The notes under the pieces: model-generated
Told to the model about the DNA's origin: nothing
The model's database searches: none
What the model saw: only the letters and a program-made list of their open reading frames with translations
Position numbers and translations under genes: made by a program
Shown here: positions 1 through 36,216 of the stretch, piece by piece
Layout of the letters: every line of letters begins with the position of its first letter
Position numbering within the stretch: the stretch's first letter is position 1
Assembly: GCA_013152295.1 (NCBI GenBank)
Contig: JAADGQ010000006.1
Coordinates: forward strand, 1 to 36,216
From: Gammaproteobacteria bacterium
GTDB taxonomy: Bacteria; Pseudomonadota; Gammaproteobacteria; JAADGQ01
DNA length: 36,216 nt
Reading direction: 5' to 3'

Positions 1-1
1 C

Positions 2-337
2 GACACACTGGCGGGCATCATCGACTTCTATTACGCCTGCAACGACCTGTTGCTGTATGACATAGCCGTGACAGCCAATGACTGGTGCTCCGACGATGAT
101 GGGCGATTTATCCAACCCAAGCTCGATGCGCTGCTCGCCGCATACCAACAGATCCGACCCTTCACCAACGCAGAGAACAGCGAGTGGGCTACCATGCTGC
201 GCGCAGCGGCGCTACGCTTCTGGCTATCACGGCTGTATGATCTGCACTTCCCAAGACCGGGGGAGCTGACCCACACTAAAGAGCCCGACGTCTTCAAACG
301 GATCTTGTTGCAACGTCGCCAACTCTGCGCACTCTAA
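2..337 (+). CDS. thrB: Homoserine kinase ThrB, C-terminal part (5' truncated by window edge)
   Basis: The reading frame is open from the first bases of the window and ends at TAA 337; about 111 residues are visible. Near the start is a segment of the type [17 protein letters not shown], followed by an N-D-W-C motif. This is the C-terminal catalytic-lobe pattern of the APH-fold homoserine kinase ThrB (the Pseudomonas-type enzyme, not the GHMP-type of E. coli). The enzyme phosphorylates L-homoserine in cytosolic threonine synthesis. The C-terminus has the expected helical [16 protein letters not shown] stretch. The start and ATP-binding lobe lie outside the window. No terminator is seen in the 31 bases to the convergent ntrC. 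A different APH-family kinase is possible but less likely. Confidence 0.82.
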
Positions 338-368
338 TCCCAATCCAGCGCATTCCCTGAACAGACTG

Positions 369-1802
369 CTAAGATTCGTCAGCGCAGTGCGCTTTATCTC
401 TATCCATGTTTAGATCTTTCAGCTTGCGCGTTAACGTGTTGCGGCCCCAGCCCAACAGTTTGGCGGCATCCTGGCGACGGCCACGAGTGTGCTTGAGTGC
501 GGTTTCAATCATGATTCGCTCAAACATCGGTGTCGCTTCGTTGAGCAGGCCAATATTGCCACCGGCGAGGCGGTGATCCGCCCAGTTGCGCAGCTTATTT
601 TCCCAGTTTTCATTGCTGTCTGAAGAGGGCTCTTCGCTCTTGAGTTCTGGCGGCAGATCCTCCAGCCCAACCATCTGTCCGGGCGACATGACGGTGAGCC
701 AACGACAGGCGTTTTCCAGTTGACGTACATTGCCTGGCCACTCCAAGCGACTAAGATAACTTTCTGTATCAGCGTGTAGTGATTTAACCTCCACCTCTAA
801 CTCTGCCGCTGCTTTGGCGAGAAAATAGCGCATCAGTTGCGAGATATCTTCACGCCGCTCGCGCAGCGGTGGAATGTGGATGCGAATGACATTCAGGCGG
901 TGAAACAGATCTTCGCGAAATCCACCCTCTTTGACACGCTGTTCCAGCTGTTGATGGGTCGCAGCGATGATGCGCACATCGACCCGCACCGGGGAGTGGC
1001 CGCCAACCCGATAGAACTCTCCGTCGGCCAAGACTCGCAGCAGGCGCGTCTGTAGCTCCGCAGGCATATCACCGATCTCATCGAGAAACAGCGTGCCGCC
1101 GTTCGCTTGCTCAAAACGGCCTCGGCGCTGACTCTGCGCACCAGTAAATGCCCCGCGCTCGTGGCCAAAGAGCTCCGACTCCAACAGATCACGGGGAATG
1201 GCTGCGGTGTTGAGTGCAATGAATGGTTTGTCTGCGCGGGGGCTGTGGCGGTGCAGTGCTTTGGCGACCAGCTCTTTGCCAGTCCCTGATTCGCCAGTAA
1301 TCATGACGGTGATATTCGAGCGCGACAAGCGACCGATGGCGCGGAAAACCTCTTGCATGGCGGGCGCTTCGCCAATAATTTCGGGGCCACTACCATCATC
1401 ACCCTGGGGCACTTTCTGCAGATTCTGGCGACGCAGGTCAACGGCTCTGCGTACCAAATCCACCGCTTCATTGACATCAAACGGTTTGGGCAGGTACTCG
1501 AATGCGCCGCGCTGATAGGCGGATACGGCACTATCGAGATCCGAGTGTGCGGTCATGATGATAACCGGCAATCCGGGATACTGTTCGCCGATGCTATCCA
1601 GCAACGCCAGACCGTCAATGCCCGGCATGCGAATATCCGCCACGATAGCATCAGGCTGCTCCCGTTCGAGCCGCTCCAGCACGCCGTTAGCACTGCCGAA
1701 GGCAACAACATCCATGCTGGCGCGGCTGAGCGCCTTCTCTAGCACCCAGCGAATGGAGCGATCGTCGTCAATGACCCAAATGTGCTGTTTTGTCATAGTC
1801 AT
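369..1802 (-). CDS. ntrC: Nitrogen regulation response regulator NtrC (GlnG)
   Basis: The product is 477 residues, the usual NtrC length. Residues about 6-122 are a receiver domain with the acidic pair D13-D14, phospho-acceptor D56 and conserved K106. Residues about 140-375 are an AAA+ sigma-54 activation domain, with Walker A GESGTGKE at 170-177, the sigma-54-contacting loop GAFTGA at 217-222 and Walker B LFLDEIGD at about 238. The C-terminus (about 430-470) is a Fis-type helix-turn-helix. When phosphorylated by NtrB under nitrogen limitation it activates sigma-54 promoters such as that of glnA. It overlaps the 3' end of ntrB by 35 bases, so the two are translationally coupled. An alternative ATG lies two codons in. 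The sigma-54 promoter and NtrC-like sites at glnA fit its role. Confidence 0.97.
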
Positions 1803-2874
1803 CGTCCGTCTCCAACGGAAGTAGTAACGTAAACTTGGTTTTGCCCGGCCGACTCGTGCATTCGATCAGACCGTTGTGCTGTGTAATCAGTGATTGTGCT
1901 ATCGACAACCCAAGGCCCGTGCCCTCCGCACGCCCGGTCACCATGGGATAAAAAATATTTTCGATCATGTCTGCCGGAACACCAGGGCCATCGTCGATGA
2001 CCTCAACCCTTATCACCAACTTGTGATGTCTGTTACCAATAGTAAATTGGCGTTGAGCCCGTGTGCGCAGCTTGATCGTGCCCTGCCCCTTCAACGCCTG
2101 AGTCGCATTGCGTACGATGTTCAGCAGTGCCTGAATCAGCTGATCTGAGTCAGCATTGAGTTCGGGAATGCTTGGGTCGTAATCACGCTCAAAGAGAATG
2201 CCGGTCGGCACCTCCGCTTTTACCACGCTGCGTACGCGCTCCAGCACCTCATGAATATTGGCATTCCTCTTTTGTGGCAGGGTGTTCGGCCCCAACATGC
2301 GGTTGAGTAAATTGCGCAGGCGATCCGCTTCGCCAATGATAATGCCGGTATATTCTTTGAATGAATCGTCGCCTAACTCTGCCTCAAGTAGCTGTGCGGC
2401 ACCGCGTAAACCGCCCAAGGGATTTTTGATTTCATGCGCCATGCCGCGCACAATCGCTCGAGTCGCCTGCTGTTGAACACGCAGGTTCTCCTCTTTGGTG
2501 ATGCGCAACTGCCGATCCAGCTGCTGAAACTCCACCAGTAACTCCAGATTTTTATGCGCGCCATACAGCGGGGTTACGCTGTAGTCGACCGTCGTATTAC
2601 GCAGGCCAGGCAACGTCAGCTGTACCTCTCTTTCAGTGAGGGGTCGGCGCTCACTCAACACACGGGCCAACGTTGCCGCAAAAAAATCATTGCCGGACAG
2701 CAGATCATCCATGCTGCCCCCGGCCATCTGCTTGGCGCTCACGGCAAACATCATCTCTGCTGCAGGATTGATGTATGACAAATGCAGCGCGTGATCAAAG
2801 AGCAAAACTGCACTCTGCAGATTTTCGATAATACGTAGTGCAATATCCGCAGTTGTTGTTGCTGATCCGGGCAT
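1768..2874 (-). CDS. ntrB: Nitrogen regulation sensor histidine kinase NtrB (GlnL)
   Basis: The product is 368 residues from the ATG at 2874. The frame can be extended to a TTG at 2928, but the ATG gives the normal NtrB N-terminus, where the PAS domain starts within the first 15 residues. Residues about 12-120 form a PAS-like sensor. The DHp region carries the H-box GMAHEIKNPLGG with phospho-histidine H147. The catalytic ATPase domain has an N-box, the G1 box VIDDGPGVP and the G2 box GTGLGLS. It is a soluble cytosolic kinase/phosphatase for NtrC, governed in known systems by PII protein. It lies 270 bases downstream of glnA, behind a terminator and an NtrC-like site, so it probably has its own promoter. 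The ribosome-binding site is weak. Confidence 0.94.
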   Translation of the reverse strand: MPGSATTTADIALRIIENLQSAVLLFDHALHLSYINPAAEMMFAVSAKQMAGGSMDDLLSGNDFFAATLARVLSERRPLTEREVQLTLPGLRNTTVDYSVTPLYGAHKNLELLVEFQQLDRQLRITKEENLRVQQQATRAIVRGMAHEIKNPLGGLRGAAQLLEAELGDDSFKEYTGIIIGEADRLRNLLNRMLGPNTLPQKRNANIHEVLERVRSVVKAEVPTGILFERDYDPSIPELNADSDQLIQALLNIVRNATQALKGQGTIKLRTRAQRQFTIGNRHHKLVIRVEVIDDGPGVPADMIENIFYPMVTGRAEGTGLGLSIAQSLITQHNGLIECTSRPGKTKFTLLLPLETDDDYDKTAHLGH

Positions 2875-3067
2875 AACTAGCCTATAAGCAAGAAATAAAC
2901 CAGTCTTGGCTGGCTGGACTCCCTGCAACTTGGTTGGCGTAAGCTTATGTGGCTGCAGAGCACTCTTTTTGCTCCACAGAGACAGTAAAACAGCAGCCGA
3001 AACTCGGCCGTTAGATCAGAGCAAGTGGTGCATATGCGTGCGAGAGTAGCAGAAGCGCAGAGAGGAC

Positions 3068-3082
3068 GCCCCAATATAGTGC
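3068..3082 (-). promoter_or_regulatory. NtrC-binding-site-like dyad upstream of ntrB
   Basis: Read on the minus strand the site is GCACTATATTGGGGC. The enteric NtrC consensus is GCACY-N5-GGTGC; this matches at all but one of the fixed positions. It lies just past the glnA terminator and about 195 bases before the ntrB start. In enteric bacteria NtrC binds in the same intergenic region to control ntrB. The match is seen; the binding is inferred. Confidence 0.55.
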
Positions 3083-3086
3083 GAAC

Positions 3087-3122
3087 AAAAAAGCCCCTGG
3101 CTTTTACACCAGAGGCTTTTTG
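3087..3122 (-). terminator. Rho-independent terminator of glnA
   Basis: On the minus strand a 10-bp stem (AAGCCTCTGG with CCAGGGGCTT, one G-U pair) with an 8-base loop is followed directly by a run of T. It begins 22 bases after the glnA stop codon. An A-run on the other side makes it potentially bidirectional. It would limit read-through from glnA into ntrBC. Confidence 0.88.
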
Positions 3123-3143
3123 CAGTGTTGCTGAGAGTTTGTA

Positions 3144-4550
3144 CTAAAGGCTGTAGTACATATCAAACTCAACAGGATGCGTGGTCATACGCATACGTGT
3201 GACCTCTTCCATCTTCAGCTCAAGGTAGCCATCGATAACGTCATCGGTGAACACACCGCCAGCGTTGAGGAAGGCGCGGTCGTTGTCCAGCGCTTCCAGC
3301 GCCTGCTCAAGAGAGTTGGCAACAGTTGCGATTTTGCGCTCCTCTTCCGGTGGCAGATCATAAAGATCTTTATCTGACGCTTCGCCAGGGTGGATCTTGT
3401 TCTGAATGCCATCCAGACCCGCCATCATCAATGCAGAGAATGTGAGGTACGGGTTGCCGCAAGAGTCAGGAAAGCGCACTTCGATACGACGTGCTTTCGG
3501 GCTACTAACGTGGGGAATACGCACGGAAGCTGAGCGGTTACGCGCAGAGTATGCCAACAAGGTCGGTGCTTCAAAACCCGGCACTAGGCGCTTGTAGCTA
3601 TTGGTTGAAGCGTTGGCAAAAGCGTTAATTGCGCGTGCGTGTTTGAAGACGCCACCGATGTAGTAGAGCGCGGCCTCCGAAAGACCACCATACTCGTTAC
3701 CGGCAAAAATGTTCTGACCACCTTTCGACAGTGACTGATGCACATGCATTCCACTGCCGTTATCCCCAACCAGAGGCTTAGGCATGAATGTTGTGGTTTT
3801 GCCATATGCATGGGCAACATTGTTGATGACATATTTGAGAATTTGCACTTCGTCCGCTTTGCGCACGAGCGTATTGAAAACCGTGCCGATTTCACACTGC
3901 CCGGCAGTTGCGACTTCGTGGTGGTGCACTTCAACCGGAACACCCATCTCTTCCAGCGCCAGACACATCGCGGAGCGCAGATCTTGCAGTGCATCAACAG
4001 GAGGAACCGGGAAGTAACCGCCTTTTACGCCGGGACGGTGACCGATGTTGCCATCTTCGTAAACCCGCTCGGAGTTCCACTCGGCCTCTTCGGAATCAAC
4101 TTTGTAGAACGAGCCGCTCATATCGGCGCCCCAACGAACATCGTCGAGAACGAAAAATTCGGGTTCTGGCCCAAAATAGGCAGTATCGGCAATGCCGGTT
4201 GATTTGAGATACGCTTCAGCACGTTTGGCCAGCGAGCGCGGATCGCGCGAATAGCCGGTCATGGTGTCCGGCTCAAGAATGTCGCAACGCAAGTTCAGCG
4301 TTGTCTCATCCATAAAGGGGTCGAGAAGGGCAGTGTCAGCGTTAGGCATCAGCACCATGTCTGATTCGTTGATCCCTTTCCAGCCAGCAATTGAAGAGCC
4401 GTCAAACATCTTTCCTTCTTTGAAGAACTCTTCATCGACACAACTGGTGGGCATTGTGACGTGCTGCTCTTTGCCGCGGGTATCGGTAAATCTCAGATCA
4501 ACAAATTTTACGTTGTTGTCCTCTATTAGCTTTAAGACTTCTGCGGACAT
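3144..4550 (-). CDS. glnA: Glutamine synthetase type I (GlnA)
   Basis: The product is 468 residues, the exact size typical of proteobacterial GSI-beta. It makes glutamine from glutamate, ammonia and ATP in the cytosol as a dodecamer. Visible signatures are the N-terminal [11 protein letters not shown] and [10 protein letters not shown] segments, the catalytic EPEFF and [10 protein letters not shown] motifs and the [12 protein letters not shown]-site segment. The regulatory adenylylation tyrosine is present at Y397 in the context DLYDLPPEE, so GlnE-type control is expected. A strong ribosome-binding site (GGGGAGGAT) precedes the ATG. Transcription appears to start from a sigma-54 promoter at 4704-4719 and to end at the hairpin at 3087-3122. 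It heads the glnA-ntrB-ntrC cluster. Confidence 0.98.
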
Positions 4551-4703
4551 TTAAATCCTCCCCATTTGTGAATATCAAGTCGTTGTGAATAGAACGCTGT
4601 AAACGTGCAAACTTACACGAACAAATTTCAAAAGCCAATTCTCTTACATGTTTCATGAGAATCGCTCACGTGTCGTCCGCTTTTTGCGTGAAAGCTATGA
4701 TTT

Positions 4704-4719
4704 GGCAATTACTGTGCCC
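4704..4719 (-). promoter_or_regulatory. Sigma-54 (-24/-12) promoter of glnA
   Basis: The minus strand reads GGGCACAGTAATTGCC, against the consensus TGGCAC-N5-TTGC. The diagnostic GG and GC dinucleotides are exactly 10 bases apart. The predicted start point is near 4693, giving a leader of about 143 bases. Two NtrC-like sites lie upstream, and glnA is the classic NtrC/sigma-54 target. Confidence 0.75.
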
Positions 4720-4771
4720 GTACAATAACTTACTGATTTTATTTAACCCATCGCGCTGCCCGAATGTTTTT

Positions 4772-4786
4772 GCACCAAAATATCGC
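4772..4786 (-). promoter_or_regulatory. NtrC enhancer-like site 1 for glnA
   Basis: The plus strand reads GCACCAAAATATCGC: one perfect half (GCACC) and a degenerate second half of the GCACC-N5-GGTGC dyad. Its centre is about 86 bases upstream of the predicted glnA start point. The match alone is weak; its spacing to the next site strengthens it. Confidence 0.45.
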
Positions 4787-4802
4787 CCTTAGATCGAGAG
4801 AC

Positions 4803-4817
4803 GCACCATATTGAAGC
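4803..4817 (-). promoter_or_regulatory. NtrC enhancer-like site 2 for glnA
   Basis: The plus strand reads GCACCATATTGAAGC, again one perfect half site and a degenerate partner. Its centre is 31 bases from that of site 1, about three helical turns, as in the paired enhancers of enteric glnA. It lies about 117 bases upstream of the predicted start point. Confidence 0.45.
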
Positions 4818-4836
4818 GCTAACTTTTGACTCCCCC

Positions 4837-6360
4837 CTACGTAGTTTTAGCCAGATAGAGCGAATAGGCTGGGTTGTCTGTTTCGTCTACATACGCGTAA
4901 CCCAGATCATCTAAAAATATTTTAAACTCGTCATTTTGAGAGGCGCCCATTTGCAGACCGACCAGCACCCGTCCGTGCGCCGAGCCGTGGTTACGGTAGT
5001 GAAACATACTAATGCTCCAGCGCTGCCCCATGCGCGACAAAAAACGCAGCAACGCGCCCGGTCTTTCAGGAAACTCAAACCGATATATCACTTCATGAGC
5101 AACGCCTGAGGCACGACCACCCACCATGTAGCGCACATGCAGCTTGGCCATCTCATTTTCGGTCAGATCCACAACGGGATACTCTTTCTGGCGCAGCTGT
5201 GCGATAAGTGTCTCGCGCTCTACAGTTCCCTCCTCAAGCTCGATACCGACAAAAATATGCGCAAGTTCTTCATCCCGGTAACGGTAGTTAAACTCGGTAA
5301 TGCTACGCCTGCCCAATGCCAGGCAAAATTGCATAAAACTACCCGCCCGCTCAGGAATGGTCACACCCAACAGCGCTTCGCGCTGCTCGCCCAGCTCGGC
5401 TCTCTCCGCAACGTGTCTCAGGCGCCCAAAATTAATATTAGCGCCGCTAACGATGGTGACTAGATCTTTCTCTGTGACCGAGTGATTTTCCACATACTTC
5501 TTCATCCCCGCCACAGCAAGTGCCCCGGCGGGCTCTGCGATTGACCGTGTATCGTCGAAGATGTCTTTAATCGCTGCGCAGATCTCGTCAGTATTAACCA
5601 GGATCATACTGTCTACATACTGCCTAGCAACGCGAAACGGCTCTTTGCCGACCTGGCGCACCGCCACGCCATCGGCAAAAATGCCCACCTGATCGATCAC
5701 CGTACGCTGACCATTGGCCAGCGCTCTCTCCATGCACGGCGCGTCTTCTGGCTCAACACCGATAATTTTTATCTCTGGATAGAGGTATTTGACGTACACG
5801 GCAATGCCCGACACAAGGCCGCCGCCGCCCACCGGCACAAATATCGCGTGGATCGATCCCGCATGCTGGCGCAGTATCTCCATCGCCACCGTACCCTGAC
5901 CCGCGATCACCTCTTCATCATCGTAGGGGTGGATAAACACCATCTCCCGCTCTTCGCCTATTTTATAAGCGTGTTCGCAAGCCTCATCATAGGTATCACC
6001 GTGCAGAATGATCGAAGCACCCATCGCACGCACCGAGCCCGTTTTTATTGCCGGGGTTGTTTTAGGCATGACGATGAGCGCTTTGATACCCAAGTAGCGG
6101 GCGGACAGTGCAACACCCTGCGCATGATTTCCTGCTGATGCGGTGATAACGCCATTCGTTCGCTGCGCTGGCGAAAGCCCGACAATCTTGTTGTAGGCAC
6201 CACGCAACTTGAAAGAGAAGACGGGCTGCAGATCTTCACGCTTGAGCCAGACCCTGTTATCCGTGCGCAGGGAGAGTTTCGCGGCGTATTCCAATGGCGT
6301 CTCTTTTGCGACATCGTAAACGCGAGCTTTGAGAATTTTTTCTATGTAGCGATTAAGCAT
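4837..6360 (-). CDS. ilvA: Threonine ammonia-lyase, biosynthetic (IlvA)
   Basis: The product is 507 residues, matching the biosynthetic enzyme with its regulatory part. Residues about 15-320 are the PLP fold-type II domain, with the PLP-binding lysine K51 in SFKLRGAYNK, an SAGNHAQG phosphate-loop motif and the glycine-rich PVGGGGL loop. Residues about 330-505 are two ACT-like regulatory domains, each with an ERPG turn (PERAGSFMQF, then PERPGALLRF). These bind isoleucine and valine in known homologues. The reaction, threonine to 2-oxobutanoate plus ammonia, is the first step of isoleucine synthesis. The gene stands alone, divergent from rpiA and 286 bases upstream of glnA on the same strand, a gap that holds the glnA control region. 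The ribosome-binding site is weak. Confidence 0.97.
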   Translation of the reverse strand: MLNRYIEKILKARVYDVAKETPLEYAAKLSLRTDNRVWLKREDLQPVFSFKLRGAYNKIVGLSPAQRTNGVITASAGNHAQGVALSARYLGIKALIVMPKTTPAIKTGSVRAMGASIILHGDTYDEACEHAYKIGEEREMVFIHPYDDEEVIAGQGTVAMEILRQHAGSIHAIFVPVGGGGLVSGIAVYVKYLYPEIKIIGVEPEDAPCMERALANGQRTVIDQVGIFADGVAVRQVGKEPFRVARQYVDSMILVNTDEICAAIKDIFDDTRSIAEPAGALAVAGMKKYVENHSVTEKDLVTIVSGANINFGRLRHVAERAELGEQREALLGVTIPERAGSFMQFCLALGRRSITEFNYRYRDEELAHIFVGIELEEGTVERETLIAQLRQKEYPVVDLTENEMAKLHVRYMVGGRASGVAHEVIYRFEFPERPGALLRFLSRMGQRWSISMFHYRNHGSAHGRVLVGLQMGASQNDEFKIFLDDLGYAYVDETDNPAYSLYLAKTT

Positions 6361-6538
6361 GGGGTTTATATATCCAGCGGCGGTTCATATAATGATCGGT
6401 TCTATTTAGTCAGCCTGATACTGCGTTGCTCCGATTCGGGGCCTGTTGTCCGTCATATGCGCAGCCAATCAACACAGCGTTTTTATCGCTTTGGCAGTGA
6501 AGGCCCGCATCTTAACACCAGAATCACGGAGCATTAAC

Positions 6539-7195
6539 ATGACACAAGATGAAATGAAAAAGCTGGTTGCCGAAGCCGCGATCAGCTACGTTGAAGCAGG
6601 CACAATCGTCGGCGTTGGTACCGGCTCCACTGCCAACCATTTCATCGATGCACTGGCAAAGATCAAGCATAAAATCGACGGTACTGTCGCCAGCTCCGTC
6701 GCCTCTGCCGAGCGTCTCAAACAGCACGGCATTCCTGTGTTCGATCTGACAAGCGTTAATGAAATCGCCGTGTATGTCGACGGCGCAGATGAGTCTAATC
6801 GCTACCTGCATCTCGTCAAAGGCGGTGGCGGCGCACTGACCAGAGAGAAGATCGTTGCAGCATGCAGCGATAAATTTGTCTGCATCGCAGACGAATCCAA
6901 GCTGGTGGATACATTAGGCACATTCCCGCTGCCCGTTGAAGTGATCCCGATGGCAAGAAGCATGGTCGCCAGAGCGCTCGTTAAATTGGGCGGGCAACCC
7001 GTCTATCGAGAAGGGTTCGTCACCGATAACGGCAACATCATCCTTGACGTGCACAACTTGGTTATCGCCGAGCCCTGCAAACTTGAAGAGCAGATCAACA
7101 ACATCACAGGGGTGGTGACCAATGGCCTGTTTGCGCTGAGGCCCGCTGACGTGCTGTTGCTGGGGACTCAAGATGGCGTGCGCACCATAACCTAA
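6539..7195 (+). CDS. rpiA: Ribose-5-phosphate isomerase A
   Basis: The product is 218 residues from the ATG at 6539, one residue shorter than E. coli RpiA. An upstream in-frame ATG at 6446 would add 31 unrelated residues. A GGAG ribosome-binding site nine bases before the inner ATG decides the start. Key motifs are [11 protein letters not shown] (substrate phosphate loop), VDGADE (catalytic acids) and [12 protein letters not shown] (conserved lysine and glutamate). It interconverts ribose-5-phosphate and ribulose-5-phosphate in the pentose phosphate pathway. It is transcribed divergently from ilvA. Its 3' region contains a series of hairpins and a strong terminator. Confidence 0.97.
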
Positions 7196-7248
7196 AAATT
7201 ATTTACCACGAGCGAGAACTTTTTAGGCAGGAGTCACTCTTATTTACC

Positions 7249-7373
7249 AGAGCATGTTGATACTGCTCTCCCGCCACCCCTCCCTAGGCGGGTATTCTGA
7301 CAGCCCGGTCCCCTAACCGGGCTGATTACTGCCCCGGCTCCTCTCTCCTCTAATCAAGCCGGGGCCTTTTTTT
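7249..7373 (+). ncRNA. Candidate small RNA or structured rpiA 3' UTR with four tandem hairpins
   Basis: Four hairpins with perfect stems follow one another. Hairpin 1: AGAGCA/TGCTCT, 7249-7269. Hairpin 2: CCCGCC/GGCGGG, 7270-7292. Hairpin 3: AGCCCGGT/ACCGGGCT, 7302-7323. Hairpin 4: GCCCCGGCT/AGCCGGGGC, 7331-7365, followed by seven T. The loops of hairpins 2-4 are almost pure pyrimidine (ACCCCTCCCTA, CCCCTA, and a 17-base loop beginning CCTCTCTCCTC). Such loops are complementary to Shine-Dalgarno sequences, as in C-rich-loop regulatory RNAs of other bacteria. A plain rpiA terminator would need only the last hairpin. No clear promoter of its own is seen, so it may be processed from the rpiA transcript. 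The structure is seen; the function is inferred. Confidence 0.5.
7331..7373 (+). terminator. Rho-independent terminator downstream of rpiA
   Basis: A perfect 9-bp GC-rich stem (GCCCCGGCT/AGCCGGGGC) with a 17-base pyrimidine-rich loop is followed by TTTTTTT at 7367-7373. It ends the rpiA transcript and the candidate small RNA. Confidence 0.9.
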
Positions 7374-7628
7374 AGTTTGATCCACACACTTAACCCACTC
7401 ATTTTTCTTTAAAATAGATCAAAAATCATCTGTTGAGAGGGATATCATTTTCAGTGCAATCCCGGCAGAATATTGCCATGGAGATGTGGATTTTTTCCAA
7501 ATAGCTCCACAGTGCTTTAGGCCCGATTGGACCCCCTTTTGCGCAACTAAGAAATGAGACTCTGCTCACTCACTTTCTGCGTTAACAGAGCTAATGAGCG
7601 CAACACCACGACACAGTGAGCCAAGCAG
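7374..7628. other. Intergenic stretch between the rpiA terminator and the repeat protein
   Basis: This stretch of about 255 bases is AT-rich in its first half and has no convincing coding frame. It should contain the promoter of the large downstream gene, but I could not find a clear -35/-10 pair, and no good ribosome-binding site precedes the ATG at 7629. Confidence 0.4.
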
Positions 7629-10600
7629 ATGTTCGCAACCCCTTCGATTCATGCCGCCCCCCGCCAGCTCTATTCGAGCGCGCAGCGCAACCGCTCAACC
7701 CCATCACCAAAAACAATCGGGTTGCTGTTTGCTGCGTTACTGCTCTGTCAATTGCTGCAACTTTCGCCCGCGCTTGCGGTGCCCTTGAACTTAGGCGAGC
7801 GTTTTCTGGTCGATGGCGGCGGTTCGTTTGGTAGCAGCATGTCTATCGACGGCGATACCGCCATTGTCGGTGCACCTCAAGCGGATCGCGGTACTGGTTT
7901 TACTGACTCCGGCGCCGCCTATATTTACCAACGCAGCAACAGTAGTGCCAATCTTTGGTCAAAAAAGCAAAAGCTGATCACAACAGATGGACAATCGCTG
8001 GATTTTTTCGGCACAAGCGTTGCGATAGATGGCGACACCGCCGTGGTCGGCGCATGGGGTGATGATGACAACGGCAATGAATCAGGTTCTGCATATATAT
8101 TTGTGCGCAATGCCACCGGTTTCTGGACACAAGCCACCAAACTGACCGCAAGCGACGGCGCACAAAAAGATTTTTTTGGCAAAAGTGTCGCCATTAGTGG
8201 TGATACCGTACTGATCGGCGCCGATGGCGACGACGAGCAGGGCAATGTCGGCTCTGCGTACATATTCGTGCGCAATACAGATGACAGTTGGAGTCAGCAA
8301 GCCAAACTGATGGCCAGCGATGGCGCCGTGGATGACTTTTTTGGTGCCAGCGTTGCCATTAATGGTGACCAGGCATTTATCGGTGCTTATGGATCCGACA
8401 AAAATGGCGCCGAGAGTGGCGCTGTCTATCTATTCAAGCGCAACGCCACAAGCGGTGTCTGGGCTGAGCAATTCACCTTTCCATCACCCAACAGCGCTGC
8501 CGACGAACGCTTTGGGTTTAGCCTGTCGTTCGATGGCAATACCCTGTTGATCGGTGCCGATGGTAATAGCAGTAACGGCCAGAGCTCAGGAATCGCCTAT
8601 CTACTCACGCTATCAACCACCAATAATGTCTGGTCGTATGAGGCTGCTTTAGTGCCCCTCGACGGCAGGGCCAACGACCGTTTTGGCCACTCACTGTCGT
8701 TAAGTGGAAACAGGGCGCTCATCGGCACCGATCTTGGCAATTCAAGAATCCCTAAAAGCGGGGCTGCATACCTGTTTATCCGTAGCGCCTCGGGCGCTTG
8801 GGACAAACAGGGCAAATTATCCCCATTGGTAGAAAATGAAGAGCTCTCTTTTGGTCTTGCTGTCGCCATCGACGGACTCACCGCATTCGTTGGAGCACCC
8901 AGAAGTAACGACAACGGTCAGCCCAATTCGGGCTCACTGAACATCTTTCCCCTTATTGAAGATGATGGCGACGATGACGGTACGCTGGACTTTTCCGACA
9001 ACTGCCCGGCTATCGCCAACCCGGACCAAACGGATCTGGACGATGACGGCAAAGGCAACCCGTGTGATGACGACGATGACGGTGATGGCGTCATCGATAC
9101 ACGCGACCTGTTTCCGTTAGACAAAAATGAGGCTACAGATAACGATAACGATGGCATTGGTGACGAGGCCGACCCCGACGACGACAATGACACAATACCC
9201 GACAGCGTAGAGAGAAACCTCACCGGCCTTGACCCTTTGATAGATGATGCCAACGAAGACTTCGACAATGATGGCTACGACAATGTCACCGAATATCACG
9301 CAGGCACATCACCTGTTTTCGATGGCGCACACCCTGGTCTGGTTCGTGCGCCCCAATACAAAGTCTCCACAGCTAGCAGCAGCAACGAAGCCAACCTTGG
9401 GGCAAGTGTAGCGCTGTCCGGCGACACCGCACTCATCGGCAAACCGGGCGATGACAGTGGTCGTGGAGCCGCGCACATTTTTACACGTGATACAGAGAAT
9501 CGCTGGATCGAACAGACCAAACTCGTAGCTGTGGATGGCGACCAATCGGATAACTTCGGAGCAAGTGTTGCCATCAGTGGCAATCTTGCGCTGGTTGGCG
9601 CACCGGGCGACGATGACAGAGGTTCTGCTTCGGGGGCAGCCTATCTGTTTGAACGCAACACTCAAGGAGAGTGGGATCCTGTCGCAAAATTTTTTGCAGC
9701 AGATGGCGCAGCGGGGGATCGTTTCGGCACCAGCGTTGCCCTCTTCGGCAGCAGTGCACTCATTGGTGCCGATGGTGATGACAATAACGGAACTGATTCA
9801 GGCTCTGCCTACCTGATCCAGCGTCGTTCAGACGGAATATGGATTAACACAGCATGGTTTGCCGCCCCGGATGCCAATGCGGGAGCACGCTTTGGCAGTA
9901 GCGTCTCTCTGACGGGGGACACTATTTTAATTGGTGCTCCGGGTGCCAACAACATCGAACCTGGTACAGGCTCGGCTTATGTCTTTACCCGCCCCGCTCT
10001 GCTCTGGCTTCCACAAGCCAGGCTGTTTGCCCTGAACGGGATGACAGACGACAATTTTGGTGCCAGCGTCTTCCTGCGCGGAGAGACCGCAATAGTCGGT
10101 GCACCAGGCGACGATGACCAAGGCGAGGATTCTGGATCAGCATATGCCTTTAGCCGCGCCACCAACGGTATCTGGACGCTACAGCGCAAATGGTTAGCCG
10201 TTAACGGCGTCGCTGGAGAACGTTTTGGCAAAGCGGTCTCTATCCGTGGAGACCTAGCTTTAGTCGGCGCCGACGGCTACCCAAGAAGCCGCATCAGCTC
10301 ATCCAGCTCTGCTGATGGGGGTGCTGCCTATCTGTTCCAGCGTGACAGCACTGCACAGTGGAGCAAGCAGGGTCGCCTGCTCGCATGGGAGGGCGCTGAT
10401 GGCGACTTTTTCGGCGCAAGCGTCTCGGTATCAGCGACAACCGCGTTGATTGGCGCGCCAGGACAGGACGACTCTAAACGCAACGGTGGTGTCGCCTACT
10501 TCTTCGATTTTTCGCTGCAAGATGAAGACGACGATGGCGCCTTCGATTTCTCCGATAACTGTGTGGGCAAGAGCAACAATGATCAAGCCGATTTTGATGG

Positions 10601-13451
10601 CGACGGCATTGGCAACGCTTGCGACGACGATGACGATAACGATGGCGTGGCAGACGACGTTGATCTGCTTCCGCTCGACCCCACCGAATCAAATGACAGT
10701 GACAGAGACGGCGTTGGCGATAATGCAGACGGCGATGATGACAACGATGGCCTGCCCGACTCGATTGAAAACCGCTACGGCTGGAACCCGCTGGTAGCCG
10801 GCGAAGAGAGTGATGATAGTGATCTCGACGGCTACGATAATCTCACAGAGTTTCGCGCCGGAACCTCTCCCATTGATGCCGATGACACCCCTGCTCTGGT
10901 TCAGGCGCTGCACGACAAACTGCTCGCCACCGATGGGGCCAAAGGGGAAAATTTCGGCTACAGCGTCTCTATTTTTGGTAACCGCGCGCTGATTGGCGCG
11001 CGCAACGGGAAGGTCGATGGCAGCATAACAGGGGCAGCCTACATCTACAGACGCAATAGTAGCGGCAGATGGTTGCAGGAGGCCAAACTCACAGCCTCCG
11101 ACGGAAAAAAAGATGATGCATTTGGTATCAGCGTCTCCCTCTCGGGCGACACAGCACTGATCGGTGCACACCTCGCAGACAAGAGCCCAGACGATACCGA
11201 CACTGGCGCGGCTTACCTCTTTGTACGCAACAGCGATGGCAGCTGGACTCAACAAACCAAGCTCACTGCCGCCGATGGTTTGAGCAGAAACTTCTTTGGT
11301 TTTTCCGTTTCACTCTTTGAAGATCGCGCGCTAGTCGGTGCATACGGAGACGACAGCCGTGGCACCGAATCGGGAGCCGCTTATGTCTTTGCGCGCAGCG
11401 GCACGAGTTGGTCGCAGCAGGCCAAGTTAAGCCCGGAACTGGGCGTTGCTGGTGATCAATTCGGATATGCACTGTCGTTACATGGCACGCGCGCGTTGAT
11501 TGGCGCGTTCGGCGATGATCCTGTCAATAGAAGGGCCGTTGATGTCGGCTCCGCTTATATCTACGAACGGGTCGGGCCGGGTGATTGGCAACTGCAAACC
11601 AAATTGCTGGCCGACGACGGTGCCTCTAAAGACGCTTTTGGCATTAGCGTTTCACTCTCCACGGACAGCGCACTGATAGGCGCCACTCTGCGCGATATCG
11701 GGAATCCCCAATTAAAAGATGTTGGCGCTGCGTACCTTTTCACTCGCAATAGTGCGGGAAACTGGGTGCAACAACGCTTGTTCACCCCTCTCAACCCCAG
11801 TGAAAACGACCAGTTTGGCCACTCCGTCTCGTTGCACAGCGGCATCGCGCTGGTTGGCACAAACAGGACGATAGTTCCAAATGGCGTAATAACCACGGGT
11901 GCTGCGCATGTGTACGTTCGTGGTAGCGCGAGTAATTGGAGAAAATCTGGTCAACTACTCGCACGTGATGGCGAAGACGGCGATCTCTTTGGTACTGCTG
12001 TGGCAACCTTTAATGGTCGCTTCTTAGTTGGCGCGAAAAAAGAGGATGATAATAATGAGGATGCGGGGGCAGCCTACCTTTACGATCTGGCACTGACCGA
12101 CAGTGACGCAGACGGCGTGATGGATTTTTCCGACAACTGCACTGACACATCCAATAGCGATCAGGAGGACTTTGATCAGGATGGTGCGGGTGATGCGTGC
12201 GACCCGGACGATGACAACGATGGACTTCTCGATACCTGGGAAGAGCTCTATTTTAACTCGACGACCGGCGCAGACCCCGCTGTGGACAGCGATGGTGACG
12301 GTCTGGACAATCTCACCGAATCGACGATTAAAACCAATCCACGCAAAAGAGACACCGATGGCGATGGCGACAGCGATGGCGATGAGTACCGTTTCGAAAC
12401 CGATCCTCTCTCCAGCACCGACACGCTGGACGATCATCGCCCCTTTACCCCTGCTGTGTTGGCAATCAGCTCGCCTGTGCCTCTGACTTCGCTCGACTTC
12501 TCCTCCGTGGCGTTTGACGACCCCGACCCGGGCGACAGCTTCGACGCCAGCGAGTGGCAGATCAGCAGCGACGAGAGCTTCAGCGCTAACCGTATCGTCT
12601 TTACATCCGTGTTAGAGCGTGATGTCATCGAAGGTGGTGCTGAAGCGTTATTAAAGCTGGCAATACCGGCAGGCGTACTGCTCAAAGACAAAAACTACTG
12701 GACCCGTGTTCGCCACCGCGATGTTATTGGACTCTGGTCAGTGTGGTCCGCAGGTGCTGCCTATACCACGTTGAGCACCGATCCCGATGACATCGATGGA
12801 AATAACGTTCACGACGATTTTCAGCTCAACGAGTTTTCTGATGTTGATGGCAACGACATCGATGATCGGGATGAAAGGATTATGGTTCTGCGCGCCGCAC
12901 AAGCTGGGCTCGACAACAGCTCAGGCGCCATTGTCGGTGTTTCGGCAGACAATGGTGTGCTCAGCCGTCTGATGCCTATTGCTCACACGGAGTTTCCCGC
13001 GACGATCCAAAAGGATTTTAGCGCTGAATACGGCTGGTTTAATTTCCGTGTCGATGGGTTGTTGATCGACAAAAGTAATCCTGCCACCGTAGTTGTCACG
13101 TTCTATTTTCCAGAAAAACTGGATCTCCAGCTCAGATGGGTCAAGTACGATACGGCAACCCAGCAGATCAGCATTCTCTCTTCCGCTGAGTACGGCGAAA
13201 AAACCATTAAGGTGACACTGACCGATGGCGGTGATGGTGATAGCGATGGCGTCATCAATGGTGTCATTGTTGATCCGGGTGGCCCGTTAAGACCCACCGT
13301 CACTCCCTCCCCACCTGCTGGTGACTCATCAAGCGGGGGCGGCGGCGGCGGAGGGCGGCTATCACCGCTCGTGCTCTCTATGTTGCTGCTGCATGGGTTG
13401 TTTTTTGTGATGTGGCGTGGTTACCACCGCTCGCTGCGTATCAATGCCTGA
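7629..13451 (+). CDS. Giant FG-GAP repeat surface/secreted protein: three seven-bladed propellers, calcium-binding-type linkers, anchor-U domain
   Basis: The product is 1940 residues. A hydrophobic signal segment at about 28-50 ends in SPALA before VPLNL, so it is exported. It carries 21 repeats of about 55-60 residues of the FG-GAP_2/integrin-alpha type (pattern D-x-FG-x-SV-x-x-G-D-x-A-L-I-G-A-x-x-D-D-x-x-G-x-x-SG-x-AY-x-F-x-R, then W and KL). They form three blocks of exactly seven, at about residues 54-443, 568-964 and 1091-1485. Each block probably folds as one beta-propeller. Each is followed by an Asp-rich thrombospondin type 3-like segment with the pattern DNC...DQ-DFD-DG-GN-CD-DDD. 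A fibronectin-like stretch (about 1600-1715) and a choice-of-anchor U-like domain (about 1720-1885) follow. The tail is seven glycines at 1903-1909, a hydrophobic segment and basic residues, like a GlyGly-CTERM sorting signal. The ligand is unknown; adhesion is a guess. The gene stands alone. Confidence 0.88.
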   Translation: MFATPSIHAAPRQLYSSAQRNRSTPSPKTIGLLFAALLLCQLLQLSPALAVPLNLGERFLVDGGGSFGSSMSIDGDTAIVGAPQADRGTGFTDSGAAYIYQRSNSSANLWSKKQKLITTDGQSLDFFGTSVAIDGDTAVVGAWGDDDNGNESGSAYIFVRNATGFWTQATKLTASDGAQKDFFGKSVAISGDTVLIGADGDDEQGNVGSAYIFVRNTDDSWSQQAKLMASDGAVDDFFGASVAINGDQAFIGAYGSDKNGAESGAVYLFKRNATSGVWAEQFTFPSPNSAADERFGFSLSFDGNTLLIGADGNSSNGQSSGIAYLLTLSTTNNVWSYEAALVPLDGRANDRFGHSLSLSGNRALIGTDLGNSRIPKSGAAYLFIRSASGAWDKQGKLSPLVENEELSFGLAVAIDGLTAFVGAPRSNDNGQPNSGSLNIFPLIEDDGDDDGTLDFSDNCPAIANPDQTDLDDDGKGNPCDDDDDGDGVIDTRDLFPLDKNEATDNDNDGIGDEADPDDDNDTIPDSVERNLTGLDPLIDDANEDFDNDGYDNVTEYHAGTSPVFDGAHPGLVRAPQYKVSTASSSNEANLGASVALSGDTALIGKPGDDSGRGAAHIFTRDTENRWIEQTKLVAVDGDQSDNFGASVAISGNLALVGAPGDDDRGSASGAAYLFERNTQGEWDPVAKFFAADGAAGDRFGTSVALFGSSALIGADGDDNNGTDSGSAYLIQRRSDGIWINTAWFAAPDANAGARFGSSVSLTGDTILIGAPGANNIEPGTGSAYVFTRPALLWLPQARLFALNGMTDDNFGASVFLRGETAIVGAPGDDDQGEDSGSAYAFSRATNGIWTLQRKWLAVNGVAGERFGKAVSIRGDLALVGADGYPRSRISSSSSADGGAAYLFQRDSTAQWSKQGRLLAWEGADGDFFGASVSVSATTALIGAPGQDDSKRNGGVAYFFDFSLQDEDDDGAFDFSDNCVGKSNNDQADFDGDGIGNACDDDDDNDGVADDVDLLPLDPTESNDSDRDGVGDNADGDDDNDGLPDSIENRYGWNPLVAGEESDDSDLDGYDNLTEFRAGTSPIDADDTPALVQALHDKLLATDGAKGENFGYSVSIFGNRALIGARNGKVDGSITGAAYIYRRNSSGRWLQEAKLTASDGKKDDAFGISVSLSGDTALIGAHLADKSPDDTDTGAAYLFVRNSDGSWTQQTKLTAADGLSRNFFGFSVSLFEDRALVGAYGDDSRGTESGAAYVFARSGTSWSQQAKLSPELGVAGDQFGYALSLHGTRALIGAFGDDPVNRRAVDVGSAYIYERVGPGDWQLQTKLLADDGASKDAFGISVSLSTDSALIGATLRDIGNPQLKDVGAAYLFTRNSAGNWVQQRLFTPLNPSENDQFGHSVSLHSGIALVGTNRTIVPNGVITTGAAHVYVRGSASNWRKSGQLLARDGEDGDLFGTAVATFNGRFLVGAKKEDDNNEDAGAAYLYDLALTDSDADGVMDFSDNCTDTSNSDQEDFDQDGAGDACDPDDDNDGLLDTWEELYFNSTTGADPAVDSDGDGLDNLTESTIKTNPRKRDTDGDGDSDGDEYRFETDPLSSTDTLDDHRPFTPAVLAISSPVPLTSLDFSSVAFDDPDPGDSFDASEWQISSDESFSANRIVFTSVLERDVIEGGAEALLKLAIPAGVLLKDKNYWTRVRHRDVIGLWSVWSAGAAYTTLSTDPDDIDGNNVHDDFQLNEFSDVDGNDIDDRDERIMVLRAAQAGLDNSSGAIVGVSADNGVLSRLMPIAHTEFPATIQKDFSAEYGWFNFRVDGLLIDKSNPATVVVTFYFPEKLDLQLRWVKYDTATQQISILSSAEYGEKTIKVTLTDGGDGDSDGVINGVIVDPGGPLRPTVTPSPPAGDSSSGGGGGGGRLSPLVLSMLLLHGLFFVMWRGYHRSLRINA

Positions 13452-13488
13452 TCCGCTAAAGCTTGATCAGGCCTACGGCAATGTTTTT
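13446..13488 (+). terminator. Possible terminator of the repeat-protein gene
   Basis: A perfect 8-bp inverted repeat, GCCTGATC/GATCAGGC, overlaps the stop codon (13446-13472). A run of six T follows, but only after ten further bases, so it is not a textbook terminator. Confidence 0.35.
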
Positions 13489-13521
13489 TGTCTTCAAATA
13501 CTTACGCAACTATTAATAGCA

Positions 13522-14430
13522 TCAATCAGCTCGTAATAGTGACGCAAAAGGCTGCTCTCGCAACAACTGTTCGCAAAACCACTGCAGCGCCCTGCCTTTT
13601 TGTTGATTACGCCAAGCGATGGTGAGCTGCACAGCGGGGTGGCCGCTGGCTGTTTTCTTTGTGACCAGGCGGCCATAACGCAGATCATCTTCAACGGCGT
13701 ACAGAGGCATATAGCCAACTCCCAACCCTCGCAGCTGCGCATCCCGCTTGGCTGCCATATTCGGCAGCGTTAATACGTCCTGCCCACTAAACAGCCCCAC
13801 TGTGCGCGGCGAAAGGTGACGCGAGCTATCAGCGGATGCGACCGCACGATGCTGCAACCGCGCCTCATCGCTGAGCGGTTCCTCCTCAACTGCCAGCGGA
13901 TGGTGGGGCGCGCAGACAAAGGCAAACTCCAGCTTTCCTAACGCCTCCACGGTATAGCTCCCACTCGTCGGTCGATCACCGCTGGCACCAATAATCAGGT
14001 CGGCACGACCCTCTATCAGCGCATCCCACACCCCTCCCAACACCTCACACAGCAACTTTATCTGCGTACCCTGACAGCTCTGATAAAACTGCTCCACAAG
14101 CGGATAGAGCGCACGGAGCGGCAGTACATCGGCAACGGCCACTCTCAGCTCTGTCTCCCAACCTGTGGCAACTCGTCTGACCTGGCACTCCAGATCTCCC
14201 GCAGCACGCAACAGATGTCTGCCATCTTCGAGCAACTTACAACCTGCAGGTGTTAATCGCGCGCGATGACCACTGCGATCAAACAGTTTGGTATCAAGGC
14301 CCTGCTCCAGCTTCTGGATGGTATAGGTCACAGCTGACGGCACACGGAATAGCGCATCAGCAGCAGCAGAGAAACTCCCCTTGCGCTCGATCGCATCCAT
14401 CACCAACAACGCATCTAGTGTAATTTTCAT
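13522..14430 (-). CDS. yhaJ: LysR-family transcriptional regulator, YhaJ-like
   Basis: The product is 302 residues from the ATG at 14430; a TTG two codons upstream is possible. Residues about 3-60 are the LysR winged helix-turn-helix (SFSAAADALFRVPSAVTYTIQKLE and the following LFDRSGHRARLTPAG). The rest is a LysR substrate-binding domain. It is divergent from a DoxX gene, a glutathionyl-hydroquinone reductase gene and a pirin gene. In E. coli the LysR regulator YhaJ sits with these same partners (yqjF, yqjG, yhaK) and controls yqjF in response to aromatic, quinone-forming compounds. The symbol is given from sequence character plus context. A 15-base palindrome lies immediately before its start codon and may serve autoregulation. 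No clear ribosome-binding site is visible. Confidence 0.85.
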   Translation of the reverse strand: MKITLDALLVMDAIERKGSFSAAADALFRVPSAVTYTIQKLEQGLDTKLFDRSGHRARLTPAGCKLLEDGRHLLRAAGDLECQVRRVATGWETELRVAVADVLPLRALYPLVEQFYQSCQGTQIKLLCEVLGGVWDALIEGRADLIIGASGDRPTSGSYTVEALGKLEFAFVCAPHHPLAVEEEPLSDEARLQHRAVASADSSRHLSPRTVGLFSGQDVLTLPNMAAKRDAQLRGLGVGYMPLYAVEDDLRYGRLVTKKTASGHPAVQLTIAWRNQQKGRALQWFCEQLLREQPFASLLRAD

Positions 14431-14431
14431 A

Positions 14432-14446
14432 TTCAAATTATTTGAA
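14432..14446. promoter_or_regulatory. Palindrome at the LysR gene start, possible operator
   Basis: TTCAAAT-t-ATTTGAA is a perfect 7-bp inverted repeat with a one-base centre, two bases upstream of the regulator's ATG. LysR regulators usually bind AT-rich dyads between themselves and their divergent targets. Confidence 0.45.
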
Positions 14447-14507
14447 CGTTTTAGTTAAATATATTCGCTATCAATCATTCTTCGTCAACTATAGTCTATT
14501 TACAAGC

Positions 14508-14526
14508 CATTCAATATAAATGAATG
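14508..14526. promoter_or_regulatory. LysR-type T-N11-A dyad upstream of the DoxX gene
   Basis: CATTCA-N7-TGAATG is a perfect 6-bp inverted repeat. It contains the LysR-box form T-N11-A (TCA-N7-TGA) and lies 41 bases before the DoxX start, with its T-T-C-A arms resembling those of the other palindrome in this gap. Confidence 0.45.
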
Positions 14527-14566
14527 ACTAAAATATAAATCTCATTTTACTTATGGAGGATTTTTT

Positions 14567-15031
14567 ATGAACGGCAAATCACTCATCACAACCCTGTTTC
14601 AGAGCCAGGCCCAATGGGGCAGCACCGTGCTACGAATTCCGTTGGGCATCATATTTATTGCTCACGGTGGGCAGAAACTATTCGGCCTGTTTGGCGGCTA
14701 CGGGCTAGAGGGCACAGGCCAATGGATGGACTCTATTGGCCTGTCACCGGGCTACTTGATGGCGCTGCTTGCTGGGGGTGCAGAATTTTTTGGTGGCGTC
14801 GCGCTGTTGTTGGGGTTTCTCACCCGTATCGCTGCGCTTCTGCTGGCATCAACCATGTTGGTGGCTATTTTTGCCGTGCATATCGGTAATGGCCTGTTTA
14901 TGAGCGACAGCGGTTATGAGTTTGGCTTGAGTCTGCTCGCTGGCTCTTTGGCCCTGTTGATATTGGGGGGTGGAAAACTCTCAATGGATCAGTGGATTAC
15001 CCAGCGCCTCCAACTATCTTCAAACAATTGA
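14567..15031 (+). CDS. yqjF: DoxX family membrane protein (YqjF-like)
   Basis: The product is 154 residues with four hydrophobic segments (about 20-40, 58-80, 86-107 and 122-143), the DoxX fold of the inner membrane. The family motif around FIAHGGQKLFGLFGGYGLEG is clear. A strong GGAGG ribosome-binding site lies nine bases before the ATG. It is first in a plus-strand cluster with a glutathionyl-hydroquinone reductase and a pirin, divergent from a YhaJ-like regulator. This suggests the YqjF role: a quinone- or electrophile-linked membrane protein. The biochemical activity of the family is not firmly known; the symbol rests on context. Confidence 0.85.
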   Translation: MNGKSLITTLFQSQAQWGSTVLRIPLGIIFIAHGGQKLFGLFGGYGLEGTGQWMDSIGLSPGYLMALLAGGAEFFGGVALLLGFLTRIAALLLASTMLVAIFAVHIGNGLFMSDSGYEFGLSLLAGSLALLILGGGKLSMDQWITQRLQLSSNN

Positions 15032-15048
15032 TCTAAGGAATCGACAAA

Positions 15049-16014
15049 ATGACACAGCTACTCAATGGCGCCTCTCAGGCAAAACCGTTTGCGCCGCACA
15101 CTGAAAATGGCGCATTCGTACGATCAGGCAGCCAGTTTCGCAACTGGGTCAAAGCGGATGGTTCGACGGACTTTATCCCTGAAGCGAATCGTTATCACCT
15201 CTATGTTTCGTATGCATGCCCCTGGGCCCATCGCACACTGATCGTTCGTCAACTGAAAAAATTACAGGAGATAATCACGGTATCTGTCGTGCATCCCCAT
15301 TTAGGTGAGCGCGGCTGGGCATTCAGCAGTGACTATCCAGGCAGCTCTGTGGACCCAATTAACGGTTTTCGCTACCTGCACGAAGCCTACACCCAAAGTG
15401 ATGGCAGCGTCGCTGGCCGCATCACGGTACCCGTGCTGTGGGATAAAAAGAGGTCACTGATCGTCAACAACGAATCGGAGGAGATCATCCGCATGTTCAA
15501 CAGCGAGTTCGATGCGTTCGCTGACCGCAGCGTTGACCTCTACCCCGTAGAACTACGACCTACTATCAACGAGATAAATGCGTTTATCTATGACAACGTG
15601 AACAACGGCGTCTATAAAACAGGCTTTGCCACCTCTCAGGCCGTTTACGAAACGGCATTTGATGCCCTGTTCGACGCACTGGATACGCTCGATGCGCGAC
15701 TGACCCAACAACGCTACCTGTTGAGCGAAGGTATCACTGAAGCTGACTGGCGACTGTTCACCACACTAGTTCGATTTGATGCGGTTTATGTTGGTCACTT
15801 TAAATGTAACTTGCGCCGCATCAGCGACTACCCGGCGCTATCGAACTATTTGAAAGCGCTCTACCAACAACCCGGCATCGCTGAAACAGTGCGTTTCGAC
15901 CACATTAAACAGCACTACTATGGCAGCCATCGAACCATTAACCCCAGCGGAATTGTACCAAAGGGGCCAGCTATTGATTTAAGGAGTAGTCATGATCGAG
16001 CAAAACTCAACTGA
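15049..16014 (+). CDS. yqjG: Glutathionyl-hydroquinone reductase (Xi-class glutathione transferase, YqjG-like)
   Basis: The product is 321 residues, close to E. coli YqjG. The N-terminal thioredoxin-like half has the catalytic Cys57 in YACPWAHRTL, the Xi-class signature. The C-terminal half is the all-helical glutathione transferase domain and includes the region ITEADWRLFTTLVRFDAVYVG. The enzyme reductively removes glutathione from glutathionyl-hydroquinones in the cytosol. The ribosome-binding site AAGGAA lies 10 bases before the ATG, 17 bases downstream of the DoxX stop, so the two are probably one transcript. Its 3' end overlaps the pirin gene by 23 bases. Confidence 0.95.
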   Translation: MTQLLNGASQAKPFAPHTENGAFVRSGSQFRNWVKADGSTDFIPEANRYHLYVSYACPWAHRTLIVRQLKKLQEIITVSVVHPHLGERGWAFSSDYPGSSVDPINGFRYLHEAYTQSDGSVAGRITVPVLWDKKRSLIVNNESEEIIRMFNSEFDAFADRSVDLYPVELRPTINEINAFIYDNVNNGVYKTGFATSQAVYETAFDALFDALDTLDARLTQQRYLLSEGITEADWRLFTTLVRFDAVYVGHFKCNLRRISDYPALSNYLKALYQQPGIAETVRFDHIKQHYYGSHRTINPSGIVPKGPAIDLRSSHDRAKLN

Positions 16015-16747
16015 AAACAGACAAGCGTTGATACGCCCGGCAGTGGCGATGCAAGAGGGCGCCGGCGCGCAGGTGAAACGACTTTTTCCGTTATCCGGCT
16101 GGATGAATTTTGACCCGTTTGTACTGTTTGATGATTTCAGTATCGCACCGGGCAGCGGTTTTCCCGAGCATCCGCACCGTGGCTTCGAAGCGATCACCTA
16201 CCTTTTTGAAGGCAGCATCGAACATAAAGACAATTTAGGAAATCACTCGACAGTAGGTGCGGGAGGTGCTCAACGCTTCACAGCGGGTAGTGGCCTGGTC
16301 CATTCGGAGATGCCTGCTGATAAGGGGCTGTCACGCGGTATTCAGTTGTGGATTAACCTGCCTCAGCGTCTCAAAGCGTTGCCGCCATCGTATCAGCAGG
16401 TCGATTCGAAACAGATACCTGAGCAGCGATTTAATGGTGGCGTTCGACGCATCATCGTTGGCCAGGACTCGCCTGTAACATTGAATACAGAGACACGCTA
16501 TGAAGAGATCAAACTGGATGCCGGCGCTCAATTGAGTGAGAATATCGATCCCGGTTACCGTGGCTTTATCTACCTTGTCACAGGTGAAATAAGCGCTAAC
16601 GGCCATACCTTGCGCAGTGGGGAGGCCTATTATTTAGACGAAGTAGAGAAACTGAGCACGCGAGCGACAAAGCCGTCCCATTTCATGCTCTGCTTGGGCA
16701 GAGCGCATGGCGAGCCTATCCGTCAACGCGGCCCTTTTGTTGACTGA
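15992..16747 (+). CDS. Pirin family cupin protein
   Basis: The product is 251 residues with two cupin halves. The pirin metal site is complete: H60 and H62 in HPHRGFE, and H104 and E106 in GLVHSEMP. Bacterial pirins are metal-dependent cupins, some of them quercetinases or redox sensors; which applies here cannot be read from sequence. The ATG follows AAGGAG with an ideal gap and lies inside the end of the glutathionyl-hydroquinone reductase gene, so translation is coupled. It is last in the DoxX-reductase-pirin cluster; in the E. coli locus the pirin is YhaK. A hairpin follows the stop. Confidence 0.93.
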   Translation: MIEQNSTENRQALIRPAVAMQEGAGAQVKRLFPLSGWMNFDPFVLFDDFSIAPGSGFPEHPHRGFEAITYLFEGSIEHKDNLGNHSTVGAGGAQRFTAGSGLVHSEMPADKGLSRGIQLWINLPQRLKALPPSYQQVDSKQIPEQRFNGGVRRIIVGQDSPVTLNTETRYEEIKLDAGAQLSENIDPGYRGFIYLVTGEISANGHTLRSGEAYYLDEVEKLSTRATKPSHFMLCLGRAHGEPIRQRGPFVD

Positions 16748-16785
16748 AACAAGGTATCGCATAGTTGAGAACAGCTATACCTGAG

Positions 16786-16824
16786 AACCCGGATATTGAA
16801 TCCAATTGATGAAATATCCGGGTT
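16786..16824. terminator. Hairpin between convergent pirin gene and gyrB
   Basis: A perfect 12-bp inverted repeat, AACCCGGATATT/AATATCCGGGTT, with a 15-base loop lies between two convergent genes. Neither side has a T-tract, so it may act as a bidirectional barrier or protect 3' ends rather than be a classic Rho-independent terminator. Confidence 0.55.
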
Positions 16825-16839
16825 AGTTAGCCGACGCGG

Positions 16840-19263
<2,424 letters not shown>

Positions 19264-19333
19264 TTAAAGCTCCATATAGACAATTATTCAAAAACATAGA
19301 ACCTCTACTGAGGTCCATGCGCGAAGGGCGGCC

Positions 19334-19342
19334 ATTATAGCA
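19334..19342 (-). promoter_or_regulatory. Extended -10 promoter of gyrB overlapping the recF stop
   Basis: The minus strand reads TGCTATAAT, a perfect extended -10 element, with no good -35. It covers the recF stop codon, and transcription would start near 19327, about 63 bases before the gyrB ATG. Confidence 0.5.
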
Positions 19343-20423
19343 CCTCACTTACACACCCTCGTTCCACGTGAAACGTCTTTTTCTCTACAACGTTATCCAG
19401 AGAGAAATCATTGCGATCCGTTGAAGTTATGTACACCTGGGCACTCAAGTCAGCTAATAAGCTAAGCAGCCTATCTCGATGATGAGTATCGAGCTCTGAA
19501 GCAAACTCATCTATTAAAACAGTACAGCGAATAGAAGTATGCTTTTGATAATACGCTAGCTGAGCTAAGTAGAGAGAGTAGACAACTAACCTCAATTGAC
19601 CTGATGATAAAAACTCCTGGATTAACCGACCTTTAATTTTAAATTTCAGTTCAGCACGATGCACACCATCCTTCGTGTACCCCAAAGCAATATCCCTTGC
19701 CCTATTTCTAACCAAGCTTTCTTGGTAAGAATTCTGCTCTCCATCACTCCAACCTGGGAAATATTCCATACAGATCGGATCGCTATCCAATAACTTATGG
19801 AGAAAACATAACAGCAAAGGAAACATCTCTGATAAATAGTGGTTCCTCATACCATTAATTATGGTTGCTCCTTCAACCAACTCACAAACCCACACATCGT
19901 CCTCCAATTCAGAAAACTCCCGTCTTTTTAGCATCGCATTACGTTGCTTTAAGCTTCTCGAATAGCGCTGCCAAACCGATAGAAATCTGGGTTCCACGTG
20001 AAACACACCCCAATCTATAAACTCCCGTCTATAAGAGGGTCCTTTTGATAAGAGAAATTTGCTTTCTGGTGTAATTAATAGCGAGGGAAGATAATTTGCT
20101 AAATCGGAACGCCTATTTACCCTCTCCTCCGAAAAACGTACGCTTAATTTACTAGCCGTAAACTCTAAGCCTAATGGCGAAACCAACCCGCCGTTTTGTT
20201 CTACTCTGGAAAACAGTTGGAAGGAGTTCTCACCATGCTTAATAACATTTGAAAGAGAGTTACTACGAAAAGAACGGCCTAGGCTTAGCAGATAAATGGC
20301 TTCTAATAAGGTTGTTTTTCCACTGCCATTAAGCCCGTATATAACGTTAAAGCGAGGTGAAGGATTAATAGTGACGTGTTGAAAAGAACGAAAATTCTTC
20401 AGTTCAAGAAAGCAGAGACTCAT
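19335..20423 (-). CDS. recF: DNA replication/repair protein RecF
   Basis: The product is 362 residues, typical for RecF. It is an SMC-like ATPase with Walker A YGLNGSGKTTLLEAIY at about 29-45, a signature region around FLSSGQLRLVVYSLYLAQ and Walker B CTVLIDEFASELD near 300. It acts in the RecFOR pathway that loads RecA at gapped DNA. It lies 50 bases after dnaN and 71 before gyrB on the same strand. No strong ribosome-binding site is visible, as is common for recF. Two identical parS-like 14-mers lie within it, both encoding F-H-V-E. Confidence 0.96.
   Translation of the reverse strand: MSLCFLELKNFRSFQHVTINPSPRFNVIYGLNGSGKTTLLEAIYLLSLGRSFRSNSLSNVIKHGENSFQLFSRVEQNGGLVSPLGLEFTASKLSVRFSEERVNRRSDLANYLPSLLITPESKFLLSKGPSYRREFIDWGVFHVEPRFLSVWQRYSRSLKQRNAMLKRREFSELEDDVWVCELVEGATIINGMRNHYLSEMFPLLLCFLHKLLDSDPICMEYFPGWSDGEQNSYQESLVRNRARDIALGYTKDGVHRAELKFKIKGRLIQEFLSSGQLRLVVYSLYLAQLAYYQKHTSIRCTVLIDEFASELDTHHRDRLLSLLADLSAQVYITSTDRNDFSLDNVVEKKTFHVERGCVSEVL
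19361..19374. promoter_or_regulatory. parS-like ParB-binding site 1 (inside recF 3' end)
   Basis: GTTCCACGTGAAAC matches the core of the conserved chromosomal parS palindrome (TGTTTCACGTGAAACA; Pseudomonas form TGTTCCACGTGGAACA). It lies within the last codons of recF, and the identical 14-mer occurs again at 19991. parS sites cluster near the origin, as here. Confidence 0.75.
19991..20004. promoter_or_regulatory. parS-like ParB-binding site 2 (inside recF)
   Basis: The same GTTCCACGTGAAAC 14-mer as at 19361, in the same orientation and followed here by A, which extends the match to the parS consensus by one base. A 14-mer repeated exactly within 650 bases is unlikely by chance. Confidence 0.75.
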
Positions 20424-20473
20424 CGAGTGAGTAAAAAGTTGTGATTACACATAAGTAGAAAAATAAAATAGAG

Positions 20474-21589
20474 TTAGAACCTCATTGGCATAACTACATA
20501 GCGGGATACCATTTCACTATCTAACCCCTCAATCAAGCAGCTACTATTACCGTCTAATAACGTCAATTTTACCTTTTCAGCCTTGAGAGCTGCTAACGCA
20601 TCCAAAACATAATTGACATTAAAACCAATCTCTAAGCGATCTCCAGCATATTCTATCTCTAGAGTCTCTTCCGCCTGCTCCTGTTCTGGATTATGAGCGC
20701 TTATTGTCAATTCACCCTGAGAAAATTGAAACTGGACACCTCTTAACTTTTCACTCGATAGAATGGATGCTCGCTGCAACGCCTGGCGCAAAAGGTCACG
20801 TTCAACAATAACCACTTTATCCCCACCTTCCGGTATCACTCTTTGATAGTCAGGGAAACGGCCATCAATTAATTTCGACTTAAAACTGTATTCATCGGTA
20901 CTAATGCTAATGTGATTACCACTGATGGCAAGGTGCAATTCAATATCATCATCACCTACCAATAACCGCGATAACTCAGTAACACCCTTACGAGGAACAA
21001 TGATCTGAATAGAATCGCTGGAAATATCGATACTGCTGTCACATTCACTCAATGCTAAGCGGTGCCCATCCGTTGCGACTGCTCTGACAAAGTCTTTCTT
21101 AACCTCTAACAGCAAGCCATTCAGATAATAACGAACATCTTGGTGAGCGACGGCGAACAGGGTGCTGTCAATCAAAAACTTAAGCTTACGCTGAGAGAGT
21201 TGAAAAGTAAGGTTATCAGGACTCGTTTCAACGTTTGGAAAATCAGCAGCTGGTAGCGTAGATAGCGTAAAACGACTTCGACCTGACTGCATAGTAGCCT
21301 TACTAGCATCACAACTAAGTTTAATATCAGCACCTTCAGGTAGGGTGCGACATATATCTGAAAACTTTTTGGCAGGAATAGTTATCGATCCAGAGTCTGA
21401 TGAACCCTCTAACATCGTGGCATATGCAACCATCTCTATCTCCATATCTGTTGAAGTAACAGATAGTTGCTGATTTTCTATTTTCAGTAACAAATTAGAG
21501 AGAATAGGAATGGTTTGATGCCGTTCAACGACACCACCAACTAATTGCAAAGGTTTTAAAAGTTGGTTCCGGCTAATTAAACAAATCAT
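20474..21589 (-). CDS. dnaN: DNA polymerase III beta subunit (sliding clamp)
   Basis: The product is 371 residues. It has three repeated clamp folds, with the family N-terminus SRNQLLKPLQLVGGVVERHQTIPILSNLLL, the central ATDGHRLAL motif and the C-terminal YVVMPMRF, the hydrophobic-cleft end seen in nearly all DnaN. It forms a dimeric ring that tethers polymerase III to DNA. It lies between dnaA and recF. The ATG is supported by the family N-terminus; the ribosome-binding site is weak. The upstream gap of 196 bases holds DnaA boxes and may drive or repress dnaN. Confidence 0.97.
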   Translation of the reverse strand: MICLISRNQLLKPLQLVGGVVERHQTIPILSNLLLKIENQQLSVTSTDMEIEMVAYATMLEGSSDSGSITIPAKKFSDICRTLPEGADIKLSCDASKATMQSGRSRFTLSTLPAADFPNVETSPDNLTFQLSQRKLKFLIDSTLFAVAHQDVRYYLNGLLLEVKKDFVRAVATDGHRLALSECDSSIDISSDSIQIIVPRKGVTELSRLLVGDDDIELHLAISGNHISISTDEYSFKSKLIDGRFPDYQRVIPEGGDKVVIVERDLLRQALQRASILSSEKLRGVQFQFSQGELTISAHNPEQEQAEETLEIEYAGDRLEIGFNVNYVLDALAALKAEKVKLTLLDGNSSCLIEGLDSEMVSRYVVMPMRF

Positions 21590-21785
21590 ATATATATCTT
21601 TTTAATTACTATTATTAGTGTTGTTTCTAACTGTTAATAAGTCATTTTTTATTATTTAAAACAAACTCTTAACAGACTTCATATGTTGAGGATAGCTCGA
21701 TAACTAACAGCTGATAATTTATTCATAACCTGTGGATAATATTAAGCAATATTCGGTGACCCAAATTACCCACAGCTTATAAACA
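21590..21785. other. dnaA-dnaN intergenic region with DnaA boxes and AT-rich tract
   Basis: It contains one perfect DnaA box on the minus strand (TGTGGATAA at 21731-21739) and a one-mismatch box (TTACCCACA at 21766-21774). A poorer match (TTATTCATA at 21718-21726) lies beside them, next to a very AT-rich stretch at about 21590-21665 that could melt. It may be a replication origin element or DnaA-responsive control of dnaN. Confidence 0.5.
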
Positions 21786-23117
21786 TTAATTTGTGAGAGT
21801 TCTTAACAAGTTGTCATAATCATCGCAGATACGCGAATCAGAAGCGCGAAGCTCACCTACCTTTTTGCAGGCATGCAGAACAGTCGTGTGGTCACGACCA
21901 CCGAATGCATCACCGATCTCTGGAAGACTATGGTTGGTTAACTCTTTGGTCAACAACATAGCTATCTGCCTTGGTCTGGCAATAGAACGTGTTCGCCTTT
22001 TTGATAGCAGGTCTGACAAACGCATTTTGTAGTATTCCGCAACCGTCTTTTGAATATTATCAATAGTGACCTGTTTGTCCTGAATAGCTAACAGATCTTT
22101 CAGCGCCTCTTTCGTTAACTCGAGGGAGATACGCCGATTGGTAAAGTGAGCGTTGGCTATTACCCGTTTCAACGCACCTTCCAATTCACGAATATTAGAA
22201 CGCAATCTTTTCGCGATAAAAAACGCGACTTCGTCAGGCACAATAACCTCTGCCGCTGCAGCTTTGCTTTTAATGATAGCGACCCGAGTTTCGAGCTCTG
22301 GGGGTTCAATAGCGACGGTGAGTCCCCAACCAAACCTCGACTTTAAGCGCTCTTCCAGGCCATGCAGCTCTTTAGGGTACCGATCCGAGGTCATAATGAT
22401 CTGCTGCTGGCGCTCCATCAGTGCATTGAAGGTATGAAAAAATTCCTCTTGAGAGCGCTCCTTACCCGCGAAAAACTGTATATCATCGATTAACAAGACA
22501 TCCAGAGAGCGATAGTAGCGTTTGAAATCGTCGATTGTGTTGTGCTGAAGGGATTTAACCATGTCAGCGACAAATCTCTCGGAGTGTAGATAAGCGACTT
22601 TAGCGCTTGGATTGCGTTTGTGGATTAGATTGCCGACTGCGTGCATCAAGTGAGTTTTACCAAGCCCGACACCGCCGTAGATAAAAAAGGGGTTGTAGAC
22701 TGTGCCAGGGTTCTCAGCAATCTGCAGAGAGGCGGCGTGCGCCATCTGATTTGATTTACCAGCAACGAAATTATCAAAGCTGAAGCGCGGCTGTAAATTG
22801 TTGAGATGGGCGGTGGGGCGTTCGCGTCGCTTTTCGAAGCCGTTTTTTTCTGGTTCGGCTACGCTCGGTGTTTCAGAGCTGCTGCTGCCTAACTCTACCG
22901 TGACGTTGGGATTATCACCGCTTTTTTGTTGACTGATAATTTCTGAAATACGTGATATTGCTTGTTCATTAACCCAATCTAAAACGAAGCGATTCGGTGC
23001 AAGCAATCGTAAATGAGTGGGATTTTCCACAGCATGAAGTGGTCTGATCCATGTATTAAATTGATGTGGCGTGAGTTCCCCTTCCAACCGGTTTAAGCAC
23101 TGTTGCCACAACGACAT
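21786..23117 (-). CDS. dnaA: Chromosomal replication initiator DnaA
   Basis: The product is 443 residues. Domain I begins [22 protein letters not shown]. Domain II is a short linker (about 85-105). Domain III is AAA+, with Walker [14 protein letters not shown], Walker [11 protein letters not shown] and sensor motifs. Domain IV is the DNA-binding helix-turn-helix with the signature [15 protein letters not shown]. It binds DnaA boxes and opens the origin. A TAGGAGAT ribosome-binding site precedes the ATG. It is divergent from rpmH; the shared upstream gap of about 200 bases has a perfect DnaA box, so self-regulation is likely. Confidence 0.98.
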
Positions 23118-23180
23118 TTTTCTATGATCTCCTACAAGCAGATGACGGCAAAAGCGGTAGTCTAACTGTGTTGAGTAAAG

Positions 23181-23189
23181 TTATCCACA
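23181..23189. promoter_or_regulatory. Perfect DnaA box in the dnaA-rpmH gap
   Basis: TTATCCACA, the strict 9-mer consensus, lies 64 bases upstream of dnaA. In Pseudomonas the origin lies in this dnaA-rpmH gap. Only one perfect box is seen here, so it could equally be a dnaA autoregulatory site. Confidence 0.7.
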
Positions 23190-23220
23190 CCCGGATTAAC
23201 AGTTCAAACTTCTTCTATTC

Positions 23221-23250
23221 TTGACAATTTAATAGCAGATTAGAGATAAT
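23221..23250 (+). promoter_or_regulatory. Sigma-70 promoter of rpmH-rnpA
   Basis: TTGACA at 23221 and GATAAT at 23245 are 18 bases apart: a perfect -35 and a five-of-six -10. It points at rpmH, whose start is 69 bases beyond the -10, as expected for a highly expressed ribosomal protein gene. Confidence 0.8.
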
Positions 23251-23318
23251 CCTCCGGTTTCGCTTACCTGACTGTAAGTTGTTGTTTTATTATCAAAATT
23301 AATTAGGGTTATATCGCA

Positions 23319-23453
23319 ATGAAAAGAACGTTCCAACCAAGTGTTATCAAGCGCAAGCGCACTCATGGGTTCCGTGCGCGTATGAGTACCAAGGCAGGGC
23401 GACGCATCATTGGTAATCGCCGAGCCAAGGGTCGTGTCAAGCTAGCAGCGTAA
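23319..23453 (+). CDS. rpmH: 50S ribosomal protein L34
   Basis: The product is 44 residues: it begins [18 protein letters not shown] and ends KGRVKLAA. It is the universal L34 sequence, rich in Arg and Lys and of normal length. It is part of the large ribosomal subunit. A strong promoter lies at 23221-23250. It is the first gene of the rightward origin cluster, 21 bases before rnpA, with which it is normally co-transcribed. Confidence 0.98.
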
Positions 23454-23474
23454 TTTGATAGCGGGTCTAAACGT

Positions 23475-23828
23475 GTGAATCTTAGCTGTGGGGAGGGTTT
23501 TCCCCGAACAAACCGAGTTGTTAAGGGGGCTGATTTTAAGCGAGTGTTTAACGGAAAGAGTCGGCGATTAGGTGGTGGTGGTTTGCTGTTACTTATGAAG
23601 GAAAACTCTTTTTGTCATCCACGCTTAGGGTTGGCAATTTCTAAGAAGCATCTCAAACGTGCGGTAGACCGCAACCGCGTCAAGCGGCAAGTGAGGGAGC
23701 AGTTTCGGCGCGGCAGCAGTGATATGAGTGGCGTCGATATTATTGTTATGACGCGCAACGGCATTGCAAAGCAAAACAGCCAGCAGCTTCGCTCATCTCT
23801 GGTTAGGTTGTGGGAAAAAATAGCGTGA
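23475..23828 (+). CDS. rnpA: Ribonuclease P protein component
   Basis: The product is 117 residues from a GTG start. The RNR signature is clear ([16 protein letters not shown]), as are [16 protein letters not shown] and the [10 protein letters not shown] strand. It is the protein cofactor of RNase P, which matures tRNA 5' ends. It lies between rpmH and yidD; the stop TGA overlaps a GTG for yidD. Its N-terminus ([18 protein letters not shown]) fits the family. Confidence 0.96.
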
Positions 23829-24064
23829 TCAGTAAACCGTTTATTTTGTTGATACGCGTTTACCGTTATATCTTGAGCCCACTGTTAGGCACGAATTGCA
23901 GATTTTACCCAAGTTGTTCTAGTTATGCTGAAACAGCGTTGTCGCGTTATGGGTTGTTCAAAGGCGGCTGGCTCTCTTTATGCCGTGTGGCCCGTTGTCA
24001 TCCTTGGCACCATGGCGGTGTTGATCCGGTACCCGAAAAAACTAAAAAAGTAACCAATGGATAA
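23825..24064 (+). CDS. yidD: Membrane protein insertion efficiency factor YidD
   Basis: The product is 79 residues from the GTG at 23825, which overlaps the rnpA stop as GTGA. A GTG five codons further upstream is the alternative start. Family features are the amphipathic N-terminus ([15 protein letters not shown]), the conserved cysteines in [12 protein letters not shown], and the later C and H in [14 protein letters not shown]. It assists YidC/Sec insertion at the inner membrane face. The stop overlaps the yidC start by eight bases. Confidence 0.95.
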
Positions 24065-25793
24065 TCAAAGAGTCATATTGTTTGTTGCACTAGGCATTGT
24101 GCTTGTGCTGATTTGGGATGCATGGCAGCGAGACCACACCGTGCAGCCTGTTGCTGAGAGTACTGTCCAGTCTGTAGCAGCCTTTCCTGGCGAGAAGATT
24201 CCAGCTGACCTGAACGCACTTCCCGCTGCGGCGGAAAATGATATTCCATCGGTTGATACTCAAAAGAGTTCATTTGCAGCCCCGGCTGTCGATGACGCAC
24301 CTGATATTGGCGCACAGGTACTGGTTAACGGCGAGTCAATCCGCGTTGTTACTGACGTATTGGATGTGGAAATCAATACCATTGGCGGCGATATCCGTAA
24401 CGTTAACTTGCTCAAGTACCCTGTTGCAGCTTCTCAGCCTGATGATCCTTACAGGCTGATGCGCAGTTCACCGCCTGATCTTTTTGTTTTCCAGTCCGGG
24501 GTGCTCAGTAGTGAGAAAACAGAGGCAGCCAATCACCATAGTCGTTTTATTGCAGAGAAACTAAAGTATCAGCTGGGTGGCAATGACACGATTGAAGTGC
24601 GGCTTAGCTGGAAGGGTGAGAGCGGCGTTAGTATTGATAAAATATATACGTTTCATCGTGGTAGCTATGTTATCGATTTAAAGAATCAAGTGATCAATGG
24701 CTCAGGCAGAGAGTGGCAGGGCCGGGAGTATCGCCAACTGCAGCGTTCCCGTCCGGAGAGTCGTGAATCATTTTTCATCAATACGTACACCGGCGGTGTT
24801 ATTTACGATGAGGAGCGTAAATACGAAAAAGTTGATTTTGATGATATGGCTGAGCAGAACATCAATATCAACACCTCAAATGCTTGGTTAGCAATGATTC
24901 AGCACTACTTCATGGGGGCTGTGATTCCAGATAAAGACGCCAAAATTCAGCTCTATAGTAAGTCACTGGGTGATGAGCGCTACGCCTTGGGGGCTGTGTC
25001 ACAGATGGCCGCAGTGGCGCCGGATCAGGCAAAAAGCTTTACCGGGCGTATCTATGTAGGCCCAAAAATACAAGATAGATTGGTAAGCATAGCACCGGGT
25101 TTGGAACTAACGGTTGATTACGGATTCCTGACGATTATCTCTGAACCGCTGTTTGCAGTTTTAAGCTGGTTGCATGGTGTTTTTAATAATTGGGGGTGGT
25201 CAATCATCGTCTTGACGTTGTTGATCAAACTGCTGTTTTACAAGCTGTCGGCAGCCAGTTATCGATCGATGTCGCGCATGCGCCTTCTGCAGCCGAAAAT
25301 GATGGAGATTCGTGAGCGTTATGGTGAAGATCGCCAACGTATGAGTCAGGCAACCATGGAGCTATACAAGAAGGAGAAGGTCAATCCCTTCGGTGGCTGC
25401 TTGCCCATGCTGGTCCAGATCCCGGTGTTTATCGCGCTCTACTGGGTCTTGCTTGAGAGCGTTGAGTTGCGCCAAGCAGATTTTATTTTGTGGATCACCG
25501 ACCTGTCGAGCAAAGATCCATACTATGTGCTGCCTCTACTGATGGGCGCCTCGATGTTTATTCAGCAAAGGCTGAATCCTGCGCCGCCTGATCCCATGCA
25601 GGCGAAAATCATGATGGCGCTGCCGATTATCTTTACGCTGTTTTTTGCATTTTTTCCGGCGGGTTTGGTGTTGTACTGGACGGTCAATAATATCTTGTCC
25701 ATTACTCAGCACTGGTATGTTCAGAAAACGTTGGAAAAGACACTAGAGAAAGAAAAAATCAAGAAGGCTAATAAAGGCAAAAAGTCTAAATAA
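24057..25793 (+). CDS. yidC: Membrane protein insertase YidC
   Basis: The product is 578 residues. It has an N-terminal membrane helix (about 5-22), a large periplasmic domain (about 60-345) typical of Gram-negative YidC, and then the conserved five-helix insertase core from about 360. The core includes [16 protein letters not shown], the [20 protein letters not shown] segment and the last helices (about 495-550). The tail is lysine-rich. It inserts membrane proteins alone or with SecYEG. The start overlaps yidD, so it is coupled, and mnmE follows 45 bases later. No oddities were seen. Confidence 0.98.
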
Positions 25794-25838
25794 GCTTTTG
25801 GCCTCAGATTTTGATGTTGAAGAGCGTAGGGTACAGCA

Positions 25839-27215
25839 GTGGATGTTAGACCACTTTTTGAGTGTGAGAAAGTGGAAACCATTGCTGCAGTGGCAACCCC
25901 ATCGGGTCGAGGTGGGGTTGGGATTGTCAGGGTATCTGGTCCGCTTGCAGGGCAGATTGCACGGGCAACAGTAGGGCATCTGCCCGTCCCACGTGCGGCC
26001 GAATACCTGGCTTTTTTAGATACCCAAAACAGGGTTATCGATCGAGGTATTGCGCTCTATTTCCCTGCCCCCCACTCATTTACCGGCGAAGATATTCTAG
26101 AGCTTCAAGGCCATGGTGGTCCTGTGGTGATGGACCTGTTGCTTCAACAGGTGGTTGGCTTGGGTGCCCGAATCGCGCGTCCAGGGGAGTTTTCAGAGCG
26201 GGCATTCCTCAATGGCAAACTTGATTTGGTGCAGGCCGAAGCGATAGCCGATCTGATCAGCTGTAACTCTGAGCAGGCACTTCGTGGTGCTCTGCAGACC
26301 TTTCACGGTGAGTTCTCAAAGCAAGTGGGTGCTTTGGTGCAGCGGCTCATCGAGCTTCGATCCTATGTTGAGTCAGCCATTGACTTCCCCACCGACGAGA
26401 TCGACTTTCTCGATGATGAGCGCGTGACTGAAAAGCTGGACCGAATAGAGAAGAGACTCGCCTCCATTCGTCAATCGGCCCAACAGGGAGCGCTGCTCAG
26501 AGACGGCATGCAGATCGCTATTGTTGGCCAACCCAACGCCGGTAAATCGAGTTTGATCAATTTACTGGCGCGGAAAAATTTGGCGATTGTTACCGAGATA
26601 CCAGGCACTACCCGTGATGCACTGCACGAACAGATCAATATCGATGGGTTGCCGTTGCACGTTGTTGATACAGCGGGTTTGCGCGAAAGTGATGACGTTG
26701 TAGAGCGCCATGGTATCGCACGCACGCTGGATGAGATTCAGCGTGCAGACCATATCCTTCTTGTTGTGGAAGAGAGAGCGGGGTTCAGCAAGGCAACGAG
26801 AGAGATAGCGCGCGGCTTTCCGAGCGATACTTCCGTGACCGTTATACGCAATAAAATTGATCTATTCGAGACAGTTAGCCCCCGCTTCGAACAGGGTGAG
26901 CTGGGCAGTGAAATTTATATGTCCGCAAAAAGTGGTGACGGTCTGGCGCTGTTGCAAAATCATCTCAAGAAGTGTGTGGGCTATAACGATGGTAGTGAAG
27001 GGCAGTTTATGGCACGCCGTCGGCATCTGACCTTGTTGGAACAAGCCGCTCACCACTTGAGCAGTGGTAGAGAGGTATTAAGCTCAACGGTTGCCGGAGA
27101 GCTGTTGGCTGAAGATTTGCGGTTAGCACAAAATAGCTTGAGCGAAATTACCGGCGAATACACACCTGATGACCTGCTGGGCGATATATTTTCGACGTTT
27201 TGTATTGGGAAATAG
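25839..27215 (+). CDS. mnmE: tRNA uridine-5-carboxymethylaminomethyl modification GTPase MnmE (TrmE)
   Basis: The product is 458 residues from the GTG at 25839, which has a modest AGGG site. A GTG at 25872 aligns better with the usual MnmE N-terminus (V/M-ETIAAVATPSGRGG) and gives 447 residues, so the start is uncertain. The N-terminal tetrahydrofolate-binding domain has PSGRGGVGIVRVSG. A helical domain contains an embedded Ras-like G domain: G1 GQPNAGKSS, G3 DTAGLRES, G4 NKID. The extreme C-terminus is CIGK, with the conserved catalytic cysteine. With MnmG it modifies wobble U34 of certain tRNAs. Confidence 0.95.
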   Translation: MDVRPLFECEKVETIAAVATPSGRGGVGIVRVSGPLAGQIARATVGHLPVPRAAEYLAFLDTQNRVIDRGIALYFPAPHSFTGEDILELQGHGGPVVMDLLLQQVVGLGARIARPGEFSERAFLNGKLDLVQAEAIADLISCNSEQALRGALQTFHGEFSKQVGALVQRLIELRSYVESAIDFPTDEIDFLDDERVTEKLDRIEKRLASIRQSAQQGALLRDGMQIAIVGQPNAGKSSLINLLARKNLAIVTEIPGTTRDALHEQINIDGLPLHVVDTAGLRESDDVVERHGIARTLDEIQRADHILLVVEERAGFSKATREIARGFPSDTSVTVIRNKIDLFETVSPRFEQGELGSEIYMSAKSGDGLALLQNHLKKCVGYNDGSEGQFMARRRHLTLLEQAAHHLSSGREVLSSTVAGELLAEDLRLAQNSLSEITGEYTPDDLLGDIFSTFCIGK

Positions 27216-27390
27216 ATTCGTGAATTGGCAGGAGTTAGCCCGCCTCCGTCAGTTAAATGACCCTCTCAGCCATCGGTTTGGAAAAAATAATCCCTAGTGC
27301 AAGTGTGCGGTAATAGGTGGTAAAAACTGATAAAGTGGCGCGCAACTTGTCACCGAACAGCACGAAAACAGCGTAGGAATCCAAATAGTT

Positions 27391-28449
27391 ATGTCAGACA
27401 ACGACCACAATTCACCAAGCAAAAATTCTGATAAGAGCGATGCTCGCCCGCAGCCGCCAACAGAGACTGAGCAAAAGCAGGGTGCATCGGTGCAGCAAGC
27501 GAAAAGTGCTACTAAAGAGCCTCACTGGGAGCGTGATCTGCTCACGCGGGTCGCTCTAGCGGCGCATCAGGAGCAACGCCGTAGCCGCCGTTGGGGTATT
27601 TTCTTCAAATCATTGACGTTTGCTTACCTGGCGATACTGCTCATCGCCTTTCTTCCTGACAAGCTGATCAGTGAAACCGGTAGCGCCATTGGCAAAAAGC
27701 ATACGGCGCTCATCGATATTCAAGGGGTTATTGCAGGTAATACTGAAGCCAGCGCTGACCGTATTATCAGAGGATTGCGCGGCGCATTTGAGGACAAAAA
27801 TACGGCCGCTGTTATCTTGCGTATCAATAGCCCTGGGGGCAGCCCGGTGCAGGCCGGGTACGTGAATGATGAGATTTCGCGTTTGCGAGCACTCTATCCT
27901 GATGTGCCGCTGTATGCTGTGGTGACAGATATCTGTGCCTCAGGTGGTTACTATATTGCCGCCGCCGCCGACAAAATTTATGCGGATAAGGCGAGCATCG
28001 TCGGCTCCATTGGTGTGCTGATGGACGGATTTGGCTTTGTTGACACAATGAACAAAGTGGGCGTAGAGAGACGCCTGTTCACGGCAGGTGAAAACAAAGC
28101 CTTTCTCGACCCGTTCTCACCGATGAAAGAGGGCAGCACTCAACATATCCAAAGCATGCTTGACAGCATTCACCGTCAGTTTATTGATGTTGTCAAAAAA
28201 GGGCGGGGTGAGCGACTTGCCGACGATCCTGATCTGTTCAGCGGGCTTTTTTGGAGTGGTGAGCGTGGTGTTGAGCTGGGTTTAGTCGATAGCCTTGGTA
28301 GCAGCAGCTATGTGGCTCGGGAGGTTGTCGGCGCCGAAGATATCAAAGATTTCACCTATCGGACCGACTACCTTGAGCGCTTTGCTGAGCGCATCGGCGC
28401 AACGTTTGCTAATACATTGTCGTCAATGGGTAGTGTGCAGCTGCGTTAG
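27391..28449 (+). CDS. sppA: Signal peptide peptidase SppA-type S49 protease
   Basis: The product is 352 residues, so it is the short single-domain SppA form, not the 67-kDa E. coli type. A hydrophilic N-terminal tail of about 70 residues precedes one membrane helix (about 73-89). The peptidase domain follows, with RINSPGGSP, the nucleophile Ser184 in CASGGYYIAAAAD and the general-base Lys236 in TAGENKAFLDPF. It is an inner-membrane serine protease, with the catalytic domain expected in the periplasm, that degrades cleaved signal peptides. AGGAA lies 11 bases before the ATG. It is convergent with an L,D-transpeptidase gene; no terminator is evident in the 15-base gap. Confidence 0.92.
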   Translation: MSDNDHNSPSKNSDKSDARPQPPTETEQKQGASVQQAKSATKEPHWERDLLTRVALAAHQEQRRSRRWGIFFKSLTFAYLAILLIAFLPDKLISETGSAIGKKHTALIDIQGVIAGNTEASADRIIRGLRGAFEDKNTAAVILRINSPGGSPVQAGYVNDEISRLRALYPDVPLYAVVTDICASGGYYIAAAADKIYADKASIVGSIGVLMDGFGFVDTMNKVGVERRLFTAGENKAFLDPFSPMKEGSTQHIQSMLDSIHRQFIDVVKKGRGERLADDPDLFSGLFWSGERGVELGLVDSLGSSSYVAREVVGAEDIKDFTYRTDYLERFAERIGATFANTLSSMGSVQLR

Positions 28450-28464
28450 CGGCATAGCCCCCAA

Positions 28465-29682
28465 TCAAAAAACGGTGTCTTCGACAGCAACGATCAGGCT
28501 GTCAGTGCCGACGGCCTGCTTGATTTTTTGAGTGCTCCTGTCGAGCAGGTCACGGTCAGTAAATGGCCCTACCACGACGCGGTGGTAACGGCTGCCTTGC
28601 GTGTGTAGAACATTACCAGGAAGGTCGATCGCAGTCATTTTGTCTTTAAGTCGCTGCGCAGCGCTGTCGCTGTTGAACAGCCCCACTTGCAGTAGCCATG
28701 CCTCGTTAGCTGCGGGCAGCGTCTCAATATAGACTGGCATGCCGCTGCGCTGTGCTGTCGCCGCCATTACTTTGTCCCAAACCTGAGGCGAAGGTTTGCG
28801 GAATTGAGTGGCTCCAACTACCGCTGCTACCGCCGCCGTTTTAGATCCAGCCCCATCGCCGTAGCCGTTAACCAATGCGGCATGTGCCTCCAGATAGAGC
28901 GCGCCGTCGTGGTCAAGCGCCGCTTTGTAGGGTTGGTTGACAATATTGACAGGGGTCTCTTCACTCACCAAAGCGAACAGTTGTTCGATATCTTCAGGGT
29001 AGAGACGCAGGCAACCATGAGTGACCCGTCGACCGATCGTGTAGGGGCGATTGGTGCCATGAAGCAGGTAACTCGGTGCGTTGAGGCGTAGCGCATATTG
29101 ACCCAGCGGGTTATTAGGGCCTGGCGGTAGCACCTTGGGCGGTGTCTTGCCTCGCGCCTCAAGCTCGGCAATGATCGATGCGGGAAGTACCCAGCTCGGA
29201 TCTCTATTCTTTTCAATAATTTTGTATTGACCCAGCGGCGTCTCCCAACGTTCGCTGCCTACACCGACCGGAAAAGTGATGACACGACCGTGTTGCGCAT
29301 GCTCTTGAGGTGGATAGTAGTAAAGTCGCATCTCCGGCACATTGATGACGATGCCATGTCTTGCGGCAGCAGGCAGCAGAAAACGTGTCGGTACAACAAC
29401 GCGTGTTCCCACCCCCGGCAGCCATGGATCAACGTCCGGGTTGGCGGCAATGATCTCGTTATAACCCAGATCAAACTGGCGGGCGACATCAAGCAGGGTC
29501 TGCTCGCCGCTGATTGTGGTGTGGCTGATCGCCCCGATCATCCCCTCTTGTGGCGGCGGTAGCGCATATGAGGTTGCGAAGCTGGTTGTTGCCAGTAGCG
29601 TGCAGTAGATGCTGACGCAAAACAGCAGGGTACGGCGCGCTCGGTGTAGGTGGCGCAGAAAACGGGTAGAGGGGTGTTCCAC
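28465..29682 (-). CDS. Periplasmic L,D-transpeptidase (YkuD) with LysM and SPOR domains
   Basis: The product is 405 residues from a GTG start with AGGAG ten bases upstream. Residues about 16-40 are a signal peptide. About 55-100 is a LysM-like peptidoglycan-binding segment (SGEQTLLDVARQFDLGYNEI). About 110-250 is the YkuD catalytic domain, with H208 in LLHGTN, H222 and nucleophile Cys224 in RRVTHGCLRLYPEDI. About 325-400 is a SPOR domain (WLLQVGLFNSDSAAQRLKDK), which binds denuded septal glycan. The ErfK/YbiS/YcfS group attaches Braun-type lipoprotein or makes 3-3 crosslinks; which applies here is unknown. The SPOR domain suggests action at the division site. Confidence 0.92.
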   Translation of the reverse strand: MEHPSTRFLRHLHRARRTLLFCVSIYCTLLATTSFATSYALPPPQEGMIGAISHTTISGEQTLLDVARQFDLGYNEIIAANPDVDPWLPGVGTRVVVPTRFLLPAAARHGIVINVPEMRLYYYPPQEHAQHGRVITFPVGVGSERWETPLGQYKIIEKNRDPSWVLPASIIAELEARGKTPPKVLPPGPNNPLGQYALRLNAPSYLLHGTNRPYTIGRRVTHGCLRLYPEDIEQLFALVSEETPVNIVNQPYKAALDHDGALYLEAHAALVNGYGDGAGSKTAAVAAVVGATQFRKPSPQVWDKVMAATAQRSGMPVYIETLPAANEAWLLQVGLFNSDSAAQRLKDKMTAIDLPGNVLHTQGSRYHRVVVGPFTDRDLLDRSTQKIKQAVGTDSLIVAVEDTVF

Positions 29683-29753
29683 TGTCGGTGTGGCTCCTGA
29701 AGCGGGTGAAAATTGGGCGCATGATTTTGGCTGCCCATTGTAAACGAAAAGCC

Positions 29754-30848
29754 TTATTTACCGTAATCCTTTAGCTGTACAGGCTGCCGCCGAGAGCCCC
29801 AATCGCCAGGGAATTCATCAAAAACACCCGTGCACGAGGCGCCGCAATAGGTGCAGTTGCCGTGTGGATCCAGGTTCCATTCACCCAATGTGTACCAGTC
29901 ACGGCCAATCAGTTTTTTGCCGCACTGATGGCAGTACGTGCTACCGCCTGCATCGTCGTGCACGTTGCCGGTATAGGCATAGCGTACGCCGTTGGCCAGC
30001 GCGATATTGCGTGCACGGGTGAGCGATGCCGCGTCGGTTGGTGGTGTATCGAGCATCTTCCAGTCGGGGTGAAACGCAGTAAAGTGAAGCGGTACGTCAG
30101 AACCAAGTTCTTCGACAACCCAGCGAGTCATCTCGTTTAACGCTTCGTCAGAGTCGTTTTCACCGGGGATCAGCAACGTCGTGATCTCCAGCCAGACATC
30201 GGTGTGGTGTTTTATGTAGCGTAGGGTCTCCAGCACGGGTGCCAACTGGGCACCACACTGGGTGCGATAAAAGTGTTCGGAGAAAGCTTTAAGGTCCACA
30301 TTCACCGCATCCATGTGCTGATAGAACGCTTCGCGCGGTTCAGCGCAGACATAACCTGCCGTCACAGCAATGGTTTTAATGCCCTTGGCGCGGCAGGCGC
30401 GGCTGACATCAATGGCGTATTCGTGAAAGATGACAGGGTCGTTATAGGTAAATGCGACGCTTCGGCAACCTAACTCAGCTGCTGCGCTGGCGATGGTTTC
30501 TGGCGCTGCCTCGTCGGCGAGGGTATCCATTTCGCGGGATTTGCTCATATCCCAATTCTGGCAAAATTTGCACGCCAGGTTGCACCCTGCCGTACCAAAG
30601 GAGAGCACCGGCGTACCTGGCAGAAAGTGGTTGAGCGGTTTTTTTTCGATGGGGTCGATGCAAAAGCCGCTGGATCGGCCATAGCTGGTTAAAACGATCT
30701 GCGCCTGTTCGCAGGCACGGATAAAGCACAGGCCCCGCTGCCCTTCGTGGAGTTTGCAGTAGCGCGGGCATAAATCGCACTGCACGCGACCATCTTGCAG
30801 GAGGTGCCAATATTCGGTTTTAACCGTGTGCCGTGCGGCATCATTCAT
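29754..30848 (-). CDS. amrS: AmmeMemoRadiSam system radical SAM enzyme
   Basis: The product is 364 residues. The radical SAM cluster cysteines are C89, C93 and C96 in CNLACKFCQNW. An extra N-terminal cysteine set is seen at C24, C27, C31 and C41 (CDLCPRYCKL and on). The C-terminus has CxxC pairs (YCHQCGKKL and CTYCGASC). This matches the radical SAM member of the AmmeMemoRadiSam group, whose partners are AMMECR1- and MEMO1-like proteins. Neither partner is in this window. The reaction is not established here; pyruvate formate-lyase-activating enzyme is an older label for the family. A CGGAG ribosome-binding site precedes the ATG. Confidence 0.88.
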   Translation of the reverse strand: MNDAARHTVKTEYWHLLQDGRVQCDLCPRYCKLHEGQRGLCFIRACEQAQIVLTSYGRSSGFCIDPIEKKPLNHFLPGTPVLSFGTAGCNLACKFCQNWDMSKSREMDTLADEAAPETIASAAAELGCRSVAFTYNDPVIFHEYAIDVSRACRAKGIKTIAVTAGYVCAEPREAFYQHMDAVNVDLKAFSEHFYRTQCGAQLAPVLETLRYIKHHTDVWLEITTLLIPGENDSDEALNEMTRWVVEELGSDVPLHFTAFHPDWKMLDTPPTDAASLTRARNIALANGVRYAYTGNVHDDAGGSTYCHQCGKKLIGRDWYTLGEWNLDPHGNCTYCGASCTGVFDEFPGDWGSRRQPVQLKDYGK

Positions 30849-30951
30849 CGTTACTGCTCCGCTGCTGATTCGGTGCCCGATTAACAGGGCTTTCTGATAA
30901 TGACCCGAAACAGAAAAGGGGGTTCAATCAGGCAGAGCAATTAACAGCTTG

Positions 30952-32130
30952 CTAAAGCTCTCCGTACGAGTGCAGACCGCTGAGAAACATATTGACGCCA
31001 AGAAACGCAAACAGGGTTACCAATAGCCCGATCAGCGCCCACCACGCCAGCGGTGCGCCGCGCCAGCCTTTGCTCAAGCGCATGTGCATCCATGCGGCGT
31101 AGTTTAGCCAGACGATCAATGCCCACGTCTCTTTAGGATCCCATGACCAGTAGTTGCCCCACGCCTCCGCCGCCCAGAAAGCACCCAGCACCGTTGCCAC
31201 GGTAAAGAAAGCAAAACCCAGTGCAATTGCTTTGTGCATCACGTCATCGAGCAGCTCCAGCTCGGGCAGTCGTGCTAACCAAACGCTGTGTGGATTTCTG
31301 CGCGCTATCGAAGCGCGCAGCAGGTAGGCGGCCCCCAACATGGCCGCCAGTGAGAAGCTGCCGTAACCGACAAAGTTGGCCGGCACATGAATTTTCATCC
31401 AGTAGCTCTGTAGTGCGGGTACCAGCGGCTGAATCTCGGTGCCGCCCCGGCCAAAGGTGTACCAGAGGATAAACCCCACGGACGCACTGATCATCGCCAG
31501 TGCAAACACTCCCATGGTGTAGGTGCGAAAGCGATCTTCATAATAGAGATACAACAGCCCCATGATGACGGCAAAGAGGATAAAGACCTCATACAGGTTG
31601 CTCACCGGAATATGACCGATGTCTGCCCCCAATAGATAGGATTCGTACCAGCGCACCATGAAGCCCACCAGCCCCATCGCCGTTGCGCTCCAGGTCATGA
31701 AGCTGGCGACGCGATTGGTAAACTGGGATGAGGCGATCAATGCGAACAGGTAGGCCAGTGTTGCCATAACGTACAGCGCGCTCATCCACATAACGGCGGA
31801 TTGGCTGGAGATCAGATACTGTAGCGCGAACACCTGCTCGGCATTGCTGATATCACCCTTGTACAGAGTGATTGCACAGATGCTGAGTGCACTGACAATC
31901 AGTGACAGCGTGCGAATCGGCTTCCATGCCCAACCGGCGATGAGTAACGTAATTAACGAGCCAAGCAGCACGCCCTGATCAAACGTCTCCATCTGCGCAG
32001 CGTAGCGCATGAATAGCTGTCCGCCAGCCAAAAAAATCAGCACTGCCCAGACCCAATCATACGCACCCAGTGACTTGTAAAAAGGCGGCTTCTCAAATTT
32101 ATCGAGTACCGTTTCGGTTGAGGTTGGCAT
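30952..32130 (-). CDS. ccsB: c-type cytochrome biogenesis protein CcsB (CcsA/ResC family)
   Basis: The product is 392 residues with many membrane helices. It carries the haem-handling WWD signature (WGNYWSWDPKETWALIVWL at about 325-345) and flanking histidines. It is the haem-channel half of the System II cytochrome c assembly machine, which attaches haem to CxxCH motifs on the outer side of the inner membrane. It follows resB by 65 bases on the same strand and is presumably co-transcribed with it. In this naming, CcsB is the CcsA/ResC-type subunit. The N-terminal part (about 1-140) is a further membrane region common in proteobacterial members. Confidence 0.93.
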   Translation of the reverse strand: MPTSTETVLDKFEKPPFYKSLGAYDWVWAVLIFLAGGQLFMRYAAQMETFDQGVLLGSLITLLIAGWAWKPIRTLSLIVSALSICAITLYKGDISNAEQVFALQYLISSQSAVMWMSALYVMATLAYLFALIASSQFTNRVASFMTWSATAMGLVGFMVRWYESYLLGADIGHIPVSNLYEVFILFAVIMGLLYLYYEDRFRTYTMGVFALAMISASVGFILWYTFGRGGTEIQPLVPALQSYWMKIHVPANFVGYGSFSLAAMLGAAYLLRASIARRNPHSVWLARLPELELLDDVMHKAIALGFAFFTVATVLGAFWAAEAWGNYWSWDPKETWALIVWLNYAAWMHMRLSKGWRGAPLAWWALIGLLVTLFAFLGVNMFLSGLHSYGEL

Positions 32131-32195
32131 ATCTCTATCTCGTCAGCTTGCGCTCGTTAAGTTTGTAAACATGACTGTAGTTGGAAGTGAGAAAG

Positions 32196-34259
32196 TCAGG
32201 CACCGTCTTGTGTGCTCGAATGTTTTTTCAGATCAGCGCGCATGGCTTCAAACTCCTGCTCAAAGTCAGCGGTATTACGATTGCCGCTACCCGCAAAAAC
32301 AACGCGCGTCTGGCCGGACTCACCCTGAGTGACCATCACCCATAAACGTCGGTGCGACAGATAAAAGAGCATGAATATACCGACCACTAACAACACACAA
32401 CCGACATATACCGTGTCCCGTCCCGGTGCCACGGTCACTTGAAGATTAGATGCCTGGATCTCTTCGTAGCGCGCCAACTGCAAAAATGCGGGCGCACCAA
32501 ACGGAGAGATTCCATCAATAGCATTGACCGCATCATCGAAAAATTGTTTCTCTGCATTACTCAGCCCAACCTCCGGTGCCAGACCCTCGCGAACCAAAAC
32601 ATCGATGTAGAGGTTTTTCAGGGCGCTGCGCAGTAGCCGCACATAGGCACTGCCCACCTCCTCCTGGCGCGGCTCAGGAACAGTCGACAAAACGTGGTCC
32701 GTAACGGCGCCAAAACCGCCTGTAGCGAACAGTGTTACCAGGCGCTCAATGGAGCGCGCGACAGAATTTGGTAGCAGCTCTCCATCGATCTGGGTTTCGT
32801 GCAGAAAATGGTTGGCAGCACGTAGCGCGGCCTCACTGACTTGACGGGGATTGTGCAGCAGCTCAAGCAGGTGCATGAAGCGTGTCATGCCGCCCTGCTC
32901 ATCGACGGGGACAGCCAGATAGTGGAACTCTTCGGCAACGGAGTCACGCACACCGCTGAGAAAATAGTAGCGGCCGTTCCTTAGCACGGGTGCCATATAG
33001 TTCAAAAATTCGCGGGCACGCCCATCGGGCCTGCGCAGCTTGAAAGTAAAGCTGGGACCGATATCCTGAAATTTTGGCCCATCGCCGTCTTCTTGTGCTG
33101 CAGTAACAGGCTGGATGTTATTGCGCCGAAAATCCCCCAGCTCCAGAGACAACGTGACGCTCTCCAGCTGCAGCGGTTCACTGTCGTAGACAGCAACTTT
33201 AACCGTTTCAGGGGCGCTGGTTGCGCTGCGGTCAAGGGGCCAGACATTTAAATGCAGCAGCGATCCACCGTCGCCGAAGCCGGATTGGTAGATGGTATAG
33301 CCGTCGTAACTCAGTGGGTGATTAACGGCGATCGTCTGCATGAGCGGTGGTCTGTTCGGCGCGCTGATAATCAGATCACTCTCGAACGATTTTGGTTGCC
33401 CGGAGGCGTAGTGCTCGATGCGAAAGTCCTGCAATTTAATGGTGAATGGCAGCTCCTGTATCAGGTAGCCCTCCCCCACATAGAGGTTCACAAAGTCAGT
33501 GTAAGTTTTTTCAGGCAGGCTGATATTGCCGCGAAAAGCGCTGTTTTCGGCTGCTGAGAGGCGACTCACCTCAGGTACTTGGCGTGCGTCGATGTTGCGT
33601 GTTTCCGGCTGTACTTCGCCGCGAAATTCGGCAATCTTCAGCGGGATATTGCTGTCAATCAGTGCGCCGATGCAGATCACCACAATAGCTGCATGTGTGA
33701 ACAGGTAGCCAAGACGGTTGGCTTCACCTTTCATTGCAGCTACCACGGTGTGTTTCTCGTGCGCTTTTTGGTGGATTCGATAACCACGGGATTTAAGGTA
33801 GGCCAACGCAATCTTGAGTGTGTCTTCACTGCTGTGATTGGCAACCCACTGTGCTTTGAGGTGAAAGGCGCGCAGTGATTTTTCTTGAACATTGACCCTG
33901 AAATGGGTCATGTCGCGATAGATAATGGGAGCGTTACGGTAGATGCAGACCGCCGTGGAGGTCAGCAGAAACGCGACAATGGTGAGGAACCACGCAGAAC
34001 CGTAGATGTTGTAGAGGCCCAACTCTTTGAACACGTCGAACCAAAATGGGCCAAATTTAACGATGTAGTCTTTATAGGGCAGCCCTTGCTGTAGCACGGT
34101 GCCGATGACTGCCGCGATGGCGACAGCGACCAATAGGGTGATCGCCAGATTCATCGATCCGAAAAACTCTAACAAGCCACTACGAGAGCGATTTTTAAGC
34201 GGTTTTTTTACGCTCGGTGCATCACCTTCGTCAATGTTGGTGTTTTGATTTTGCGACAT
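32196..34259 (-). CDS. resB: Cytochrome c biogenesis protein ResB (Ccs1)
   Basis: The product is 687 residues. Helices lie at about 33-55, 90-112 and 183-205 and close to the C-terminus at about 630-650, enclosing a large periplasmic domain, the ResB/Ccs1 layout. The N-terminal motif region LEFFGSMNLAITLLVAVAIAA is typical. The periplasmic part has NHPLSYDGYTIYQSGF, the most conserved ResB stretch. It partners the downstream CcsB for haem ligation to apocytochrome c. No strong ribosome-binding site precedes the ATG. The gap to priA is 66 bases, with no clear promoter. Confidence 0.93.
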   Translation of the reverse strand: MSQNQNTNIDEGDAPSVKKPLKNRSRSGLLEFFGSMNLAITLLVAVAIAAVIGTVLQQGLPYKDYIVKFGPFWFDVFKELGLYNIYGSAWFLTIVAFLLTSTAVCIYRNAPIIYRDMTHFRVNVQEKSLRAFHLKAQWVANHSSEDTLKIALAYLKSRGYRIHQKAHEKHTVVAAMKGEANRLGYLFTHAAIVVICIGALIDSNIPLKIAEFRGEVQPETRNIDARQVPEVSRLSAAENSAFRGNISLPEKTYTDFVNLYVGEGYLIQELPFTIKLQDFRIEHYASGQPKSFESDLIISAPNRPPLMQTIAVNHPLSYDGYTIYQSGFGDGGSLLHLNVWPLDRSATSAPETVKVAVYDSEPLQLESVTLSLELGDFRRNNIQPVTAAQEDGDGPKFQDIGPSFTFKLRRPDGRAREFLNYMAPVLRNGRYYFLSGVRDSVAEEFHYLAVPVDEQGGMTRFMHLLELLHNPRQVSEAALRAANHFLHETQIDGELLPNSVARSIERLVTLFATGGFGAVTDHVLSTVPEPRQEEVGSAYVRLLRSALKNLYIDVLVREGLAPEVGLSNAEKQFFDDAVNAIDGISPFGAPAFLQLARYEEIQASNLQVTVAPGRDTVYVGCVLLVVGIFMLFYLSHRRLWVMVTQGESGQTRVVFAGSGNRNTADFEQEFEAMRADLKKHSSTQDGA

Positions 34260-34325
34260 ATTTGCACGATCTAAAATACAGCAGAAAACCTGATCAAAGT
34301 TATGCGGAAAGGGAGTATAGCAGGG

Positions 34326-36216
34326 TTACGAAACCTCCATGGGGTCGACATCGATCGACCAGCGCACTTTGCGCGCGGCTTTCAGTCGCGCCAATTTCGG
34401 GGCGACTTCACTGAGTAGATGTTGCAGCGATGAGCGTCGTTGCGCCTGCACCAGCAGTTGAGCGCGGTGGCGTCCGGCGCGGCGCTCCATCACGGCGGGA
34501 ATCGGTCCCATGCACTGCACCTCAGTGCTCGCGCACTCATTGAGCAGCGCTTTTGCCTGCTCCAGAAATGCATCGGCCAGGCCCATGTTCAACGCATCGG
34601 CACGCAGTAGCGCCAGAAATGAGTAGGGTGGTAGCTCGGTAACCAGGCGCTCTTGCAATGCCTCTTTTGCAAATGCGTGGTAGCCCTGATGGATCAACGT
34701 CTGTAGCAGAGGGTGGTCGGGGTGGTGCGTTTGAATGTAAACCTGCCCCGCTTTGTGCTGTCGCCCGGCGCGGCCTGCGACCTGAATAATCTGCTGTGCC
34801 ATGCGCTCGCAAGCACGAAAATCGGTGCCGAACAGCCCTTGATCGGCATCGAGTATGCCGACCAGCGTGATATCAGGTAGATGGTGGCCTTTCGCCAGCA
34901 TCTGCGTACCCACCAATATGTGCCCACGGTCCGCACGGTGCAGCTTGTTGAACAGCGCTTCGAGCGAACCGCGTCGCCGTGTGCTGTCGCGGTCGATGCG
35001 AACCACGCCATAGTCGGCAAAATTGTTTTTGAGCACCTGCTCCATACGCTCGGTGCCATAGCCGAGCTGGCGCAATTCGCTGCTTTGACACTCGGGACAG
35101 TGAGCGCGCGCAGGGCGTTGTGCAGCGCAGTGGTGGCAGCGCAGCTGGCGATTGTCGCCGTGCAGTGTCATGCGCGCGTCGCAGCGATTGCATGTCGCGA
35201 CCCAGCCACAATCGTGGCACAGCAGCAGCGGCGCGAAACCACGGCGATTCAGAAACAGCAGCACCTGGTTACCGCGTGCCAGGTGTTCACTGATCGCTGC
35301 TCGCAATGCCGGTGAGAGGTTATCGACCATCGGTTGGCCGCGCACATCGAGCACGCGGATCGACGGCGCCACTGCCCCGCCGGCACGCTGCGTCAAACGC
35401 AGACGCTGATAGCGCGACCGCTCAACGTTGTAGAGGCTCTCCAGCGAAGGCGTTGCCGAGCCAAGCACGATGGGCACGGCCAGCTGGCGGGCACGCATGA
35501 TGGCCAGGTCGCGGGCGTGATAACGAAACCCCTCCTGCTGTTTGTATGACAGGTCGTGCTCTTCGTCGATGATGAACAGCGCCGCGCGGGGCAGGGGCGT
35601 AAACAGCGCTGAACGTGTACCGATGACGATGGATGCCGCGCCACTGCGCGCCTGCAGCCAGGCATCCAGTCGCTGGCGGTCATTCATTGCCGAGTGCATC
35701 ACCACCACCGGCACCTGAAAGCGGTCGCGAAAGCGGGCCACCAACTGCGGTGTCAAACCGATCTCTGGCACCAGAATCAGTGCCTGCCCACCCTTGGCAA
35801 CGGCCGCTGCCACGATGTTGATGTAGACCTCGGTTTTACCGCTGCCGGTCACGCCATCGAGCAAAAAGCTGGAGAAACTGCCCAGTCGGCTGACCACCGC
35901 ATCCACGGCCTGGCGCTGATCTTCATTCAGTGAGGGCGGTGAAATAGTTGGGGGTGAGAGCATTGGATGCGCAGCCGTTTGTGCGGGCAATTCGTCGCTA
36001 AGCGCACATTTATCCACCCAGCCTTTATCAATTAAAATCTTCAGCGCGCGTCGCCAATCGCCGGGTTGATCGACGAGCTGTTCACGGCTGACACCAGTGG
36101 GAAAACGTCTCAATAGCTGCATGAGCGCCTGTTGGCGTCGGGCTTTTTTGAGTGAGTCCGGTTCAATATCGTGCCCCGCTGCACTCAGCTGCCAGCCACG
36201 GCGCGGCGCTATAACG
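34326..36216 (-). CDS. priA: Primosomal protein N' / replication restart helicase PriA (5' truncated by window edge)
   Basis: About 629 residues are visible; the frame stays open past the last in-frame ATG at 36122 to the window end, where it reads RRGWQLSAAGHDIEPD, so the N-terminal part (about 100 residues) is outside. Features in order: the winged-helix region; helicase motif I GVTGSGKTEVYI; DEEHD motif II; GSATPSLES motif III; LFLNRRGFAP; a zinc-binding region with cysteine pairs (CHDCGW, CNRC, CHHC, CPEC); and motifs V-VI with GTQMLAKGHH and QVAGRAGR. It restarts stalled replication forks by loading DnaB. Confidence 0.97.
   Translation of the reverse strand, partial: VIAPRRGWQLSAAGHDIEPDSLKKARRQQALMQLLRRFPTGVSREQLVDQPGDWRRALKILIDKGWVDKCALSDELPAQTAAHPMLSPPTISPPSLNEDQRQAVDAVVSRLGSFSSFLLDGVTGSGKTEVYINIVAAAVAKGGQALILVPEIGLTPQLVARFRDRFQVPVVVMHSAMNDRQRLDAWLQARSGAASIVIGTRSALFTPLPRAALFIIDEEHDLSYKQQEGFRYHARDLAIMRARQLAVPIVLGSATPSLESLYNVERSRYQRLRLTQRAGGAVAPSIRVLDVRGQPMVDNLSPALRAAISEHLARGNQVLLFLNRRGFAPLLLCHDCGWVATCNRCDARMTLHGDNRQLRCHHCAAQRPARAHCPECQSSELRQLGYGTERMEQVLKNNFADYGVVRIDRDSTRRRGSLEALFNKLHRADRGHILVGTQMLAKGHHLPDITLVGILDADQGLFGTDFRACERMAQQIIQVAGRAGRQHKAGQVYIQTHHPDHPLLQTLIHQGYHAFAKEALQERLVTELPPYSFLALLRADALNMGLADAFLEQAKALLNECASTEVQCMGPIPAVMERRAGRHRAQLLVQAQRRSSLQHLLSEVAPKLARLKAARKVRWSIDVDPMEVS

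Follow-up and report, generated by a model that had tools for sequence, protein, structure and literature searches.

What do the 125 bases that follow rpiA (positions 7249-7373) encode in the stretch of gammaproteobacterial DNA analysed here, which at its full length of 36,216 nucleotides is referred to below as the window? The initial annotation described four tandem hairpins, with C/U-only tracts in loops 2-4, and raised the possibility of an undescribed regulatory RNA, either derived from the 3'-UTR of rpiA or free-standing. Our analysis makes it probable that the region encodes a trans-acting small RNA (sRNA) in a gene of its own with a sigma-E-type promoter, a relocated member of a larger group and a predicted repressor that pairs with ribosome-binding sites.

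Hairpin array, promoter and gene borders

All four hairpins are indeed present on the + strand, and the last one (SL4) forms, together with its T7 run, an intrinsic terminator whose loop is C/U-rich and 17 bases long (Table 1). The minimum free energy of 7249-7376 on this strand is -55.2 kcal/mol, compared to -35.5 +/- 3.2 kcal/mol for 200 dinucleotide shuffles (z -6.26), none of which was equally stable. The description of loops 2-4 as C/U-only was too strict: the loops are C/U-rich, with A flanking loop 2, loop 3 ending in A and loop 4 ending in AAUCA. By itself the motif CCTCCCT is not rare (one occurrence in the window vs. 2.25 expected), and it is conservation in relatives, not rarity in the window, that lifts the C/U loop motif above chance.

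The minus strand folds too (z -5.34), and the reverse complements of the loops hold GGGAGGGG and GAGGAGAGAGGAG, as would suit a functional minus strand that acts as a CsrA/RsmA sponge with GGA in its hairpin loops. In contrast, it is the + strand that carries the T-run terminator and the promoter of sigma-E type, and both are conserved in that orientation. We regard a functional minus strand as very improbable, and the CsrA-sponge reading was rejected.

Table 1. Positions of the predicted RNA gene, its parts and its neighbours in the window.
Feature	Position	Strand	Evidence and remarks
ilvA, diverging from rpiA	4837-6360	-	
rpiA (ribose 5-phosphate isomerase A), upstream neighbour, outside the RNA gene	6539-7195	+	PF06026, E 2.4e-60
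-35 hexamer GAACTT, sigma-E (RpoE/AlgU)-type promoter	7216-7221	+	exact match, 16-base spacer to -10; conserved in relatives
-10 element TCTTA of the same sigma-E-type promoter	7238-7242	+	6 bases separate it from the first hairpin
Predicted sRNA, ~125 nt, four hairpins	7249-7373	+	R3 covariance model, fold, RF02837 match
Hairpin SL1, 5' hairpin, loop not C/U-rich	7249-7269	+	6/6 pairs with two-sided changes in relatives
Hairpin SL2, 6 bp, loop ACCCCUCCCUA	7270-7292	+	fold
CCUCCCU in the SL2 loop, copy of the anti-Shine-Dalgarno core	7279-7285	+	the group's most conserved stretch
Hairpin SL3, 9 bp, loop CCCCUA	7301-7324	+	fold; consensus in relatives UCCCCAA
Hairpin SL4, 9 bp, loop CCUCUCUCCUCUAAUCA, then C + T7	7331-7373 (stem-loop 7331-7365; T7 7367-7373)	+	fold
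1940-aa ORF directly downstream of the sRNA terminator	7629-13451	+	21 FG-GAP_2 stretches, 2.3e-283; weak thrombospondin type 3 match

The pattern GAACTT-N16-TCNNA, which we take to be a sigma-E/AlgU-type promoter, has a single match in the window (0.24 expected by shuffling). Assuming the usual sigma-E spacing, transcription would presumably start at ~7248-7249. The same genome encodes an RpoE ortholog above the curated cut-off (316.4 bits), and the product of the next gene carries RseA_N. A promoter-like sequence of its own, which recurs in relatives, favours the free-standing gene among the two options raised at the outset. The rpiA stop codon lies 53 bases upstream of the RNA on the same strand, and because no other terminator-like site was found between the two, a transcript reading through from rpiA may likewise stop at 7373. 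A perfect inverted repeat of 8 bases (CCTAAAAA/TTTTTAGG, 7191-7198 and 7220-7227) has one arm across the rpiA end and the other overlapping the -35 element; it could be an operator or a chance occurrence.

Family search and conservation in relatives

By sequence search alone the region would count as an orphan, since a nucleotide search with 7190-7440 in 56 relatives matched the own genome only. The Rfam search suggested by the initial annotation was run, and no family reached its gathering score anywhere in the window. The best match was anti-hemB (RF02837; 44.6 bits, E 2.7e-9, model positions 1-81 of 81), and the same model matched 27 of the 56 relatives (own genome included), none of them above the gathering score. 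By eye, about 20 of 30 oriented loci have a similar hairpin plan. Among the first 30 loci, low-score RF02837 matches without promoter and without the architecture (L023, L024, L026-L029 and L031, some of which are weakly matched by model R2, see below) were not counted as members. Matches of the window to sX11, NsiR1, 6C and PrrF were below the gathering score, rested on the terminator and were dismissed.

Two covariance models were used. Model R2 was built from six sequences, the window included, and recovers held-out members (32 sources gave 28 matches at E <= 0.01, six of them training rows). Of 369 class genomes, 180 contain a match at E <= 0.001, and by our count 153 of these reach E <= 1e-7. 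In 200 genomes of the phylum it matches 19, five of which lie outside the class with at most 32.6 bits each, so that some of the weakest matches within the class may be false. Model R3 was built from 12 sequences with the window left out and finds exactly 7249-7373 (70.2 bits, E 7.9e-16), the next-best match in the window reaching 4.9 bits. Among 15 genomes with named records R2 matches eight; matched genomes are those of Thioalkalivibrio sulfidiphilus, Thiohalomonas denitrificans, Kangiella taiwanensis, a Burkholderiales MAG and three other MAGs, and the match in Marinobacter lutaoensis (L138) is weak (29.5 bits) and unconfirmed. These matches point to a widespread RNA group of gamma- and betaproteobacteria which Rfam covers in part (5 of 39 scanned loci score above the RF02837 gathering score).

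Copy number and form vary within the matches. Thioalkalivibrio sulfidiphilus (L132) carries two tandem copies on the minus strand between polA and engB, at 1257-1383 and at 1501-1612, each preceded by a separate GAACTT promoter. Elsewhere R2 matches are clustered with two to four per genome, e.g. four on contig 33 of G187 (13148-13903) and four on contig 8 of G294. Two genomes of the same family as the window's carry a shorter three-hairpin form (L113:1403-1498 and L021:1500-1593), which is without SL3 and retains the SL2 C/U loop and a CUCCC terminator loop.

For the analysis of stems and loops, 47 R2 matches (45 distinct) were aligned by fitting them to the model, the window being the sole training-set sequence among them. 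In this alignment 92.4% of the cells are paired, two-sided changes occur at 30 of 30 pairs (302 cells), and covariation is 0.635 compared to 0.212 +/- 0.012 after shuffling and at most 0.138 after sliding. The SL2 loop columns CCUCCCU hold 1.3-2.0 bits each. CTCC or CCCC is found in this loop in 44 of the 45 sequences, in the SL3 loop (consensus UCCCCAA) in 40 and in the SL4 loop, which averages 82% C/U, in 37. Stems thus covary at every pair while the SL2 loop stays CCUCCCU, which bears out the proposed selection on C/U loops, and the conserved hairpin plan with covarying stems supports a regulatory-RNA architecture. Retention of the last hairpin alone with drifting loops, named by the initial annotation as the pattern that would speak against it, is not what the relatives display.

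Fortuitous hairpins next to a terminator, with no regulatory role, receive almost no credence from us. Local composition could indeed give C-rich loops, and the loop motif alone is not rare in the window, but this explanation is contradicted by the covariation across 45 distinct sequences with nearly invariant loops; the RNA is, moreover, tied to one promoter type and one locus.

Genomic locus in relatives and the copy beside rpiA

The promoter, which has the form GAACTT-N16/17-TC in the group, was scored out of nine in the first 30 loci (window included): 13 reach 9/9, seven reach 8/9, and ten score 5-7, true members L003 and L013 being among the latter. As an independent set we used 24 new class loci picked by R2, in which the promoter is not represented. 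Scores of 8/9 or better occur in the 45 nt upstream at 18 of them, against a background of 90 in 13,828 windows of 50 nt (0.65%) at the same loci; in the other six (L157, L161, L162, L164, L166 and L168) the sigma-E promoter is below threshold.

Locus calls were made by tblastn with the PolA C-terminus, EngB and RpiA. Within ~1.5 kb of the RNA, polA and/or engB were found at 21 of the 24 fresh loci and at eight of nine loci from named genomes. RpiA was found by the same method at the window's own locus alone among 41 loci, and at none of 25 further loci. Conversely, no RNA copy adjoins rpiA in 82 other rpiA neighbourhoods (two same-family genomes included), three of which extend less than 200 bases past rpiA; one weak match near rpiA elsewhere (L035, 20.8 bits) lies 1.4 kb off. 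At L012 the RNA is flanked by polA and by a protein that, judging by eye, resembles gyrB; in the window a gyrB with an insert domain is located at 16840-19263 (-).

In the two other genomes of the window's GTDB family the RNA adjoins engB and is preceded by GAACTT-N16-TCTTT, and their rpiA loci are empty of it. In the window's own genome (assembly of 2.46 Mb, estimated to be 91.7% complete, with 8% of the genome missing) there is a single match to the RNA; no copy was seen 3' of engB (G000:C110), and no polA lies within the examined locus. Best rpiA matches in named genomes are gammaproteobacterial MAGs, several of them labelled Ectothiorhodospiraceae, Chromatiaceae or Chromatiales. On these comparisons of loci, the simplest reading is that gene and promoter were relocated together from engB to rpiA, a duplication with loss of the old copy being equally possible. 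The moved copy suggests that the RNA gene does not need particular neighbours to function as a unit.

An origin from the rpiA 3'-UTR, one of the two options of the initial annotation, is not supported because the relatives are not linked to rpiA. The array might still be an element of this 3'-UTR, either as an elaborate terminator that protects the rpiA mRNA or as a precursor processed into a 3'-UTR-derived sRNA. Orientation, the short distance from the stop codon and the lack of an intervening terminator-like site fit such an element; the RNA's own sigma-E-type promoter, its place by polA/engB in relatives and the many rpiA neighbourhoods without an adjoining copy argue against it and make it quite improbable. 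We therefore retain a free-standing gene as the preferred reading.

Predicted function and comparison with named RNAs

In the proposed mechanism, envelope stress would free RpoE from RseA, and RpoE, judging from the promoter, would transcribe the RNA. Its exposed loops CCUCCCU, CCCCUA and CCUCUCUCCUCU would pair with G-rich ribosome-binding sites and so repress translation of selected mRNAs, as is reported for sX13 and ErsA. With several loops on stable stems, one RNA could reach several targets. Regarding Hfq, PMC3771888 describes sX13 as acting without it, and for ErsA it is reported to be needed for anr activation.

The own genome contains the pattern AGGGAGG-N4-9-ATG at 12 sites and the reversed pattern at two, AGGGAGG itself being Shine-Dalgarno-like. 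Five of the 12 sites precede open frames of less than 40 codons and seven precede frames of more than 70 codons. Five of the seven were checked against Pfam and correspond to Cse1, two AMP-binding ligases (one with an acyltransferase domain), an acyl-CoA dehydrogenase and a LysR-type regulator; the remaining two are an integrase-like protein and a partly masked frame. Fatty-acid activation or oxidation domains are thus present in three of the seven long candidate-target frames. The site at the Cse1 (type I-E CRISPR) gene start (L178, G000:C159:3009-3026) is complementary to the SL2 loop. As a conserved target fadE was rejected: AGGGAGG is found at 1 of 30 fadE-like starts, in the own genome alone (start codons were set by a simple rule and some are possibly wrong).

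The lack of conservation at fadE, and loop conservation that exceeds what any one target explains, would also be compatible with a sigma-E-induced RNA that binds a protein or sequesters another RNA instead of pairing with mRNA ribosome-binding sites. Against this, sX13 and ncS27, which have like loops, are reported in PMC3771888 and PMC5688073 to act through these loops at translation start regions, and we consider such a role unlikely. Pairing with ribosome-binding sites remains our favoured function.

Among named RNAs, anti-hemB ('Burkholderia RNA 7') comes closest to the window. Its consensus structure (a C-rich-loop hairpin, a second hairpin and a terminator hairpin) is formed in the window with standard pairs, and both share the SL2-SL3-terminator layout and the CCUCCCU loop. 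However, the window scores 4.9 bits under the anti-hemB gathering score (49.5 bits). Its RNA begins with an additional hairpin that the Rfam model does not cover, ends in a terminator with a longer loop, and neighbours rpiA and an FG-GAP protein, whereas anti-hemB is located next to, and antisense to, hemB. At the Burkholderiales locus L135 the RNA scores 72.5 bits with RF02837 (above gathering) and 66.6 bits with R3, lies between hemB and engB and is preceded by GAACTT-N16-TCATA. Because of these scores, the locus and the promoter, 'anti-hemB' appears to be the betaproteobacterial branch of the group, named after its neighbour. In B. cenocepacia anti-hemB is ncS04, according to PMC5688073. 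The double-hairpin 'toxic' RNAs ncS27/bdhR1 and Bordetella S17 (RF02278) are described there and in PMC11722255 as targeting ribosome-binding sites with C/U-rich unpaired stretches; they have two hairpins, and the window scores 14.9 bits against RF02278 (gathering 50).

ErsA of Pseudomonas (RF01719, Pseudomon-1) is described as a sigma-22-dependent RNA that acts on algC and consists of three stem-loops and a U-rich single-stranded domain. It shares the sigma-E-type promoter sequence and C-rich hairpin loops with the window, but the window scores 20.1 bits with RF01719 (gathering 50), and its RNA does not occupy the polA-engB locus. Pseudomonas sagittaria has its RF01719 match (66.7 bits) in the polA-engB interval, with GAACTT-N16-TCGGA starting 58 nt ahead of it. 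This ErsA is weakly matched by R2 (21.3 bits, E 1.5e-5, 3.1-kb locus with filters off) and by R3 (23.8 bits, E 8.5e-5); a whole-genome R2 search of P. sagittaria gave no match at ErsA. The Xanthomonas RNA sX13 (RF02232) is stated in PMC3771888 to lie always downstream of polA and to have stable stem-loops whose CCCC/CCCCC loops act on G-rich motifs without Hfq. Tandem stem-loops with C-rich loops are common to sX13 and the window; sX13 differs in having three stem-loops, and RF02232 gives the window 19.4 bits (gathering 50). On account of locus, loops and, for ErsA only, promoter, common descent of ErsA and sX13 with the group is likely, the similarity in sequence being weak. MicA, RybB and MicL are the enterobacterial sigma-E-driven sRNAs of the envelope stress response; they differ from the window's RNA in sequence, seed placement and locus.

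The label 'undescribed' fits only in part: the window's RNA is below the gathering score of every Rfam family, but ErsA and anti-hemB seem to be already named representatives of its group. In a literature search that lay mostly outside subscription journals, no paper was found that joins ErsA with sX13 or reports a class-wide polA-engB sigma-E sRNA; polA, engB and an sRNA are named together in three papers, PMC8575079 among them. A class-wide unification of these RNAs, known so far piecemeal, appears to be new. On balance, we lean towards an ancient sigma-E-driven sRNA with C-rich loops as the standard occupant of the polA-engB locus in gamma- and betaproteobacteria, for which ErsA, anti-hemB and probably sX13 would be lineage names, and whose copy in the window would have jumped to rpiA with promoter, architecture and loops kept. 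If true, about half of the class would possess a default envelope-stress RNA that acts as a multi-loop anti-Shine-Dalgarno decoy. The comparison covers about half of the sampled class genomes by sequence, adds a shared sigma-E-type promoter and links the separately named ErsA and anti-hemB, and probably sX13. A single question, whether sigma-E drives RNAs with C-rich loops that halt translation under envelope stress, can with this be put to many uncultured lineages.

Follow-up and report, generated by a model that had tools for sequence, protein, structure and literature searches.

Bacterial integrin-type propellers were described by Chouhan et al. in 2011 as rings of seven FG-GAP-type blades in which an N-terminal strand closes the last blade (PMC3192720), and tandem pairs of such propellers were reported in some bacteria (PMC3192720). 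Bacterial proteins carrying one such propeller, or two, were already known. DxDxDG calcium loops lie in blades 4–7 of animal integrins and in every blade of the bacterial examples of that study (PMC3192720). No membrane anchor was found for the bacterial proteins, and they were placed in the cytoplasm (PMC3192720). A bacterial FG-GAP propeller working as a matrix adhesin is represented by Bap1/RbmC (PMC10102183), and VesB of Vibrio cholerae is anchored as a GlyGly-CTERM/rhombosortase substrate (PMC6219818). In literature searches, no paper describing a combination of FG-GAP repeats with thrombospondin type 3 (TSP3) repeats was found.

Here, we analyzed a gene that encodes such a combination. 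It lies in a 36,216-nucleotide stretch of a gammaproteobacterial genome (contig JAADGQ010000006.1, assembly GCA_013152295.1), referred to as the window, and its product consists of three seven-bladed propellers, each followed by a TSP3-like spacer, and a sorting-type tail. The architecture of propellers and spacers is well supported.

The propeller gene and its surroundings

The gene (7629..13451, plus strand) is a single uninterrupted reading frame of 1940 aa, as determined from the ORF and its translation. It is solitary, with rpiA and a terminator-like hairpin upstream and a LysR gene downstream on the opposite strand. The hairpin, which was read by eye and has a T run (7331..7373, plus strand), lies 3' of rpiA and sets it apart from the propeller gene; it is absent from the list of the automatic scan, probably due to its long loop. 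The base composition of the gene resembles that of its neighbours and thus gives no hint of recent import. A putative signal peptide with a long n-region was read from the sequence (7629..7778, plus strand): residues 30–50 are hydrophobic and are followed by ALA|VP, with likely cleavage after ALA (aa 50). An antisense ORF at 10689–11255 was rejected as a gene and explained as a shadow of the gene's own reading frame.

Two further observations concern the neighbouring genes. The rpiA gene (window:6446-7195) is listed from a TTG, and an ATG at about 6539 is its likely start. The segment window:16840-25793 is probably the replication origin region: it carries gyrB-recF-dnaN-dnaA together with yidC, and the GC skew reaches its minimum near 20–23 kb.

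Three blocks of seven FG-GAP repeats

Using hmmscan and a six-frame search, exactly 21 matches to FG-GAP_2 (PF14312) were found in the protein, each scoring 29.5–78 bits, and all 21 exceed the curated Pfam cut-off of 23 bits. The whole-protein score is 915 bits (E 2e-283), which places the match far beyond chance, and no FG-GAP_2 match occurs outside this gene in the rest of the 2.46-Mb, 181-contig assembly. The FG centres fall at aa 67, 127, 183, 238, 295, 352, and 408 in block 1; at aa 590, 643, 699, 755, 810, 866, and 928 in block 2; and at aa 1109, 1165, 1223, 1278, 1337, 1396, and 1454 in block 3. The count of 7 + 7 + 7 made by eye in the initial annotation is therefore borne out by the profile matches. 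The loss of FG that it described in the first blade of block 2 is also real, as this blade reads NLG at aa 589–591 (window 9393–9401), and the repeats stay out of the acidic spacers throughout.

The FG-GAP_2 matches and the AlphaFold2 models together define propeller 1 (aa 57–440; 7797..8948, plus strand; closing strand ERF, aa 57–59), propeller 2 (aa 575–962; 9351..10514, plus strand; first blade NLG, closing strand QYKV, aa 576–579), and propeller 3 (aa 1095–1488; 10911..12092, plus strand; closing strand within LHDKLLATDG), all with seven blades. In blocks 2 and 3, the closing strand comes immediately downstream of the preceding spacer. Two models were built, covering aa 48–965 (mean pLDDT 81.8) and aa 1085–1940 (mean pLDDT 76.7), with most blades at pLDDT 85–97. 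Each of the three blocks contains 28 strands, corresponding to seven four-stranded blades; one strand comes ahead of the first FG, while the last blade owns just three, so the early strand is predicted to be the one that closes the ring. Based on this strand order and the match to closed propellers, all three blocks are predicted to close at seven blades.

The models were compared with the PDB using Foldseek, and among the 50 matches listed per model almost all are integrin alpha chains, with a target-normalised TM (TMt) of up to 0.65. This agrees with the proposal that the blocks are three integrin-alpha-like propellers. Some integrin matches extended beyond the propeller and covered C-terminal domains as well (900+ columns, rmsd 18–26); these were rejected as evidence of thigh or calf domains. 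The Pfam/NCBIfam scans of the protein returned no family for thigh/calf domains, a beta subunit, or transmembrane signalling, and so the protein was not classed as an integrin. The pTM of the two models is 0.51–0.53, which means that they predict neither the placement of one head relative to the next nor a straight rod. The most variable parts of the blades include the loop leading into strand 1 and the one linking strand 2 to strand 3; both lie on one blade face and the core is kept, which is consistent with a putative binding face.

TSP3-like spacers between the propellers

Spacer 1 (aa 443–574; 8955..9350, plus strand; Cys459/Cys479), spacer 2 (aa 963–1094; 10515..10910, plus strand; Cys978/Cys998), and spacer 3 (aa 1489–1600; 12093..12428, plus strand; Cys1504/Cys1524) follow propellers 1, 2, and 3, respectively. 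The first two are TSP3-like, and the third begins as TSP3 and continues as a bacterial TSP3-like segment. Comparison with the type 3 repeats of thrombospondin-2 and COMP gave phmmer E values of 7e-21 and weaker, with a sizeable composition bias. The spacers have the TSP3 C-type motif pattern of a Cys pair with stacked DxDxDG, but Pfam TSP_3 scores 22.2 bits, just below the gathering cut-off of 25, and the spacers are therefore named TSP3-like. An Asp-rich spacer of this type had been proposed after each block. Its presence and type hold, whereas the proposed length of about 110–125 residues is a little short for the inner two, which are 132 aa each (52% identity). The third is likewise TSP3-like, but instead of simply closing its block it starts about 450 further residues that contain, besides a beta domain, a domain of the anchor type and a membrane tail, none of which had been described.

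The Dx[DN]xDG motifs number 18 in the spacers (six per spacer), with one more in the anchor-type domain and none inside the propeller blocks, whose blades lack the calcium loops of integrin-type propellers. The predicted calcium sites are thus located between the heads. The six Cys residues of the mature protein form one pair per spacer, 20 residues apart. From these motifs, the spacers probably bind calcium, and each Cys pair may form a disulphide. The spacers were modelled at low confidence, with a pLDDT of about 42–66 in spacer 1.

The C-terminal region and sorting genes

The last ~340 residues, comprising a beta domain, a choice-of-anchor U domain, and a GlyGly-CTERM-type tail, were overlooked in the initial annotation. 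The beta-rich domain (aa ~1606–1715; 12444..12773, plus strand) is seen as strands in the AlphaFold2 model, and no Pfam family matched within the C-terminal 344 aa. The domain at aa 1795–1886 (13011..13286, plus strand) belongs to the choice-of-anchor U family, NCBIfam NF041766, at 65–73 bits against a cut-off of 32. The tail (13335..13448, plus strand) consists of seven Gly (aa 1903–1909), a hydrophobic helix (~1911–1930), and a basic end in the sequence; in the model, the helix spans aa 1912–1939. TIGR03501 (GlyGly-CTERM) was not matched by this tail, and nothing was over its cut-off genome-wide. The four-block counterparts in two genomes of the same family (G001 and G002) pass TIGR03501, with 19.8 and 17.0 against 15.5. 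The window genome encodes a rhombosortase (TIGR03902, 160.6 bits against a cut-off of 84), the type II secretin GspD (584 bits), and also an exosortase. A second protein of this genome (contig C63; L057:2109-6320) combines TSP3 with choice-of-anchor U and a tail rich in Gly; at its front, it has Ig-like repeats where the propeller gene has propellers.

Rhombosortase was over the cut-off in 11 of 14 genomes tested. It is present in all eight with a Gly-run-tailed relative (G000, G001, G002, G024, G171, G038, G149, and G042) and in G129, whose relative has the same anchor domain and a Gly-poor tail. It was not over the cut-off in G105 and G185, where the related proteins clearly lack both the Gly-run tail and the anchor domain. 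The propeller protein of G120 runs off its contig end, and its tail is not covered. However, G077 and G140 have a rhombosortase and a propeller protein without a Gly-run tail, so that in this small sample the co-occurrence is loose and counts as support rather than proof. Because the tail falls short of the GlyGly-CTERM model and an exosortase is encoded as well, rhombosortase is a probable rather than a proven sorting enzyme. The tail probably fixes the protein to the cell surface.

Relatives with other block numbers

Homologues were searched for with a profile of the window protein's 21 repeats, and proteins with one, two, four, and seven blocks were found. The G001 and G002 proteins have 28 blades in four blocks; that of G129 has two blocks, with 15 matches, one blade apparently being split; and single seven-blade blocks occur in G042, G077, G105, G120, G149, L063, L064, and L068. 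The largest, from the MAG Gammaproteobacteria bacterium OFTM147 (L060), is 4789 aa long and has 49 FG-GAP_2 blades, arranged as seven seven-blade blocks. The blocks have seven blades throughout, which makes the propeller a real module. Spacers are 134–140 residues in the four- and two-block proteins and more variable in OFTM147 (102–469 residues). Of 369 genomes drawn from across the class, only 6 gave full-length or near-full-length matches to a profile of the spacer-to-propeller junction, so the architecture is rare and scattered. A single-protein search of genome contigs returned mostly TSP3-only proteins.

Some of these loci have features of their own. The seven-block gene of OFTM147 (L060:1613-15982) has extra domains repeated ahead of blocks 1 and 2, and its neighbour (17446–21690) encodes a metalloprotease-like N-terminus, TSP3 repeats, and one propeller. 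In two same-family genomes (L043:832-5963 and L044:3-2756), a protein with an OmpA-like C-terminus is encoded near the four-block propeller genes, and L043 also encodes a protein of 1310 aa that has 35 motifs of the DxDxDG type and a tail resembling GlyGly-CTERM; this neighbourhood is possibly a cluster of calcium-dependent surface proteins. A protein from Lysobacterales (L062:1837-5583) has 14 FG-GAP_2 blades in a single run, with no TSP3 spacers between them.

Origin of the blocks

The regular plan had been taken to suggest duplication of a whole propeller-spacer unit; in the form of a recent tandem duplication, we consider this unlikely. The identical length and 52% identity of spacers 1 and 2 favour it, but the blades lack same-position similarity: pairs at the same position across blocks are 39.7% alike and other pairs 40.4% (permutation p=0.74). 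In the maximum-likelihood tree of the blades, whose individual forks are weakly supported, position takes 15 changes, as low in 189 of 300 shuffles (no clustering), and block takes 7 changes, as low in 4 of 300 (weak clustering). Blade n therefore does not group across blocks in the alignment and tree, and the idea that the three units are recent copies of one was rejected for the blades. The weak clustering by block favours amplification or homogenisation within blocks instead.

As a control, orthologous blocks of G001 and G002 match by position at 71–74%. Whole-block duplication, which is a point in favour of the duplication proposal, was demonstrable by the same test in blocks 1–2 of OFTM147 (54% vs 42%, p<0.001), and the test thus has power; block 7 of that protein shows within-block amplification (69%). 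Both processes occur in the family. In the window protein, the trace left in the blades appears to be only that of within-block homogenisation, and only the spacers hint at an old duplication of the whole unit, whose signal in the blades would have been lost.

Working model and alternatives

On balance, we favour the reading that the protein is a rhombosortase-processed, surface-tethered, multi-headed, calcium-stiffened putative binding protein of an adhesin-like kind. The signal peptide would direct it to the periplasm, and the three integrin-alpha-type propellers are predicted to fold separately as seven-bladed rings, each closed by the strand N-terminal to its first blade. The TSP3-like spacers, each with six calcium motifs and one Cys pair, would hold the propellers apart and stiffen once filled with calcium outside the cell. 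By analogy with V. cholerae (PMC6219818), the tail may be cleaved, modified at its C-terminus, and retained at the surface. The heads may then bind a matrix or cell-surface ligand, and several heads on one rod could give avidity for cohesion or attachment. A putative rod with three binding heads, as proposed initially, is plausible.

Regarding the ligand, the main rival is polysaccharide binding by analogy with Bap1/RbmC, in which the propellers would bind exopolysaccharide made by the cell itself, making the protein a biofilm-matrix anchor and not a receptor for host surfaces or other cells. We regard this as possible though rather unlikely: the FG-GAP propellers of Bap1/RbmC also have a closing strand and bind VPS, with type II secretion as their export route (PMC10102183; PMC4551309), but they are eight-bladed, TSP3 spacers are not described for them, and no exopolysaccharide operon adjoins the propeller gene. 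The propellers might instead be mainly rigid beads without specific binding, in an architectural element such as a calcium-stiffened spacer or a surface-coat polymer. The regular unit size, the free variation of block number among relatives (1–7), and the near-constant spacer length in the closest relatives would suit such an element; however, the loops of one blade face differ in both length and sequence around a conserved core, as a binding face would, and we consider this explanation improbable. Least probable among these alternatives is processing of the tail by the genome's exosortase, or no processing, leaving the protein in a membrane or released. An exosortase is encoded and the tail scores below the GlyGly-CTERM cut-off, but the tail has no PEP-like motif and follows the Gly-run/hydrophobic/basic layout, and its same-family counterparts pass TIGR03501 beside a strong rhombosortase.

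Comparison with known systems

Like the propellers of Chouhan et al., those of the window protein have seven FG-GAP-type blades, the last closed by an N-terminal strand; unlike them, their blades carry no calcium motif, and the motifs are in the spacers instead. The window protein also differs in having three propellers (one to seven in its relatives) and a sorting-type tail, in contrast with the 2011 account, in which the bacterial propellers had no membrane anchor and a cytoplasmic placement (PMC3192720). The N-terminal propeller of integrin alpha provides its best structural matches (TMt up to 0.65), but identity is only 14–18%, and the window protein is without blade calcium loops, demonstrated thigh/calf domains, or a beta partner. 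Its spacers share the DNC...Q.D.D.DG.G..CD pattern and the stacked DxDxDG with the type 3 repeats of thrombospondin and COMP, although here they serve as spacers between propellers. Bap1/RbmC of V. cholerae are likewise secreted FG-GAP propeller adhesins (PMC10102183, PMC4551309), but with one eight-bladed propeller, beta-prism lectin domains, and no TSP3 spacers described. VesB (PMC6219818) resembles the window protein in its Gly/Ser-rich segment, hydrophobic segment, and basic end, and the window genome has both rhombosortase and type II secretion; VesB, however, is a protease, and the window tail does not reach TIGR03501.

What is new is that a propeller and its TSP3 spacer form a countable module (n = 1, 2, 3, 4, 7; seven blades throughout) and that the n = 3 and n = 4 proteins carry a surface-sorting-type tail at the C-terminal end. 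This natural series of block numbers is suited to testing how head number, spacer length, and calcium determine a bacterial adhesin's avidity and its reach. Tentatively, and with more doubt than for the working model, we propose a rare, patchy family of bacterial surface rods with integrin-alpha-type heads, TSP3 calcium links, and often a rhombosortase-type tail, in which the number of heads (1, 2, 3, 4, 7) differs from lineage to lineage by whole seven-blade units; such a tunable multivalent adhesin would parallel the integrin/thrombospondin matrices of animals.
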